This document shows positions 1-64,000 of a DNA stretch of 64,000 bases, in pieces; position 1 is the first letter of the stretch, and each line of letters starts with the position of its first letter. The notes below the pieces were generated by a model. That model was given only the letters and a program-made list of their open reading frames with translations, was not told where the DNA came from and did not search any database. The stretch covers positions 1 through 64,000 of the forward strand of contig REEN01000021.1 in NCBI GenBank assembly GCA_007695015.1, written 5' to 3'. Source of the stretch: Marinilabiliales bacterium (GTDB taxonomy: Bacteria > Bacteroidota > Bacteroidia > Bacteroidales > PUMT01). A program made the translations under genes and the position numbers.

Positions 1-360
1 GCGGGAGGCAGCTTTTATGTGAAGTTCGACGATCAGAACCGGATTCTGAATTTTCTTGCCCGCTTCACCAGGATAAATAACAAGTATCTGACGTGGGGTG
101 ATCAAGGCATCTTCATCAGAAAAACCATCTTTGATGAAATAGGAGGGTATAAAGATATTCCTGTAATGGAGGATCTTGAGATACAAAAAGAGATCAGAAG
201 AAAAGGACGGTTCATCAAACTGCCCCTGGCAGTGACAACTTCTGCCAGAAGATTTATTCAAAATGGAATTATCAGGCAGCAACTCCTGAATATTGCGTTA
301 GTGATGGCTTATGAAACCGGTGTATCGCCCACGAGGATCAAAGAATTTTATTCCGATTAA
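1..360 (+). CDS. Glycosyltransferase family 2, C-terminal part (5' end outside window)
   Basis: The frame is open to the left edge, so the start lies outside the window and only about 119 residues are visible. The motif WGDQGIFIR followed by a conserved IGGY and the acidic EDLE (the ED of GT-A enzymes that binds the acceptor side) match the C-terminal half of short GT2 enzymes of the rSAM/selenodomain-associated (TIGR04283) type. Such enzymes transfer a sugar from a nucleotide donor in the cytoplasm. The acceptor cannot be told from this fragment. It ends five bases before the convergent DUF1295 gene. The GT2 call is secure; the subfamily is inferred. Confidence 0.75.
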   Translation, partial: AGGSFYVKFDDQNRILNFLARFTRINNKYLTWGDQGIFIRKTIFDEIGGYKDIPVMEDLEIQKEIRRKGRFIKLPLAVTTSARRFIQNGIIRQQLLNIALVMAYETGVSPTRIKEFYSD

Positions 361-364
361 TGGT

Positions 365-1144
365 TTATGGGTTTTTTGGGAACCACGGGAAAAACGGACT
401 GGTTTTTTGAATGTATTCCCGGTATTGTGGTTTCCTGTCATCTAAAGATTTTTCAAGCAATGAAACTCCTGAGACTTTTATTATCAGTATAGTCATAAGC
501 ACTGAACCAACAATCTGCCAGTAATTTCCGGCAGCTATACTGAAAATGGCAAAAGACCACCAGACGGCAGAATCGCCAAAATAATTGGGATGCCTGGTAT
601 ATTTCCAGAATCCCTTGTCTAGCACCTTTCCTTTGTTTTGGGGATTGCTTTTAAACCTGGCCAACTGAAAATCGCCTCCGGCCTCAAACACAAATCCAAT
701 CAGCCACACTAAAATACCCAGGTAATCTATCCAGGTAAGATTCTCGTTTTGTGTTCCGGCGTTGGCTCCCAATAAGGGCAGGGAAACAAGCATAATCAAC
801 ACTCCCTGCAACAGAAACACCTGAAAGTAGCTAAACCACCAGTAGCGATGCGGGCCGTACTTTCGTCTGAATTCCCGGTACCTGAAGTCTTCTCCTTTGC
901 CCAGGTTTCTCCAGGCCAGATAAATGGAAAGCCTCAAGCCCCAGATTGAGACCAGAACCAGCAGGAGTATTTTTCGTTCATTCAAATCGCCCGATACAAA
1001 GAAGTAAAAGGAATTTACCACCACGAAACCAAGTCCCCAGAACAGGTCAATTATGCTTACATCTTTTATAATAACGCTTACTATCCAAAGGAGTGTCACC
1101 AGGATGAAAATGATGAGCGAGGCTTGTAAAAACGGGGTCAGCAT
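365..1144 (-). CDS. DUF1295 / steroid 5-alpha-reductase-like membrane protein
   Basis: A 259-residue integral membrane protein with several hydrophobic segments. The C-terminal motif TRHPNYFGDSAVWW is the hallmark of the DUF1295 / isoprenylcysteine methyltransferase-steroid reductase superfamily, where it forms the cofactor site. The substrate is unknown; members are often annotated as steroid 5-alpha-reductase-like or methyltransferase-like. I use the Met at 1144 because the longer frame would overlap the upstream DAK2-DegV gene by about 47 bases, whereas this start leaves 13 bases between them. The spacing suggests co-transcription with that gene. Fold assignment is firm, reaction unknown. 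Confidence 0.8.
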   Translation of the reverse strand: MLTPFLQASLIIFILVTLLWIVSVIIKDVSIIDLFWGLGFVVVNSFYFFVSGDLNERKILLLVLVSIWGLRLSIYLAWRNLGKGEDFRYREFRRKYGPHRYWWFSYFQVFLLQGVLIMLVSLPLLGANAGTQNENLTWIDYLGILVWLIGFVFEAGGDFQLARFKSNPQNKGKVLDKGFWKYTRHPNYFGDSAVWWSFAIFSIAAGNYWQIVGSVLMTILIIKVSGVSLLEKSLDDRKPQYREYIQKTSPFFPWFPKNP

Positions 1145-1157
1145 TTGCAAAAACAAA

Positions 1158-2957
1158 TTAATTATCAAACAACAATGAAATGCCAATGGTGCCGATTCCG
1201 GCATGCATTCCTATAACCGGAGAGATATCGACTACCGAAACCGGTTTTTTGCCGGTAATCTCCAGCATTTTATCTTCTGCTTTATGAGCCCCTTCAGGGT
1301 TATGCGCATGGAGCAGGATGTAGTTCCAGATTGTCCTTCCACGACTTATTTTTTCAATATGCGTGTAAATATTTTTTAAGCTGGACTGCTGGCTGAAAGT
1401 TTTCCCGAATAAAACAGATTTTCCATTTTCATCCATCGAGATAACAGGGTTCAACCCAAGCGCAGAGGCTATAAAACCTTTTGGCCTGGAAACCCGTCCT
1501 CCCTTGATCATATATTTCAAATCCCTGACACTGACAAATATTTTTGCATTAAGCACATCAGACTTAATTGATCTTACGATGGATTCGACAGGCTCTCCGG
1601 CTTCAATGCCCTTTGCTGCTTTCAGCACCAGTAATCCGAGTGCTCCTGATAAATTCTTTGAATCGATCACATGAACGGGTTTGCTAAACTCCTTTTGTAT
1701 GCGTTCGCCTGCCTTAACGCTGTTTGCATAGGTTCCGCTAAACTGCCCGGTAAGATGCAAGGCAATAATGGCATCATAATGCGAAGCCAGATGTGAATAC
1801 AAGCTGGTAAAGGTCTGCTCGTTAATTTGAGATGTTTTGGGGAATTCAGCATTGGTCTCAAGTAAATCGTAAAACTGATCGGGTTGGATAGTCAGCTTAT
1901 CCAGATAATGATTGTCGCCAAAATTCAGGTTTATGGGAACGACATTAATTTGATATAAATCAATCAATTCCTGTGACAAATCGCAAGTGGAATCAGTTAC
2001 CAGGGCAATATTCCATTTTCTTTTGGTAATCGTTTCCTGCTGGCGGACCATATCGTCCACTTTCTGATATGTGATGGTTCCAATATCTTTCAGCCGGTGA
2101 AACAGTTCTGCCGGCTGGCTGGTGTGCACATGTATCCGGCAAATGCTCTCAGATCCGGCAACAACAACCGAATCACCGCTGGTACTTAAGGTTTCCTGAA
2201 GTTCGGATTTATTAATGGCCAAATTCTTTATGATGGCTTCGGTACAAAAACGGTGCTTGATCTCTTCGTATTTCATATCCTCCGAATGAACAAGAGAGAT
2301 GGTTTCCTGCGATTCAACTTTCAGATTGCGGATGTCCCTGTTTTTTATAAACCCGATAATACCTTTAATGAACAGAACAAATCCTTTAGCTCCGGCATCT
2401 ACAAAGCCTGTTTTTTTTAACACTTTTAATTTCAAGGTAGTCTCTGCCAAAGATTTTTCCAAAACAGCAAAGGAATCGATCATCACATTTCTGAAATCGT
2501 GGATGGCCTCTTTTTTACTGGTAAGGAAGTCAGCCCAATCCTTAATAACTGTCAGCATGGTTCCTTCGACCGGGTTGGCAACGGCCTCGTACATATACGG
2601 TATTGACTTTTTTACACTTTCGGCAAAGTCAGGAAGGGTAATAATGGGTTTGTTCTGTGTTTCAAGATTCAAACCATGCAGGAACTGAGCGAAAATAACT
2701 CCCGAATTTCCTCTTGCCCCCATTAATGCGGCATCTGCAATATTATTTACAGTGGCTTTATATGATTTGTGAGGTTTGATAGTGTCAATTACCCAACGAA
2801 CCGTAGAAGCAAAATTTGTTCCCGTATCCTTGTCATCTACGGGGAATACGTTTATCCTGTTTAATTCTGCCTGATTTTGCAGTATCTGATTTCCACCTGC
2901 AATAAATGCATAGTAAAGGAATTTTCCGTTGATACCCTGTTTTTCAGCTTCACTCAT
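1158..2957 (-). CDS. DAK2-DegV fusion protein (fatty-acid kinase-like plus fatty-acid-binding)
   Basis: A 599-residue protein. Residues about 10-200 are a DAK2/FakA-type kinase domain, with DDKDTGTN at the place of the usual DGDTGTN nucleotide/metal loop and a GARGNSGV motif. A middle region follows. From about residue 312 there is a complete DegV fold (ALVTDSTCDLS at its start, HLTGQFSGTY in the lipid-binding region, KGGRVS near the end). In Firmicutes the kinase FakA and the fatty-acid carrier FakB are separate proteins that phosphorylate exogenous fatty acids. Here both parts are in one chain, so the natural inference is a self-contained acyl-phosphate producer. The Gly-to-Lys change in the DxD loop is worth noting. 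Cytoplasmic, no signal peptide. Confidence 0.85.
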   Translation of the reverse strand: MSEAEKQGINGKFLYYAFIAGGNQILQNQAELNRINVFPVDDKDTGTNFASTVRWVIDTIKPHKSYKATVNNIADAALMGARGNSGVIFAQFLHGLNLETQNKPIITLPDFAESVKKSIPYMYEAVANPVEGTMLTVIKDWADFLTSKKEAIHDFRNVMIDSFAVLEKSLAETTLKLKVLKKTGFVDAGAKGFVLFIKGIIGFIKNRDIRNLKVESQETISLVHSEDMKYEEIKHRFCTEAIIKNLAINKSELQETLSTSGDSVVVAGSESICRIHVHTSQPAELFHRLKDIGTITYQKVDDMVRQQETITKRKWNIALVTDSTCDLSQELIDLYQINVVPINLNFGDNHYLDKLTIQPDQFYDLLETNAEFPKTSQINEQTFTSLYSHLASHYDAIIALHLTGQFSGTYANSVKAGERIQKEFSKPVHVIDSKNLSGALGLLVLKAAKGIEAGEPVESIVRSIKSDVLNAKIFVSVRDLKYMIKGGRVSRPKGFIASALGLNPVISMDENGKSVLFGKTFSQQSSLKNIYTHIEKISRGRTIWNYILLHAHNPEGAHKAEDKMLEITGKKPVSVVDISPVIGMHAGIGTIGISLLFDN

Positions 2958-3026
2958 ACAGTTTAAATAATATACTCATTAACAATCTGCAAACAAGTTA
3001 AAATAACTGATGGATAAAGAAATAAC

Positions 3027-3079
3027 GCCTCATTCAGAATAAGTAAAAGCGCCAGCATTGGTTAGCTTCTGAGTGAGGC
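3027..3079. repeat. Inverted repeat, possible attenuator or terminator
   Basis: The arms GCCTCATTCAGAA (3027-3039) and TTCTGAGTGAGGC (3067-3079) pair over 13 positions with one G-U on the plus strand. The loop is 27 bases. It lies in the 267-base gap between the SOUL gene and the DAK2-DegV gene, both minus-strand. The minus-strand continuation is moderately T-rich (TTATTTCTTT), so it could stop transcription after the SOUL gene, but the long loop makes this weak. Confidence 0.35.
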
Positions 3080-3224
3080 TGATTATATTTTATCACTGGT
3101 GACGCATGTTAAAAGTACAATTTTTTTCCTACACGCGAAACCTCTGGTTTCATGGAACCGGCTCTTAGCTTAATCCCGGATAGCGGTTGGCTGCAGGTCG
3201 AAGACCTGTGGCCTGCTTCGCAAT

Positions 3225-3806
3225 CTACCTCACCGACACGATAATCTCATTCCTTCTGTTAAAAAACTTGTAAGGGGAATTGTATCCCAGATAACGGAAG
3301 TCTCCGTAGAATTCAATGCCATTTTCGATCAACAGTTTCCGGAGCTTTTCTGACTGCTTCTTAATGTCATTGTCGGAGGCGTAGCCCGAAAACCTTATGA
3401 CAGCCACATATTCATCTTTGGTCTCCTCTATAATCACCCTGGAATTATCAGGCTTCGGAAGGTTGTCGGGATTGTATGAAGACGGCATCACGAAGCTCAT
3501 GGAAGAACGGTCTTCTGATATATTCATATGGACAGGGGCCGTCATGGATATCTTCGTCTCTGACTCATTGCCGCCAAAGATATAACCGGCCAGGGTCCTG
3601 AAACCCGGACGTGAGACCTCCCTGTAAGAGGCTGCATTCATATAGACCGTAGCCAGCGTGGCTGACGGATAGAACCGTATTTCAAACTCCTCATTTGAAG
3701 AGACAACGGTATACTTCTGCTCTTCTGTATTTCCTGATGCCATGGCTGTGGTTTGTATTAAAAGCACTGTTAAGAGTATTCGGATTATGTTGTTGTGTGT
3801 TTTCAT
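3225..3806 (-). CDS. SOUL-family heme-binding protein, exported
   Basis: A 193-residue protein with a hydrophobic N-terminus ending around TTAMASG, which fits a Sec signal peptide. The body has the SOUL/HBP features: the start YTVVSSNEEFEIRFYPSATLATV, then GFRTLAGYIFGGN, KISMTAPVHM and the late ...YNSP segment. SOUL proteins bind heme or tetrapyrroles, but their role in bacteria is not established. The Met at 3806 is preferred over 3839 because it starts the signal peptide directly. It is the only gene on its transcript with gaps on both sides. Confidence 0.85.
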   Translation of the reverse strand: MKTHNNIIRILLTVLLIQTTAMASGNTEEQKYTVVSSNEEFEIRFYPSATLATVYMNAASYREVSRPGFRTLAGYIFGGNESETKISMTAPVHMNISEDRSSMSFVMPSSYNPDNLPKPDNSRVIIEETKDEYVAVIRFSGYASDNDIKKQSEKLRKLLIENGIEFYGDFRYLGYNSPYKFFNRRNEIIVSVR

Positions 3807-3981
3807 AATGTCTAATATTTTGTTTAATATCTTAAACACAAAACAACGGGTTTAGTTCATTATATTAACCGCTTTAATAAAACACAAGACAAAAAGATCT
3901 GCTATATTACTGGGTATGGGAAGGCGGTATCGTTTTTTTTCCCCCGAAAGGGGTATTATTATAAAACTTCTTCCTGGTTTT

Positions 3982-4015
3982 TTTGTTATTATTTTCAATT
4001 GGAGGATTATATTTG
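3982..4015 (+). promoter_or_regulatory. Bacteroidota-type promoter for the nucleotidyltransferase-like gene
   Basis: TTTG at 3982-3985 and TATATTTG at 4008-4015 are separated by 22 bases, which agrees with the Bacteroidota pattern TTTG / TAnnTTTG. Transcription would begin near 4022, leaving a leader of about 40 bases before the ATG at 4062. Confidence 0.5.
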
Positions 4016-4061
4016 ATATGCCTTTCCAACAAGATGGCAAAATTTATAACGTAACCCATCT

Positions 4062-5114
4062 ATGGCCGATGAGCTGCTGAAGGTTCTGCTCTATTTTGAC
4101 ATTTTCTCGTACCCCCTTACAAAGAGGGAGCTTATTGCCTATTCGGGTATTCCAGGCGGGGCCGGGGAAAGTGCAGATGCAGCTATTAAGATGCTGCAAA
4201 GGGAAGGGCTGATAAACCGGTTTGGGGGACTTTATTATGTGGGCGCCAACAGGCAGAATGTGGTCAGGCGGCTTAATGGCAACAACAGGGCAGTCGGAAG
4301 GATGAAGACGGCCAAAAGGTTCTCCCGGCTTATCTCCTGGTTCCCCTTCGTGAGGGGTGTATTTATATCCGGCTCTCTTTCAAAGGGCTTTGCGGCAAAG
4401 GAAGATGATATTGACTACTTCATAGTGACAGAGCCGGAACGGTTGTGGCTGGTGAGATCACTGCTCACCATTTTCAAGAAAGTTTTTCTTTTCAATTCGT
4501 ACAGGAATTTCTGCATCAACTACTTTGTAGACAGCAACCATCTGTTTATCAAAGAGCACAACAGGTACACTGCAACCGAGATCGCATTCCTGGTACCGCT
4601 TTTCAACAGTTCCATGCACCAGAGGTTGCTGGATCAGAACAGCTGGGTAAAAGAATACTATCCGAATTTAATGGAAAATAATAATTACGATTGCCATAAT
4701 AATGAGCCTGCTCTGAAAAGACTGGTCGAGAAACTGCTCTCCGGACCGCTCACCGGCAGACTGGATAATTACCTTCACAGGAGATCCAGATCATGGATAA
4801 GAAGGCAGTTTTCTCATATGAATGATGATACTTTTGCCCGCAACTTCAGGGTTCTCCGGCATGAGCTGAAGTATTTACCAAACAGTCAGCAGTTAAGTAT
4901 AATGGATAAATATAATGAGCGGGTTAACCGGTATTTAAAGGTAGCGGAAGGCCCGCAGATAGGGGAAGGCCCGCAGGTAACAGAACGCCAGCAGGTAGCA
5001 GAACACCAGCGGGTAGCGGACCCGCAGCGGGCAGAAGAACGCCATCGGGCAACGGACCCACAGCGGGCAACGGACCCACAGCGGGCAACGGACCCACAGC
5101 GGACAACAGAATAA
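4062..5114 (+). CDS. Nucleotidyltransferase-like protein with repeat tail
   Basis: A 350-residue cytosolic protein. Residues 1-70 (LLYFDIFSYPLTKREL...) look like a small helix-turn-helix. At about 97-127, VRGVFISGSLSKGFAAKEDDIDYFIVT carries the GS...DID core of the Pol-beta/MNT nucleotidyltransferase fold, so two acidic metal ligands are present. Related proteins occur in Bacteroidota polysaccharide clusters, but I know no assigned substrate. The last 57 residues are a hydrophilic six-residue repeat (ATDPQR type) encoded by an 18-bp minisatellite. The downstream epimerase starts seven bases after the stop, so the two are probably one transcript. Catalytic activity is inferred from the motif only. 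Confidence 0.7.
   Translation: MADELLKVLLYFDIFSYPLTKRELIAYSGIPGGAGESADAAIKMLQREGLINRFGGLYYVGANRQNVVRRLNGNNRAVGRMKTAKRFSRLISWFPFVRGVFISGSLSKGFAAKEDDIDYFIVTEPERLWLVRSLLTIFKKVFLFNSYRNFCINYFVDSNHLFIKEHNRYTATEIAFLVPLFNSSMHQRLLDQNSWVKEYYPNLMENNNYDCHNNEPALKRLVEKLLSGPLTGRLDNYLHRRSRSWIRRQFSHMNDDTFARNFRVLRHELKYLPNSQQLSIMDKYNERVNRYLKVAEGPQIGEGPQVTERQQVAEHQRVADPQRAEERHRATDPQRATDPQRATDPQRTTE
4941..5102 (+). repeat. 18-bp minisatellite, nine tandem units, inside a coding region
   Basis: Nine consecutive 18-bp units run from 4941 to 5102, in frame with the host gene (six residues per unit). The last three units (5049-5066, 5067-5084, 5085-5102) are identical (gcaacggacccacagcgg). Earlier units drift progressively from this form (for example gtagcggaaggcccgcag). 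Because the period is a multiple of three, several other frames stay open across it, which produces false long frames on the minus strand. Confidence 0.95.
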
Positions 5115-5121
5115 ATTCTTT

Positions 5122-6081
5122 ATGATAAAACCGTCCCGAAACATATGGATCCTGGGAGGTACCGGATTTATCGGGTCGGCTCTTGTAAGGCTGTTGTCGC
5201 ACGACAAGGCAAACAGGCTCCACCTTCTGGTTCATAAAAGAGCTCACTGGCGGTTACTGGAGGGTTTCAGCACTTTTACCGGCACTCTTTCGGGCATTGA
5301 GCCTGGCTGGTTTGAACGGTACCCGCCCGATATAGTTTATCACCTGGCGAGACCGGCGGGTAGTAATGCGTTAACCCGAAAACTGAGATCAGCCACAGGT
5401 GAAAGAGCCAACAGGCGACTGGTAAAGATTTTACGGTCTCTGCCGGCGACGCCCGTGGTAGTGTATGTGAGCGGATCGTTGATGTACGGCGACCGGCCGG
5501 ACAACGATCCGGCATTTGAAAACTCACCGCTGAGCCCTGAATCTTTTGCGCGCTATTATTACCGCAACGAGCTGCCCTGGATAGAGGCGCAGGGTGAAGG
5601 GTCCCTTGATGTCCGCTTTGCACGTCCTGGCTGGATCGCCGGACCGGGTTCATGGTTCATGGAGTTCTTCTATAAACCCTGGCGGCACACCGGCAGGGTG
5701 CCTTGCTACGGGGAGGGTACACAGCGTATGTCCCTGACCGATCTTGACGACTGCGCTGCAATGATACATGCCCTGGGGCAGTACGGCTCAAAAGGCAGCA
5801 ACCTGAATATCTTCTCGGGAGATATTATCACGCAGCTTGACTTCTCAAATACCCTTGCCCGGATGCTGAACGCAGAAACTGAAATGATACCTGAGAACCG
5901 TTTAAGACAAAAATACGGCAAGGTTACCGCAGCAGCGCTGCTCTCCTCCTCTCCCATGGGCACTCTGTACCCTGAACTTCACCACAGGGCAGGGATTACT
6001 ATCCGGGACCCGGAACAGTTACTTGCTTCCGTTGTCGGGCTTTCTGAAAACAAACAGGGTGTATTCGCCGAACTTCCATAG
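5122..6081 (+). CDS. NAD-dependent epimerase/dehydratase family protein
   Basis: A 319-residue extended SDR-like protein. The N-terminus IWILGGTGFIGSALVRLL has the glycine-rich GGTGFIGS dinucleotide loop. VVYVSGSLMYGD, then Y-Y-Y-R-N-E in the following segment, corresponds to the active-site region, though a clean YxxxK is not visible (ARYYYRNELPW has no Lys), so ordinary epimerase catalysis is doubtful. It probably acts on a nucleotide sugar or related substrate. It follows the nucleotidyltransferase-like gene by seven bases. Its 3' end overlaps the convergent methyltransferase gene by 63 bases. Confidence 0.75.
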   Translation: MIKPSRNIWILGGTGFIGSALVRLLSHDKANRLHLLVHKRAHWRLLEGFSTFTGTLSGIEPGWFERYPPDIVYHLARPAGSNALTRKLRSATGERANRRLVKILRSLPATPVVVYVSGSLMYGDRPDNDPAFENSPLSPESFARYYYRNELPWIEAQGEGSLDVRFARPGWIAGPGSWFMEFFYKPWRHTGRVPCYGEGTQRMSLTDLDDCAAMIHALGQYGSKGSNLNIFSGDIITQLDFSNTLARMLNAETEMIPENRLRQKYGKVTAAALLSSSPMGTLYPELHHRAGITIRDPEQLLASVVGLSENKQGVFAELP

Positions 6082-6831
6082 CGGCGTTTTCTGCAATGCC
6101 ATATCGGTCTTCCATAAAATCCTGCCAAATCTCCTTAACAGCCGGTTAAGCCGGTGATAATACCAGGCCGGACTGACAATGCTGTAGCCTTTCCTTCTGA
6201 CCGGGATGAAATTGCTGAAGGCTTTTCTTATCTGACCGGTACTGTAACACCGGCTTGGCAGGCTTCGTGAAGGCGAATACCCTCCCCAGCTGGTCCTGAG
6301 CCTTGAAAATGCTGCCCTGAAACGAAGCTTGAGCAGCTCTATGAGCATACCCGCCAGGTAATGCCTGTTCACAAACGAGAGGACAAGCACGCCTCCGGGT
6401 GTTGCTGCGCGGTGGAGTATCCTGGCGGCTCCCTCCAGGTCTTCCACGGTATTCAAGGCGCCGAAAAACACGTAGATCATATCAAACTGCCTGCCGGGGA
6501 AAATATCTTCCAGTTCCTCAATTTTACCCTTTGCAGCAACGGCATTTTCAAGCTGCATGTTCTCTATCCTGGCGGATGCGAGCCGGTGCATCTCGCCCGA
6601 AATATCGATTCCGGCTACCTGAACGGAAGGATGGGTCGCGGCAAAATGAACCATGTCAAGTCCGGTCCCATACCCTATCTCAAGCATGCTGCTGAAGCTG
6701 AACCGTTTCACCTCTTCCCTGAAATCCTGCCTCATGCGCTGCAGAACTGGGTTCTGCCAGTACCGCTCCTCAAAGCCGGCAGCATCGCCGTCATAATACT
6801 CCTCAATTTTGCCGTAATAGGTGCTCTTCAT
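6019..6831 (-). CDS. Class I SAM-dependent methyltransferase
   Basis: A 270-residue protein. MLEIGYGTGLDMVHFA is motif I of the Rossmann methyltransferases (SAM binding), AGIDISGEM is the acidic strand-2 end, and FDMIYVFFGALNTVEDLEGA is the motif IV/V region. The C-terminal 80 residues are basic and aromatic. It belongs to the small-molecule/UbiE-like group; the acceptor is unknown, with a polysaccharide building block or lipid likely from the neighbours. The Met at 6831 was chosen because it starts the usual family sequence; it overlaps the end of the upstream O-antigen-ligase-like gene by 29 bases, indicating translational coupling. Confidence 0.8.
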   Translation of the reverse strand: MKSTYYGKIEEYYDGDAAGFEERYWQNPVLQRMRQDFREEVKRFSFSSMLEIGYGTGLDMVHFAATHPSVQVAGIDISGEMHRLASARIENMQLENAVAAKGKIEELEDIFPGRQFDMIYVFFGALNTVEDLEGAARILHRAATPGGVLVLSFVNRHYLAGMLIELLKLRFRAAFSRLRTSWGGYSPSRSLPSRCYSTGQIRKAFSNFIPVRRKGYSIVSPAWYYHRLNRLLRRFGRILWKTDMALQKTPLWKFGEYTLFVFRKPDNGSK

Positions 6832-8275
6832 CTTTCGTATGATAGTTTGTAACAAGCCATGCCGCAGTTCCCCAGAACAGAAAAGCAAATTTATCGGTAT
6901 TCAGGAAATTGTTGAAAAATGCATGAAAAAACCAGGTAGCCAAAGCGGCAAATGCTGCAATTATTATAACGCGCGAACGATGGCCGGTACTCCGGTCGAA
7001 AGCCAGAAACATAAGCCGCCCGATAAAAAGCAGCCAGCCAGCAAGTCCCATAATCCCCATCTCACTGAGCGCAAGCAGGTACTCTGAATGAGCAGTGCCT
7101 CCTGATCCTTCAGGCACATTCCAGGGGTCCGTAACAGTGAGCCTGTTCATCAGTGAAGGCTCCTGGTAGGGAATATAGGTAAACTGGTAGGTTCCGGGAC
7201 CAAAACCCGTCAACGGCCTCTCTTTGAACATTCTCCATGCCGACACCCACCTGTTGAGCCTTTCAATATTTGATACATCGGTGCTGATGTTAGCAGATGA
7301 AACAGTCCGCTCGCCAATTCCTGCATTGACATCGTACGAAAGGGCCTCAACCTGCTGCATCCGGTTGACCAGCGGCTGGCGGAACACCACGACCCCCAAA
7401 AGGAATACACCGCCAATGATCAGCAGGTGCCTTACCTTCAGCTTTAAATAGAGAAGCGTCAAAACCAGTAGGAAAAGCGGCAGACTGAGCAGGGCGGCCC
7501 GGCTGGTAGTAAAGATCACTGTCATAATGAAGAACAATCCTGTTACCAGCCAGAATATGCGTGTTTTGTTGTTGCGGCACAAAGTGACTGTCGAAAGCCA
7601 CAGGGCAGCAAGGATGGCTGCTGAAGCTCCAAAGATGGTATGATCATTGTAAAACGGCAGAAAGATACCCCGCATGACTACGGGGTTCCATTCCCATTGC
7701 CAGAACCTGAACAGGCTCCACAACAGCACAACCAGCATCCCCATGCTGTAGAGAAGAATCATCTGGAAAAACAGGTTGCTGTCATACCTCAGTTGCCTTG
7801 CAACGAAGATGTAAAACACCAGCATGTAGAGCAGGTTGATGAATGAGAATTTTACCGAAACAACCAGGATCTGCGAAAAGGGTATTGTAACAAGAAATGC
7901 AGCGGCAAACGGCAACAACCACAGGAACTCCCTGTGAAGGACGTCATTCATTCTTTTAAAGGATCCGCCTGCAATTTCCATGAACAGCACCGCCGCGGCA
8001 ACAAGGACAAGCGGTTCTCCCGGCACCCTGATCATTGAACCTTCAGTCAGTGGAACCGTTACTGAAAAGGGAAGCACAAAAGCCATCAACTTAAGCAGGA
8101 CAGCCTGCAGATTAAAGCGCACAACAAGATGGGCAAGGACAAAAATAAGGATGGCGCCAGTCATGATCGCAAGCACGGGATAGAGCAATGATCCTGCAAT
8201 AATAATGGCTATAACCAATGCAACAATAGATGTCACTGAAAGTATACCGTATCTGTTTATCGCGTTCCCTGGCAT
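6803..8275 (-). CDS. O-antigen ligase/polymerase-like membrane protein (Wzy_C)
   Basis: A 490-residue polytopic membrane protein with about ten to twelve hydrophobic segments. A large periplasmic loop (about residues 310-410) carries NRWVSAWRMFKERPLTGFGPGTYQF and an HSEYLLALSEMGIMGL segment, both typical of the Wzy_C/WaaL family. These proteins link or polymerise undecaprenyl-borne glycans at the periplasmic face. The Met at 8275 lies 14 bases after the end of the Wzz-like gene. A longer frame to 8377 would run into that gene. Together with the Wzz-like protein and the methyltransferase it forms a polysaccharide export/assembly operon. Confidence 0.85.
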   Translation of the reverse strand: MPGNAINRYGILSVTSIVALVIAIIIAGSLLYPVLAIMTGAILIFVLAHLVVRFNLQAVLLKLMAFVLPFSVTVPLTEGSMIRVPGEPLVLVAAAVLFMEIAGGSFKRMNDVLHREFLWLLPFAAAFLVTIPFSQILVVSVKFSFINLLYMLVFYIFVARQLRYDSNLFFQMILLYSMGMLVVLLWSLFRFWQWEWNPVVMRGIFLPFYNDHTIFGASAAILAALWLSTVTLCRNNKTRIFWLVTGLFFIMTVIFTTSRAALLSLPLFLLVLTLLYLKLKVRHLLIIGGVFLLGVVVFRQPLVNRMQQVEALSYDVNAGIGERTVSSANISTDVSNIERLNRWVSAWRMFKERPLTGFGPGTYQFTYIPYQEPSLMNRLTVTDPWNVPEGSGGTAHSEYLLALSEMGIMGLAGWLLFIGRLMFLAFDRSTGHRSRVIIIAAFAALATWFFHAFFNNFLNTDKFAFLFWGTAAWLVTNYHTKDEEHLLRQN

Positions 8276-8289
8276 CTGCACCCGGTTAA

Positions 8290-9213
8290 TTAATCCATTC
8301 TGACTATCCTGACAAAGACCATTATGATCACAAATGCAATTACAGCAGCAACAGCCAGGAGCAGCCGGGGAGGCCATGCCGGGTTTTCGGCAACAACCGC
8401 GGGCGAAACCACATAACTGCGGGGGATGGGTGTTTCAAGGCTTTTTCTTACCCTTTCATAGTCATTCTTTAAAGAGGTCAGGTTCCATAGCTCGGACTCA
8501 TAGGTGGTTAGCTGTCTCAATGCACCGGGAGTAACGTCATCAGCTTCTTCAGCTTCAGCGTGGCCAAATATTTCAGCGGGACTGATATCTGCTGTTCCGG
8601 TCTTCAAACGCTGCAATGGCAATATTGCTCCCTGTCCCATGATCTGCCTCTCCATCTCCAGCGTTTCCTCCAGTTTCTCCATGTAAAGCTCCCTGGCAAA
8701 GTTATAGGCTGCAAGCCTGTTCTCGAGCAAAATGTCTTCCTTTATCAGATCACCCAGCGCCACTATCCGGTTGGCCATCTCAGCTGCATATATCCTGTCT
8801 TTATCCCTTACCCTGACCGAGACTGAGCCGTAACGGGTCTTCTCTGTTGTTATCCGGTTTCCGGCAACACGGTAATACCTGCTGCGCCCTCCGGGATCGT
8901 CCATGTCAACACCCAGTCTTTCCGAAAGGCTGAAAACAGCATCCAGGCTGTCGAGTATGCGGGTTGAACTGAGTATCTGAATATGTGCGTCTATCTCTTC
9001 ATTATTCCCGAAGCCGACTCCCAGCTGCTCATATTGCCGGCTAAAAAGGGTCAGGGGGACATAGATGGTGGTCGCGGACTCGTACAAAGGCTTTATTATA
9101 AGCGGTGAGGTCAGCAGCAGCACAAGCAGGAAAATGGCTGCCGAACCCCCTGCGACCCACTTGATAAAATTTAGCCTGAACATCCATGAGACATCAAATC
9201 CTGATCTATCCAT
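8290..9213 (-). CDS. Wzz/GumC-like chain-length or tyrosine-kinase-adaptor protein
   Basis: A 307-residue protein with one transmembrane segment near residues 16-36 and a second at the C-terminus (about 282-303). The region between holds the Wzz-type beginning (LYESATTIYVPLTL) and a long helical stretch around residues 160-200. This two-helix, periplasmic coiled-coil plan is that of polysaccharide co-polymerases, which set glycan chain length. No cytoplasmic kinase domain is attached. It is the first gene of the minus-strand unit with the ligase-like and methyltransferase genes. Confidence 0.75.
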   Translation of the reverse strand: MDRSGFDVSWMFRLNFIKWVAGGSAAIFLLVLLLTSPLIIKPLYESATTIYVPLTLFSRQYEQLGVGFGNNEEIDAHIQILSSTRILDSLDAVFSLSERLGVDMDDPGGRSRYYRVAGNRITTEKTRYGSVSVRVRDKDRIYAAEMANRIVALGDLIKEDILLENRLAAYNFARELYMEKLEETLEMERQIMGQGAILPLQRLKTGTADISPAEIFGHAEAEEADDVTPGALRQLTTYESELWNLTSLKNDYERVRKSLETPIPRSYVVSPAVVAENPAWPPRLLLAVAAVIAFVIIMVFVRIVRMD

Positions 9214-9454
9214 ATAAAAATCATTGATATAACAAAGTAAAGAAATAAACAGCCAATTTGTTTAAGTCCGTTCTGAAATTTTGCTTTCGCGGAAATGAAC
9301 GGGGCATCTTCATCCTTGTGGCAGCAAGGGGTGCCGGCCAGATCCTGCCTGATCCTGTCGATTGGCGGTTATACGGGTCTTATGTAATGGATGCGGGATG
9401 TCTGCTCTATATGCTCAACCGGGAAGGGGAAGAGGCTGGCAGAAGGATCCCCCC

Positions 9455-10057
9455 CTACCACTCTTCCGGCAAATCATAATCCTCATTGGTAAGGTGCTGC
9501 AGTATTTCATTTTTTAATGCCGATATACTGATAATTGCAGGATTGTCGCGCCACGGCGACTGGTAATCGCTGAAATATTCCTGGTACAGGGGATGATTAT
9601 CTCTTACAGGATTTTCGAACCCGGTATCATCAGGTTTACCTGTCTGGGTGTCCCAGATGAAGAGATCGATCAGCGGGTTGATCTCTTCGTCGTAACCGGC
9701 ATGATATGCAAAAACGATCTTATTGTCGTCTTCCGTAAACTTAGTGTACCTGACGTTGATTGACCGCATGGCCTCATCGCGCAGAACAGCAAGTTTTTCC
9801 AGGTCATTCAGGTCAGGTTCATACCTGTACAGGTAAACCTGTTTTAGATAAATCTTCGAAGGCAGCTGAACTGGCATTATGAACCAGAATCTGCCGCCTC
9901 TTTTCCAAACCTGGTAATCAAGAAGAAAATATACATGATCATCGTGCTGAAAACCGTATGAGTGTGTTTTGGAGTAGTGTACCGGCCTCTGTGAGTTACA
10001 GGAGTATAAAGAGGTGGCGATCACAAAAAATACCAGGTATTTAGCAACTGTGTTCAT
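9455..10057 (-). CDS. Hypothetical lipoprotein
   Basis: A 200-residue protein with an N-terminal hydrophobic stretch ending in LYSC (Cys at residue 19), a lipoprotein signal. The mature part is rich in aromatic residues (YFLLDYQVWKRGGRFWF) and has no motif I recognise. The downstream genes on the same strand are polysaccharide genes, 240 bases away. Being a lipoprotein is well supported; its role is unknown. Confidence 0.65.
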   Translation of the reverse strand: MNTVAKYLVFFVIATSLYSCNSQRPVHYSKTHSYGFQHDDHVYFLLDYQVWKRGGRFWFIMPVQLPSKIYLKQVYLYRYEPDLNDLEKLAVLRDEAMRSINVRYTKFTEDDNKIVFAYHAGYDEEINPLIDLFIWDTQTGKPDDTGFENPVRDNHPLYQEYFSDYQSPWRDNPAIISISALKNEILQHLTNEDYDLPEEW

Positions 10058-10251
10058 GGCAGAATGTTTGTCGTATTGTATTCTGCAAGATAATGAATAG
10101 CTTTCTTAAAATAGTATTACGCCCCGGCAGCAAACAATACAAAGGTGACGGCCAGCCCTTTCACTCCCGGGACCACGCAATGTGTGAACGTTAAGCTTCT
10201 ATAGTCCAGGAATATATCCAACCTGTCCAAGGCGATATTTTTGGATTATAA

Positions 10252-12141
10252 TCAGTGAAACTCCCTCAGGGTTTCGTGAATTCCCTTGTGAATTTCGAAC
10301 CAGAATTGCAATCCTGCTTCAAACTTATCTTTTTCAAATGCCTTGATCCATGTGTTTAACTCCTCATCATCCACACCATCTTCATCTGCTTTTTTCTTCA
10401 GGAAATAATAGACAAAGTCCACATTCCGCTCCGATTCCCAGAAAATTGAGGCATTACGGCTATTGATCCTGGTTGCTGTAAGCTTAAGCTTTCGCAGGAA
10501 ATCATCCCGCTGCCCGTAAAGTTTCTCCATCACATCCGGCAGGATCTCTTCAGCCCAGGCACGGTGGAAACGGCAGAACCCAAGGTTGTCCAACATCAGT
10601 TCCATGATCATGCGTTCCGCATTCTGCCTTCCCAGTTCGCGTGGCGGGATAAAATCCTTGCCGTACACCATGTAATATTTACCCATGATGGCCATAGGTG
10701 AAAGCACCCCGGGTGTCCAGTACTGGTTTGGTACCATCCACCCTTGCCGGGCAAAGCCGACATGCACGAAGCGATCAATGACCTCAACCCCTTTTTCGCG
10801 CGACAAGTGACGGGCCAGCTTGCGGGCACCAAGCGAAAGGTCAATTTTGCCATCGACCCTGACCATTTCGTCAAGCAGGGCTGCTCCGATTTTGGCATTG
10901 TGCATGGAGTCTTTTACCACATCAAAATCCTCAATTATAAATTTCGGTTTCTGCTTCACTCCCAGCTCCTGTGGCTTGATCAGGTCATCTGCCATGCAAT
11001 CCATCAGCCACGCCAGCACCCCGCCCACCGATATGGCGTCGAAACCGTAAGCATCTGCTTTGCCATTCAGCAGTTCGGCGGCACGCTGGTCGAACACCCC
11101 GCACAACGGGCCCATTGTCTGATAGGGTTCGTAGTCTTTCTTAAAATGGTTGTGCATTTTCTTGCAAACGGCCACACAGGGCTCTCCACAGTTTTTTTGC
11201 TGCTTCTTTTCGATGGTTTCCTCATTAAACTGCCTGAGGTAATGATCCACAACAAACCGCTTATGCAGGTCCAGGCGCTCCTCTTTAGTCATATAAAGAG
11301 TCCGGTAATTGAATGCAATGATCCGTTCATTCATCGTAGCGAAGTTGACCCCGAAGGTTCCTCCCGTGTTAAATTCCGGATCATACCTGTATTTGGTGGT
11401 GACCTCAAAGTCTTTGGCCGCCATCTTTTTTTCATACCTGTCGTGAAACCATTGGTCGGCCACCATGCGATCCCTGAAATCCTCATCTACCCATGTACCC
11501 CCGTAAATGATGCCCATAATGCCATGTTGCTGCAGGAGTTTGGTGCCGAAGCCTCCCCGTCCGGCCCAGCAATCCACGGCAGTCAGCTCCCCTTTCTTTA
11601 CAGGCGCCGATGCAATAGCTCCATTGTCGGTATGCATTGCGGCCGGCCCCACAGCCAGCACCCTGGGTTCTTTCTCGTACCGTGAGGAGAAGCGGTCCAG
11701 GGCATACTGCATCACCCCGTATACCCCTCCCCTTCCCGTCTGCCAGACGGTCACGGGATGCACCGGATGCAGCTCAACTTCAACTTCCTCCCCGTGGTTC
11801 CGGTTGAGATAGAGAATAGATGGCGTATGAGCCTTCCCTATTATGGAGAACATGTTAATGCCCAGGTTGTCGAACACCAGTGCTGCACCACCCATGGAAG
11901 AAATGAAGAACCCATGCCATGAGGGTGAAATACCCGTAAACATCAGTCTGTTTGATCCCGGAAAGACCGATCCTGCCAGCAGTCCGGCACCAACATTCAG
12001 GCTGTTATGTTTAAAAGCAAGATGAATACCCAGGTCGACAGGACCATAGAACGCTCCGACAGGATACTTGTTTATACGATAAAAACCATTGGATGCATCA
12101 ATCATAAGTACCCGGAGGTATTCAGTTCCTTTTTCCGCCAT
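10252..12141 (-). CDS. Aldehyde:ferredoxin oxidoreductase-family tungstoprotein
   Basis: A 629-residue cytosolic enzyme of the AOR family. It has the N-terminal pterin domain (GPAAMHTDNGAIAS in its middle) and a Cys cluster C318-x3-C322-x3-C326. The late motif DNLGFC (D518, C523) matches the DxxG[LF]C that supplies a pterin contact and the fourth cluster ligand. AORs oxidise aldehydes to acids with ferredoxin as electron acceptor, using a bis-pterin tungsten site and a 4Fe-4S cluster. The first Cys spacing differs from the CX2CX3C that I recall for the archaeal enzymes, so this is a divergent subfamily and its substrate cannot be assigned. No ferredoxin or pterin-synthesis gene is next to it. 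Strongly anaerobic signature. Confidence 0.85.
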   Translation of the reverse strand: MAEKGTEYLRVLMIDASNGFYRINKYPVGAFYGPVDLGIHLAFKHNSLNVGAGLLAGSVFPGSNRLMFTGISPSWHGFFISSMGGAALVFDNLGINMFSIIGKAHTPSILYLNRNHGEEVEVELHPVHPVTVWQTGRGGVYGVMQYALDRFSSRYEKEPRVLAVGPAAMHTDNGAIASAPVKKGELTAVDCWAGRGGFGTKLLQQHGIMGIIYGGTWVDEDFRDRMVADQWFHDRYEKKMAAKDFEVTTKYRYDPEFNTGGTFGVNFATMNERIIAFNYRTLYMTKEERLDLHKRFVVDHYLRQFNEETIEKKQQKNCGEPCVAVCKKMHNHFKKDYEPYQTMGPLCGVFDQRAAELLNGKADAYGFDAISVGGVLAWLMDCMADDLIKPQELGVKQKPKFIIEDFDVVKDSMHNAKIGAALLDEMVRVDGKIDLSLGARKLARHLSREKGVEVIDRFVHVGFARQGWMVPNQYWTPGVLSPMAIMGKYYMVYGKDFIPPRELGRQNAERMIMELMLDNLGFCRFHRAWAEEILPDVMEKLYGQRDDFLRKLKLTATRINSRNASIFWESERNVDFVYYFLKKKADEDGVDDEELNTWIKAFEKDKFEAGLQFWFEIHKGIHETLREFH

Positions 12142-12192
12142 GATGTTATGTTTTATCCACCGATAAATTTAATCAAAACATTAATTGTTCCC

Positions 12193-14424
12193 TTATCTGT
12201 TGTGGAATTCTTCATAGGCTTGCAATACCGTTATATGAGAGATTAAATATGCCAATGAGCTTTCGGCTCCCTGATTGCGGTTTATCCCATAACTCTCAAA
12301 GCCATCACAACAGCCCTTGGTTTCAAAATCGTACAAACTCATTCTAAGATCGTTTTCCCCTAAAAACCACAAAAATGAAGTATATAGTTTGTTCAGGTAT
12401 TCTTTATCTTTCGTTACATGAAAAGCCTGGTGATACATTAAAACCATAGCCATTGCATCAATGGGCTGTTGCGCAAATATGGAGCGCTCACCGTCTTTCT
12501 TATACCATTTTTCGTTACCGATAATTGACAGGTAATTTCCGTTAAGTGTATGTTCAGTAAGAAATTGCATTGATGCTATTGCTACTTCCAAAACCCGGTC
12601 TTCGTTAAGGATTCCTGCCGAATGCAGAAGCGCCAATGGCAATATGCCATTATCATAAGCAAGCAGCGCCTCAAACCATTTCCAGTCAGCCGATTCGTTT
12701 TCCTCGTAATGTTTAATAAGGGTATGTGCCATACCCCGGAGCCTTTCTGTCATTGAATCATCTGAAGGATTTGTTCTGAGATAATAACACACCCCAATAA
12801 TAGTATTCGCTATGCTTCTTATGGATTTTAATTTTTCGAAATTAGGGGCTGCGTTAAAAAACATCAGCCGCCCCGTCTGGTAATAGGCATCATTGGGGGC
12901 ATTGCCCAATAAATATCCTAAAGCCCAAATAGTACGGCCGAAGGAATCTTCAGAACCAACCTCATCAAGATAATTTCTGCTGAAACTCAAAAAGTTTCTG
13001 AAAGTACCATCCTTATTTTGCATATAGTGGATATAACTCAAATAAATTGGCGACAATTCGAGTGCGCGAGCATCCTTCATTTGTCTGTATGCCATCAACA
13101 CCATCAGCAACGCTCGTGAATTATCATCAAGGCAATAGCCTTCTTTTAAGTTTGGAATACCAAACTTAGCATGCTGGATAATGCCTGTATCGTCTGTCAG
13201 CCTGTTAATATGAACCAGGGAAAAAGACGGCAGGATAAGAGAATCCAGGATTGTATCCTTTTTTTCCAATTCTTCGACATCCTGCATCATCGCCTGTTCG
13301 GCCAGGGCGATATATTTTTGTCCTGTTTTTGGCCATGTTATCTTCATGCCATATTCCCTGGCTTTACTCTTGAGCTTGTTTAGCTCAGCAGGGTTGTCGA
13401 GTAGTTCTGTCAAGATTGAGGCCAGTTGATCTGAATCATTGAAGTTAAATAGTCTTCCCCTGCCATCGGCCAATAACTCCGAGGCATGCCAGTAGGGTGT
13501 TGATATTATAGCCGCCCCAACACCTATCGCATAAGAAAGTGTGCCGCTGGTTATTTGAGCCTCGTTTAAGTAAGGCGTAATATATATATCGGTAGCCGAC
13601 AAATATTTGAACAGGTCTTTAACATCTAAAAATTCATTTAAAAAAACCACATGTTTTTCCAATTGCAAATTCTTAACCAGGCGCATTAAAAAAATGCGGT
13701 ATTCCTCACCCGAGTGCCTCAATACGTTGGGATGGGTTTTGCCCAAAACCAGGTAAATAACATTGGGTTGGGTTTCAATCACTTTTGGCAAAGCTCTAAT
13801 TACTGTTTCAATGCCCTTGTTGCGACCAATAAACCCAAATGTTGTGAGTATTTTTTTGTCTTCAAGCTTAAACTCATTTTTTGATTTTTCGGCACTGAAT
13901 TGCAAATCAGGAACACCATGGTCCATAAACACTATTTTCCCTTTAGGAACATCGTAGATGTCGACTAAAAATTCAATAGCCTTATGACTCATTACAACTA
14001 TTTTGTGTGCCATTTTGCAGATTTCCTGCAAAACAGCCTTTTCATTATAGGATGGTGCTTTAAGTATGGTATGCAGTGTAACAATCAGTGGTACTTCCAG
14101 TCGATGCAACAAGGGTAAGATATATACTCCATTTTGACCGCCAAATATACCAAACTCATGTTCGAGAATACAAAGGTCAGCGCCGCTTAAGTTAATGTAC
14201 TTAACTGCCTGTATATAATCTCGCTGATGCTCCTGCCTGATTGTTAGTTTTACCTCCTCCGGGTATTCATAAATATTGGTAAAATCGTTTAATGCCACAA
14301 CAAAGCCATCATTGGGAATTCCTGCATATGTATTGTTTTTAACAACGGAATTAAACAGGTTATTGGTAAATGTGCCAATGCCGCATTCTCTGGGTGGGTA
14401 TGTACCTATGAAAGCAATCTTCAT
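12193..14424 (-). CDS. GT4 glycosyltransferase with C-terminal alpha/alpha-toroid domain
   Basis: A 743-residue protein. Residues 1-370 are a GT-B glycosyltransferase of family 4: MKIAFIGTYPPRECGIGTFT at the start, TFGFIGRNKGIETVIRALP, and the acidic donor-binding region YLNEAQITSGTLSYAIGVGAAIIST. From about residue 390 to the end the sequence is helical and all-alpha, with repeats of the DNSRALLMVLMAYR kind seen in alpha/alpha-toroid glycosidase-type domains. Homologues with this two-part build occur in Bacteroidota next to mannoside phosphorylases. No such gene is visible here. The donor and acceptor are unknown. The DNA from here to about 15.7 kb looks more AT-rich than the preceding genes. 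Confidence 0.8.
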   Translation of the reverse strand: MKIAFIGTYPPRECGIGTFTNNLFNSVVKNNTYAGIPNDGFVVALNDFTNIYEYPEEVKLTIRQEHQRDYIQAVKYINLSGADLCILEHEFGIFGGQNGVYILPLLHRLEVPLIVTLHTILKAPSYNEKAVLQEICKMAHKIVVMSHKAIEFLVDIYDVPKGKIVFMDHGVPDLQFSAEKSKNEFKLEDKKILTTFGFIGRNKGIETVIRALPKVIETQPNVIYLVLGKTHPNVLRHSGEEYRIFLMRLVKNLQLEKHVVFLNEFLDVKDLFKYLSATDIYITPYLNEAQITSGTLSYAIGVGAAIISTPYWHASELLADGRGRLFNFNDSDQLASILTELLDNPAELNKLKSKAREYGMKITWPKTGQKYIALAEQAMMQDVEELEKKDTILDSLILPSFSLVHINRLTDDTGIIQHAKFGIPNLKEGYCLDDNSRALLMVLMAYRQMKDARALELSPIYLSYIHYMQNKDGTFRNFLSFSRNYLDEVGSEDSFGRTIWALGYLLGNAPNDAYYQTGRLMFFNAAPNFEKLKSIRSIANTIIGVCYYLRTNPSDDSMTERLRGMAHTLIKHYEENESADWKWFEALLAYDNGILPLALLHSAGILNEDRVLEVAIASMQFLTEHTLNGNYLSIIGNEKWYKKDGERSIFAQQPIDAMAMVLMYHQAFHVTKDKEYLNKLYTSFLWFLGENDLRMSLYDFETKGCCDGFESYGINRNQGAESSLAYLISHITVLQAYEEFHNR

Positions 14425-14511
14425 TAGTTTGGTTTATGTAATAACTATATCTTCCAGGAAGTAGATCTTCCTGGACAAATGACGCCAATATAAATTTTCT
14501 CAACAGGCAGC

Positions 14512-14631
14512 TTATAATTCGCTCCTCTTATTTTTTTCTGCACGCTTGGCTTCTTTGGCTGCCCTTTTCTCTTTCAGGTTCCTGGCCGGCGCTTTCTTAT
14601 TGTTCTTCTGATTCTCAATTCCTTTTGTCAT
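14512..14631 (-). CDS. Small basic protein, 39 residues
   Basis: A short open frame beginning MTKGIENQKNNKKAP and ending ...KRSEL, composed almost only of Lys, Arg, Ala, Glu and Asn. Short lysine/alanine-rich proteins with the same beginning (M-x-KGIE-x-QK-x-NKKAP) recur in Bacteroidota genomes, so I take it as real. Function unknown; charge and size suggest nucleic-acid or ribosome association, which is inference. Isolated, with gaps of about 90 and 60 bases to its neighbours. Confidence 0.7.
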   Translation of the reverse strand: MTKGIENQKNNKKAPARNLKEKRAAKEAKRAEKNKRSEL

Positions 14632-14688
14632 AATGCTGATTATTAACTAAAATGATCCGGAGTGTCTAAAAAAGGGTAATTAGTATTC

Positions 14689-15039
14689 TTAAATTAAAGT
14701 TGACTCATACCCGCTTTTGATTATGGTCGAAAGCATTTTAAACTTCTCATTAGCTTTGACATTATTGGATGTATGGGCCGGGATTATCATACCCTCACCT
14801 GTTTTAAGCATACTCGATTTTTTATCAACTATTACTTCAGCGGCTCCTTCAATAATCTGGATGAAAGTATCAAACGGCGATATTTTTTCAGCCAGGCTTT
14901 CTCCGGTGTCAATAGCAATAATGCTGATATTTCCGGTTGTCTTTTGCATTATCGTCCTGCTTACCACAGAATTAGGCATATACTCAATGATCTTAATTAA
15001 AATGTACTTTTTTGATTTTTCCAAATCAACATTTTGCAT
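14689..15039 (-). CDS. Cupin-domain protein
   Basis: A 116-residue single-domain beta-barrel protein. The cupin motif 1 region is present in reduced form (residues about 50-70, FDTFIQIIEGAAEVIVDKK), and motif 2 is GEGMIIPAHTSNNVKA. The typical GxHxH metal triad is not complete, though the His in IPAHTSN fits the second-motif His. Small cupins of this type bind a ligand or act as isomerases. It lies 82 bases downstream of the AraC-type regulator on the same strand and may be controlled by it. Confidence 0.7.
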   Translation of the reverse strand: MQNVDLEKSKKYILIKIIEYMPNSVVSRTIMQKTTGNISIIAIDTGESLAEKISPFDTFIQIIEGAAEVIVDKKSSMLKTGEGMIIPAHTSNNVKANEKFKMLSTIIKSGYESTLI

Positions 15040-15120
15040 CTGCTTACTTTTAATTTGATATAAAGGTATGGTAAACCACCAGGCAATGCTTTACACGATT
15101 GATGTAATAATTTACATCTT

Positions 15121-15681
15121 TCACACATTTTCAAGTGTATCGCGCCTTTTGTTTTTCAGGTTTTTGAAGTGGGTGGGGGTTAGTCCGGTGATTTTTTTAA
15201 ATTGATTCGACAGATGGGATACACTACTGTAGTGCATTTTGAAGGCAATCTCAGAAAGGTTTAGCTCATCGTAAACTATGAGTTCCTTTACCTTTTCAAT
15301 TTTATGAGTCAAATAGAATTTTTCAATGGTAATTCCTTTGACCTCTGAAAAAAGATTTGCCATATATGTATAGTCGTAATTGAGTTTTTCACTCAGGTAA
15401 TCGGACAGGTTAACTTTTATCTGTTCTTCGGTGTAATGTACCAGTTCAATAACAGCATTCTTTATCTTCTCTACAAGGATGCTTCTTCCGTCATCCATAA
15501 GTTGCAGTCCTGATTTTCTTAATTCTGAATCCAGTTGTTTCAACTGTTCAGGTTTTGTATCCCCAATTATATCTGCTTCTCCAATTCTTACATGAATATA
15601 TTTCAGCCCGAGTTTTTCAAGTTCACTCTTAACCACCATCTGGCAGCGGATACAGACCATATTTTTGATGTACAATTTCAA
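15121..15681 (-). CDS. AraC-type regulator with N-terminal CxxC (HMA-like) segment
   Basis: A 186-residue protein. Residues 1-70 begin MKLYIKNMVCIRCQMVV, with C10 and C13 in the arrangement of heavy-metal-associated (HMA) domains. Residues about 80-180 are an AraC/XylS double helix-turn-helix (ELNLSEIAFKMHYSSVSHLSNQFKKITG). Proteins of this build recur in Bacteroidota; metal sensing is a reasonable but unproven guess, because the CxxC is the only metal signature. The cupin gene follows on the same strand. Confidence 0.8.
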   Translation of the reverse strand: MKLYIKNMVCIRCQMVVKSELEKLGLKYIHVRIGEADIIGDTKPEQLKQLDSELRKSGLQLMDDGRSILVEKIKNAVIELVHYTEEQIKVNLSDYLSEKLNYDYTYMANLFSEVKGITIEKFYLTHKIEKVKELIVYDELNLSEIAFKMHYSSVSHLSNQFKKITGLTPTHFKNLKNKRRDTLENV

Positions 15682-15716
15682 GGAGATAAAGCATTTATTG
15701 ATTAATATCTAAAATA

Positions 15717-15724
15717 CAAAGTTA
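15717..15724 (-). promoter_or_regulatory. TAnnTTTG box upstream of the AraC-type gene
   Basis: The minus strand reads TAACTTTG at 15724-15717, which fits the Bacteroidota -7 consensus. It lies 36 bases upstream of the ATG at 15681, giving a short leader. No clear -33 element is seen. Confidence 0.4.
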
Positions 15725-15965
15725 GGTCATATACGCAAATAAACAGGATTTTCATACCAGGATTATGCGCTGAATGAAACCCCCATGAGCTGAAGCACAC
15801 AAAATAACATGAATATCGAATGGAGGCCGGCAGAGTCAATGTCGGCAAGATTGCTGAAGGAGTGCAGGCACTGGTGGGATGATAATGCTTCACAAAGCGG
15901 ACTGGGATTTGTCGCAGTATTTGTTTTCCGGTCCCAATATTCTTATTATCTTCAACATTTGATAA

Positions 15966-16760
15966 ATGTCATTCTTAAAAAGCACTCTTATGTATCCACT
16001 CGTTAAACGGCCAAATTCACTTATCACCCGTAAAATTCTCCTCCTCTTTGTCCTTGCCTTCTCCTTTTCAGGCGCATATACACAATGGAGCATTGACCTG
16101 GAGACAGGCCTCCCTTTCGAGGGATACAATGATGTAAGAATACCCAATGAAACGGGCACTAAATTCAGTTTTACCGATGATTTTGAGCTTCAGGGGCCTG
16201 TCATTCCAATCAGGCTGATGCTGCGCTATTCATTTGATGAAAAGAATCATCTATTTGCGCTGTTTGCTCCGCTGGGAGTGACCTATGAGGGTCCCGCCCC
16301 TTTCGACATTAGCTTCCAGCGGTCCCTCTTCACGCAAGGGCAGTTGATCGAAGGGTTCTACAAGTTCAATAGCTACCGTCTCGGGTACAGGCGGGATGTA
16401 CTGACATCGGACGGTTGGACCATTGGGGTCGGGTTCACCGCCAAGATCAGGGATGCACGGGTACAGCTAAGCAGCGGGGGACTGAGCGACAGGAAGGATG
16501 ACCTCGGGTTTGTCCCGCTGCTGCACCTGTTTGCATCACGCGAGTTTGACCGGTGGATGCTTTACCTTGAGGGCGACGGACTGGCGGGGGGACCGGGACG
16601 GGCTTTTGACTTTTTCCTCGGTGGCAGTTTTAATATAACAGATAACCTTTCGGGGAAGGCAGGGTACAGGATACTGGAGGGTGGTGCCGACGTCACATCG
16701 GTCTACAATTTCACGCTGATCAATTTCGCTGTAATCGGACTGGTTTGGGATATTTTATAG
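15966..16760 (+). CDS. Hypothetical outer-membrane beta-barrel protein
   Basis: A 264-residue protein with an N-terminal hydrophobic segment (ILLLFVLAFSFSGAYTQ) that reads as a signal peptide. The mature part alternates aromatic and polar residues in short strands (RPGRAFDFFLGGSFNI-type stretches near the end, FTLINFAVIGLVWDIL at the C-terminus), which is the pattern of a small outer-membrane barrel. I cannot name a family. The Met at 15990 would give a shorter n-region and is an equally good start. It converges on the glutathione peroxidase gene. Confidence 0.6.
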   Translation: MSFLKSTLMYPLVKRPNSLITRKILLLFVLAFSFSGAYTQWSIDLETGLPFEGYNDVRIPNETGTKFSFTDDFELQGPVIPIRLMLRYSFDEKNHLFALFAPLGVTYEGPAPFDISFQRSLFTQGQLIEGFYKFNSYRLGYRRDVLTSDGWTIGVGFTAKIRDARVQLSSGGLSDRKDDLGFVPLLHLFASREFDRWMLYLEGDGLAGGPGRAFDFFLGGSFNITDNLSGKAGYRILEGGADVTSVYNFTLINFAVIGLVWDIL

Positions 16761-16804
16761 TTTGCGCCAAGACAATGGTCTGGTCGAAACAGTTAACCGG
16801 CCTG

Positions 16805-17290
16805 TCAGGCTTTAATCACATTGCTGATGAAGCCTTCCATCTTTTCAGGGGTTGTGGCGGGAGAAAACCGTTTTAAGGGTTTACCGTCACGGCCAACAAC
16901 GAACTTTGTAAAGTTCCATTTAATCCGGCTGCCAAAAAAACCAGAGAGTTTATCTTTCAGGAATTTGAAAAGCTGATGTTCATCCGGGCCGTTTACATCT
17001 GTCTTTTGGAACATCTGAAAAGATACTCCGTAATTTACCAGGCAGCCCTGTTCAATTTCTTCGGGGCTGCCAGGCTCCTGGTTGCCGAACTGGTTACAGG
17101 GGAAGCCCAGTATCTCAAGTCCCTGTTCCCTGTATTTCCGGTAAAGATCTTCCAGTCCCTCATACTGCCCGGTAAAACCGCACTTGCTGGCTGTATTTAC
17201 AACCAATAGAACCTTCCCCCTGTACCTGTCGAGGCTGATCTCCTCCCCTTTCAGGGTGGTCGCCTTAATATCGTATATGCTATGATCCAT
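16805..17290 (-). CDS. Glutathione peroxidase family protein (Cys type)
   Basis: A 161-residue protein, full length for the bacterial family. The peroxidatic Cys is C37 in NTASKCGFTGQ. The Gln of FPCNQFGNQEPG and the Trp of KWNFTKF complete the catalytic set. No selenocysteine codon is involved. Bacterial members of this class usually take electrons from thioredoxin rather than glutathione, reducing hydroperoxides in the cytosol. No signal peptide. It lies 51 bases downstream of the SDR-type gene on the same strand. Confidence 0.9.
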   Translation of the reverse strand: MDHSIYDIKATTLKGEEISLDRYRGKVLLVVNTASKCGFTGQYEGLEDLYRKYREQGLEILGFPCNQFGNQEPGSPEEIEQGCLVNYGVSFQMFQKTDVNGPDEHQLFKFLKDKLSGFFGSRIKWNFTKFVVGRDGKPLKRFSPATTPEKMEGFISNVIKA

Positions 17291-17341
17291 CTGAATAATT
17301 ATTTTGTTACCATAACAACCAGAATAACATATTGTTCACGG

Positions 17342-18778
17342 TTAAACCGCAGGAGGCTGCAGTCCCGCAAGCCTTTTTAGCATACCCCTGAATATGAGTC
17401 CGTGAAAAGGTAAAACGGAGTACCAGTACATCCTGCCGGCTAAACCAAGAGGCCTGAAAGTTGCGGTCTGCACAAGCCGTGAGTTTGTAATCCTGAATTC
17501 AAGCCATGCTTCGCCAGGCAGCTTCATCTCCGCATACAGTAAAAGCCTTTTATCCTCTTTACTGGCATAAAGCACTCTCCAGAAATCGAGTGCATCGCCT
17601 GCTGTGATCGTGGCAGCGCTTTTTCTGCCTCTTCGCAGCCCCACACCACCAAAGAGTTTATCCAGAAAGCCACGGAATCCCCATAGCCAGTTTGCATAGT
17701 ACCACCCTGTTTTACCTCCGATAGACCATATCCTGGCAAGTACCTCTTCCTCATTGGCAATTTTTCGCTCCCGCCTGTCAACATAACAACCGTGAACTGG
17801 TATCTCAACCAGACTGGAGACTCCGCCATCCAGCTTATCACCCGACATCGCATCTGTCCAGCTCGACAGAACATCCTGTTGTTCCAGCCTGTCAAAGGCA
17901 AGACGGATAGCATCTTCATATGAAATGAGGTCTGTTGGCAACAGCCTGCGGATATCATCATTCTTGCAAACAGTTTCTGTTTTCATACTGTTGACAAGGT
18001 TAACAGCCAGTCTATAGCTGGTAGAGGTGATAAAGTAAAGCCAGTATGATGAAAGGCGGGGCGTCATTACGGGAACTGAAATGATGATCCGTTTGAGGTT
18101 ACGCACTCTGGCATATGTCATGAGCATCTCTTTATAGTTGAGAATCTCAGGACCTCCTATGTCAAAACTTCTGTTGTATGTTTCAGCCTTCAGCAAAACC
18201 CCTGTAAGATATTCTATGACATTCCTGATAGCAATGGGCTGTGTACTTGTCTTAAGCCACTTAGGTGCAATCATCACTGGCAGTTTCTCTACCAGGTCGC
18301 GAATGATCTCAAAGGAGGCGCTTCCTGAACCTACAATAATCCCCGCCCGAAGAGTGGTAAGGCCATACTTCCCGCCTGAAAGGATTTTTTCGACCTGCAT
18401 ACGCGATTTGAGATGCTTTGAAAGCTTCTCTTCGTTTGCAATACCGCTCAAAAAGATCACCTGCCTGGCATTTGTCCTTTCGATCCGCTCTTTGAAGTTT
18501 TCCGCTGATTGCTTTTCAAGATCAGAGAAATCTCCGCTCGGAGCAGACATTGAGTGAACCAGGTAGTATGCCACATCCAGATCTTCAGGTATCTTCTCCA
18601 GGGAATTTTTGTCCAGCAGGTTGACTTCGAGGACTGATATGCTTGATGATGAATATTTTGACAGGTCAAAACGGCCGGCATCCCTTACACAACATACCAC
18701 ATCATGACCCTGATCAAGCAGGGTGGGCAACAGCCTTTTACCGATATAACCGGTTGCACCGGTAACAAGTATTTTCAT
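17342..18778 (-). CDS. NAD(P)-binding SDR-like protein with DUF2867 tail
   Basis: A 478-residue protein. The N-terminus MKILVTGATGYIGKRLLP has the G7-x2-G10-x2-G13 dinucleotide motif and continues as an atypical SDR of the NmrA-like type (DVAYYLVHSM, FLSGIA). From about residue 320 a second domain of DUF2867 type follows, ending in MYWYSVLPFHGLIFRGMLKRL. This two-domain build is common, usually as an uncharacterised oxidoreductase linked to membranes. The start at 18778 is chosen because it sits directly before the GATGYIG loop. Substrate unknown. Confidence 0.8.
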   Translation of the reverse strand: MKILVTGATGYIGKRLLPTLLDQGHDVVCCVRDAGRFDLSKYSSSSISVLEVNLLDKNSLEKIPEDLDVAYYLVHSMSAPSGDFSDLEKQSAENFKERIERTNARQVIFLSGIANEEKLSKHLKSRMQVEKILSGGKYGLTTLRAGIIVGSGSASFEIIRDLVEKLPVMIAPKWLKTSTQPIAIRNVIEYLTGVLLKAETYNRSFDIGGPEILNYKEMLMTYARVRNLKRIIISVPVMTPRLSSYWLYFITSTSYRLAVNLVNSMKTETVCKNDDIRRLLPTDLISYEDAIRLAFDRLEQQDVLSSWTDAMSGDKLDGGVSSLVEIPVHGCYVDRRERKIANEEEVLARIWSIGGKTGWYYANWLWGFRGFLDKLFGGVGLRRGRKSAATITAGDALDFWRVLYASKEDKRLLLYAEMKLPGEAWLEFRITNSRLVQTATFRPLGLAGRMYWYSVLPFHGLIFRGMLKRLAGLQPPAV

Positions 18779-18895
18779 ATTTATGCAAGATACTGTTTTA
18801 ACAAAAAATATCCCGTTCATCGTCAGCTAAAAACAGATAAGGGCAATAATAGTTCTAAAACCTGTATTTTTATGTGCTTTAACAGATAGATTAAC

Positions 18896-18903
18896 TATTT
18901 TTG
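18896..18903 (+). promoter_or_regulatory. TAnnTTTG box upstream of the 18946 lipoprotein gene
   Basis: TATTTTTG at 18896-18903 fits the Bacteroidota -7 consensus and lies 42 bases before the ATG. No good -33 element is visible. Confidence 0.4.
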
Positions 18904-18945
18904 GACTTTAATCTATTATAAATTAGATAATAACAGCTTGCTCAT

Positions 18946-19551
18946 ATGACAAAGTACAATTACCTGGCGCCGACCCTGTTTTGTATAGCCTTGATATTTT
19001 TCACCGGTTGCAGGGAGCAGGCCGGCAGCAAGGCTGAAGATCAGCCAAAATATGGCTCTGCACTCATTGACCCGGCTGAAAAGGCTTTTTTCAATAACCT
19101 GGCGCAACATTGCGGCCGGTCATTCAGTGGAGAGCAGGTCTTTATGGCCGAAGGAAGGGAAAGCTGGGCTCATATGGAGTTCATGATGCACGTTACTGTA
19201 TGCGAAGATGACAGGATCTATGTGCCTTTTCACCTTGATGATGACCACTCGCGCACATGGATGTTCCTGGTTGAGGACGGCAGGCTGCGGTTCAGACATG
19301 ACCACCGGCATGAAGACGGCACACCTGAAGAGATAACCATGTATGGCGGATATGGCGACGGTAACGGCACTGCCCTCAGGCAGGATTTTCCCGGCGACGA
19401 ATACACCTGCGAGCTGATCCCCCGCTCATGCGATGCGGTATGGAGGGTTGAACTTTCAGAGGATCCCCCTTCGTACAGCTACATGCTCCTGTACCATGGT
19501 GAGCTGCTTTTCAAGGCCACTTTTGACCTTGAGAACCCGGTTGATCAGTAG
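18946..19551 (+). CDS. Hypothetical lipoprotein
   Basis: A 201-residue protein with a lipoprotein signal (hydrophobic stretch ending FFTGC, Cys at residue 22). The mature part is rich in acidic residues and His (FHLDDDHSRTWMFL, RHDHRHEDG), and contains three Cys (CGRSF, TVCEDD, CELIPRSC). I do not recognise a domain. It is single on its transcript, facing away from the SDR-type gene, with its own likely promoter at 18896. Confidence 0.65.
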   Translation: MTKYNYLAPTLFCIALIFFTGCREQAGSKAEDQPKYGSALIDPAEKAFFNNLAQHCGRSFSGEQVFMAEGRESWAHMEFMMHVTVCEDDRIYVPFHLDDDHSRTWMFLVEDGRLRFRHDHRHEDGTPEEITMYGGYGDGNGTALRQDFPGDEYTCELIPRSCDAVWRVELSEDPPSYSYMLLYHGELLFKATFDLENPVDQ

Positions 19552-19906
19552 CAGCAACCTGCTTTTATCCGGCACCTGGCCCCGAAAGCCGGCAATGACC
19601 TTGCCGCCCTGCTTACCGGTAAGGAGGAGGCACAGGTAAGCCTGCCTGTATCTGAGCTGCCTGAAGGGGGCAGGCGAAGAGACCTGCCTGACAAGATCAG
19701 GCATAAAACAGGCGATGAATAATTTCAATCCTGGATGCCCGGGGCTGTATGATGGATTACTGATCACCAGTCGATGTAACTTAAACCGGGGGTTAATCGT
19801 CTGATTATTATGAATTATTTTTTTTATTTAATTTGACTTATTATGCCATGATCATAATCGCATATGGATTATTGCGAATGGCCTGTTTTATATCAAAATC
19901 TGACTT
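19552..19906. other. Non-coding gap with GC-rich short inverted repeats
   Basis: This 355-base stretch has no convincing gene. Its first half contains repeated CCTGC/GCAGG words and one small perfect hairpin, GCCTGA-CAAGA-TCAGGC at 19686-19702, without a following T-run. Its second half is AT-rich and presumably holds the promoter of the DUF5694 gene, but I see no clear TAnnTTTG box. Confidence 0.5.
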
Positions 19907-20788
19907 ATGAGAATACTTATGCTGTTCATTGTTGCATTCCTGGCCTGTGTCGCCTCACCGGCACAAGAGCGGGAAAAGCTGTCGCAGGCACAGGAGTGGA
20001 AACAACCGCCACAGGCCCGGGTAATGACCCTTGGGGTTTTTCATTTTGCCTATCCAAACCTTGACGCGGTTAAAGTTGCAGAAGAGGATCAGATATCGGT
20101 CCTTGATGAGCCGTACCAGGGGGAGATCATCTCTATCGCCAGGGCTATTGAAAAATTCAATCCAACAATAATTTGTGTCGAAAGAGTGCCCGAAAGGCAA
20201 CAGTATACTGATTCCCTTTACTCATTATACCTGGAAGGCAGTCTGGAACCCCGAAAGAATGAGATCTACCAGCTGGGGTTCAGGATTGCCGGAAACCTGA
20301 ACCTTCCCGGGGTTTATTGCGTCGATGACCGGGGAAGGCATTATGATAACATAAACGAACTGTTAAGAGACAGTGCCAGGGTTGCGAGATTCGGGGACTA
20401 CTACCGGAACTCACCTGATTCAATTTACCGGGTTCCAAATCCTTCCGGAAAGGTTTCAAGCATTCTTGATGAGGTGATCCACATGAATAACCCGGAGTAT
20501 ATCTCAGACCGGTTATCACTCTATTTACTGACCCAATTTAAATACGAAGAGGAACCGGGAGATTTTATTGGGGTGGACTTTGAAACCGGCAGGTGGTATA
20601 ACCGGAACCTCAGAATATTCAGAAATGTTCAGCGCATTCCACATGGCCCGGATGACAGGATACTGCTGATAGTTGGTGCAGAGCACCTGAACCTGCTTAA
20701 CCTGTTCTTCGATATTTCAAAAGAGTATGAATTTGTGTCGCCCCTGCCGTACCTGGAAGGATTAAGAATGAGCCAGCAGGATGAGTGA
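19907..20788 (+). CDS. DUF5694-type TraB/ChaN-like exported protein
   Basis: A 293-residue protein. The N-terminus is hydrophobic (MRILMLFIVAFLACVASPAQE), consistent with a Sec signal peptide or lipoprotein. The body starts VMTLGVFHFAYPNLDAV, then IICVERVPERQQYTDS, and late in the chain RILLIVGAEHLNLLNLFF; the paired G-x-x-H/E-x-x-H features recall the TraB/PrgY and ChaN-like families, of which DUF5694 is a member. The role in bacteria is unknown. Downstream is the convergent hybrid kinase. Confidence 0.65.
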   Translation: MRILMLFIVAFLACVASPAQEREKLSQAQEWKQPPQARVMTLGVFHFAYPNLDAVKVAEEDQISVLDEPYQGEIISIARAIEKFNPTIICVERVPERQQYTDSLYSLYLEGSLEPRKNEIYQLGFRIAGNLNLPGVYCVDDRGRHYDNINELLRDSARVARFGDYYRNSPDSIYRVPNPSGKVSSILDEVIHMNNPEYISDRLSLYLLTQFKYEEEPGDFIGVDFETGRWYNRNLRIFRNVQRIPHGPDDRILLIVGAEHLNLLNLFFDISKEYEFVSPLPYLEGLRMSQQDE

Positions 20789-20807
20789 CGGGGTGTAATA
20801 ACCTATT

Positions 20808-23800
20808 TCAGCTGCCCGGTTTTTTAATGGTGAATTGGCTGATTTTGAGCAGCAGATCATTCCTCTTAATTGGTTTTGCAAGGTAGTCATTGCAACCGGC
20901 ATTGAACACCAGGTCCCTGTCGCCCGGCATGGCATAAGCGGTCTGGGCAATTATCGGTATTTTATTGTTGAACTCCCGTATCTTCCTGGTGGCCTCCAGG
21001 CCGTTCATCCCGGGCATCTTTATATCCATCAGCACAAGCGATATCCCGGAATCCTCGCGAACGGCATTTACAGCTTCATGGCCGGTGGTTGCACGCAAAA
21101 GCCTTACCTCTTTGTTAAACATAAAAGCTTCGATTAGCTGGAAGCTGGCATCATCATCTTCAGCAACCAGAATTGTAAGACCGGGGGCAATGCTGCCGGG
21201 AGGCTCTTCATCAACCGTTGTGTCATCTGGCTGCTTTTCTGCCGGGATGAATGGCAGCGAAAAGTAAAACGTACTGCCTGCGCCAACCTCACTCTCAACC
21301 CATATCCTGCCTCCCAGCTTTTCCAGGTAGGCTTTGGCAATGGAAAGTCCGAGTCCTGATCCCTCATAGGGGCGGGCAGCAGAGAGATCAGCCTGAACGA
21401 ACATCTCAAAGATGGCATCAAGACGGTCGGGGGGGATGCCGGTTCCCGTATCACGCACGTAGAAGTTGACAAGGGCGCCGTCAAGGTAGTTGCCGAATTC
21501 TATTTCTCCCTCACTGGTGAATTTAATCGCATTTTTCAGGAGATTTGACAGTACAGCTTCGAGTTTAAACTTGTCGGTCATTATGGCAAGCTGCTCGCAT
21601 TCAGGTGCCATATTCATACTAAGATGCAATCCTTTTTCATCGGACTGCTGCCGGAAAAAATCAAAGGTAAACTGCATCACCTCCGACAGGTCAGTCTCAT
21701 TGATGTCTGTTGGTATGTGCCCTGTCTCAATTTTAGACATTTCAATAATGTCCTTAATGGTGTCTAGCAGTCTCTGACCGCTTTGGTTAAGTATTTCAAT
21801 GTAACTGTCCTTCTCCTCGCTTGACATATCCATATTCTGCAGTAACTGAAGAAACCCTATTATGCCGTTCATGGGCGTTCTTATCTCATGGCTCATGTTG
21901 GCAAGGAAATGTGTCTTGAGGAGGTTGCTCTCCTCAGCTATTTCCTTTGCACGTACAAGCTCCTCTTCAGTCTTCTTCCTGAGCTTTATGTTAACCATCA
22001 TCTGGCAGTATACCTGCAGAAGCTGCTGTTCTACTTCTGAATAAACATGATAATCATTTACTGAATCAAACCCGATAAAACCGATACAAACACCATCGCT
22101 CATCATGGGTATTACAATGAGGCTTTTTATATCCTGCGGTTCCAGTACATCACGCACATACCCCGGGGGCATCGCCGGCACATCGGGAATGATGATCGCT
22201 TCACCTTTCATGAACGCCGCATTCCACTCATCAGGCATCTGTATTTCCTGCAGGTTGTCTAATTGCGGACTTACACCATCGTTGCACCATTCGTATGTAT
22301 TGGAGCATAGCATAGTGCCAATATCAAGGTCGAATATATAGGCGCGGTCAGCAACTACGAACCGGCCCATGACAGCCAGTGTATTATTTATGGAAGGCTC
22401 AACTTCATCCAGGGGAAGGTTTATATATGACGATGATATCTCAATAAGCAATTGCCTTAGATCCTCCTGGAACTTTAAAAGCTCCTCCTTCTTTTTCCTT
22501 TCGGTAATATCCTCCTTAACCCCTATAAAATGCGTTATCCTGCCCTCATCATTCCTGATTGGAGATATGGTCGCATATTCCCAGTAGAGATCACCGTTTT
22601 GTTTTATGTTGAGAAGTTCTCCCTGCCACTCCCTGCCGGATGTAATTGTCTCCCACAGTTCCTGGTACCTGGTATCATCCATCCTGCCTGATTTCAGAAT
22701 ACGGGGATTCTGGCCTATGGCTTCATTGAAGTGATAACCAGTGACTGCAGTGAATTTGGGATTGACATACTCGATAGTTCCGTTGAGGTCAGTTATAACA
22801 ATACTTACAGGGCTCTGCTCAACAGCCTGTGACAGCTTCCTGTTCTGCTCCTCGACCCATCTTTGCTCTGTTATATCGACAGCAACACCAAGTACGGCAG
22901 CAAACTTTTTTTCCGAGAATGTGAATGGTATCTTAGTGGTTGACAGAAACCTGACTTTGCCGCGGGAGTCAGTTATCCGCTCTTCAGGGATTATCCTGGG
23001 AGTCCCGGAATTTATAACTTCCATATCGTTTTGCCTGAAAAAACGCACCTCCTCTTCCGATTGGGCAAAATCGGCATCGGTCATCCCGGTCAGTTTCTCT
23101 ACAGTGGTGCCGTATGCATCTGCCGTAGCCTTGTTTACAATAATGAACTTCCCATTGACATCCTTTACAAAAATGAAATGAGGAACCAGGTCAATGATCT
23201 GGCGAAGCCGCTCCTCGCTGGCCTGAAGCGCTTCCTCAGCCTTTTTGCGCTCGGTTATGTCGCGGCTTACACCCTGCAATCCTTTTATCCGGCCTTTCTC
23301 GTCGCGAATGAAGGTTATGTGCATGGCCAGCCATACAAGGCTGCCGTCGGGCTTGTAGTGTTCTGCCTCTATTAACCTCGTCCTGTCTTTGTCAAGCCGG
23401 GGATCGCTGTCCCTCATCCTCTCCTCCCGAAGAAGTTCAATAAACTGTTTTATGTGCCGTGGCGGGAAGTTTTGACGAACGGTCCGCCTCCGGTACTCCC
23501 CAGGCGTGAACCCAAGAACTCTCTTCACTGAAGGACTGACCCAGATCAGCTTAATGGAAAGATCTGTGATCCAGACCACATCTGAAATATTCTCGGCAAG
23601 ATGCCGGTACTGTTCTTCACTCTCCCTGAGGGCATCTTCCGCACGCTTTCGCTCGGTAAAATCCTCAATAATCGAGATAATGCATTCAACTCCCTTAATA
23701 TCAATGATCTCCATCGCAACCCGCCAGTCGAGGACTTCGCCGGACTTGCTGTGGAAGGTAACGGACTGGTCACGGACCGATCTCTTTTTTTTCAGCTCAG

Positions 23801-24734
23801 CTATGGTTGTGGATCTGTTTGCAGGATCGGTCCATACACCGATATCAATCGCTCTCCTGCCAATAATCTCTTCCCGGCTGAACCCGGTAATAAGCTCAAA
23901 CCGGGGGTTCACATCGATCAGGCTGCCGGTGTCAAGCCGGCTTATGGTCATAGCCATCGGGTTGGATTCAAATGCTTTTGAAAACTTCTCTTCCGAAAGC
24001 TTAAGGGCGGTCATGTCTTTACTGACCACGAAAAATGCCGGCTTACCGTCCCAGATGCCTCTCAGAACAGAGGTCTCAACAGGGATCTCTTCTCCGGACT
24101 TCGTCATGAGCGGCACTGAACAACAACTCTCTTTTCCCTGAATTATGTCGTCAAAGACCTGTTGTGCTTCTTTCCTTCGTCCCGGGGGATGAATGTCGGC
24201 AAACTGTTTTCCAAGAAGCCCGCTGTCGCCATAACCAAGCCTGTTCTTTATCGTACTGTCAATATAAATGACCGTTCTCTTTTCATCGAGAATCCAGTTA
24301 AAATCAGCATCGGCGTCAAAAAGGTTCCGGAGATTGTTCTCGCTCTGGCGTGCAGCCTCTTCGTGGTTTTTCCGGGGGGTTATGTCTGCAAACACAACCG
24401 CAAGCCTGTCCGGCCCGGCCTGATAGGCCTGTACATTGTACCAGCGATCCCGGTTCTCAAAGAACAGGTCGGCCGATCGCGTGCCGTCATCTTCAGAAAC
24501 CCGGCCAAGAAACTCAGACCAGTTGAACCCGGGAAAAGATGCAGAAGGAAAAATATCTTTGATTGTTTTTCCGGGTATCTCTTCCTGCACTTTACCAATT
24601 ATCTCCTCAAAAGCGGCATTCACCTCTGCAAACCGGTAGTCCCTGCTACTGCCATTGCTGTCTGCCAGAGCTTCGAGCAAAGCATAGCCGAAAGGGGCCT
24701 GGTGAAAAACCGTTTTATAACTGATGCTGTCCAT
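20808..24734 (-). CDS. Six-PAS, GAF, hybrid histidine kinase/response regulator
   Basis: A 1308-residue cytosolic protein with no transmembrane segment. Six PAS-type units occupy about 1-750; most are joined by the ITERK connector, as in DITERKKAE at 492-500 and again near 743. A GAF domain spans about 765-920. The kinase core follows, with phosphoacceptor H949 in ANMSHEIRTPMNG, N-box N1068, DTGTGIPP and GSGLGLSI. A C-terminal receiver has phosphoacceptor D1237 (LVLMDIKMPG) and K1287. It should sense several small molecules or redox states and signal by phosphorelay, but no separate HPt or DNA-binding regulator lies beside it. It converges on the DUF5694 gene. Confidence 0.92.
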   Translation of the reverse strand: MDSISYKTVFHQAPFGYALLEALADSNGSSRDYRFAEVNAAFEEIIGKVQEEIPGKTIKDIFPSASFPGFNWSEFLGRVSEDDGTRSADLFFENRDRWYNVQAYQAGPDRLAVVFADITPRKNHEEAARQSENNLRNLFDADADFNWILDEKRTVIYIDSTIKNRLGYGDSGLLGKQFADIHPPGRRKEAQQVFDDIIQGKESCCSVPLMTKSGEEIPVETSVLRGIWDGKPAFFVVSKDMTALKLSEEKFSKAFESNPMAMTISRLDTGSLIDVNPRFELITGFSREEIIGRRAIDIGVWTDPANRSTTIAELKKKRSVRDQSVTFHSKSGEVLDWRVAMEIIDIKGVECIISIIEDFTERKRAEDALRESEEQYRHLAENISDVVWITDLSIKLIWVSPSVKRVLGFTPGEYRRRTVRQNFPPRHIKQFIELLREERMRDSDPRLDKDRTRLIEAEHYKPDGSLVWLAMHITFIRDEKGRIKGLQGVSRDITERKKAEEALQASEERLRQIIDLVPHFIFVKDVNGKFIIVNKATADAYGTTVEKLTGMTDADFAQSEEEVRFFRQNDMEVINSGTPRIIPEERITDSRGKVRFLSTTKIPFTFSEKKFAAVLGVAVDITEQRWVEEQNRKLSQAVEQSPVSIVITDLNGTIEYVNPKFTAVTGYHFNEAIGQNPRILKSGRMDDTRYQELWETITSGREWQGELLNIKQNGDLYWEYATISPIRNDEGRITHFIGVKEDITERKKKEELLKFQEDLRQLLIEISSSYINLPLDEVEPSINNTLAVMGRFVVADRAYIFDLDIGTMLCSNTYEWCNDGVSPQLDNLQEIQMPDEWNAAFMKGEAIIIPDVPAMPPGYVRDVLEPQDIKSLIVIPMMSDGVCIGFIGFDSVNDYHVYSEVEQQLLQVYCQMMVNIKLRKKTEEELVRAKEIAEESNLLKTHFLANMSHEIRTPMNGIIGFLQLLQNMDMSSEEKDSYIEILNQSGQRLLDTIKDIIEMSKIETGHIPTDINETDLSEVMQFTFDFFRQQSDEKGLHLSMNMAPECEQLAIMTDKFKLEAVLSNLLKNAIKFTSEGEIEFGNYLDGALVNFYVRDTGTGIPPDRLDAIFEMFVQADLSAARPYEGSGLGLSIAKAYLEKLGGRIWVESEVGAGSTFYFSLPFIPAEKQPDDTTVDEEPPGSIAPGLTILVAEDDDASFQLIEAFMFNKEVRLLRATTGHEAVNAVREDSGISLVLMDIKMPGMNGLEATRKIREFNNKIPIIAQTAYAMPGDRDLVFNAGCNDYLAKPIKRNDLLLKISQFTIKKPGS

Positions 24735-24750
24735 AGATATTTACAAGTTA

Positions 24751-24758
24751 CAAAAATA
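24751..24758 (-). promoter_or_regulatory. TAnnTTTG box upstream of the hybrid kinase
   Basis: The minus strand reads TATTTTTG at 24758-24751, 17 bases upstream of the ATG at 24734. If used, the leader would be only about ten bases. Its -33 partner is unclear (TTTG 14 bases upstream). Confidence 0.35.
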
Positions 24759-24928
24759 GTTCAATTTTCTATCAAAATACTGACTTTTATTATCATAGGG
24801 GGATGCAGGTAAAACTGCCCGGGCGATGCCTGCCGGATATCATTCTGTCATACCCGTGCAATAACCCCTGCATTTTTGGAAACTTATCTTTATCTTTACA
24901 TATAATACTGTTTTTCAAAAAAAAAGTT

Positions 24929-25432
24929 ATGGATAACACAAAATTGATTGATATAGTAAAGTCAGCTATACTGCTTGAAATAAGAGGTGAAGCTTTTTAC
25001 CGTAAAGTTGCTGCAAGCACTGAAAATACAGGGATCAGGCATATTTTTGATGTAATGGCCAAAGAGGAAACCATGCATGCCAATTTCCTAAGAAAAAAAT
25101 ACAGGGAACTTTCCGGCGGGGAAAAGATGACCTTATCCGGCCTGCCTGATGAGTCGGAAGATGCTGTCACAAATTATGTTCTGTCGGAACCGATGAAGAA
25201 GCAGATAGCCGCCGCGGGTTTTGAGGCTGCCGCCATCTCTGCTGCGATCGACATGGAGACAAAGGCAATAAAACTCTACTCAGAAAGCGCTGAAAGAGCA
25301 ACTGATGCCGAAGAGAAAAAGCTTTTCAGGTGGCTGGCGGACTGGGAGAGCGGGCACCATAAAATACTGTATGAACTTGACAAGGACCTGAAGGAGCGTA
25401 TTTGGAATGACAACCAGTTCTGGCCATTTTAG
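24929..25432 (+). CDS. Rubrerythrin/ferritin-like diiron protein
   Basis: A 167-residue four-helix-bundle protein. Its metal-binding pairs are visible: LEIRGEAFYRKV, AKEETMHANFL (ExxH), DMETKAIKLY, and WESGHHKIL (ExxxH type). It lacks the rubredoxin-like C-terminal domain of rubrerythrin, so it is a stand-alone ferritin-like domain that likely handles peroxide or iron in the cytosol. The Met at 24929 is selected because it starts the helix; the longer frame at 24803 has no family match. Gene is single, between the hybrid kinase and the TonB receptor. Confidence 0.85.
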   Translation: MDNTKLIDIVKSAILLEIRGEAFYRKVAASTENTGIRHIFDVMAKEETMHANFLRKKYRELSGGEKMTLSGLPDESEDAVTNYVLSEPMKKQIAAAGFEAAAISAAIDMETKAIKLYSESAERATDAEEKKLFRWLADWESGHHKILYELDKDLKERIWNDNQFWPF

Positions 25433-25542
25433 TTTCTCTTAAAACCCGCTTTCTTAGCATTCCAGGAATACCTGGCTTCCGGTTGGTTCCTGATAAAGCT
25501 TCCCGGGAAATGTCGCTGACACAATTCTTTCCGGCAGGTAAC

Positions 25543-28023
25543 CTAATCCAGCTCATCAAGCAGTGAGCCCTCCCTCTCCCTCTCGGTGCGCTGCCGGTAT
25601 TCATTGAAGCGCCAGGTGAACCCGACAAACAGCACCCTGCTCTGGCTTCTTCGCACCAGGTCGGAGGTGAACGACGGACCATAGGTGAACATGTCGAATC
25701 CGCGGCTTTTGAAAACATCACTCAGCCTGAGCGATATTGTGCCGTTCCCGTTCATCACATCCATGCGTGCGGCAAGGTCAAGGTAATACATGGCATCAAG
25801 AATGCCCTGTCCGCCATGCTGCTGGCAGCCGCCTCCTATGGTGCGGCCCGCGGTTACCTCAGAGCTCTGATAATTAAAGCGGGCCTGCAGGTTGACCGTA
25901 TTGGCAATATTCCAGTTGGAAATGGCCTGAACCCTCCAGGCATCGCCGGAATGCTCCCAGTCCGGCAAACTGTCGTCTTCAAGCTTGTTGTAATAGTAAC
26001 TTCCTGTTGCGTTCATGCGCCACCACCGGAACAGCGGGTAGTTGACCACCGCCTCGACTCCGTAAGAGATACCTCTCATCAGGTTCTGAAAGGTGGTACG
26101 GGTCTGGGGATTGGCTCCCCCGAAAAGGGTCATCTCCCGGCTTATCATGTCTTCGGTATCGCGGTAGAAAAGGGCTGCACTGAAGCTTTTGCGATTCTGT
26201 GAGTACTGGTACCCGATCTCGTACGAATCTATATACTCGGGCCTGAGGTCCTGGTTCCCGAAGCTTATATTCATCGGGTCGCTGTAGTTGACAAAAGGAT
26301 TGAGCATCGATATGCCGGGCCTGTTGATGCGCTTGCTGTAGCTCATGTAAAGCGCGTTCCTGTCGTCGACAAGATACCTTATGTGGGCGCTGGGAAAGAT
26401 ATTGGGTATGCTGCGCTCTGAATACTGGCCGGTGACCCGCTGCTCGGCTTCGGAGGTGTGCTGCTCGGCACGCAGTCCGGCCTGCAGGTGCAACCTGTTG
26501 AATGAATGGGCATAGATACCATAGATTGCATGTATGGCCTCACTGTATATAAAGTAATTGGTGAAATCAGTATTTGTTACATGCTCTCCTGTCTCTGCAT
26601 CGACATCATAAAAATTGAAATCATCCTCAACATCGCGAAAAATGCTTTTTGCTCCCGCCTCGAGCCGGCTCTGCTCATTGAAGGGATGAACGTAATCTGC
26701 CTGCAGGGTTAAAAGCCTGCCCGGGGTATATGCCTCGGCGTACCTGATCTCCGATGCCCCGGGGTCGGCGGACTCATCTACCCTGATATCTCTGAATGTC
26801 TCACCGGTGGAGGCCGAATAGAAAAGGTCGGCCGTGAACTGCCTTCCGTTATCACCGCCGTTTCGGGTGTAATTGAGCACGTATTCCCTTCCAAACCCGT
26901 TGAACTGCCTCTCCATGGTGGTATACAAATCCTGGCTGGAAGGCAGGAAAAGGTTTACCTCGGAAAAGTTCTGCGGACGGGTATCCCTGAGGTTGAAGGC
27001 CCCGTAAAAGGTGAGGGTGTTACCGGGACTTATAAAGAAGTCGGTGCCCAGCCTGAAGTTATTGAAGACACCCCTCCTGAAAAAATCCTCATGCTGGTGG
27101 AGCTGCCTGAGCGTATCACCCTGGCCAGTAATGATGTTACGGTCGTTCAGGTTATACCCCTCCATGCCGTGGCGGCGGTAATCCCAGTTGCCGAAAAAGT
27201 TGAACCTGTCGGCCCGGTGATTCATGTGCACCGATCCGTTGTACTTGTTGCCGGTGCCCATGTTGAAGCTCAGCATGCCGTTGGTGCCTGGCTGCCTCTG
27301 CCTTTTCATGATGACATTGATGATGCCCGAGGTGCCGTCAGGGTCATGGCGTGCCGAGGGATTGGTTATAACCTCCACCCTTTCTATCATCGTTGCCGGG
27401 AGCTGGTCAAGACTCTCAAGGTGTGAGGGCCTGCCATCAACCCATATGGTGACGTTGGTGTTGCCGCGGAGGCTGATACGGCCGTCATAATCGACCGATA
27501 CTGAGGGTATCGACTCCATGATATCGAGGGCCGAACCTCCTGTTGCCGTCATGTCACGGTCTACCGTAAAAACCATCTTGTCAAGGTTCAGCCTGAGCAT
27601 CTCCCTCTCGGCGGTTACAGTCACTTCCTCCATCATCTCCTCTCCCGGGGTCAGTTCGATGGTACCGAGATGCGTTTCCGCGGAAGCGGGATCAACGTTA
27701 ACTTCCCCGATAAGGGAAGTCTCAAAACCTATGAATGATACACTTATGTCATATTTTCCGCGGGGAATCCCATCAATGCGGAATGTGCCGTCGGCCGCCG
27801 TTATGCCTCCGGTGACCACTTCATTGCCGCCCCGGGGGTACACAATGACATTGACATATTCGAGTGGCTGATGGCTGACCGACTCCACGACCGTGCCGCT
27901 GATGACACCGCGGGGTGAAGGGCCTGAGCCCGGCTGCTGGCCGAAAAGCAGGCCCGTGACTGGCAAGGAGAAACTTAGAAGCAAAATGATAAATACTGTA
28001 AAACTGCGACTTGCATAAAACAT
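25543..28023 (-). CDS. TonB-dependent receptor with outer-membrane beta-barrel 3 type barrel
   Basis: An 826-residue exported protein. It has a signal peptide, then a carboxypeptidase-regulatory-like domain (about 38-120, ISGTVVESVSHQPLEYVNVIVYP...), a plug domain (about 125-240, ending RVEVITNPSARHDPDGTSGIINVIMKR), and a barrel to the C-terminus. Its length and sequence fit the OMP_b-brl_3 group of Bacteroidota receptors, not the roughly 1000-residue SusC group, and no SusD gene is nearby. It imports an unknown ligand, or may be linked to surface signalling. Single on its transcript and divergent from corA. Confidence 0.88.
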   Translation of the reverse strand: MFYASRSFTVFIILLLSFSLPVTGLLFGQQPGSGPSPRGVISGTVVESVSHQPLEYVNVIVYPRGGNEVVTGGITAADGTFRIDGIPRGKYDISVSFIGFETSLIGEVNVDPASAETHLGTIELTPGEEMMEEVTVTAEREMLRLNLDKMVFTVDRDMTATGGSALDIMESIPSVSVDYDGRISLRGNTNVTIWVDGRPSHLESLDQLPATMIERVEVITNPSARHDPDGTSGIINVIMKRQRQPGTNGMLSFNMGTGNKYNGSVHMNHRADRFNFFGNWDYRRHGMEGYNLNDRNIITGQGDTLRQLHQHEDFFRRGVFNNFRLGTDFFISPGNTLTFYGAFNLRDTRPQNFSEVNLFLPSSQDLYTTMERQFNGFGREYVLNYTRNGGDNGRQFTADLFYSASTGETFRDIRVDESADPGASEIRYAEAYTPGRLLTLQADYVHPFNEQSRLEAGAKSIFRDVEDDFNFYDVDAETGEHVTNTDFTNYFIYSEAIHAIYGIYAHSFNRLHLQAGLRAEQHTSEAEQRVTGQYSERSIPNIFPSAHIRYLVDDRNALYMSYSKRINRPGISMLNPFVNYSDPMNISFGNQDLRPEYIDSYEIGYQYSQNRKSFSAALFYRDTEDMISREMTLFGGANPQTRTTFQNLMRGISYGVEAVVNYPLFRWWRMNATGSYYYNKLEDDSLPDWEHSGDAWRVQAISNWNIANTVNLQARFNYQSSEVTAGRTIGGGCQQHGGQGILDAMYYLDLAARMDVMNGNGTISLRLSDVFKSRGFDMFTYGPSFTSDLVRRSQSRVLFVGFTWRFNEYRQRTEREREGSLLDELD

Positions 28024-28118
28024 TACTGGATAGATTTGGTAGTTTTAAGTTAATTTGACTGAAAAAATAGCAATTGGTTTAACCGGGTAATTTTTAACTT
28101 GCAAAAAATTTAACGATT

Positions 28119-29171
28119 ATGATAACACTGAGGAAAAAAGTGGGCCTGCCGCCGGGAAGTCTTGTATTTACAGGCAAGCAGCATGCCGAAGAGGTGCTGA
28201 TCGATATTATCGATTACGGACCGGACAGCTTTAAGCAGCTGAGTGTGGAGAACATAGAGGATTGTTTCTCTTACAGGGACTCTGATGGAATAACGTGGAT
28301 CGACATCAAGGGGGTGCATGACAGCAAACTGGTATCGGAGCTGGGTGAACATTTCGGAATACACCCGCTTGTGCTGGAGGATATTCTGAACACTAACCAG
28401 AGGCCAAAGACGGAAGCTTTTGATAATTACCTGTTTATAGTGTTAAAGATGCTCTCTTACAACGAAGAAGAAAACATTATCGAATCCGAGCAGGTGAGCA
28501 TGATCGTTGGCCGCGGCTATGTCATCTCACTGCAGGAGAAAGAGGAGGATGTGCTTGATCCCCTGCGGGAGAGGTTAAGAAAGGGGAAAGGCCGGATCAG
28601 GAAGGCAGGGGCTGATTACCTGGCCTATGCAATTCTTGATGTGATAGCCGACAACTACTTCCTGCTGCTGGAAAAGCTTGGGGAGCAGATGGATGATTTT
28701 GAGGACAGGCTGCTGAAGGGACCGGACCAGGAAACGCTCAAGCAACTTTATATCCTGAAAAGGGAGACCTTCCTTCTAAGGAAGTCCGTCTGGCCACTCA
28801 GGGAGGTAGTGACCCAGCTTGAACGCGCAGAGTCGCAACTCATAAAGAAAGATACCGTACCTTTTTTACGTGACCTGTACGACCACACCATCCGTGTAAT
28901 TGAAACGGTGGAAACCCACAGGGAGATGACTGCCGGACTTATTGAACTTTACCTCTCAAGCAACAGCAACAGGATGAACGAGGTGATGAAGGTCCTTACC
29001 ATCATTGCCACCATCTTTATTCCGCTGACCTTCATAGTAGGTATCTACGGCATGAACTTCACCTATATGCCCGAGCTTGAATGGCCGTGGGCCTATTTTG
29101 CCATTCTCTTCATAATGCTGGCAATCGGTACCGGGATGATGGTTTACTTCAGGAGGAAGAGATGGATATGA
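28119..29171 (+). CDS. corA: CorA magnesium/cobalt transporter
   Basis: A 350-residue protein. The cytoplasmic part (1-285) is typical of CorA, with the region GIHPLVLEDILNTNQRPK. Two transmembrane helices sit at the C-terminus, the first followed by the signature YGMN in IVGIYGMNFTYMPELEWPW, which forms the Mg2+ selectivity loop at the pore mouth. It makes a pentameric Mg2+ channel in the inner membrane. The last 23 bases overlap the convergent folK gene. Confidence 0.95.
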   Translation: MITLRKKVGLPPGSLVFTGKQHAEEVLIDIIDYGPDSFKQLSVENIEDCFSYRDSDGITWIDIKGVHDSKLVSELGEHFGIHPLVLEDILNTNQRPKTEAFDNYLFIVLKMLSYNEEENIIESEQVSMIVGRGYVISLQEKEEDVLDPLRERLRKGKGRIRKAGADYLAYAILDVIADNYFLLLEKLGEQMDDFEDRLLKGPDQETLKQLYILKRETFLLRKSVWPLREVVTQLERAESQLIKKDTVPFLRDLYDHTIRVIETVETHREMTAGLIELYLSSNSNRMNEVMKVLTIIATIFIPLTFIVGIYGMNFTYMPELEWPWAYFAILFIMLAIGTGMMVYFRRKRWI

Positions 29172-29937
29172 AGTCCGGCCTACCGTAAAGAAGCCTTAAG
29201 CACGGGAATCCAGGGATAGATGGTACTGAGCGGACATCAGTTTCCGCTTCATTGTTATCAGCCGCTGCCAGGCCTTCCAGTTCTCCGGGCCCGAATACCT
29301 GTGCATTAACCGGGCAGGGGGCCATTGCACCGGGGCCCGCCCCTTTGAGCTCCCGGTTGAGGGTTTCCTCAGTTCCTTTGGCTGCGTCTTCAGCTATGAC
29401 AAGGATATCAATGGTGTCTGCAGGCAGCTCCGCATCGCGAAACCAGCTTCCTGCACCAAAGACAGATACGGGGGGCGCTGACAACAGGGAAAGGATCTTG
29501 TCGATGATCCCTTGTATTGCCCCGAAATGGTTTTTGTAATTTGTGCAGTTAAGAGTCTCTTCTAACTCAGGTATTAGTTCAATTACAGGATTTTTGATAA
29601 AATCCCTGGTAAACACATCCGCATCCCTGATCTGGTTGTTATAAATAACCGTATCCAGGTCAATGGTCCGCGGACCCGATTTGTTTCCGGTTCTTACCCT
29701 GCCCAGCCTGGTTTCAATTTCTTTCAGCCTGTCGTTCAGTTCATCATAAGCATAAGGAGTATCGATATGGAAAACGCCGTTGAGAAAATCATCCTGCTTC
29801 TCATAAAGCAGCGGTTTTGTATAGATAAACCTGGATTTCCTGAGAGACTCTCCCAACAGACCCACTTCCCGTTCTGCAATCCTGACGTTTTCTTCCGGAC
29901 TGATATTTGAGCCAACTCCTATTATTGCGCTATGCAT
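29149..29937 (-). CDS. folK: HPPK (folate synthesis) with C-terminal NTase-like extension
   Basis: A 262-residue protein. Residues 1-130 are 6-hydroxymethyl-7,8-dihydropterin pyrophosphokinase: AIIGVGSNISPEENVRIA, YTKPLLYEKQDDFLNGVFHI, and RVRTGNKSGPRTIDLDTVIYN with the ATP/pterin-binding R..GPRTIDLD. It transfers pyrophosphate from ATP to dihydropterin in folate synthesis. A further 100 residues follow, containing VSVFGAGSWFRDAELPADTIDILVI, which resembles the GS...DID core of MNT nucleotidyltransferases but with degenerate acids. Standard HPPK is about 160 residues, so this tail is unusual. Co-directional with folB, 135 bases downstream. The Met at 29937 is used because it opens the HPPK fold. 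Confidence 0.88.
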   Translation of the reverse strand: MHSAIIGVGSNISPEENVRIAEREVGLLGESLRKSRFIYTKPLLYEKQDDFLNGVFHIDTPYAYDELNDRLKEIETRLGRVRTGNKSGPRTIDLDTVIYNNQIRDADVFTRDFIKNPVIELIPELEETLNCTNYKNHFGAIQGIIDKILSLLSAPPVSVFGAGSWFRDAELPADTIDILVIAEDAAKGTEETLNRELKGAGPGAMAPCPVNAQVFGPGELEGLAAADNNEAETDVRSVPSIPGFPCLRLLYGRPDFISISSS

Positions 29938-30072
29938 GCTCAGTGTTTCTATTCCGATGAATGTCACATCTGATCATTTTTGCAAAAAGTTAAATCACAT
30001 TGCATGTAAGATCGACGAAATCAAACCCCAATGCTTCTGCATATCTGTTTGTGTGCGTCAGCACACAGGGAT

Positions 30073-30423
30073 CTAATCCTTATCTGATTTAACGGCAATG
30101 ACATTGTCGCAGAACCTCAGGGCATTGGGTTTTTCAACGGTTACAGTAACGTCCTGCACCTCCTTGTTCTCCTTTACAATCTTGTATACATGATTAACAA
30201 GGCTCTCCAGCAGATTGAACCTGGAGGCCTCAACCTCGTCTATAATTCTCTTTGTCAGAGTCTTGTAATTAAAAACATCTTCAACCTGGTCGCTCATCTC
30301 TGCCTTCTGAGCATCATACTTAAATCTGATTGAAATAACAACATCCTGCAGAACTTCACGCTCCCAGTCATTTGCACCGATAACCGCCCTCAGGCGCAGG
30401 TTCTTTATCTGAATGCCTGTCAT
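30073..30423 (-). CDS. folB: Dihydroneopterin aldolase
   Basis: A 116-residue protein, normal for the family. MTGIQIKNLRLRAVIGANDWEREVLQDVVISIRF is the FolB N-terminus (the usual motif is G-x-x-x-W-E-R), and FNYKTLTKRIIDE follows. The C-terminal EKPNALRFCDNVIAV takes the place of the standard KPxA segment. FolB converts dihydroneopterin to hydroxymethyl-dihydropterin and glycolaldehyde, the substrate of FolK encoded next. The start at 30423 leaves 10 bases after the upstream SDR gene. Confidence 0.9.
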   Translation of the reverse strand: MTGIQIKNLRLRAVIGANDWEREVLQDVVISIRFKYDAQKAEMSDQVEDVFNYKTLTKRIIDEVEASRFNLLESLVNHVYKIVKENKEVQDVTVTVEKPNALRFCDNVIAVKSDKD

Positions 30424-30433
30424 AGTTATAGAT

Positions 30434-31153
30434 TTATAAGTTTTCGCCACCATCATTATAGATGATCTGGCCGGTTACAAAATTATCTTTAGTAAAGAAG
30501 TCTACTGAATTGATAATGTTTTCGGGATATCCTCTCTTTTGCAGCGGAATGCTTTCTGCCATTCTCTCAATATACTCTTCATCCTTGCCTTCCGGCGGAA
30601 GGATAATTCCCGGAGCAATACCGTTGACCCTTATTTTGGGAGCCAGCTCCATGGCAGCCTGCCTTGTAAATACCGCCAGGAATTTTTTCGACAGAAGGTA
30701 GTCAAAGTGCCTGGTAGTAGCTTCAGTGATCTTTGTATCAAGTATATTTATTATTGAGGCGCCTTCAGGGGCAATTTCCGCAAACTGCTTTGTCAGGATA
30801 TATGGCGCCCTGAAATTTACATCAAAAAACGCGATAAGGCCCTCTGTGCCTTTATCAGAGAAGCTGTTTTCATAGAAGACCGACGCATTGTTAACCAGGC
30901 AGCTGATCCTGAAAACCTGGCTTACATCAGCTATAAGCTTTTGCGTCTCCTGTTCATTGCTGAAATCTGCCCTGAAAATCTCACATTTCACATCATATTC
31001 CGACAATATATCCTCCCTGGTCGACCGGGCCTTTTCAAGCGACCTGCTGTAGTGCAGTGCAACGTCATACCCGGTTGAGGCGAAGTACATGGCTATTTCT
31101 CTTCCAAGCCTGTCCGATCCACCCGTTACCAGTACACTTTTATTCTGTGACAT
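30434..31153 (-). CDS. SDR oxidoreductase, pteridine-reductase/FolM-like
   Basis: A 239-residue short-chain dehydrogenase. The NADP loop TGGSDRLGREIA and the catalytic Tyr/Lys in FDYLLSKKF (YxxxK) are intact, and NNASVF is typical of FolM/PTR1-type pteridine reductases rather than NNAG. It probably reduces dihydropterin/dihydromonapterin to the tetrahydro form with NADPH. Placement directly before folB and folK (10-base and 135-base gaps) supports a pterin role. The pteridine reductase assignment is inferred from NNAS and from context. Confidence 0.75.
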   Translation of the reverse strand: MSQNKSVLVTGGSDRLGREIAMYFASTGYDVALHYSRSLEKARSTREDILSEYDVKCEIFRADFSNEQETQKLIADVSQVFRISCLVNNASVFYENSFSDKGTEGLIAFFDVNFRAPYILTKQFAEIAPEGASIINILDTKITEATTRHFDYLLSKKFLAVFTRQAAMELAPKIRVNGIAPGIILPPEGKDEEYIERMAESIPLQKRGYPENIINSVDFFTKDNFVTGQIIYNDGGENL

Positions 31154-31324
31154 ATAATTGCGCTTAAAAATATTGAACCAAGTTATGAAATCCGGATAAA
31201 TGAACCAAAATTGTGAACTCCTGATATCAATTTGTAATTGAGTACGGCGTTCCGGTTTCCATCTGTGCCTTAGGTTTTGGGAAGTATCATTAAACCCGGC
31301 ACGGCCGTCAGGTGCGGCAGCGAA

Positions 31325-33556
31325 TTATTCTATTATCTTTTCGCTGCATGCATGGACAAAAAGAATATTGCCAAGTCTGTCATACCCCTCAAGAATTTTC
31401 TTGTTGCCATGCTTCAGGCTCTCTTCACGGAATCCTATTATGGTAAGTCCGGCGTCGGCCGAATACTCATTAATGATCGATTGGGGCTTAATCCCCTCCT
31501 TCTGGATTACATATTTTATATTCTGCGCGGTGATGGGCAACCTGCCGCTTTTGACCAGGTCGTCCATCCGCTGACGGACCTCCTTCAGTTCATCCTCGCG
31601 GCAGATGTCATATATCATAATATTTCCCCCCTGCCAGTCAGGATGGCCCAGGATAATAAAGCTGAGCAGTATCATAAGGTTGGCATTATCGGCGTCAATA
31701 CTCTTTATCCATACATGGATCCCGTTCCTGTTAATTACCGGCCTGCGGCTGGCGGCAAGTATGCAGACATCGAAGTTACCTGACCTCACAAGTTCAATGT
31801 TGTCGATAATATCGTCAAGCTCTTCGGGTTTTTCCTTGTCATAATCGAATATTATCATGTTGTTTTCCATCCCTGCTATCCCGGGTATCTGTATTGACTG
31901 TGCAATGGCAGAGGTGTTGGACGGCGAGATTATGGTATCGATATACACGGAGCTGTCGGCACCCACATTGTTTATGAGCCTGTTCAGCTCGGCCTTTGCC
32001 AGCTCAAAAGTGCTTTTTGAGTAATACCCGTCTATACGGTGCAGGTAGGTGCCAAAACCGTACTTGTAAGATATCCAGCTTAATAATTTAATGGCGTTGT
32101 CTCTCTCAAATGTGTTTTTTGATATGCATATGGCGCTGGGCCTCCATTCGGATTCTGCGCCGCTCACCCTCTTCTTCTGGAAATAGACCTGCATCTTCCT
32201 GTTGATCTGCATTATGGTATTGGTGAAAATGGAGGCCAGGTTCCGCCTGTTTTTGTGATATGAATTGACGTATATATAGATCAAAATTATCATCCCAAAT
32301 GCAAGCAATGTATAAACCATGCTGATCTTGAACATTACCCAGGTGGCAACAATAAAACCGGTAAGGGAGATAAACCATTTTGACCTGAAATAGGGCCTGT
32401 AAGAGGGTGATGACCCGAAGTGATTAAGAAATGAGATCAGGCACAGCGAGCCGTAGGTCACCAGGAAGAACATGGAAATTATCTGGGCCACAACGTTTAC
32501 ATCACCCAGTGCAACAAATACAAAGGCTATTATGCATGTAACAACCGATGCGTTGACCGGCTCGTTATCCTCTTTCCTTGTCCGGCTGAGGAACCGGTTA
32601 ATGCGTGCCAGCGGGAACGACCTGTCGCCGGCAAGGGCCTGCAACGTGCGGGGGGCTACCATTACCGAACCGAGGGCTGAAGATACCGTTGAAGCAGCCA
32701 GGCCCAGCGGTATGAAGAAAACACCCCACTTTGCAATGCCCGCCATTATAAGCTGGTCTGATACCAGATCTTCAGGGCCGGCTGAATTGGCCAGCTTGTA
32801 TGTGATGAAGAGATATATTACAAGTCCCCCGAAAGTGGCAGCCAGCGTTCCCAGTGGAATTGACCTTCCCGGACTTTTAAGGTCTCCCGACAATCCCACG
32901 CCTGCCGTCATGCCGGTAAATGCCGGGAATATAATTGCAAACACAACGAAAAAACTGTCCATATTGCGAAACTCGGCGTTGGCCAGGCTAAAGCCCGCTT
33001 CTTCTGCATGTGGCGTTGTGCCCATAAAGAAAAGAAACAGTGATGCCGCCAGCACTATCACAACAATATAGAGGACTTTTACCCCCTGATTTGCGCCCTT
33101 TTTAACTATCAGAACTGAAAGAAAAAACATCACAGGAAGGCTGATTACCTGTCGGGGAACTGTAAAACCCAGTGTTCCTTTTACAAAATCAAAGAAAAAC
33201 TGGAACGCCTCGGTAAAGGCAATAACATAAAATGCCACGCTTATGGCCTGTGACAGGTACAGGGCGATCCCGATCGTGGCACCTATATTCAGGCCGAACG
33301 AACGGGAAATGATAAAATATTCACCGCCGCCCTCAACCCTTTTATTGGTTGCTATTTCCGAAAGTGCCAGGGCGGTGGGGACGGTGACCATATGCCCCAG
33401 CAGAATTATCAATACAACACCCCAGAATCCCAGGGTGCCCACCGCAAATCCGAAACGCAGGAACAGGATTGCCCCCAGTATGGTTGAGATTGCCGTAAAA
33501 AACACGGGAGCGGTCCCGAATTTCCTGCCGCTGTTTGTTTGCATCCGGTTTGTCAA
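31325..33556 (-). CDS. SLC12-type amino acid/cation-chloride transporter
   Basis: A 743-residue inner-membrane protein. Residues 15-430 give about twelve transmembrane segments of the APC fold, starting PVFFTAISTILGAILFLRFGFAVG, with the TGAxxxxxS-like loop TGMTAGVGLSGDLKSPGRSIPLGTL in the SLC12 style. The remaining 300 residues form a cytosolic C-terminal domain, as in the Na-K-Cl cotransporter group. Ion specificity cannot be read from sequence. Single gene. Confidence 0.85.
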   Translation of the reverse strand: MTNRMQTNSGRKFGTAPVFFTAISTILGAILFLRFGFAVGTLGFWGVVLIILLGHMVTVPTALALSEIATNKRVEGGGEYFIISRSFGLNIGATIGIALYLSQAISVAFYVIAFTEAFQFFFDFVKGTLGFTVPRQVISLPVMFFLSVLIVKKGANQGVKVLYIVVIVLAASLFLFFMGTTPHAEEAGFSLANAEFRNMDSFFVVFAIIFPAFTGMTAGVGLSGDLKSPGRSIPLGTLAATFGGLVIYLFITYKLANSAGPEDLVSDQLIMAGIAKWGVFFIPLGLAASTVSSALGSVMVAPRTLQALAGDRSFPLARINRFLSRTRKEDNEPVNASVVTCIIAFVFVALGDVNVVAQIISMFFLVTYGSLCLISFLNHFGSSPSYRPYFRSKWFISLTGFIVATWVMFKISMVYTLLAFGMIILIYIYVNSYHKNRRNLASIFTNTIMQINRKMQVYFQKKRVSGAESEWRPSAICISKNTFERDNAIKLLSWISYKYGFGTYLHRIDGYYSKSTFELAKAELNRLINNVGADSSVYIDTIISPSNTSAIAQSIQIPGIAGMENNMIIFDYDKEKPEELDDIIDNIELVRSGNFDVCILAASRRPVINRNGIHVWIKSIDADNANLMILLSFIILGHPDWQGGNIMIYDICREDELKEVRQRMDDLVKSGRLPITAQNIKYVIQKEGIKPQSIINEYSADAGLTIIGFREESLKHGNKKILEGYDRLGNILFVHACSEKIIE

Positions 33557-33754
33557 TAATAATTATCTATTTCGGACCGACATAACTATCAGCAAAAATA
33601 TTAAAAATTCAATTCGCCCGGGTCAATTTTGGAATCCGGGAGTGAGATTTTCCCATCTGACTCTCCAGGTGCCGTCATCAGGGATTTTAAATATCATTTG
33701 TTATCTTGTCTTGGTTTTCTTGTAAACAATGGATAATCATAACCTGACAAAAAT

Positions 33755-34531
33755 ATGAGAAAGATAATATTTATCACAGCTTTTACCCTGGGAACAGCTT
33801 TTACAGGCTGTATCCTGCCCGGGTGCAGTTCACATAACGGCCGTCAGGCAGATACCGGAGACGAAATCATGAACATCCTGCTTGTAACCGGCGGACACAG
33901 CTTTGATCAGGACAGTTTCTTCAGGATGTTCTTCTCGCTTAAAGGCCTGTGTGTTGACACTCTTTCCCAGCCCCGGGCCAACAGTGCTCTTCTCTCCGAC
34001 CCGGTTACCAGGTATGATGCAATCGTTTTTTATGATATGTGGCAGGAGATATCGCCTGAAGAGAAAGAGGCTTATCTCGCACTTACAGAGTGGGGGACCG
34101 GACTTGTTTTTCTGCACCATTCGCTGGTATCGTACCAGGAATGGGACGAATTTACAGCCATACGGGGAGGCAAGTACTATGAAAGCGGCTATGACTATCC
34201 GCCGGAGAAACTGTCAGGTTACCGGCATGACATATTTATGGATGTAACCGTTATTGATACATCACACCCTGTTACCGAAGGTTTAGAGAACTTCCGCATA
34301 TTCGATGAGGGATACAGCAATATAGGGGTTCTGCCGGGCGTCACTCCGCTGCTCACTACCGACCACCCCGACTGCCATGATATTATCGCATGGGCGCACA
34401 CATACAACAGCTCAAGGGTTGTATATATCCTGCCGGGGCATGACCGTCATGCCTGGGAGAATGAGAACTACCAGGCCCTTGTTGCCAATTCAATCAGGTG
34501 GTCGGCAGGCAGGGACCGAGACGGCCGTTGA
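33755..34531 (+). CDS. ThuA-domain lipoprotein
   Basis: A 258-residue protein with a lipoprotein signal; Cys residues at FTGC (19) and LPGC (24) are both possible acylation sites. The mature part is a ThuA fold: ILLVTGGHSFDQDSFFRMF at its start, then YDAIVFYDMWQEIS, LVFLHHSLVSYQEWDEF and GHDRHAWEN at the end. ThuA proteins are class I glutamine-amidotransferase-like and appear in sugar-use clusters, often as glycosidase accessory proteins. It converges on the xylanase gene, and probably contributes to the adjacent carbohydrate locus. Confidence 0.8.
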   Translation: MRKIIFITAFTLGTAFTGCILPGCSSHNGRQADTGDEIMNILLVTGGHSFDQDSFFRMFFSLKGLCVDTLSQPRANSALLSDPVTRYDAIVFYDMWQEISPEEKEAYLALTEWGTGLVFLHHSLVSYQEWDEFTAIRGGKYYESGYDYPPEKLSGYRHDIFMDVTVIDTSHPVTEGLENFRIFDEGYSNIGVLPGVTPLLTTDHPDCHDIIAWAHTYNSSRVVYILPGHDRHAWENENYQALVANSIRWSAGRDRDGR

Positions 34532-34682
34532 CGGTCACGCGGGGTTTACGGAAATATCCGCAGCCTGAGGCGAACCGGCCTGCTCAAAAAACAAACCGTA
34601 CCTTAACACCGGGTATGCGGCCGGCCTGAACGGTCATGAGGCCAGCCGGATGCAGGTACTCAAAACCTGCAGGATCCCGGCG

Positions 34683-35834
34683 CTATCTGCCCAAAATCTC
34701 TTCAGCCACCTCGACGACCGAGTAATAGGCCGGTTTGGGCTCCCACTCCCTGTCAAACAGCAGGGGATAGTTGGTACGGCCGCGTACGGGGAAGTTGTTC
34801 TTCCATGAATCGCCGTCAGTCACTCCCCAGAAGGTCACCCTTGATATCTTGTCACGGTGCCTGAGGAATATTTCGAATATGTCACGGTAGCGGTCAGCCA
34901 GCTGCTGCTGAACGTCGTCGGGCAGCCCTTCGGTATAGGGATCGAGCCCCTCCTGCATCTCTGCCACCATGGAGATGTCTGCTCCCGAATACTCCCAAGC
35001 TGCAGGGAGGACGCAGATATCCAGCTCCGTTATCATCACATCGATGCCGAGGGCGGCAAATTCAGTTATCGTCTTCTCTATCTCCGCCAGTGAGGGATCC
35101 GGCAGATGCCAGTGGCCCTGGGTCCCTATGCCGGTGACCGGGGCTCCGTTTTCCTGCAGGTACCTGATAAGCCTGATGGCGCCCTCCCTCTTTGCGGGAT
35201 TCTCAAGCGAGTAGTCATTGTAGTACAGTTCGGCATCAGGATCTGCCTCGCGGGCGTACTCAAATGCCTTCACCAGGTAGTCCTTCCCTATGATGTTGTA
35301 CCAGTGGGTCTCACGCATGGAACCGTCCATATTGAGTGCCTCATTGACCACGTCCCATGCCTGAATTCTTCCCCTGTACCTTCCTGCAACGGTGTGGATA
35401 TGGTCCCTCATCCTCTCAAGCAGGGCATCGCGGTCGAGGAAGTTGCCATCCTCATCCCTGAACACCCATCCCGGTGTCTGGCTGTGCCATACCAGGGTGT
35501 GGCCGATCATGAACATATCATTCTCCTCGCCAAATTCAACAAACCGGTCGACCGGTTCGAAATTGTATTCGCCCGGCTGAGGGTGTATAGGGCCCCATTT
35601 ACTTGCATTCTCAGGTGTAATGGCATTAAAGTGGATCTTTGTGAGCTCTGCGCCTTTAACATCCCTTTCATATATCTGGTTGGCATTAAGGGCGGTACCA
35701 ATCATGAAAGCCTCTTCATAATAGTCCTTGAGGCCTGCGGGAGCATCATCTGCAACGCCGCATGAAGTGAACATTAAGCCGGCGGCCAGGATAAAAGCCG
35801 GCAGAACAATAAATGTTTTTCTCAGTCTTGTCAT
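34683..35834 (-). CDS. GH10 endo-1,4-beta-xylanase lipoprotein
   Basis: A 383-residue protein with a lipoprotein signal (FTSC, Cys at 25), so surface- or periplasm-anchored. The GH10 fold covers residues 35-375. The acid/base is E165 in WDVVNEALN and the nucleophile E270 in MITELDI. HTLVWHSQTPGWV and the late VTFWGVTDGDSWKN are also diagnostic. It cuts internal beta-1,4 bonds of xylan. It is the last gene of the minus-strand operon with the GPH symporter, GH3 and GH67, 70 bases after the symporter. It is a core-length enzyme with no carbohydrate-binding module. Confidence 0.93.
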   Translation of the reverse strand: MTRLRKTFIVLPAFILAAGLMFTSCGVADDAPAGLKDYYEEAFMIGTALNANQIYERDVKGAELTKIHFNAITPENASKWGPIHPQPGEYNFEPVDRFVEFGEENDMFMIGHTLVWHSQTPGWVFRDEDGNFLDRDALLERMRDHIHTVAGRYRGRIQAWDVVNEALNMDGSMRETHWYNIIGKDYLVKAFEYAREADPDAELYYNDYSLENPAKREGAIRLIRYLQENGAPVTGIGTQGHWHLPDPSLAEIEKTITEFAALGIDVMITELDICVLPAAWEYSGADISMVAEMQEGLDPYTEGLPDDVQQQLADRYRDIFEIFLRHRDKISRVTFWGVTDGDSWKNNFPVRGRTNYPLLFDREWEPKPAYYSVVEVAEEILGR

Positions 35835-35904
35835 AACAATAGGTTTTTAGATTAAATTAACCTGCCGGTCGCGAATCCCCCCGGGCAGGAGGTTATTGCA
35901 TTAG

Positions 35905-37338
35905 TTACCCCCGTCTTGCTGTAAGGTCCTTCTCAATATTCACCATCGTTTTGTTGGTTAACGGGTATGCCAGCATTATGAGTCCCCCGGTTATCCCGAA
36001 TATGGCAGGAAAAACACTCATCAGCAGCCTGATCCCGGTAATCGTCTCGGGTGACTGCACAACCAGCGGCACAAAGCCGAACAAATCAAGTGTCCACCCT
36101 ACGAAAGCGCCGCCGAAGGTAAGTCCTATCTTCAGCGCAAACAGCGATGCAGCCATTACAAGTCCCGTCGCACGCCTCCCGAATTTCCACTCTCCATAGT
36201 CAGCCGTATCGGTATATATTGCCCACTGAAGGACCGATACCGATCCGAAAAAGAATGAAACCAGAATATTGAGAATGAACATTGGCATCACATTCCCGGG
36301 CTGCAGGAAGTAGAAAAGGCAGGAGAACAACGCGCTTGTAATTAGAAATCCCGAATAGACATTCTTCTTGTCTATCTTGTCTGAGAACAACCTGGTCAGT
36401 ATGGCGCCCGTGAGGGTAGCTATGGTACCTGCGGTAACGAACGATGAGGTAAAGACCTCATATGTCAGTTTTATGTCAAGTCCGAACAGCGACATCTGCT
36501 GGTCGAGCACAAAATACCTGAAATAGTATGGAGTTGAAGAGCCGCGCATCACAATGTATATCAGCTGAAACACGGTGGCAACGGCAATCAGGACCCAGGG
36601 CCTGTTTCTTACCAGCTCTTTCAGGTCCTGCCTGATATTGGTCTGCTGCTCCTTTGGCGGAAGCACCCTCTCCCTGGTCGAGATGAAGGTGATAAACAGA
36701 AGCAACACGGCAAGCAGGCCATACGCACCCATGGTCATCTGCCATCCTGCCTGTTCGTTTCCTGCACCAAAGTAACTGACCAGAAGCAGTGTTGCCGCAC
36801 CCACGATGGTCTGTCCGACAAATGCAGCCACAAACCTGAAAGAAGATACCACGGTACGCTCCTGTGAATTGGGCGTGATAACACCCATCAGCGCAGAATA
36901 TGGAACATTGACCGCTGTATACATCATCATCAGCAGTATATAGGTGATGTATGCATAGATCAGCTTGCCTGATGCACTGTATTCAGGTGTCGTGAATGTA
37001 AGCACCCCTACCAGTGCCATCGGAATGGCCATGGTGAAGATGTAGGGCCTGAACTTCCCCCACCTGGAATTGGTCCTGTCGGCTATCATCCCCATGACGG
37101 GGTCGGTTACCGCATCCCATATCCTGGCAATAAGGAACATCGTTCCCATTGCTGCCGCAGGCAACCCGAAAACATCAGTATAGAAAATGGGAAGGAACAC
37201 CACAAAGGTCTGAAAATAAAGATTTGAGGCGGCATCGCCGGTGCTGTAGCCTATCTTTTCACGGAGCGACAGCCTTGGGGCGGATATGCCGGGAGCAACA
37301 GCTTCGTCGCCGCCCGCAGTGGTTTCATTATTTGCCAT
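35905..37338 (-). CDS. GPH-family sugar:cation symporter
   Basis: A 477-residue inner-membrane protein of the MFS type, with 12 predicted helices. LREKIGYSTGDAASNLYFQT at the start and PVMGMIADRTNSRWGKFRPYI between helices 2 and 3 are the hallmarks of the glycoside-pentoside-hexuronide family (MelB/XylP type). It likely imports xylo-oligosaccharides, aldobiouronate products or xylosides with Na+ or H+. It sits 53 bases after GH3 and 70 before GH10. Confidence 0.9.
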   Translation of the reverse strand: MANNETTAGGDEAVAPGISAPRLSLREKIGYSTGDAASNLYFQTFVVFLPIFYTDVFGLPAAAMGTMFLIARIWDAVTDPVMGMIADRTNSRWGKFRPYIFTMAIPMALVGVLTFTTPEYSASGKLIYAYITYILLMMMYTAVNVPYSALMGVITPNSQERTVVSSFRFVAAFVGQTIVGAATLLLVSYFGAGNEQAGWQMTMGAYGLLAVLLLFITFISTRERVLPPKEQQTNIRQDLKELVRNRPWVLIAVATVFQLIYIVMRGSSTPYYFRYFVLDQQMSLFGLDIKLTYEVFTSSFVTAGTIATLTGAILTRLFSDKIDKKNVYSGFLITSALFSCLFYFLQPGNVMPMFILNILVSFFFGSVSVLQWAIYTDTADYGEWKFGRRATGLVMAASLFALKIGLTFGGAFVGWTLDLFGFVPLVVQSPETITGIRLLMSVFPAIFGITGGLIMLAYPLTNKTMVNIEKDLTARRG

Positions 37339-37391
37339 ATCACTAAATATAACTGATTATTAATAAAATCCCTGTTACGATATATTGATTT

Positions 37392-39701
37392 CTATTTTAC
37401 CCGCAAAACAACCTTTTCAAGGTCCTCATCCCGTGAGGAGTTGCCGACCATGATCTCAAACTCGCCGGGCTCAACCACATACTCCATGTTTATGTCCCAG
37501 AATGCAAGAGATTCGGGCGTTACAGCCAGAGATACGGTCTTCTTCTCCCCGGGTGCGAGGTACACCTTCTCAAAGCCCTTAAGCTCCTTTACCGGCCTGG
37601 TGACCGAGCTGACCAGGTCTCTTATGTACATCTGCACCACCTCAGATCCTTCCCTGCCACCCGTATTGGTCACATCGGCAAGCACGGCCGTTGTCTCATC
37701 CCGGCCTATACTCTCCTTCTCAAGCCTTACATTGTCAATCCTGAATGTCGTGTAGCTCAGCCCGTATCCGAAGGGGAACAGCGGAGAGACCTCGTCAAAG
37801 AGGTACCCGCGGCGGGCCGATGGCTTATGGTTGTAAAAGGCCGGTATATGTCCCGCTGAACGCGGAACCGTTATCGGCAGTTTTCCCCCGGGGTTCGAGT
37901 TGCCGAAAAGCACATCAGCCACTGCATGCCCCGTCTCCTGTCCGATATACCAGCACTCAAGCAGGGCCGTTGCATTTTCTTCAGCATAATTGACGGAAAG
38001 GGGCCTGCCGTTAAACAGCAGCGCCACCACAGGCTTGCCGGTACCTGTCATGGCCCTGAGCAGCTCATCCTGCCTGCCTACCATGTCTATGCTGGTGCGG
38101 TCGCCCATATGGTTGAGCATCCATGCCTCGCGCGAGGTCTGCTCGTTTCCGCCCAAAGCGACGATTATGACATCGGCCTCTCCGGCCACCTTAACAGCTT
38201 CGGCTATCTGCCTGCGGTCCTCTTCCGGATCGGACGGCACCACCTCATCTTCGTTCCATGAGCCGCCGACAGTGATCTTGCAGCCTTCGCTGTAAACAAC
38301 CTTTGCCTTGTCTCCGGCAAAAGCTTTGATGCCATCCAGCACGGTGACATCATTAACGGGAACGCCACTGTATCCACCCAGCAGGCTCCTGTTTGCATTG
38401 GGGCCTATTACGGCTATGGTACCTGCCTTATTAATGTCGAGCGGCAGCAGGTTGTCGCTGTTCTTCAACAGGGTAATGCTCTCCCGCGCCGCCTCCAGTG
38501 CAATACGCCGGTTCTCCTCCGAACCTGAGATACGCGCAGCCTGATCAGGGTCCACATAGGGATCCTCAAAAAGCCCGAACCTGAATTTCCACAGAAGCAT
38601 GGGCTCAATAAGCTCATCCAGCTCAGTTTCCTTCAGGACTCCCTCATTTACCAGGTCAACAAGATGCAGGTAGCAGTCCGGTTCGGGCAGTTCAATGTTA
38701 ACGCCGGCGCGGACAGCCAGGATGGCCGACTCCCTGCGGTCGGCCGCAACGAAATGCCCATGTGTGTCGGGACGGTAACCAAGCTCCCATATAGCATAAT
38801 AATCTGATACGGTATAACCACTGAAACCCCACTCACCGCGAAGCACATCCCTTAGAAGCCACCTGTTGGCATGAGAAGGCACTCCGTCTATCTCGTTATA
38901 TGCCGGCATGACACTTATTGCACCAGCCTTTTGTATTGCCTCTTTGAAAGGATAGAGGAACGTTTCACGCAGCACCCGTTCTGAAACATTTACAGGGGCG
39001 CAGTTCATGCCCGATTCCGGCTGGCCGTGTGCGGCAAAATGCTTGAGCGTGGCTATCAGGTTCTTCCTGTTTTTGAAAGTGCGGTCGCCCTGAAAACCCG
39101 TTACCGCAGCAACACCCATCTGCGCCACCAGGTAGGGGTCTTCGCCGAAGGTTTCCTCTACCCTGCCCCACCTCGGGTCCCTGGCAACATCAACCACCGG
39201 GGTGAGCGCCTGGTGGGCTCCCCTGACCCGCGCCTCTTCGGCGGTCATGGCGTACAGATCTTTTACCAGGCGGGTATTGAAGGTGCCGGCCAGCGCTATG
39301 GGCTGCGGGAAGCTTGTCGCACCCTTCTCTGCCAGTCCGTGCAGGCATTCCTCATGAAAAACCACGGGTATGCCAAGCCTGCTCTTTTCAATGAAGAACT
39401 TCTGTATATCATTTGTAAGCTCTGCCATCTCACGGGCGTTGCGGCCTCCCCCTGCATCACCGGGACGCCCGACCTGTCCGGGAAACCGGCCGTTGCTGTA
39501 GGCGGCCTTAGCCTTTTCCGGATCAAAATTACCGTTCTCATCGACAAGGGTCTCGTTCTTTTCGTTCCATACGCACACCATCTGTGCCGCCTTCTCTTCA
39601 AGCGTCATCCGTGAGATAAGGTCTTTCACCCGCTCTTCAGGTGTAAGTGCGGGGTTCATGTAGGGCAGATCCCCGGGCGGGGTGTTTTCCTTCTTTATCA
39701 T
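37392..39701 (-). CDS. GH3 beta-glycosidase (beta-xylosidase type), cytosolic
   Basis: A 769-residue enzyme without a signal peptide, so cytosolic. It has the full GH3 architecture: the (beta/alpha)8 barrel with nucleophile D300 in GYTVSDYYAIWE, an alpha/beta sandwich, and the fibronectin-like C-terminal domain (ELKGFEKVYLAPGEKKTVSLAV). The substrate-binding segment LIATLKHFAAHGQPESG and ARDPRWGRVEETFGEDPYL are intact. From its neighbours it most likely releases xylose from short xylo-oligosaccharides; sequence alone does not exclude a beta-glucosidase. It lies 114 bases downstream of the GH67 gene. Confidence 0.9.
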   Translation of the reverse strand: MIKKENTPPGDLPYMNPALTPEERVKDLISRMTLEEKAAQMVCVWNEKNETLVDENGNFDPEKAKAAYSNGRFPGQVGRPGDAGGGRNAREMAELTNDIQKFFIEKSRLGIPVVFHEECLHGLAEKGATSFPQPIALAGTFNTRLVKDLYAMTAEEARVRGAHQALTPVVDVARDPRWGRVEETFGEDPYLVAQMGVAAVTGFQGDRTFKNRKNLIATLKHFAAHGQPESGMNCAPVNVSERVLRETFLYPFKEAIQKAGAISVMPAYNEIDGVPSHANRWLLRDVLRGEWGFSGYTVSDYYAIWELGYRPDTHGHFVAADRRESAILAVRAGVNIELPEPDCYLHLVDLVNEGVLKETELDELIEPMLLWKFRFGLFEDPYVDPDQAARISGSEENRRIALEAARESITLLKNSDNLLPLDINKAGTIAVIGPNANRSLLGGYSGVPVNDVTVLDGIKAFAGDKAKVVYSEGCKITVGGSWNEDEVVPSDPEEDRRQIAEAVKVAGEADVIIVALGGNEQTSREAWMLNHMGDRTSIDMVGRQDELLRAMTGTGKPVVALLFNGRPLSVNYAEENATALLECWYIGQETGHAVADVLFGNSNPGGKLPITVPRSAGHIPAFYNHKPSARRGYLFDEVSPLFPFGYGLSYTTFRIDNVRLEKESIGRDETTAVLADVTNTGGREGSEVVQMYIRDLVSSVTRPVKELKGFEKVYLAPGEKKTVSLAVTPESLAFWDINMEYVVEPGEFEIMVGNSSRDEDLEKVVLRVK

Positions 39702-39815
39702 ATCAACTATCTTTTTTATTAATTATTAATACTACTAATTATCAATGCCCGGAGCAGAACCGGATACCCGGCCCGGCAATATAAGCAGGCCGCTTTGTTA
39801 CTTTTAACATTGGGA

Positions 39816-42023
39816 CTACCAACTGTACCAGGGATCAGGAACATAGATTATTCTTTCAAGGTCCATGTAATGCTCAAGGTCATGATCAGGCTGTTCAAGT
39901 CCCCGAGGTATCGGCTTTCCTGAAAAAGACTGAAAATAGAGCACACACGAATTGCGCCAGCGCACGGCATCCCTCTCCTGTATCTTCAAAAGGGCCCTCA
40001 CATGCTCATGCCTCTCCCTGTCTATAAGTCCCCCGACCGAATCCCAGGCATCCTGCATCCACCGGACCGTCTCAACCCCTTCGTAATATTTGTGTACAAG
40101 CTCATCCCAGAGCGTCCTGCCCGACCTCATGGGATGATCCCAGCCCACGTGGTGGAACCACAGCAGGTACTCTTCGGGAATCCTTTCTATATCCCTGAAC
40201 ACAGACGCCACCGGCTCATGGTACTGCTCAACAGCGTTTGACCCGCTTTCGGTCCGGTCAAACCCGATGCCCTGTTCACTCGCCCTGTGATAATAGACAG
40301 CACCCCAGTCCGGTCTGTGATGGTGCTCGGTCCACGGAGCCGGCCCGTAATGATGCCCCTGGGCATACAGGTGAGTAAGTCCGAGTGGATTCCTGTAATT
40401 GACGGCAGCCTCGCGCGACCTGAACATGATCTCCTTCGCGGTACCGGTGAAACGATCATCGTTGGTAAATGTCATCCTCAGCCACTCATCAGCCAGAACT
40501 TCGGCTGTAAGGGTGTGATCCCATGCCAGCCGGCCGAAGGCATACCAGCTTGACTGCACAAAAGGCTGGCCTGTCCAGTTACGGTCGGTTCCGGGGTTTA
40601 TCACCCCGGCCATCCCGGTGAGGTTGTAATCGAAGACCTTGCCCTCAAGGACCCTGCCTACCGTCGATCCCTCTCCCGCAGCGTATGTGTCGGCATTGAG
40701 AACCTCGGTGTACATGGGCCCCTTGTATGCCAGGTGTATCCCGAAACCAAAATACTCCTGCGTAACCTGGAACTCCATCATGGTATTGGTGTTGGGCAGC
40801 GCCCCGAACAGGGGTGAGAAGGGCTCCCTGGGCTGAAAATCTATAGGCCCGTTCTTTACCTGTACAATGACATTGTCCATGAACTTACCGTCAAGGGGCA
40901 CGAACTCATCCCACGCCTCCCTGAACCGGTCTGTCCTGCCAGGGTCATATACAAAGGCCCTCCACATTACTATTCCGCCGAAAGGCTCTACGGCACGGGC
41001 AAGCATATTGGCCCCGTCGGCATGATCACGGCCGTAGCCATGGGGTCCCGGCTGGCCCTCAGAATCGGCCTTTACCAGGAATCCGCCTAGATCGGGTATG
41101 TATGAATATATCTCAGCCGCCTTTTCATTCCACCACTCAATTACCCGGGGGTCGAGAGGATCGGCGGTATCGAGGCCGGCGAGTATCCGTGGCGAGTCGA
41201 AATTGATCGAAAGGTAGACCCTGATACCATAAGGCCTGAAGATATCGGCAAGGACCGCTATTTTCTCAAGGAACTGCCCTGTTACGAAACGGGCATCGGC
41301 GTTGACATTGTTTATGGCCGCGCCGTTTATGCCAAGTGATGCGTTCAGCCTGGCGTAATCGGTGTATCTCGGGTGCCTGTATTCGGGCAGGGTCCCCCAC
41401 TCCCATAGTGAAAGTCCGCCATACCCTCTTTCTACAAGTCTTCCTATATTATCCCAGTGATTTACCACCCTGTGCATGACCCGTGGGGAGCTGCTAACCG
41501 TGATGTTTTCGAGACTCTGTTGGGTCTGCAGCAGCCTGAGCAGGTGAAACGTGCCGTAAAGCACCCCTATGTCGGTTTGAGCAGCAATAATGATCGCAGG
41601 ATATCTGCCTGTCGACACCTCTTCGATCAGGAAACCTTCAGGGCCAAGTTCATCGATCCTGTCCCCCAGTTCAAGAGAGGCAATTACCGGCGAGCCTGAC
41701 GGGGTGCCGGCTATAAGGGCTCCTCCACCTTCAGGCCTGCTCCTGAATTCAACCTCACGGCCGAGCAATCCCCCCAGTCCCTTATCAAGCTCCTTTTTCA
41801 CGGCAAGCATGGTGGGACTGCTCTCCTCCAGAACCACATACCCGAGGCGGCTCCTGTAGTCGTCAAGTAACTGGTTGCCGGATACCTGCTCATAGCGCAG
41901 CCACATACGGTACCCGTCTTCGGCACCGGCTGCACCCGGCAACATTATTAAAATAAATAAAATAAGTACTGTTCGTGGCAGGTTTTGCACTGTTTCCGGC
42001 AATCTGTTTCCTTTGAAGCCCAT
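39816..42023 (-). CDS. GH67 alpha-glucuronidase, exported
   Basis: A 735-residue protein with a signal peptide ([17 protein letters not shown]). It has the GH67 domains: an N-terminal beta region, a central barrel and a helical C-terminal domain. Candidate catalytic residues are E322 (VKADSEGQ), D395 (NGPIDFQ) and E423 (VTQEYF). Their spacing, 73 then 28 residues, equals that of E292/D365/E393 which I recall for the Cellvibrio enzyme. It removes 4-O-methyl-glucuronic acid from the ends of aldouronic xylo-oligosaccharides. First gene of the operon. Its start lies 26 bases from the target duplication of the IS, which therefore separates it from its original upstream region. Confidence 0.93.
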
Positions 42024-42049
42024 ATTTTAAAAAATTTCCCATAAAAGTA

Positions 42050-42058
42050 GTATTTTCT
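42050..42058 (+). repeat. Target-site duplication, left copy
   Basis: GTATTTTCT directly abuts the left inverted repeat of the IS. The same nine bases follow the right inverted repeat at 43374-43382. Confidence 0.9.
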
Positions 42059-42162
42059 CATTAGTGTCCGATAAATATTAAATTGCGTTCTTTGAAATCC
42101 TTGCTATATCTGATTTGTGGAGCTTTTTAGTTGCGTGTCGATTTGAATTGAAATATTGGTTT

Positions 42163-42182
42163 TTAGCTTTACACAAAGCTAA
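42163..42182 (+). promoter_or_regulatory. Hairpin just upstream of the transposase start
   Basis: TTAGCTTT and AAAGCTAA form a perfect 8-bp stem with the loop ACAC. It ends six bases before the ATG at 42188, where the ribosome binds. Such a hairpin could reduce translation of transcripts read into the element from outside; that is inference. Confidence 0.45.
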
Positions 42183-42187
42183 TAATC

Positions 42188-43360
42188 ATGAATCAAGGCA
42201 AATTTGTTTTCTCCCAACTCACCGATTTTCTCCCTAAAAGAATTTTTGACGGTCTGGTCACCAAATACAATGCAAATAAATATGTTAGGCATTTCACATG
42301 CTGGAATCAGTTACTCTGCATGGTGTTTGGCCAACTTACCGGAAGAGATAGCTTACGAGATCTTATGATTAGTATCGAACCACACAAACCCAAGTACTAT
42401 CATCTAGGTTTTGGAAAAGGAACCTCAAGATCAAACTTTGCCAACTCCAATGAAAAAAGAGATTGTAGAGTGTTTGAAGATTTTGCGTACTATCTCATTG
42501 ACCTGGCCAGGCAATCTGCAATAGTAGATCAGGATTTTCAGCTTAACATTGATGGCAATGTCTATGCATTCGATTCAACTACAATTGATCTATGTTTGAG
42601 TGTATTCTGGTGGGCTGAATTTCGCAAGACAAAAGGAGGTGTCAAAATGCACACCTTGTATGACATCAAAACTTCGATCCCCTCATTTATCCATATATCT
42701 TCAGCAAAAGTACATGATGTCAATGTAATGGATCTTTTATCTTACGAACCAGGTGGATATTATATCTTTGACCGGGCTTATATTGATTATAACAGGTTGT
42801 TCAACTTAAATAAAAGCTTAGCCTATTTTGTCGCCAGAGCAAAAGATAATATCCAATTTCGCAGAATGTACTCAAAAAAAGTCTGTAAGGATACCGGTGT
42901 TTTATTAGATCAGATCGGGAAATTGAAAGGATTTTATGTTTCAAAAAAATATCCTGAAAAACTCCGGTACATCAAATATTTCGATGATGAAACAGGCAAT
43001 GAACTTGAGTTTTTATCAAATAATTTTGAACTAACAGCAGAAGACATTGCTCAACTTTACAAATACAGATGGAAGGTGGAGCTGTTTTTTAAATGGATTA
43101 AACAGCACCTTAAGATCAAATCATTTTGGGGTACGAGCCCGAATGCAGTCAAAATACAAATCTACTCGGCGATTATTGCTTATTGCTTGGTTGCATTGGT
43201 CCGTAATAAACTGAAAATTGATCGTTCTACCTACGAAATTTTGCAAATATTGAGCATATCTCTACTTGACAAAACACCTATAAAAGAGCTACTTACATAT
43301 CAGAATTACAAAGATGTCAAAGAACTATATTGTAAACAGTTGAAAATCAACTGGAATTAA
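42188..43360 (+). CDS. IS4-family DDE transposase
   Basis: A 390-residue transposase. The catalytic acids are visible: D in YAFDSTTIDL, D in YIFDRAYIDY, and E in YKYRWKVELFFKWIKQHL, which corresponds to the IS4 Y-(2)-R-(3)-E-(6)-K signature. The N-terminal part (QLLCMVFGQLTGRDSLRDL) is typical of this IS4 group (DUF4372/DUF4096-like N-terminus). Stop codon at 43360 overlaps the right inverted repeat. Apparently intact, so likely active. Confidence 0.95.
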   Translation: MNQGKFVFSQLTDFLPKRIFDGLVTKYNANKYVRHFTCWNQLLCMVFGQLTGRDSLRDLMISIEPHKPKYYHLGFGKGTSRSNFANSNEKRDCRVFEDFAYYLIDLARQSAIVDQDFQLNIDGNVYAFDSTTIDLCLSVFWWAEFRKTKGGVKMHTLYDIKTSIPSFIHISSAKVHDVNVMDLLSYEPGGYYIFDRAYIDYNRLFNLNKSLAYFVARAKDNIQFRRMYSKKVCKDTGVLLDQIGKLKGFYVSKKYPEKLRYIKYFDDETGNELEFLSNNFELTAEDIAQLYKYRWKVELFFKWIKQHLKIKSFWGTSPNAVKIQIYSAIIAYCLVALVRNKLKIDRSTYEILQILSISLLDKTPIKELLTYQNYKDVKELYCKQLKINWN

Positions 43361-43373
43361 TCGGACACTAATG

Positions 43374-43382
43374 GTATTTTCT
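43374..43382 (+). repeat. Target-site duplication, right copy
   Basis: Identical to the nine bases at 42050-42058 and directly adjacent to the right inverted repeat. Beyond it the original intergenic sequence upstream of the S41 protease resumes. Confidence 0.9.
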
Positions 43383-43582
43383 GATAAATAGACAGAATTT
43401 GTTAATAAACGGGTGACAGAACACGGTGCTTTTCCTGGCGGCATGGGGGCCGGCACTTGGCTTGCCGCTGAACCCGGTGCTTATGCAACTGCCTGTTTAA
43501 CACCAAAATCAGGTTGTATGACCGGTTTATTGAAACTTTAGTTATTTTTAACAGATATTTTAAACCTCAGAACATTGAAAAA

Positions 43583-46500
43583 ATGAGCAAAAATTTTGTA
43601 TTCATACTGGCCGGACTACTGATCATGGCGACAGCACATGCCGGCGAAACACGCCTGCTCAGGCAGCCGGCGGCAAGCAGCGATCATATTGCATTCACCC
43701 ATGGCAGCAACATCTGGATAACCGGTCATGAGGGCGGCGAGGCCAGGCGGCTGACCAGCTTCCAGGGTGTGGAATCATTCCCGAAATTTTCGCCCGACGG
43801 CAGGTGGATAGCTTTCAGCGGACAATTCGGCGGAAGCACCGATGTTTATGTCATCTCTGTTGACGGCAGCGAGATGAAAAGGCTTACCTGGCACCCGGGT
43901 GCCGATATTGTCAGGGGCTGGAGCCCCGACGGCAGGGTTATCTTCACCTCGGCACGAAACAGCGCACCCAGCGGATACCCCCGGTTCTTCTCAGTGGGCT
44001 TTGATGAGGGGCTTCCTGAGCAACTCCCTATACCCCGCGGCTACAGGGGTGAATACTCACCCGACGGGCGTTATTTTGCCTATGAGCTGGTAAGGCCGTC
44101 GGACGAGGAGTGGCGCAACTACAGGGGCGGCCAGAACAGGCCGGTATGGGTGCTGGATATGTCGGACTATTCCCTGACCGAGCTTCCCCAGGAGGATAAC
44201 TCGCGCAACCAGTATCCGGTATGGATCGGCAATACCATCTATTTTTTGTCGGACAGGGACTATAGCATGAACCTGTACAGCTACGACACCGGCACCGGTG
44301 AGCTGGACCAGCTGACCTTCTACAGCGAATATGACATAAAGTACCTCAGCGCGGGGGGCGGAGTGCTCGTTTACGAGTATGGCGGCGACATATACAGGTT
44401 CGATCCCGGCACCCGGGAACCTGAAAAGCTCAGCATAACCGTGCGCGGTGACTTCCCCTGGGCAATGCCCGGATGGAAGAACGTGGGCAATTTCGTAACC
44501 AACGGATCACTCTCTCCCAGCGGTGTAAGGGCGGTGCTCGAGGCCCGGGGCGACATTTTCACCGTACCCGTGGAGAAAGGCGACTGGCGCAACCTGACCT
44601 CCTCCCCGGGAGTGAGGGCCAGGAACCCGGTGTGGAGCCCCTGCGGCGGTAATATTGCCTGGTTCTCAGATGAAACAGGCGACTACAGGCTGATGATCGG
44701 GGGACAGGACGGACTGGAAAAGGCGCGCGAGATAGAACTTCCCGAGCCCAACTTCGTATATACCCCGGCATGGAGCCCCGATTCAAAGTATATAATCTAT
44801 ACCGATGCCAACCTGAAACTCTGGCTCGTGGAGGTAGAGACGGGTAATGTAAGGTTTGTAGACCAGGACAGGTTCATCCATCCCCAGCGTACGATGGATC
44901 CCGTCTGGAGTCCCGATTCAAGATACATAGCATATGCGAAAAGGCTTCCCAACCAGTACCACGCCATAAAGGTGTGGTCGGTCGAAGATGACGAGGTGCT
45001 TCAGCTTACCGACGGCATGTCCGATGCAGTGTCGCCGGCATGGGACGCCTCAGGCAAATACCTGTGGTTCCTTGCAAGCACTAATTTCGGACTTAACACC
45101 GGGTGGCTCGATATGAGCGCCTACGAGAGGCCCGTTGAGAGGGCTGTTTACCTTATTGTGCTTGACGGCGAGGAGTCCTCCCCCCTGCTCCCCGAAAGCG
45201 ATGAGGAGAAACCCGGCAGCAACGGAAACAGCAAAAACGGTAGCAGCAACAACGAAAACAGTGACAACGGGGTCAGGGTAAAGATTGACATGGAAGGTAT
45301 TGACCAGAGGATACTCTCAATTGATGTACCCTCGAGAAATTACTCCAACCTGGCAACAGCAGGTGAAGGAATGGTCTTCTACATGGAGTTTGTTCCCGGA
45401 CAGGCAGGTCCAACACTTCACCTGTACGAGCTGGATAAGCGCGAAACAAGATCCTTTATGTCGCCCGTGCACTACTACAGCATATCGGCCAACGGCAACA
45501 AGCTGCTTTACAGGTCGGGCAGCCGGTGGGGCGTTGTCGACACCAAAGGGCGGCCCTCGCCAGGTGACGGACAGATCGATGTTTCAGGACTTCAGGCAAG
45601 GCACGACCCGGCAGAGGAGTGGCGCCAGATATTCAACGAGGCCTGGAGGATATACCGCGACTACCTTTACGTCCACAACTATCATGGAGCGGACTGGCAG
45701 GAGGTGTACAACAGGTACGAGCCTTTCGTGGAGCATGTAAAACACAGGGATGACCTGAACCATATACTCTCGATCATGGGCGGTGAGGTGTCAATGGGAC
45801 ACTCCTATGTGAGGGGTGGCGACTATCCCGATGTGCCGAGAACACCTGCCGGACTACTGGGAGCGGACCTGGAGCCCGACAATGGCAGGTACAGGATAAC
45901 CCGGATATTTACCGGTGAGAACTGGAACCCCGACCTGAGGGCTCCGCTCAGCGCACCGGGGGTGCAGGTCTCAGAAGGCGATTATATCCTGGCAATTGAC
46001 GGGGTTGACCTGAGAGTGCCGGTTAACCCCTACAGCCTGCTTGAGAACAAGGCAAACAAACAGACGGTGCTGCGTGTCAACAGCCGGCCCGTTGAAGAGG
46101 GCTCATGGCTGATCACTGTAGTTCCGGTATCCAGTGAGATGGGACTGAGAAGGCTTGCCTGGGTAGAAGACAACAGGCGCAAGGTGGATGAGCTGTCAGG
46201 CGGCAAACTTGCCTATGTATGGCTTCCCAATACGGGCCAGGCGGGTTATTCCTACTTCAACCGCTACTATTTTGCACAACAGCACAAGCAGGGGGCGGTG
46301 ATTGACGAGAGGTTCAACGGTGGCGGCTCGGCGGCCGACTACATGGTCGACATCATGGCCCGCAGCCTGCACGGCTTTTTCAATAACAGGATAGATCCCG
46401 ACCTTCCCTTCACCTCACCCGGGGCGGGAATATGGGGACCCAAGGTAATGATCATAAACGAACATGCCGGCTCGGGCGGCGACCTGCTGCCGTTCATGTT

Positions 46501-46828
46501 CAGGAAGATGGAGATAGGCCCGCTTGTAGGTACCACCACGTGGGGCGGACTTATAGGGATATGGGATTCCCCCACACTCATTGACGGAGGCGCCATGGTA
46601 CCCCCCAGGGGCGGGTTCTACAATGTTGACGGCGAATGGGATGTCGAAAACATCGGTGTGGCACCCGATATAGAGGTAGAAATGATCCCCGAAAAGGTGA
46701 TAAGGGGCCAGGACCCCCAGCTTGAGAGAGCTGTTGAAGAGGCACTCAGGCTGCTTGAAGAGGATCCTGTCAGGATACTTCCCGAGCCCGATCCACCTGT
46801 CAGGTACAGGCGCGCACCGTCAAGATAG
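43583..46828 (+). CDS. Tricorn-like S41 family protease, exported
   Basis: A 1081-residue protein with a signal peptide (FVFILAGLLIMATAHAG). Residues 30-560 form two beta-propellers with WSPD(S/G)-type blades; a low-complexity Ser/Asn/Gly/Glu linker follows near 540-565; a PDZ-like part is around 765-860; and the C-terminal S41 peptidase domain ends the chain. H740 (MGHSYV), S964 (AGSGGDLL) and E1022 (VENIGV) fall close to His746, Ser965 and Glu1023 of archaeal tricorn, a good indication of an active serine protease. It degrades peptides in the periplasm or at the surface. Met at 43583 starts the signal peptide. Confidence 0.9.
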   Translation: MSKNFVFILAGLLIMATAHAGETRLLRQPAASSDHIAFTHGSNIWITGHEGGEARRLTSFQGVESFPKFSPDGRWIAFSGQFGGSTDVYVISVDGSEMKRLTWHPGADIVRGWSPDGRVIFTSARNSAPSGYPRFFSVGFDEGLPEQLPIPRGYRGEYSPDGRYFAYELVRPSDEEWRNYRGGQNRPVWVLDMSDYSLTELPQEDNSRNQYPVWIGNTIYFLSDRDYSMNLYSYDTGTGELDQLTFYSEYDIKYLSAGGGVLVYEYGGDIYRFDPGTREPEKLSITVRGDFPWAMPGWKNVGNFVTNGSLSPSGVRAVLEARGDIFTVPVEKGDWRNLTSSPGVRARNPVWSPCGGNIAWFSDETGDYRLMIGGQDGLEKAREIELPEPNFVYTPAWSPDSKYIIYTDANLKLWLVEVETGNVRFVDQDRFIHPQRTMDPVWSPDSRYIAYAKRLPNQYHAIKVWSVEDDEVLQLTDGMSDAVSPAWDASGKYLWFLASTNFGLNTGWLDMSAYERPVERAVYLIVLDGEESSPLLPESDEEKPGSNGNSKNGSSNNENSDNGVRVKIDMEGIDQRILSIDVPSRNYSNLATAGEGMVFYMEFVPGQAGPTLHLYELDKRETRSFMSPVHYYSISANGNKLLYRSGSRWGVVDTKGRPSPGDGQIDVSGLQARHDPAEEWRQIFNEAWRIYRDYLYVHNYHGADWQEVYNRYEPFVEHVKHRDDLNHILSIMGGEVSMGHSYVRGGDYPDVPRTPAGLLGADLEPDNGRYRITRIFTGENWNPDLRAPLSAPGVQVSEGDYILAIDGVDLRVPVNPYSLLENKANKQTVLRVNSRPVEEGSWLITVVPVSSEMGLRRLAWVEDNRRKVDELSGGKLAYVWLPNTGQAGYSYFNRYYFAQQHKQGAVIDERFNGGGSAADYMVDIMARSLHGFFNNRIDPDLPFTSPGAGIWGPKVMIINEHAGSGGDLLPFMFRKMEIGPLVGTTTWGGLIGIWDSPTLIDGGAMVPPRGGFYNVDGEWDVENIGVAPDIEVEMIPEKVIRGQDPQLERAVEEALRLLEEDPVRILPEPDPPVRYRRAPSR

Positions 46829-46841
46829 GGTATAAACCGGT

Positions 46842-46880
46842 AACCCCGTTCGCATTCAGTGAACGGGGTTATTTTTTTTT
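46842..46880 (+). terminator. Rho-independent terminator after the S41 protease
   Basis: AACCCCGTTC (46842-46851) pairs perfectly with GAACGGGGTT (46861-46870) around a nine-base loop, then A and a run of nine T. It starts 14 bases after the stop codon. This is the best terminator in the window. Confidence 0.92.
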
Positions 46881-46970
46881 GGTGCCAGCTGAATGCCGGG
46901 CGCCATCCAAAATCTGAGGAAATTAACAGAAAAATCTTCTCATTTATTTTTAATTAGTCTAATTATGCCT

Positions 46971-46978
46971 TAATTTTG
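46971..46978 (+). promoter_or_regulatory. TAnnTTTG box upstream of the FISUMP gene
   Basis: TAATTTTG at 46971-46978 fits the Bacteroidota -7 box. It is preceded by an AT-rich stretch and lies 54 bases before the ATG at 47032. No clear TTTG at -33. Confidence 0.45.
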
Positions 46979-47031
46979 TTAGGAACATCCAACGGGATTG
47001 TTATTGCCGTACACATCAAAAAAATGTCACT

Positions 47032-48828
47032 ATGAGAAAACATCTGCTCTTATATGCGATTGCGGCTCTTGCTGTCCAGGTACTTACAGCACAGTCGCCG
47101 GCAGCCTTCCAATACCAGGCTGTAGTACGAAATTCAGCAGGAGAAGCCCTTATGAACAAGTCGGTATCTTTCCGGATGAGCATACTTCAGGGTGATGCTG
47201 AAGGAGAAGCTGTTTACACCGAGACCCACGACCAGGGCACAATGACCAGTCCGTTCGGTATGGTGACCCTGGAAATTGGGAGCGGACAAAGCACAGGATC
47301 GCTGTCAGAAGTTGACTGGTCAGCCGGCCCCTACTTTCTGAAAACCGAGCTAGACACTGAAGGCGGAGCAAACTTTATTCATACCGGAACTACCCAGTTA
47401 CTGTCGGTTCCCTATTCGATGTACGCCGAAAGGGCCGGATCGGTTTCTGTGGTGCGGGCCCCGGAAACCCATGACTCCGAAGAACCGGTATTCCAGGTGC
47501 AGAACAGGAATGGTGATGTGCTGTTCGCCGTTTATGAATCGGGGGTTGTGGTAAATATTGATGAAGATTCTCCGAAAGGCAGCAGGGCGGGATTTGCCGT
47601 GGGAGGTTTTTCCTCACAAAAGGATGAACCGCTCACAGATTATTTTACTGTTGAAAGAGACAACGTCAACATCTACCTGGATGATGATCCGACAAAGGGC
47701 ACAAGGGGAGGATTTGCAGTCGGCGGCTTCACCTCGCAAAAACAGGGGATGGAGCAGGATTTCATGCTCCTTACACCTGATAACATGTTTATATGGCTCG
47801 ACATGGATATGGCTGAAGCAAAAGGGACAAGGGGAGGATTTGCAGTAGGTGGATTCTCCAGGCAGAAACAGGGTATGGACGACATGAACGGTATGTCAGG
47901 AACAGTCGACTACCTTCGCGTAACGCCCGACAGTACAAGGCTGTGGTTTGACGACAGTTCAGGAAAGGGCACAAGGGGAGGATTCGCGGTAGGCGGATTT
48001 ACATCGCAAAAAACAGGCGAAACCCAGAGTTACCTCTCCGTTACCCCCCAGAGCTCAGGGTTTTTCATCGAAGCGCCGGAAACAAAACCAGATCCATTCG
48101 GGGGATTTTCGATATCCGGACTTGACACTGCCGGGGAGCTGAGAAATCTCCTCCAGGTAACCAGGGACACCACCTATATAGCAACTACTCTGCGGGCCAG
48201 GCGTTCCCTGGAGGTTGACGGCGACATAAACATCGGCGGAACGGTAGGTGAGCGCACCTTCATTGACGAGCGTGACGGCAATGAGTACAGGTGGGTACAG
48301 ATCGGCAACCAGATCTGGATGGCCGATAACCTGAGGTACGAGCCGGGTTCAAAGGTCTACAATGATGATACAGCTTTCGCGGAAATCTATGGTTTTCTTT
48401 ACCCGTGGTCAACAGCCAGCAATGATACCCCGAGCGATGAAAATCCCAGCCGGGTAAGGGGCATCTGTCCCGCGGGATGGCACCTTCCCAGTGAGTCAGA
48501 GTGGCAGGAAATGGCAAATTACCTGAGGGGTGCGGGTGTGGCCGGCGAAAAGCTTAAATCAAGCCGGTTATGGGACGGAACAAATGAATCGAGGTTTGAT
48601 GCCAGGCCGGGAGGGTATGGCTGGTATTCTGATTACGACTATGGATACTCCTATTCCGGTGAAGGGAACATGACAGGTTTCTGGACCACCACCCAGTCAG
48701 AGCCTGAGGGCACGGCCAATCACTACATGCGGCTGCAGGAGGGAGATACGGGTATCACTGCACAGTATTCATGGGACTCACCCGGTGATTATCAGCTCCA
48801 TTACGTGCGCTGCGTGAAAGACAGGTAG
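47032..48828 (+). CDS. Repeat-containing surface protein with FISUMP domain
   Basis: A 598-residue exported protein (signal peptide HLLLYAIAALAVQVLTAQS). Residues 25-150 resemble the beta-structured start of Bacteroidota tail-fibre-like proteins (FQYQAVVRNSAGEALMNKSV, then TTQLLSVPYSMYAE). Residues 182-355 hold five repeats, four of them with the core GTRGGFAVGGF(T/S)xQK, spaced 40-48 residues. Residues about 405-598 are a FISUMP (Fibrobacter succinogenes major paralogous) domain: DGNEYRWVQIGNQIWMADNLRY, GICPAGWHLPSESEWQ, YVRCVKD. The last part is also C-type-lectin-like in appearance. Adhesion or surface display is likely, not proven. Confidence 0.85.
   Translation: MRKHLLLYAIAALAVQVLTAQSPAAFQYQAVVRNSAGEALMNKSVSFRMSILQGDAEGEAVYTETHDQGTMTSPFGMVTLEIGSGQSTGSLSEVDWSAGPYFLKTELDTEGGANFIHTGTTQLLSVPYSMYAERAGSVSVVRAPETHDSEEPVFQVQNRNGDVLFAVYESGVVVNIDEDSPKGSRAGFAVGGFSSQKDEPLTDYFTVERDNVNIYLDDDPTKGTRGGFAVGGFTSQKQGMEQDFMLLTPDNMFIWLDMDMAEAKGTRGGFAVGGFSRQKQGMDDMNGMSGTVDYLRVTPDSTRLWFDDSSGKGTRGGFAVGGFTSQKTGETQSYLSVTPQSSGFFIEAPETKPDPFGGFSISGLDTAGELRNLLQVTRDTTYIATTLRARRSLEVDGDINIGGTVGERTFIDERDGNEYRWVQIGNQIWMADNLRYEPGSKVYNDDTAFAEIYGFLYPWSTASNDTPSDENPSRVRGICPAGWHLPSESEWQEMANYLRGAGVAGEKLKSSRLWDGTNESRFDARPGGYGWYSDYDYGYSYSGEGNMTGFWTTTQSEPEGTANHYMRLQEGDTGITAQYSWDSPGDYQLHYVRCVKDR
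47575..48120 (+). repeat. Five in-frame repeats of about 40-48 codons
   Basis: Repeat cores begin at 47575 (KGSRAGFAVGGF), 47695, 47821 and 47965 (all KGTRGGFAVGGF), with a decayed fifth copy (DPFGGFSISGL) near 48091. The core DNA (for example ggcacaaggggaggatttgc) is nearly identical between the three central copies, whereas the spacers differ in length and sequence. This is consistent with recent duplication or gene conversion of the core only. Confidence 0.9.
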
Positions 48829-48864
48829 CAGTTCACTGAGCGGCAGGCAGCAGCAGGCTGCCTG

Positions 48865-49842
48865 CTAATTTTCACCCCGGAGGGTGAGAGCATAAACATT
48901 CACTGTGCCATCGGCGCACGCAGCAGCCAGGAACCTTCCATCGGGACTGTAGGAGAGTTTCCTGACACCAGATCCGGGAAAGAGGATGTTCTGCACCTTG
49001 CCCTCCTCTGTATCCCACAGGATGATCCTTGCATCATTTCCTGCCGAAGCAAGAGTGGCGCCGTCAGGAGAGAAGGCGACTGCAAAAAGCCGGTCGGTAT
49101 GTTTCCTGAGGATGTGGCGTGCTTCCAGGGCGCCGGCATCCCATATGATCACCATACTGTCAAAGCCGGTTGATGCAATATGGCGGCCATCGGGGCTGTA
49201 CCTGACCCCCTTCAGGTCGCCCGTGTGCCCTTCAAGGTCGGCTATACGCGAACCTGTTGCCTTATCCCACAGTGAAACGAGGTTATCACGGCTGGCTGTG
49301 GCAATGACCGAACCGTCGGGTGAAAGGGTAAGATCACAAATCTTTTCATCATGCCCGCGGATACGGAACAGCTTTTCTGCTCTCTCCCTGTCCCAGCTGA
49401 TAAATGTAGAATCCCATCCGCATGACACAAAGCTCCTCCCCGAAGGATGTACCGAAACAGCCCTTACCCTGTCGGTGTGTCCCTCATAAGTGCGAAGCTC
49501 CTCACAGGGCATGAACGACCACAACTTCAGGTCGCCGTCAAAGCCGGCAGTGACTATCTGTGTGTCGCCGGGCAGGAACTCCGACTGGTACACCCAGGAT
49601 CCATGCCCTGCAAGCTCACATACCATTTCCCAGGAGTTCAGTGCATCGAAAACACGTGCAGTGCCGTCGGCACTCCCGGTAACCAGGTAACGGCTGTCGT
49701 GGCTGAAGCTAACCGATAGCACAACCTCATCGTGGGCCTGTATTCCGGTATTGCTCTCCCGGCCGCAGCCGGTCACAACAAACAGGATGAGAGTTACCAC
49801 TATCGCGCTTTGCTGTATGCGCAATGAAAACATATATTCCAT
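48865..49842 (-). CDS. WD40-repeat lipoprotein
   Basis: A 325-residue protein with a lipoprotein signal (ILFVVTGC). The rest is a single seven-bladed beta-propeller made of WD40 repeats; LKGVRYSPDGRHIASTGFDSMVIIWDAG is a good example, and nearly every blade has the GH...D...WD pattern. Such proteins are scaffolds or binding proteins; a substrate is not known. It lies 38 bases downstream of the sodium symporter and may be the last gene of the xyl operon. The Met at 49842 is chosen as the start of the signal. Confidence 0.85.
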   Translation of the reverse strand: MEYMFSLRIQQSAIVVTLILFVVTGCGRESNTGIQAHDEVVLSVSFSHDSRYLVTGSADGTARVFDALNSWEMVCELAGHGSWVYQSEFLPGDTQIVTAGFDGDLKLWSFMPCEELRTYEGHTDRVRAVSVHPSGRSFVSCGWDSTFISWDRERAEKLFRIRGHDEKICDLTLSPDGSVIATASRDNLVSLWDKATGSRIADLEGHTGDLKGVRYSPDGRHIASTGFDSMVIIWDAGALEARHILRKHTDRLFAVAFSPDGATLASAGNDARIILWDTEEGKVQNILFPGSGVRKLSYSPDGRFLAAACADGTVNVYALTLRGEN

Positions 49843-49880
49843 AATACTATCTCTAATTAAAGCGGTCAAAAAACGGGGCC

Positions 49881-51731
49881 CTACCAGAAGAAATAGTATA
49901 GCAACCCCACTATCAATATAATACCGGCAGCTCCGAAATTAAACGCATTACCCGTTTTGAACAGTTCCGGGTTTATATCAAATGATTTTTTATCAACCTT
50001 TTTCATCCTGGAGTTAAGGATGAAGATCATGCCAATAAAACCAAACCCGGTTGCAAGCATGAATATCGACTCAAATCCAAGGTGCGCCAGCGGGCCGGTA
50101 AACACAATACCGAGCATAAGAGTAATGATGCCAGCAATAACAAACCCGTAACCAGTATTTGTCATAAACCTTGCTTTCCTTCCTGCCGGCAGTGTGCCTT
50201 CAACAAGATTCCTGTCCCTGAGACTGACTATTGATGCTATAAAGACAAGCAGGATGAAGACATACCCCATTCGCAGTATAAAGGGCATTTCAGGGAAAAA
50301 TATCTTGATCAATATACCTGCAGGGATTGTAGCTATGGCGGTCCATAAGGCAGCCCGGGCAGTGGCCTGCTTCCAGAACAGCCCCATCCCGAATACCACT
50401 ACTACACCCGGATAGATATAGCCCGTGTACTCCTGGATATACTGGAATGCCTGATCCAGTCCCCCAAGCAACGGCCTTGCAGAAGCAACGGCAATTACCA
50501 GGGCGATAAAGGCAACAATACGCCCAACCTTGACAAGCTCCTTTTCTTTGGCTTCTTTCCTGAAGAAAGGCTTGTAAATATCCATGGTAAAAATTGTGGA
50601 AGTACTGTTTATCATGGCCGACAATGATGATACAATAGCCGCCACCAGTGCCGCAAAAGTGAGTCCCCGGATACCCGCCGGAACGAAATTCTTCAAAAGC
50701 CAGGGATAAGCCTCATCAGCCCGGCCTATCTCGCCAATGTATTCCCTTGACTCAAGAAGTTCCGGATGCTGAAACAATACATAAGCCGCAATTCCGGGGA
50801 GTATGACAATAACAGGTATAAGTATCTTCAGATATCCCGCAAAAATCAGTCCCCGTTTCGCATGCTGGATATTTTCTGCTGCAAGGCCCTTCTGAATGAT
50901 AAACTGGTTGAAACCCCAGTATCCCAGGTTGGTAAGCCACATGGCGCCAAATATAACAGCAAGACCGGGAAGGTCGTTGAATGCGTCTGTAAATCCTCCG
51001 GCACCATCGGGAACTATTGTATCCTTTGCTACGATCATCCCGAAATGAGATTCACCTGCCTTCTCGTAAATAACAGACAGGCCCTGAAAAATACCCTCAC
51101 CTCCCGAAACAGCATAGAGAGCAAGGACTGTAGTAACAAGTCCGCCGCCAATCAAAAAGAACACCTGCACCACATCGGTCCACGCCACTGCCTTAAGTCC
51201 GCCATAAATAGAATAAACAGCCGAAAAAGCAGCGAGTCCCAGAATACCCCACATCAGAGGAATACCCATGATACGATCCATAGCGAGCGCCCCCAGCCAG
51301 ATCACCGTTGTCAGGTTAACAAAAACGTAAACCAGCAGCCAGAAAACAGCAAAAGCAACACTTACACTCTTGTTATACCTGCTTTCGATAAACTGGGGCA
51401 TGGTATATATCCCCTTATCGAGAAACATGGGCAGGAAATATTTTCCGACTATGATCAGGACAATGGCAGCTATCCATTCATACGCGGCAATACCCAGGCC
51501 GATCCTGTATCCTGACCCGGACATGGCAATAAAGTGTTCAGCAGAGATGTTAGCTGCAATAAGCGATGCTCCTATCGCCCACCATTTAAGCGATCTGCTG
51601 GCCAGAAAATAGTCCTGCGAAGTTCGTTCAACTCCTTTCCTGGAACGGGATACATATAATCCTATACCAACTATCATCAATACATAAATGATGAAAACGA
51701 TATAGTCTATTAAATCAAATGCGGAGCCCAT
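49881..51731 (-). CDS. SSS-family sodium:sugar symporter, probably xylose
   Basis: A 616-residue inner-membrane protein with about 14-15 transmembrane segments. SAEHFIAMSGSGYRIGLGIAAYEW and the GGLKAVAWTDVVQVFFLIGGG segment are the SSS (SGLT-like) signatures. Direct placement 172 bases after xylA on the same strand supports xylose or xyloside import coupled to Na+. Sequence alone does not fix the sugar. Confidence 0.88.
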   Translation of the reverse strand: MGSAFDLIDYIVFIIYVLMIVGIGLYVSRSRKGVERTSQDYFLASRSLKWWAIGASLIAANISAEHFIAMSGSGYRIGLGIAAYEWIAAIVLIIVGKYFLPMFLDKGIYTMPQFIESRYNKSVSVAFAVFWLLVYVFVNLTTVIWLGALAMDRIMGIPLMWGILGLAAFSAVYSIYGGLKAVAWTDVVQVFFLIGGGLVTTVLALYAVSGGEGIFQGLSVIYEKAGESHFGMIVAKDTIVPDGAGGFTDAFNDLPGLAVIFGAMWLTNLGYWGFNQFIIQKGLAAENIQHAKRGLIFAGYLKILIPVIVILPGIAAYVLFQHPELLESREYIGEIGRADEAYPWLLKNFVPAGIRGLTFAALVAAIVSSLSAMINSTSTIFTMDIYKPFFRKEAKEKELVKVGRIVAFIALVIAVASARPLLGGLDQAFQYIQEYTGYIYPGVVVVFGMGLFWKQATARAALWTAIATIPAGILIKIFFPEMPFILRMGYVFILLVFIASIVSLRDRNLVEGTLPAGRKARFMTNTGYGFVIAGIITLMLGIVFTGPLAHLGFESIFMLATGFGFIGMIFILNSRMKKVDKKSFDINPELFKTGNAFNFGAAGIILIVGLLYYFFW

Positions 51732-51830
51732 TGTTATGAAATTTTATTTTATATGAATAATTACCCGTTCTGTTTAAAGTAATCTATTTGCAACATCTTA
51801 CCCGACCTTGATAACAGCAGGTTAAATAAA

Positions 51831-51872
51831 CCCCCATGCCTGCCGGAAAGATATAGCAGCAAAACATGGGGG
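51831..51872 (-). terminator. Possible hairpin terminator after xylA
   Basis: CCCCCATG at 51831-51838 and CATGGGGG at 51865-51872 can pair over eight bases with a 26-base loop. On the minus strand the stem follows the xylA stop by about 30 bases and is followed by TTTATTT. The loop is long and the T-run poor, so attenuation between xylA and the symporter is possible but weak. Confidence 0.4.
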
Positions 51873-51903
51873 ATATCAGCTTACTCGTTTAAACAGACAA
51901 GCA

Positions 51904-53235
51904 TTACAATATGTAATGATTCAGAATAGCCTCGTACAACTCCTGCCTGCCGCTCAACTGCTCGGGCTCGCCATTCTCAACTGCAAGTTTGCGCAGGTCT
52001 TCCAGCGTAAGCTTGCCCTGCTCAAACTCAGCACCTTTACCTGAGTCAAAGGACTTATAACGGTCAGCTCTCATCTTCTTGTAAGGTGACTTCTCAAGAA
52101 CATCGTATGCTACTTCCAGTGCCCTGGCAAAAACATCCATTCCTGCAATATGGGCTATAAACAGATCATCGAGATCAGTAGAGTTTCTCCTGGTCTTGGC
52201 ATCAAAATTAATACCTCCTGTTTTAAAACCTCCGGCTTCAATTATTACCAGCATGGTTTCAACAAGCTCATACAGGTTTATCGGGAACTGGTCGGTATCC
52301 CACCCGTTCTGGTAGTCACCCCTGTTGGCGTCGATGCTTCCCAGCAATCCGCTATCGGCAGCCACCTGCAACTCATGCTGGAAAGTATGGCCTGCAAGCG
52401 TAGCATGGTTAACCTCAATATTAAGCTTGAAATCACCCGCAAGTCCGTATTTATTCAGGAACCCTATAATAGCGGCAGCATCGTAATCATACTGGTGCTT
52501 GGTGGGCTCCATGGGCTTGGGCTCGATGAGGAAGGTGCCGTTAAAGCCGTTCTTCCTGCCATAGTCCCTTGCCATTGTCAGGAATCTTGCCATATGCTCA
52601 ACTTCCCTTTTCATATCGGTATTCAGCAGAGAGAAATATCCTTCCCTGCCTCCCCAGAACACGTAGTTCTCACCACCAAGAGCAACGGTGGCATCGATGG
52701 CATTCTTAACCTGGGTAGCGGCATGGGTTACAACGTTGAAGTCGGGGTTTGTGGCCGCCCCGTTCATGTACCTTGGATGGGAAAACAGGTTGGCCGTTCC
52801 CCAGAGCAGCTTCACACCTGAGGCCTTCTGCTTCTCCTTTGCATACTCAACCATTGCATGAAGTCTATTTTCGGATTCTTTAATGGTAGCGGCCTCATCA
52901 ACCAGATCGTAGTCATGGAAGCAGTAGAAGGGTATCCCCATCTTTGTTATGAACTCAAAAGCAGCATCCATCTTCTCCCTGGCCCTTACCATGGGATCGA
53001 AGCTGCCATTCCACGGGAAGACCTTCGTTCCCGGACCGAACGGGTCGCCTCCGGTGCCGCACAGGCTGTGCCAGTAAGCAACCGCAAACCTGAAGTGGTC
53101 TTTCATCTTCTTGCCTGCAACCACCTTGTTCTCATCATAAAACCTGTATGCCAGGGGGTTCCTGGATTTAGGGCCCTCATATTTAATCTTTCCTATGCCC
53201 TTGAAGTATTCCTTGTCACCTTTCAGATATTCCAT
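51904..53235 (-). CDS. xylA: Xylose isomerase
   Basis: A 443-residue protein, class II length. The catalytic His is H107 in YCFHDYD, with its Asp partner D110. Metal ligands sit in [18 protein letters not shown] and [19 protein letters not shown], both intact. It interconverts D-xylose and D-xylulose in the cytoplasm with divalent metal ions. It lies 113 bases downstream of xylB and 172 bases upstream of the SSS symporter, giving the order xylB-xylA-transporter. Confidence 0.97.
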
Positions 53236-53348
53236 AATCGATTTTTTTGGTTATAATTATTGTTTTTGTTGTTACTATATCAATGATCAATTAATCCTGG
53301 TGCCTGCCATGCGAAAAACACCTTCCTGTTTGATTAACATGGCCCGCT

Positions 53349-54845
53349 TTATTTACCCTTCTGCATCTGGCAATTCAGCAGTTCCACCCATCCGGCATAA
53401 GCCTCTTCGAGTGCCGGCTTAATTTTACCATCGGGTTCAATCCTTTCCACAACCTTGAGCTGGCCGAACGCTTCCTCGAAAGAGAAATAAATACCCGCAC
53501 CGATGGCAGCTGCCCTTGCCGCACCCTGCGAACCATCGGTGTTGTATAGTTCAATGCCTGCTCCGGTAAGTGTTGCGAGGCTCGTGGCGAAGATCGGGCT
53601 CAGGAACATGTTCGCCTTGCCGGCCCTGATCATCTCAGGGGTGATGCCGGTCTTGCCCATTATGTCCATGCCATAGCGGAAGGCGAAGACGATACCTTCC
53701 TGGACCGCCCTTATAATGTGAGCCCTGTTATGTACGTTGAAGTTGACGTTCCCGATATGGCACCCGGTATCACGGTTTCCAAGCATCCTCTCGCTGCCGT
53801 TACCGAACGGCAGTATCCTGACGCCGTCGCTGCCAGCGGCCACTGTCCCGGCAAGCCTGTTCATCTCGTTGTAGTCCGTACCCGGACCGGCAACATTGCG
53901 TTTGACCCATGAATTGAGTATTCCCGTGCCGTTAATACACAGGAGAACTCCCACCCTGGTTTTGTTCTTTTCGTGGTTAACGTGGGCGAAGGTGTTTACC
54001 CTTGACTGCGGGTCATATTTTATTTCATCGCTGACCCCGTAAACGACCCCGGAGGTGCCGGCTGTGGCCGCTATCTCGCCGGGCTTCAGCACGTTGAGCG
54101 AAAACGCGTTGTTCGGCTGGTCACCCGCCCTGTAGGTAACCGGCGTGCCTTTCTTAAGCCCGAACAGCGAGGCAGCCTCGGCTGTAAGCCTTCCCTGGGT
54201 CGAAAATACTGGCACCACCCTTGGAATGAAGTCCGCGTCAAACCCGAAATGATCCATGATGACCTGTGACACCTCATGCTTCCTGAAATCCCAGAAGATA
54301 CCTTCAGAGAGTCCGCTCGGGGTTATGCATGCCTCACCGGTAAGCTTCATGGCAAAGTAGTCGCCCGGAAGCATGATCTTGTATATTCTTTTGTATACCC
54401 CGGGTTCATTTTCCTTCACCCAGGCGAGCTTTGAGGCAGTAAAGTTTCCGGGGGAATTGAGCAGGGAGTCAAGGCACTCTTCGGGCCCAATGGCATTGAA
54501 TGCCCTCTCTCCTGTCTCCACGGCACGGCTGTCGCACCATATTATTGAGGGGCGGAGGGGTTTAAGATCCTTATCCACCATTACCAGTCCGTGCATCTGG
54601 TATGAGATCCCTATGGCTGCAATGGCCTCGGGATTGACTGCCGGATTGGTAAAGAGCTGCTTGGTCGCCACCAGGGCGTTCTTCCACCACATTTCCGGGT
54701 CCTGTTCGGCCCAGCCGCTCCGCGGAGCGGAGATAGGCATCTCTTCCTTCGGGTAAAATGCGGAAGCTATACACTCTCCTGTATCTGTATCAATTACACT
54801 CACTTTTATCGACGAGCTTCCCAGGTCGTATCCTATTGTCTGCAT
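53349..54845 (-). CDS. xylB: Xylulokinase
   Basis: A 498-residue FGGY-family sugar kinase. The start IGYDLGSSSIKVSVIDTDTG is the phosphate-1 motif of the actin-ATPase fold, GWAEQDPEMWW is characteristic of xylulokinases, and the C-terminal adenosine part has GAARAAAIGAG. It phosphorylates D-xylulose to xylulose 5-phosphate, entering the pentose phosphate pathway. I use Met 54845, which starts directly before the ATP motif. First gene of the operon; divergent from the radical-SAM gene. Confidence 0.95.
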   Translation of the reverse strand: MQTIGYDLGSSSIKVSVIDTDTGECIASAFYPKEEMPISAPRSGWAEQDPEMWWKNALVATKQLFTNPAVNPEAIAAIGISYQMHGLVMVDKDLKPLRPSIIWCDSRAVETGERAFNAIGPEECLDSLLNSPGNFTASKLAWVKENEPGVYKRIYKIMLPGDYFAMKLTGEACITPSGLSEGIFWDFRKHEVSQVIMDHFGFDADFIPRVVPVFSTQGRLTAEAASLFGLKKGTPVTYRAGDQPNNAFSLNVLKPGEIAATAGTSGVVYGVSDEIKYDPQSRVNTFAHVNHEKNKTRVGVLLCINGTGILNSWVKRNVAGPGTDYNEMNRLAGTVAAGSDGVRILPFGNGSERMLGNRDTGCHIGNVNFNVHNRAHIIRAVQEGIVFAFRYGMDIMGKTGITPEMIRAGKANMFLSPIFATSLATLTGAGIELYNTDGSQGAARAAAIGAGIYFSFEEAFGQLKVVERIEPDGKIKPALEEAYAGWVELLNCQMQKGK

Positions 54846-54913
54846 TCTTTCAGTTTTATTGGCGGTAATTTCCGCCTGTGAACGATTGTCCTGACCTTGC
54901 GGCAAAAGAGATA

Positions 54914-54921
54914 CAAACATA
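54914..54921 (-). promoter_or_regulatory. TAnnTTTG box for xylB
   Basis: The minus strand reads TATGTTTG at 54921-54914, fitting the Bacteroidota -7 box, with a leader of about 60 bases to the xylB start. Its -33 element is not clear. Confidence 0.45.
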
Positions 54922-54944
54922 AAAAAATTAATTGAAATTTTAGG

Positions 54945-54952
54945 TAGTTTTG
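54945..54952 (+). promoter_or_regulatory. TAnnTTTG box for the sulfatase-maturase gene
   Basis: TAGTTTTG at 54945-54952 fits the -7 box for the plus-strand gene. It lies only 23 bases from the opposite-strand xylB box, so the two promoters share one short region and may interfere. Confidence 0.45.
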
Positions 54953-55020
54953 CACAGGAGGCCTGCTTGAAGTCCTTACCGGCATTGCCAGGTGATCCCT
55001 GTACAACAATTATTTACAAC

Positions 55021-56355
<1,335 letters not shown>

Positions 56356-56458
56356 CCTCCCGGTTTGCAAACTCATAGGGATCAAAATCGATGCCGATGC
56401 CGGGAATCTGACCGCTGGTGTGAAAGTAATTGTGAACCTGAAAAAACCAATAATTGCA

Positions 56459-57844
56459 ATGCACAAGAGATCATTTCTGATACTGACCTGCTTTCTGTCA
56501 CTTGCAATTCTTTCCGGGCAGAAAAGCTATGAATATTTGGGAACCGCTGACTCCGGCAATCCTGTCATAAGATCCACACCCGAAAGCATCGGTGACTTCC
56601 GGATGTGGAATCGCGGCAAACAATTTACTATTGTAAGGCCCGCAAAATATGAACATGCTCTGCGAAATCCGATGAAAGGGTTTACCACCCGGGGAATATA
56701 TGAGCATCCCTGGGCCACGACAGCACACACTTACATCCGGTGGAATGAGCTCGAAAACCATGAAACCGATGGTATAGAGAAAATAATAGAAGTGTGTGAT
56801 GAAAAATGGAAGGGAGTAGAAGACCGCAATGTAAAAGTAATCCCAAGAGTCTATCTGCATTGGAGTGGTGATAATAAATACTGGCCGGCAGAAATGCAGA
56901 AACTTGTGGGCGACGCATTTGCTGAAGCTTTCAGGAACAAAAAAATTTCGGTGCGGCATAACTGGAAAGAATTTACAGATCACCCTTTCGGGGAATACTG
57001 GGATTCATGGGCCCATTACGAACAGATGTGGCCGCATGGGAACAGTATCAGGCAAATGAATAATGGCGGACGTTATCTTGAGAATTATGTTGGTGGCGAA
57101 GTCGCTTATGACTGGGGAAACGCTGACATTCAACCCGGTTCTTCGCCTACAGCAAGTGTGGCCGTAAAAAAACACCGGGATTTTGTAATTAATTCAATTC
57201 GCTGGCTGCATTGTACCCAGCTTCGCTGGATTGAAAATTATGATCAAAATAACGATGAAGCAGTTAAAGGAGCAGAAGAAATCCAGAAAGCTTTTGGATA
57301 CCGGTATATACTTGACGAGGTGCGTTTCTCCTTGAGCGATTCCTTGTATTTGGAATTTGATGTGATCAATACAGGCTCGGCGCCTTTTTATTATGACTGG
57401 CCCGTTGAAGTGGCACTCCTTGATAAAAATAAACATAAGCCGGTCTGGAGATACACTTTCGAAGATGCCGATATAAGAGACTGGCTGCCCGGTGAAAAAT
57501 GGACTGACCCTGAATGGACAGCCGTTTCGGGATGGTCGGAATATTTACCCGACGCGGACTGGAACGCAACGGAGAAGGGGAAATGGGAAATACCACCACA
57601 TAAAAACAGGGTAAAAGGACAATTTAAAGTGGATATCCCCGAAGGAACTTATGTTCTTTCGCTGGCAATACTGGACCCTGCAGGCAATTTGCCCAGCCTG
57701 AGGTTTGCAACTGCGAATTATTTAAACGGGGGGAGGCATCCTGTAGGAATGGTTGATTTTGAAAAAAGTCTTTGCCACCCTTTGCCGGCCGGTTTTGCTT
57801 TCGATGATCCGGCTGCGGACTTAAGTTTGCATTATATCCACTAA
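56459..57844 (+). CDS. DUF4832/DUF4874-type glycosidase-like protein, probably internally deleted
   Basis: A 461-residue protein with a signal peptide (RSFLILTCFLSLAILSGQ). HALRNPMKGF near residue 66 and HTYIRWNELE are the start of DUF4874-like domains. The second half is a beta-sandwich of the DUF4832 kind (YILDEVRFSLSDSLYLEFDVINTG, PVEVALLDK). Between them DNKYWPAEMQKLVGDAF joins two parts that I remember as being separated, in family members, by a segment rich in GYWGEHH. Some 50 residues therefore seem to be missing in frame, perhaps removing part of the barrel. Activity is doubtful. Functional role not established for the family. Confidence 0.6.
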   Translation: MHKRSFLILTCFLSLAILSGQKSYEYLGTADSGNPVIRSTPESIGDFRMWNRGKQFTIVRPAKYEHALRNPMKGFTTRGIYEHPWATTAHTYIRWNELENHETDGIEKIIEVCDEKWKGVEDRNVKVIPRVYLHWSGDNKYWPAEMQKLVGDAFAEAFRNKKISVRHNWKEFTDHPFGEYWDSWAHYEQMWPHGNSIRQMNNGGRYLENYVGGEVAYDWGNADIQPGSSPTASVAVKKHRDFVINSIRWLHCTQLRWIENYDQNNDEAVKGAEEIQKAFGYRYILDEVRFSLSDSLYLEFDVINTGSAPFYYDWPVEVALLDKNKHKPVWRYTFEDADIRDWLPGEKWTDPEWTAVSGWSEYLPDADWNATEKGKWEIPPHKNRVKGQFKVDIPEGTYVLSLAILDPAGNLPSLRFATANYLNGGRHPVGMVDFEKSLCHPLPAGFAFDDPAADLSLHYIH

Positions 57845-57857
57845 TTCCAAAAAATAA

Positions 57858-57965
57858 TTATTTGGGAATAAAGCCAATTGGCAGCATATCGCCCACACGT
57901 TGTTTACCCATCTCTCCGCTTAGTATTATGGCCCCCAACGTGTCCCTGATTCCCTTGTTGTAGCT
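57858..57965 (-). pseudogene. C-terminal remnant of a carboxypeptidase-regulatory-like protein
   Basis: The minus strand encodes, up to a TAA at 57858-57860, a tail ending GDMLPIGFIPK. The intact gene at 60349 ends GDMLPIGFVPK. The DNA at 57857-57932 and 60348-60423 differs at about a dozen of 76 positions. Upstream (beyond about 57965) the similarity stops and the Fic gene begins, and no Met or signal peptide is present. It is therefore the decayed end of a paralogue, cut by the arrival or rearrangement of the Fic/MNT/HEPN island. Confidence 0.75.
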
Positions 57966-57985
57966 ATTTTTTTTTAATCGTCTCG

Positions 57986-59026
57986 TTAAAAATAAGTATT
58001 TACAGCAAAATTAAATTGGTCTATAAAAATTTCTTTAAAACTTGAAATGTTGTTCTGTTCATAAAATAAAAGCATGGCTTTCTTGTATTCAACAGAATCA
58101 ACCGTTCTGAATGACATTGGGCAATGCTTATGATTCATCAGAACAGCATTGCTAACAATTCTTGCCGTTCTTTTATTTCCATCCACAAATGGTTGGATGT
58201 ATGAAATTAAAACAAGCAGAAGTAACGCTTTCTCAAATACGTTTTCTTTGTTATTGATCAATTCGCACATATTTGAAAGGGCTTCTGAAATTTGAAACTC
58301 ATTGTCTAAGGGTCGATAATTTGTTCCTGATATACCCACTCTTCTTTTTCTTATGTTGTTGTCAACCCCGAGCTCTTTCATCAATAGACTATGTATATCT
58401 TCTATTTTCGAAACAGATAATGGAATCAGGTAGTCATGGTTTTCAATTATAAAGTCAATGGCATCTTTATGATTTAGAAGCATAATTGCTTCTTCTTTTG
58501 TTTTCCCTGATGCGGTTTCCTTTTCTTTCAGTAGTCTTTCCGTTTCCAATAGAGAGTATGTATTCCCTTCAATCTGAGACGATTTCCAACTTAAATCAAT
58601 TGCCAATCTTTCCAACTCCTTTTTGTATTCTGTTTCAGATAGCTGGGAGATGTTCTCCTTGAATTTTTTTTGAAGTAAATCTAATTGCTCCAATTCACTG
58701 GCTGCAAAAACGCTACATTCTTTAAGTGTTCCTGGTATGAGCCGTAAATTAAAACTTTCCCTGATGTCCCTTTCGTCAATTTCTTTTTCATAATACTTTT
58801 CAATGTCAACAGGATATAAAATTTCATAGGTAGGTGAAATCAAATATTTCGTTGATTTTCCCTGGCCTTTCTTTGTTAAGAGGTTTTCATCAATCAGTTT
58901 GGAAAGCATTCTCTTAACAGTAGCATAACTAATTGATGATGAAATACCTTCAAAGATTTCTTTTGAAGAAACTTCTTGCCTCTTCTTTATGAGTTCAATT
59001 ATTTCGAATTCCCTATTGTCAATCAT
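57986..59026 (-). CDS. Fic-family protein with N-terminal winged helix and substituted catalytic His
   Basis: A 346-residue protein. Residues 1-75 are a winged helix (IELIKKRQEVSSKEIFEGIS...YATVKRMLSKLIDENLLTKKGQGKS). The Fic N-terminal part follows, with SSQIEGN at 149-155 matching the inhibitory (S/T)xxxE(G/N) motif. The Fic loop is YIQPFVDGNKRTAR: Q278 takes the place of the invariant His of HxFx(D/E)GNxRxxR. The codon is CAA, so a sequencing slip would need a change at the third base only. AMP transfer should therefore be impaired. A four-site symmetric operator lies directly upstream. AT-rich gene, likely acquired. Confidence 0.88.
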   Translation of the reverse strand: MIDNREFEIIELIKKRQEVSSKEIFEGISSSISYATVKRMLSKLIDENLLTKKGQGKSTKYLISPTYEILYPVDIEKYYEKEIDERDIRESFNLRLIPGTLKECSVFAASELEQLDLLQKKFKENISQLSETEYKKELERLAIDLSWKSSQIEGNTYSLLETERLLKEKETASGKTKEEAIMLLNHKDAIDFIIENHDYLIPLSVSKIEDIHSLLMKELGVDNNIRKRRVGISGTNYRPLDNEFQISEALSNMCELINNKENVFEKALLLLVLISYIQPFVDGNKRTARIVSNAVLMNHKHCPMSFRTVDSVEYKKAMLLFYEQNNISSFKEIFIDQFNFAVNTYF

Positions 59027-59040
59027 AGAGTTATAATTTA

Positions 59041-59111
59041 CGGCTCACAAATATAATCATTATGGCTCAAATCACCACAATATTGAGCCGTATTTACTTT
59101 CAGAATGAGCC
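59041..59111 (-). promoter_or_regulatory. Symmetric four-site operator overlapping the Fic promoter
   Basis: GGCTCA at 59042-59047 and 59064-59069, and TGAGCC at 59084-59089 and 59106-59111, are mirror images around one axis between 59076 and 59077. The spacings are 22, 20 and 22 bases, about two helical turns each. The inner pair extends to GGCTCAA/TTGAGCC. On the minus strand a TATATTTG box occupies 59055-59048, directly beside the outer site and 22 bases from the ATG. The most likely user is the winged helix of the Fic protein itself, by autoregulation; this is inference. Confidence 0.7.
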
Positions 59112-59431
59112 ACAACGTTCCCATGGGTCGAGTAGGAAGAAGGAATTTCACCTTCCCCCTCTCTCACAGGCAGGGTCGAAGACTGGGGTACGCAACTATG
59201 ACATATCAACAATAATGAAATCACCCTTTCGGGGAAAACTTAGTTGGTGACTATTGCAACCCACACAAGGTCAAGAGTGCTTTTTTTTGAAAAATCACCC
59301 TGTTTGCACTATTAAAAAATTCCCGCTGAATTGCTGTTGTTTTTGCAGATGTTTGGCAAGGAGCATAAATGGATGAACATATTATGAACTCATTGAAAGT
59401 CGCGGCCCGCTCAGTGTCTTACATATTTAAC
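59112..59431. other. Gap between Fic and MNT genes with no gene
   Basis: These 320 bases hold no convincing gene. The segment from about 59125 to 59200 (a CACCTTCCCCCTCTCTCACA-like stretch) faintly recalls the flanks of group II intron reverse-transcriptase genes, but no such protein is present and I do not count it as an element. A short T-run of eight lies near 59281-59288. The rest is AT-rich. Confidence 0.4.
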
Positions 59432-59758
59432 TTATGATGTGGCTTTTGCAAATATTTCAAATCCAGTCCTTTTTATCTCATCAACAAATGGATTATCGGA
59501 GTAAAAATCATTATGCGAAATAGGATGTGGCTCAATTCGTGTGTCAATTTGAGAAGCTAACAACATTAATTGAACTTGAATATCAAAACGTTTCGAATCA
59601 TCCAAATCCCTGAAAATTAAAGCTAAATCAATATCACTGTCCAGGTTTGAGTTTCCCCTTGCATAAGAACCAAAAACATAAACAGACTCAAAATCAGGAT
59701 ACTCCTGTTGAATCAGTTTAATGTATTCTGTTATTGTTTTATTAATTGCTTTATCCAT
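59432..59758 (-). CDS. MNT-type nucleotidyltransferase (MntA-like)
   Basis: A 108-residue protein. GSYARG at 30-35 followed by SDIDLALIF (D42, D44) is the full nucleotidyltransferase motif. Small MNT proteins paired with HEPN proteins act as antitoxins by adenylylating the partner. It overlaps the HEPN gene by 28 bases (stop of the HEPN gene at 59731), so both are translated from one message with HEPN first. Substrate and role are inferred from the pairing. Confidence 0.85.
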   Translation of the reverse strand: MDKAINKTITEYIKLIQQEYPDFESVYVFGSYARGNSNLDSDIDLALIFRDLDDSKRFDIQVQLMLLASQIDTRIEPHPISHNDFYSDNPFVDEIKRTGFEIFAKATS

Positions 59759-60138
59759 TTTCTCAATTCTTCTAATTTATCAATCCATTCTTTCGTGAAT
59801 TCCGGAGTACATCGTTGCTTAAAGCTCAATTTATAATCATCATATCGAGCATTAATGTTGAATGCTGTTACTGTTACTAATTGCTCCTTTTTATCATTGT
59901 CAAGGTTTAAATCTGCTTTCTCTGCAAGTCTTAATAAATTATGGATGTATGGAGGATAATCTGATTTTACATTGACGTATAAAGCTTTTAACAATTTTTC
60001 AATCATTAAATGTCCTATAAATAAAGACCAACTGTATCTTTTGGATTTGAACATATCAATCATCGCATCGTAATCATCATCTGAATTGTCAATCCAATAT
60101 TTTATTAATCTTTCTTTGTTAATATTCTTATTCTCCAT
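59731..60138 (-). CDS. HEPN-domain protein
   Basis: A 135-residue all-helical protein of the HEPN family (YWIDNSDDDYDAMIDMFKSKRYSWSLFIGHLMIEKLLKALYV, FNINARYDDYKLSFKQRC). It lacks a clear Rx4-6H motif, the usual ribonuclease signature of HEPN toxins, so RNase activity is uncertain. It is followed by its MNT partner with a 28-base overlap. Such pairs form toxin-antitoxin units in many genomes. AT-rich, in the same island as the Fic gene. Confidence 0.82.
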   Translation of the reverse strand: MENKNINKERLIKYWIDNSDDDYDAMIDMFKSKRYSWSLFIGHLMIEKLLKALYVNVKSDYPPYIHNLLRLAEKADLNLDNDKKEQLVTVTAFNINARYDDYKLSFKQRCTPEFTKEWIDKLEELRKWIKQLIKQ

Positions 60139-60143
60139 AATCT

Positions 60144-60151
60144 CAAAGATA
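60144..60151 (-). promoter_or_regulatory. TAnnTTTG box for the HEPN-MNT pair
   Basis: The minus strand reads TATCTTTG at 60151-60144, five bases before the ATG at 60138. If it is used the message would be nearly leaderless. Confidence 0.3.
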
Positions 60152-60348
60152 CAAAAAATACATCTCTTCTAAAACAATAACTAATGACGAAATTTAAGGT
60201 TTGCAGGGATGAACAGGTACTTGTTGCAGTATTTGAACTTATGATGTTTGCGAATAATTATCTCGATAATTTAACAAAGCTGCTGTCCTCAAGCTCAGCT
60301 GTCAGGGGTTTTACCCCCCGAAGATATCTGGGAGTTTTACCTTCCAGC

Positions 60349-61404
60349 TTATTTAGGAACAAAACCAATTGGCAGCATGTCGCCCACACGTTGCCTGCCC
60401 ATATCTCCACCCAGTATTATGGCAACAGGATCGAAATAACCGCATTCCTGAAAAGAGACCCGGTCTTTAAGAAGGCGCAGAAAGCTTCTGGTGTTACGTA
60501 CTCTTCCCGTCCCACTATAACCGAAGTAGGAAATAATAAGATTTTCCGGGCACACCAGGTATTTCTGGCCCTCCTCAATGATAACTATATCTTGATAACT
60601 GAGAGAGTTACCAGCCTGATCAAGCACCGAAAATCCCTGGGCTTCGAGGTCATCAGCCCATAATGAACGAAAAAAATGCATTATCGATCCTCCGTAGACA
60701 TTGTTTCTTCTGATTTCATTAAAGCTCCCGGAAATCCTGCCTGATCCGTCATCCGTAAAAATAAACTTTCCGGTATAGATGACATTGCGGCTTCCCCGGC
60801 AATATTCGAAATTTTCGAGATAAAAGGTGATAATATACCCCAGTGCTTTATTATGGATCTGCAGAGGTTTTAAAGCGACGGCCTTTAGCGTGTCACTTTC
60901 GGATCCGTAATTGAATGTGATATCCTCCTCATTAAGTATCTCACATCTGCCGGCATATGATGTCATGCCCAGGAACTGATTCCTGAAATTTTGCAGGTTG
61001 GCCATTCTTTCCCTCTCAAGCGACCTGCCGCTTATATCGATCGCGGGTATATCATAAACCATGGGAGTTAGGTATACCAGCAGGGGTTCACTTGTGGAAA
61101 TACCTTCCAGTGATACTGAAGAGTATCCAATTGCGCTGACCGATAACGGCAATGTAGCGTGCCTGGATATATCCAGCTCAAATTCACCGTTTTCATCGGC
61201 AACAGTTCCGACTATGGTGCCGCTGAAAAATACCGAGGCAAAACTGACTGCATCGTCAGTCTGGCTGTCAATGACCGTTCCCCTGATAACCTGTCCACGA
61301 ACTTCAATTGCAGATCCTGCAATGAGCATCAACACCAGTAATATCCCGGAAGTATATCTTAGCAACATTTTGTCAATCTGATTATCACGTTTATCAGGGT
61401 ACAT
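60349..61404 (-). CDS. Carboxypeptidase-regulatory-like (CarboxypepD_reg) surface protein
   Basis: A 351-residue protein with a hydrophobic N-terminus (LLRYTSGILLVLMLIAGSAIEVRGQ) serving as a signal peptide. Residues about 45-125 are a carboxypeptidase-regulatory-like beta-sandwich (IRGTVIDSQTDDAVSFASVFFSGTIVGTVADENGEFELDI). The rest is an uncharacterised beta-rich domain ending GDMLPIGFVPK. It probably belongs with the large MG2-like protein upstream on the same strand, which stops 16 bases before the 61404 start. A later Met at 61368 is also possible. Its C-terminal DNA has a decayed second copy at 57858. Confidence 0.78.
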   Translation of the reverse strand: MYPDKRDNQIDKMLLRYTSGILLVLMLIAGSAIEVRGQVIRGTVIDSQTDDAVSFASVFFSGTIVGTVADENGEFELDISRHATLPLSVSAIGYSSVSLEGISTSEPLLVYLTPMVYDIPAIDISGRSLERERMANLQNFRNQFLGMTSYAGRCEILNEEDITFNYGSESDTLKAVALKPLQIHNKALGYIITFYLENFEYCRGSRNVIYTGKFIFTDDGSGRISGSFNEIRRNNVYGGSIMHFFRSLWADDLEAQGFSVLDQAGNSLSYQDIVIIEEGQKYLVCPENLIISYFGYSGTGRVRNTRSFLRLLKDRVSFQECGYFDPVAIILGGDMGRQRVGDMLPIGFVPK

Positions 61405-61420
61405 ATTCGCCATTTCTGTA

Positions 61421-64000
61421 TCAACGGGCATGAGCATCAGCCTCCACCCTGAACTCGCCACTTGCATAAACCGGGATGCCCGTTTCGGTCAATCCCTCAA
61501 CAATCACCCGGAAAGCAGATAACTTGTCGGACGTAAAAAATGAAACCCTTGCCCTGCCATTGCCATCAACGCTGATATCGGGGTTCCAGAAAAGGGTGGT
61601 ACGGTAATCCGGCCGGGAATCACGCGATTCGGGATCATCATAGACAGGTGAATAGAATTCACGTGCATTGTAGTATCCCGGGAACTCAAACCTTACTATC
61701 TCCGGTATGGGGGCATCCGAAAGCTGGTAATCTTCAGGGGTCTTTTCATATATGGCAATAACCGTGTGAAAGTCAGGGCCATAAAGGTAGGTTTGCGGAA
61801 ATTTCAAAACATCTATAAAGGATATTTCATCAATTCGCGAATAACCTATCTCCCTGCACTCCTGAACTTCTATTCCATTGAGAAAACATCCCACTCTCAT
61901 ACTCATTTCCCATAAGGATAGATTCCGTCTGAATAGCATGGGATGGTATTCCATTATCATATGCCAGGGATCAAAATATGAGTCCGCAAAAGGATCCTTA
62001 TCAGGTATAAGCCTGGCCCTCATAGCCATAGGGGTTCCATACCCTGTTCTTTCGAAGGCCCTTCTGTCAAAGGTTCTCTCTGCCGGCCTGCGCCTTCGTA
62101 TCTCCACCTCCTCCATCTCCAGGTGCCATATATCGTCAAGATGCGAGAGTATGGGGTCCTTCATCGAGTCTTCGAAGTAGGCCGCCATAACCTCCCCGGC
62201 AATGACGGCTGCCGGTATATCTGCCCTGCCCTGAACAAAATCCGGCTCATCTATATTGAAACGTATCCAGTTGTCCCTGCCGGCAGTGAAGTTCTCATCC
62301 AGGCCCCGCCGCGTCCTGCGCTGCTCCCTTCTTTCGCGGTAAACATTTCCCTGGAGTACCAGGTAAGTTGTATCGTAGAATTCAATCCCTTCAAACAGGA
62401 AAAGGCCATCCTCATCAGTAGTCTGGCTTGCTGAACTGAATTCCTTTCCAAGTGCCATAAGCGTTACGTTCGACCTTAAAGGGACCTCTCGCCTGTCTCT
62501 GTACGTGACCTGCCCCCTTATAACATGTCCCATGCCGGGGGGATAGAGGATTTCCGGGAAGTTGCCGGCAAGCAGATCCTCCCACCTGAACCGTCGCCAG
62601 CCGTGGGTCATCATCAGCAAATCAAGCAGAAGATGCCTGTCGGCGTTGGACGGGTCAAGGAAGTAGCCCGGGTTTTCGATATATCCCGGCAAATCGGAAC
62701 TTAATAAAAGATGGCTGACTATATTATATTGGTCATGGTGTGAGGGCACCACGTAGCTGTCGGTTACCGACAATGAAAGATTACCCGCCAGCGGATAATC
62801 AAAGTCGTCGGTCAGCTCAAGCTCAAGCTCAACCCTCTCCCTGTTGCCGTAGGTTTCTTTTGCGGCAGATACATTCAGATGTGCCATGGTATCTTCACTG
62901 CCTGTAAAAACAAGCCTTTCGGCCACCGGCAACCCGTCGGCCGAGATCAGCGTGAAATGGGCTATACCGGGTGGCAGGCCCAGTTTATCAATATGAATGA
63001 GAGCCTGATCGCCCTCTGTCAATTCTGCAAGGTAAAAAAGCTCTCCCCTGATATGCCCGGCCAGCAAAGCACCGCCAAGGCCGCCAGCCACGTTGGCCTC
63101 AACCTTTGCCAGCAACATGTCCGGCATATTGTTATTGACCTGGAATGTGTATCCCTGCAGTTTCATGGGCGGAAGCTCAAATCTGTGTCTCTTTTCTCCT
63201 TTTTCAACCACCGCATGATAATGCCTGCCGGGTAAGGGGCTAAACATAAACCGGCCAAGGCCGAAACGGCCGGTGCTAAAACTGCCGGCCGGATGCCCCA
63301 GGTCATCATATACCTGTCCGGACAACTCCACACCCCTGCCGCCGGGGCCAGCAGACTGCACCGCCACTGATGCCATAAGTCCCCCGACAAGATCGCCTCC
63401 CTCCGGGAAAAACCGCACGCTGACATGGTTTGCAGGGGAGAATCCCCCGAAAGGGTCGTCAGCGCCATCCATGCGGGCTCCCTCTGACCGGAAGTCATTG
63501 CCGGCCGCCGGACTCCTGTCTTCGGAATCAGCCGCCGACCGGAAGCCATTTCCAGCCGACGGACTCCAGCCCTCGGGGTCAGCCTCCGACCGGGGGTCAT
63601 TGCCGGCTGCCTGGCCACTGTCCCTGCGGGCACCGGGGGAGTTGGCAGTCTCTGGTGAGGCTCCGGGTGAGGATCCGCCTGAGGGGGTTTGCAGGGCATC
63701 GCCCTCGTACCTGGATATTACTCTTGCATAGGGGTCCAGCACCTTCAGCTCCATGCTGAAAAGGGGCGTATTGCTGAAATTGAGCATGTAGTTGGTATAG
63801 CCCCGCAGGATCCAGGAGCCGGATTCAAAATCAACCCCGAGCAAAAAGTCGCCGCTTCCCATGCCATCGGTTACCCGGATATAGCGCTTTTCGGCCACAA
63901 CACCAGCGGTATCGGCAAGTTCTACATAAACGATCCGGCTGTGAGGTGAAGCCTCATGGGACGATGCATCGGTAAGGTAAAGCCTGAACCAGACAGTTTC
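61421..64000 (-). CDS. Large MG2-like surface protein, 5' end outside window
   Basis: The reading frame is open to the right edge with about 859 residues visible. The first visible part (WFRLYLTDASSHE..., RYIRVTDGMGSGDFLLGVD, WILRGYTNYMLNF) resembles the MG2/macroglobulin beta-sandwich of Bacteroidota proteins that carry carboxypeptidase-like and plug-like domains. A low-complexity segment with 17-residue repeats (AAGNDPRSEADPEGW-type) separates this from several further beta-sandwich domains. The end (RAFERTGYGTPMAMRARL..., EFRVEAD) has no catalytic signature. It is likely a surface or periplasmic structural protein, co-transcribed with the shorter carboxypeptidase-regulatory-like gene 16 bases downstream. 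Confidence 0.7.
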   Translation of the reverse strand, partial: ETVWFRLYLTDASSHEASPHSRIVYVELADTAGVVAEKRYIRVTDGMGSGDFLLGVDFESGSWILRGYTNYMLNFSNTPLFSMELKVLDPYARVISRYEGDALQTPSGGSSPGASPETANSPGARRDSGQAAGNDPRSEADPEGWSPSAGNGFRSAADSEDRSPAAGNDFRSEGARMDGADDPFGGFSPANHVSVRFFPEGGDLVGGLMASVAVQSAGPGGRGVELSGQVYDDLGHPAGSFSTGRFGLGRFMFSPLPGRHYHAVVEKGEKRHRFELPPMKLQGYTFQVNNNMPDMLLAKVEANVAGGLGGALLAGHIRGELFYLAELTEGDQALIHIDKLGLPPGIAHFTLISADGLPVAERLVFTGSEDTMAHLNVSAAKETYGNRERVELELELTDDFDYPLAGNLSLSVTDSYVVPSHHDQYNIVSHLLLSSDLPGYIENPGYFLDPSNADRHLLLDLLMMTHGWRRFRWEDLLAGNFPEILYPPGMGHVIRGQVTYRDRREVPLRSNVTLMALGKEFSSASQTTDEDGLFLFEGIEFYDTTYLVLQGNVYRERREQRRTRRGLDENFTAGRDNWIRFNIDEPDFVQGRADIPAAVIAGEVMAAYFEDSMKDPILSHLDDIWHLEMEEVEIRRRRPAERTFDRRAFERTGYGTPMAMRARLIPDKDPFADSYFDPWHMIMEYHPMLFRRNLSLWEMSMRVGCFLNGIEVQECREIGYSRIDEISFIDVLKFPQTYLYGPDFHTVIAIYEKTPEDYQLSDAPIPEIVRFEFPGYYNAREFYSPVYDDPESRDSRPDYRTTLFWNPDISVDGNGRARVSFFTSDKLSAFRVIVEGLTETGIPVYASGEFRVEADAHAR
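63480..63632 (-). repeat. 51-bp in-frame repeat, about 2.7 units
   Basis: Imperfect 51-base (17-codon) units follow each other in the coding region of the MG2-like protein. The protein units are QAAGNDPRSEADPEGW, SPSAGNGFRSAADSEDR and SPAAGNDFRSEGA. It forms a hydrophilic linker between two beta-sandwich parts. Confidence 0.8.

Follow-up and report, generated by a model that had tools for sequence, protein, structure and literature searches.

Described Fic and HEPN/MNT systems

In 2015, Khater and Mohanty listed a clade of Fic/Doc proteins, D2, with the motif Qx[F/Y]x[D/E][G/V]NKR and considered that it possibly has another function; as reported, it comprised 45 proteins, usually with a single domain (PMC4454073). 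No later study of the Gln clade was found in the open-licence literature. Among Fic proteins with a DNA-binding domain, the FIC-HTH protein CccR of Y. pseudotuberculosis represses its own promoter via palindromes near the −35 and −10 elements (PMC9755527). CccR has a catalytic His192 and a C-terminal HTH, AMPylates FtsZ and is secreted by T6SS, and the H192A substitution indicated that the His is needed for toxicity (PMC9755527). The His is also needed for the toxicity of C. fetus Fic2. In the Coxiella Fic-HTH enzyme CbFic2, DNA binding changes dimerisation and activity, and binding was reported with random sequences (PMC10628234). Class II HEPN/MNT is likewise a published module, for which the paper states that no biochemistry was done (PMC7641770).

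Organization of the locus

The window analyzed here is a 64,000-nucleotide stretch of a Marinilabiliales bacterium contig (REEN01000021.1). It contains a patch with a GC content of 29–39%, compared with about 43–65% in the flanks, and the three low-GC minus-strand genes that the first-pass annotation had placed in it, namely Fic, MNT and HEPN, were all recovered as ORFs. The features of the patch and its surroundings are as follows:

57861–57953, minus strand: diverged second copy of the CarboxypepD_reg 3′ end (flanking gene, see below), at the edge of the inserted DNA
57986–59026, minus strand: wHTH-Fic(Gln) gene, 346 aa, winged helix and Fic domain (ORF, Pfam, alignment and AF2 model)
59039–59114, minus strand: predicted four-box palindromic operator, 76 bp, spacings 22/20/22
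59106–59111 and 59084–59089 (GGCTCA), 59064–59069 and 59042–59047 (TGAGCC), minus strand: operator boxes
59048–59055, minus strand: Bacteroidota-type −7 box TATATTTG of the fic promoter, located by sequence between operator boxes 3 and 4
59432–59758, minus strand: MNT nucleotidyltransferase gene, 108 aa, intact GSX10DXD motif (GSYARGNSNLDSDID)
59731–60138, minus strand: HEPN gene, 135 aa, PF05168, ARYDDY motif, without RX4-6H
60349–61467: flanking CarboxypepD_reg gene

The MNT and HEPN ORFs overlap by 28 bp. The Fic gene is located downstream of MNT, after a gap of about 406 bp, and has its own promoter and operator. The earlier description of all three genes as one cassette thus holds for the overlapping MNT and HEPN genes, but not for the Fic gene. 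A family scan of the AT-rich patch found no RNA families.

The HEPN protein matched Pfam family PF05168 (1.3e-18) and contains a conserved-Tyr motif (ARYDDY/GRYPDY) without RX4-6H (no His); a phmmer search of the PDB with it found no relative, and its own genome contains four relatives. The MNT protein, whose GS-x10-DID active-site motif is intact as had been noted, matched the Polbeta/NTP_transf_2 family (1.9e-12), and its match to the MntA_antitoxin model (7.4e-12) was below the cut-off. MNT adjoins HEPN in all HEPN loci except L047, which is cut at the contig end, and a few of the HEPN genes in these loci are broken or too short for ORF recognition. A PF05168 HEPN lacking RX4HXY, with a conserved Tyr and an adjacent GSX10DXD MNT, has the features of Class II HEPN/MNT. 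Judged by its sequence, the window pair is an ordinary Class II toxin–antitoxin-type pair, in which nothing unusual was seen. By analogy with the family, the conserved Tyr of HEPN is most likely the residue that its MNT partner nucleotidylates; the action of MNT on HEPN that had been proposed for this locus is the relation expected for HEPN/MNT (PMC7641770).

Linkage of Fic and HEPN-MNT

Co-occurrence was evaluated in 395 genomes of the class, with thresholds of E ≤ 1e-30 for Fic relatives and E ≤ 1e-6 for HEPN relatives. Fic was found in 42 genomes and HEPN in 19; 3 genomes contained both, compared with about 2 expected by chance, and the window was the only case among the 395 genomes with both on one contig. 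A set of 124 Fic loci was also compared (flanks of 1.5 to 5 kb, some loci being the same place from two collections): HEPN was near Fic in one, which is the window itself, and MNT-family ORFs beyond the window were found in two, L088 and, as a weak match, L022. HEPN-MNT pairs occur elsewhere without Fic, and none of twelve genomes of the same genus, several of which are incomplete, contains the Fic gene.

Recurrent Fic-MNT-HEPN linkage was therefore not found (1 of 124 loci, genome overlap at chance level), and a three-gene system was rejected on these counts. The first-pass annotation had proposed such a combined system, to be checked by counting three-gene co-occurrence across genomes, and had named Fic without MNT/HEPN as a rule in related genomes as the outcome that would speak against it. 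This count was run and that outcome was observed, as was HEPN-MNT without Fic. The patch consists of two separate mobile modules, the HEPN-MNT pair and a lone Fic gene, and Fic is an incidental neighbour of the pair. The counts correct a three-gene account that is attractive but mistaken.

Genomic context and insertion site

The neighbours of Fic are scattered toxin–antitoxin, methylase and housekeeping genes, and a PADLOC search of 134 neighbours gave scattered single matches only. Any given neighbour family was present at 5 of the 85 loci at most, so that a conserved neighbour serving as a Fic partner or antitoxin was rejected. The distribution of Fic is patchy across families, with copies in a prophage and on a plasmid. 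In related viral contigs, Fic lies inside the structural module; in L143 it is located just before the head maturation protease gene, with the portal gene further on. Phage genome records contained one distant Fic, seemingly without the wHTH. Note that a Helicobacter bizzozeronii prophage (L218) carries a Fic(Gln) with the motif LQFFEDCNKR, seemingly without a winged helix, after terminase and portal genes.

Decayed Fic copies with a surviving operator were found in G250, G352 and G371, and a wHTH remnant was found in G251; by sequence, the Fic module is often lost by decay. The loci L208, L215, L216 and L209 comprise broken Fic genes with their operator still present, plus a remnant that has only the wHTH.

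The duplicate at 57861–57953 is ~87% identical to the allele of the congener G398 and slightly less so to the flanking CarboxypepD_reg gene of its own genome, which suggests, at the sequence level, integration at the 3′ end of the gene or recombination with congener DNA. In another congener (L225, G399:C290, 1026–3120), the same interval is bounded by an anSME-type radical SAM gene and a CarboxypepD gene and holds SUMF1-like and PIN-domain (VapC-like) genes. The insertion site is a variable spot for toxin–antitoxin-type modules, and the HEPN-MNT and Fic modules arrived either independently or together by chance.

The Fic(Gln) protein family

The Fic protein matched PF02661 (1.5e-16) and, with its N-terminal winged helix, Penicillinase_R (PF03965, 8.7e-8); the recognition helix reads SYATVKR (residues 33–39). 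The AF2 model (pLDDT 87.7) matched FICD and SoFic with a Foldseek probability of 1.00 and a TM score of up to about 0.6, in agreement with the Fic fold. N-terminal of the core, the inhibitory-helix motif SSQIEGN with an intact E153 was found, which corresponds to the (S/T)xxxE(G/N) motif of Class II Fic proteins and is invariant in the alignment A1. The Fic motif (SYIQPFVDGNKRTARI) reads QPFVDGNKR with Gln278 at the His position; the HxFx[D/E]GN[G/K]R motif of Fic AMP-transferases, with its catalytic His, is thus absent, as had been recognized earlier. The surroundings of the active site (E153, the GTNY flap, DGNKR and R289) are nearly invariant in A1, and the N-terminal wHTH aligned across the Bacteroidota members.

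A scan of genome contigs revealed at least 575 Fic relatives, many of the source genomes being MAGs. The best 80 of them are mostly from Bacteroidota and also include MAGs labelled Cloacimonadota, Chlorobiota, Ignavibacteria, Neomarinimicrobiota and Clostridiales, some of which could be mislabelled by binning. Gln occupies the His position in 108 of 109 distinct relatives; the sole exception, L009, has Asp and an in-frame stop in the wHTH. SSQIEGNTY was likewise present in 108 of 109 distinct proteins. The Gln persists even in relatives of only ~30% identity, which are encoded on proteobacterial plasmids and viral contigs and often read QPFxDVNKR, so that proteobacterial members also lose the Gly of the motif. 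Lone decay of the catalytic His was therefore rejected: what could be taken for degeneration at this locus is a fixed trait of an old clade (PMC4454073). Since the conservation is fixed across the clade, these sequences suggest that Gln was selected rather than reached by drift.

The predicted operator and its covariation with the recognition helix

In the window, the array GGCTCA-22-GGCTCA-20-TGAGCC-22-TGAGCC surrounds the −7 box. A TGAGCY pair at exactly 22 bp was found in 90 of the 106 loci with upstream sequence (about 85%), and an inverted box 19–21 bp before the direct pair in 82; about 15% of loci have no exact TGAGC pair. Alignment of 88 loci gave the consensus WWTnnRGCTCA-22-WWTnnRGCTCA-20-TGAGCYnnAWW-22-TGAGCYnnAWW, with the −7 box TAtaTTTG conserved between boxes 3 and 4; these loci were selected by the TGAGCY pair, which makes the conservation of boxes 3 and 4 a consequence of the selection, but not that of boxes 1 and 2, A9 and the −7 box. 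A was found at half-site position 9 in 182 of 182 half-sites, and box 4 is located 12–14 bp before the ATG in most loci. Sequence relatedness inflates these conservation counts.

Proteobacterial relatives have other spacings (21, 29), and the exact four-box architecture is therefore a feature of the Bacteroidota branch. On Sulfitobacter plasmids (L174 and L220), AATCGTTTCA repeats, some of them spaced by 21 bp, were seen about 180 bp before fic; such repeats suggest a similar operator design in the alphaproteobacterial relatives. Two four-box arrays without a Fic gene were found (G172 and G162). In genomes without a full Fic match, complete arrays lacking a nearby Fic were noted at L206 (1549–1625) and L207 (3240–3315), which may be scars of lost modules or decoys.

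Variant half-sites were found together with variant recognition helices, as follows:

TGTCCGATA: helix SAKTTKR (L028)
TGAGGAGAA: helix AYATIGR (L144)
TGAGCGATA: helix SIATLKR (L024)
TGATAGGAT: helices QPTLNRD/IPTLNRE (L152, L150)
GGTCAGTA: helix GSTTLKL (L156)
GAACGAAA: helix STLKRRL (L153)

In the variant loci, 22 bp was the best or tied best among spacings of 15–30, and 0–6 of 300 shuffles reached the score; the 22-bp register is weak in L151 and absent from the plasmid copy L173. Within the TGAGC group, the core is mostly followed by [GA]AAT where the helix is SIAT/SLAT, and SYAT helices tolerate more at these positions. The chief reason to expect that each protein would bind its own operator is this covariation, which is itself linked to phylogeny; its spread across subfamilies speaks against shared ancestry as the whole explanation. 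The conserved operator and the helix covariation make it very probable that the Fic protein binds DNA sequence-specifically and lacks classical Fic catalysis; the earlier proposal that the protein binds DNA gains support accordingly from sequence conservation.

Search for other operator targets

All 395 genomes were scanned for the strict pattern TGAGCYnnA-N13-TGAGCYnnA, and the matches were tallied by hand; the scan covers two-box sites only, and single-box targets would escape it. The pattern was found at fic in 32 of the 42 Fic genomes, with 3 matches elsewhere in those genomes, about 44 matches in the 353 Fic-less genomes and about 18 in all 395 genomes for the reversed-pattern control. 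With the strict two-box pattern, there was no excess of operators outside fic in the 395 genomes. The genome of the window contains the window array and four matches to a looser pattern. A regulon was rejected, as two-box operators were not above background at other genes. It had been supposed that Fic has become a regulator: self-regulation fits the operator, but a purely regulatory role is weakened by this result. Since an autoregulator needs another output, an effector with built-in autorepression is favoured over a pure regulator. Separately, four TGAGCC boxes with an 11-bp period were seen in the same genome at L167 (G000:C43, 1501–1539), near AbiE-like nucleotidyltransferase-pair genes.

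Proposed function and alternatives

The best reading, to which we assign a probability of about 0.7, is that Fic(Gln) forms an accessory module of one gene, complete in itself and self-repressed, which shares a variable intergenic site with an independent HEPN-MNT module. The protein, probably as dimers, would bind four half-sites that form two direct repeats of 22-bp spacing, inverted relative to each other, and the sequence strongly indicates that binding around the −7 box would repress its own promoter. The Fic domain keeps the inhibitory Glu, the flap and the NKR anion pocket, with Gln replacing the general base, and may bind a nucleotide or a modified target rather than run normal AMPylation. 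Engagement of the ligand would free the operator and raise Fic output. As no operator target other than fic itself was detected, the Fic domain and not a regulon is probably the effector, by analogy with CccR or a toxin with a built-in repressor. Its likeliest use is perhaps in defence or inter-element conflict.

A less probable alternative is that the Gln-Fic protein has kept transferase activity, either slow AMPylation or another transfer, and is an autorepressed single-gene toxin, CccR-like with a different catalytic residue and inhibited in cis by α-inh together with self-repression. The near-invariance of E153, the GTNY flap, DGNKR and R289 seems to exceed the needs of a mere scaffold, Khater and Mohanty argue that proteins of the Gln clade may not be inactive (PMC4454073), and an operator above background only at fic would suit such a toxin. 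However, the loss of the motif Gly in proteobacterial members speaks against activity, and because the His is needed for toxicity both in CccR (H192A) and in C. fetus Fic2, Gln most likely serves a non-classical use. A role as a one-component regulator, with nucleotide sensing by the Fic domain and further targets that have weaker or single boxes, is rather unlikely. A wHTH joined to a pseudo-enzyme with a ligand-pocket-like site does resemble such regulators, and the genome-wide scan covered two-box sites; yet the 3 matches elsewhere in Fic genomes are not above the level in Fic-less genomes, the genome of the window has few looser-pattern matches away from fic, and there is no conserved neighbour to regulate. 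A single system of Fic, MNT and HEPN, with Fic as an AMP sensor controlling the MNT-HEPN switch, is highly improbable: the genes are adjacent in the window and both families handle AMP, but co-occurrence does not exceed chance, no second linked locus was found, the promoters are separate across the 406-bp gap and congeners have no Fic.

Returning to the self-repressed one-gene module, we tentatively suggest that the wHTH-Fic(Gln) family might be a class of its own among conflict or immunity modules, each of a single gene, in which the Fic domain has turned from a transferase into a nucleotide- or target-binding sensor/effector that is held down by a self-operator, and operator specificity co-diversifies between copies, perhaps avoiding cross-repression in one cell. 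The predicted operator gives a concrete handle on the Gln clade, as it predicts the place of binding, self-repression and the helix residues that set specificity. These predictions make a reporter strain usable to look for the releasing ligand.

Comparison with known systems

The window HEPN-MNT pair shares with the published Class II module (PMC7641770) a PF05168 protein without RX4HXY, the conserved Tyr, the GSX10DXD MNT and overlapping genes, and no differences were seen. As for Fic, the replacement of His by Gln is already known, and the four-box operator is the part for which no earlier description was found: a search of the open-licence literature for a cis element of the Gln clade gave none, which is no proof of novelty. 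QPFVDGNKR in the window and QPFxDVNKR in the proteobacterial relatives represent both [G/V] alternatives of D2 (PMC4454073), whereas the members described here, at least 575 in the genome collection, have a winged helix at the N-terminus and an operator of four boxes. CbFic2 (PMC10628234) and SoFic (SO_4266) are also Class II Fic proteins with α-inh, CbFic2 having an HTH as well; unlike the window Fic, they have the catalytic His and a different domain order. CbFic2 is the nearest precedent for the coupling of DNA binding to the state of Fic (PMC10628234). In CccR (PMC9755527), as in the window protein, a FIC and a DNA-binding domain are combined in one chain and palindromic sites, here recognized from sequence, lie over the gene's own promoter; the window protein differs in its N-terminal wHTH, Gln in place of His and four half-sites. 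By this analogy, the Fic(Gln) module appears closest in its logic to CccR, which among FIC proteins offers the nearest precedent for autorepression.
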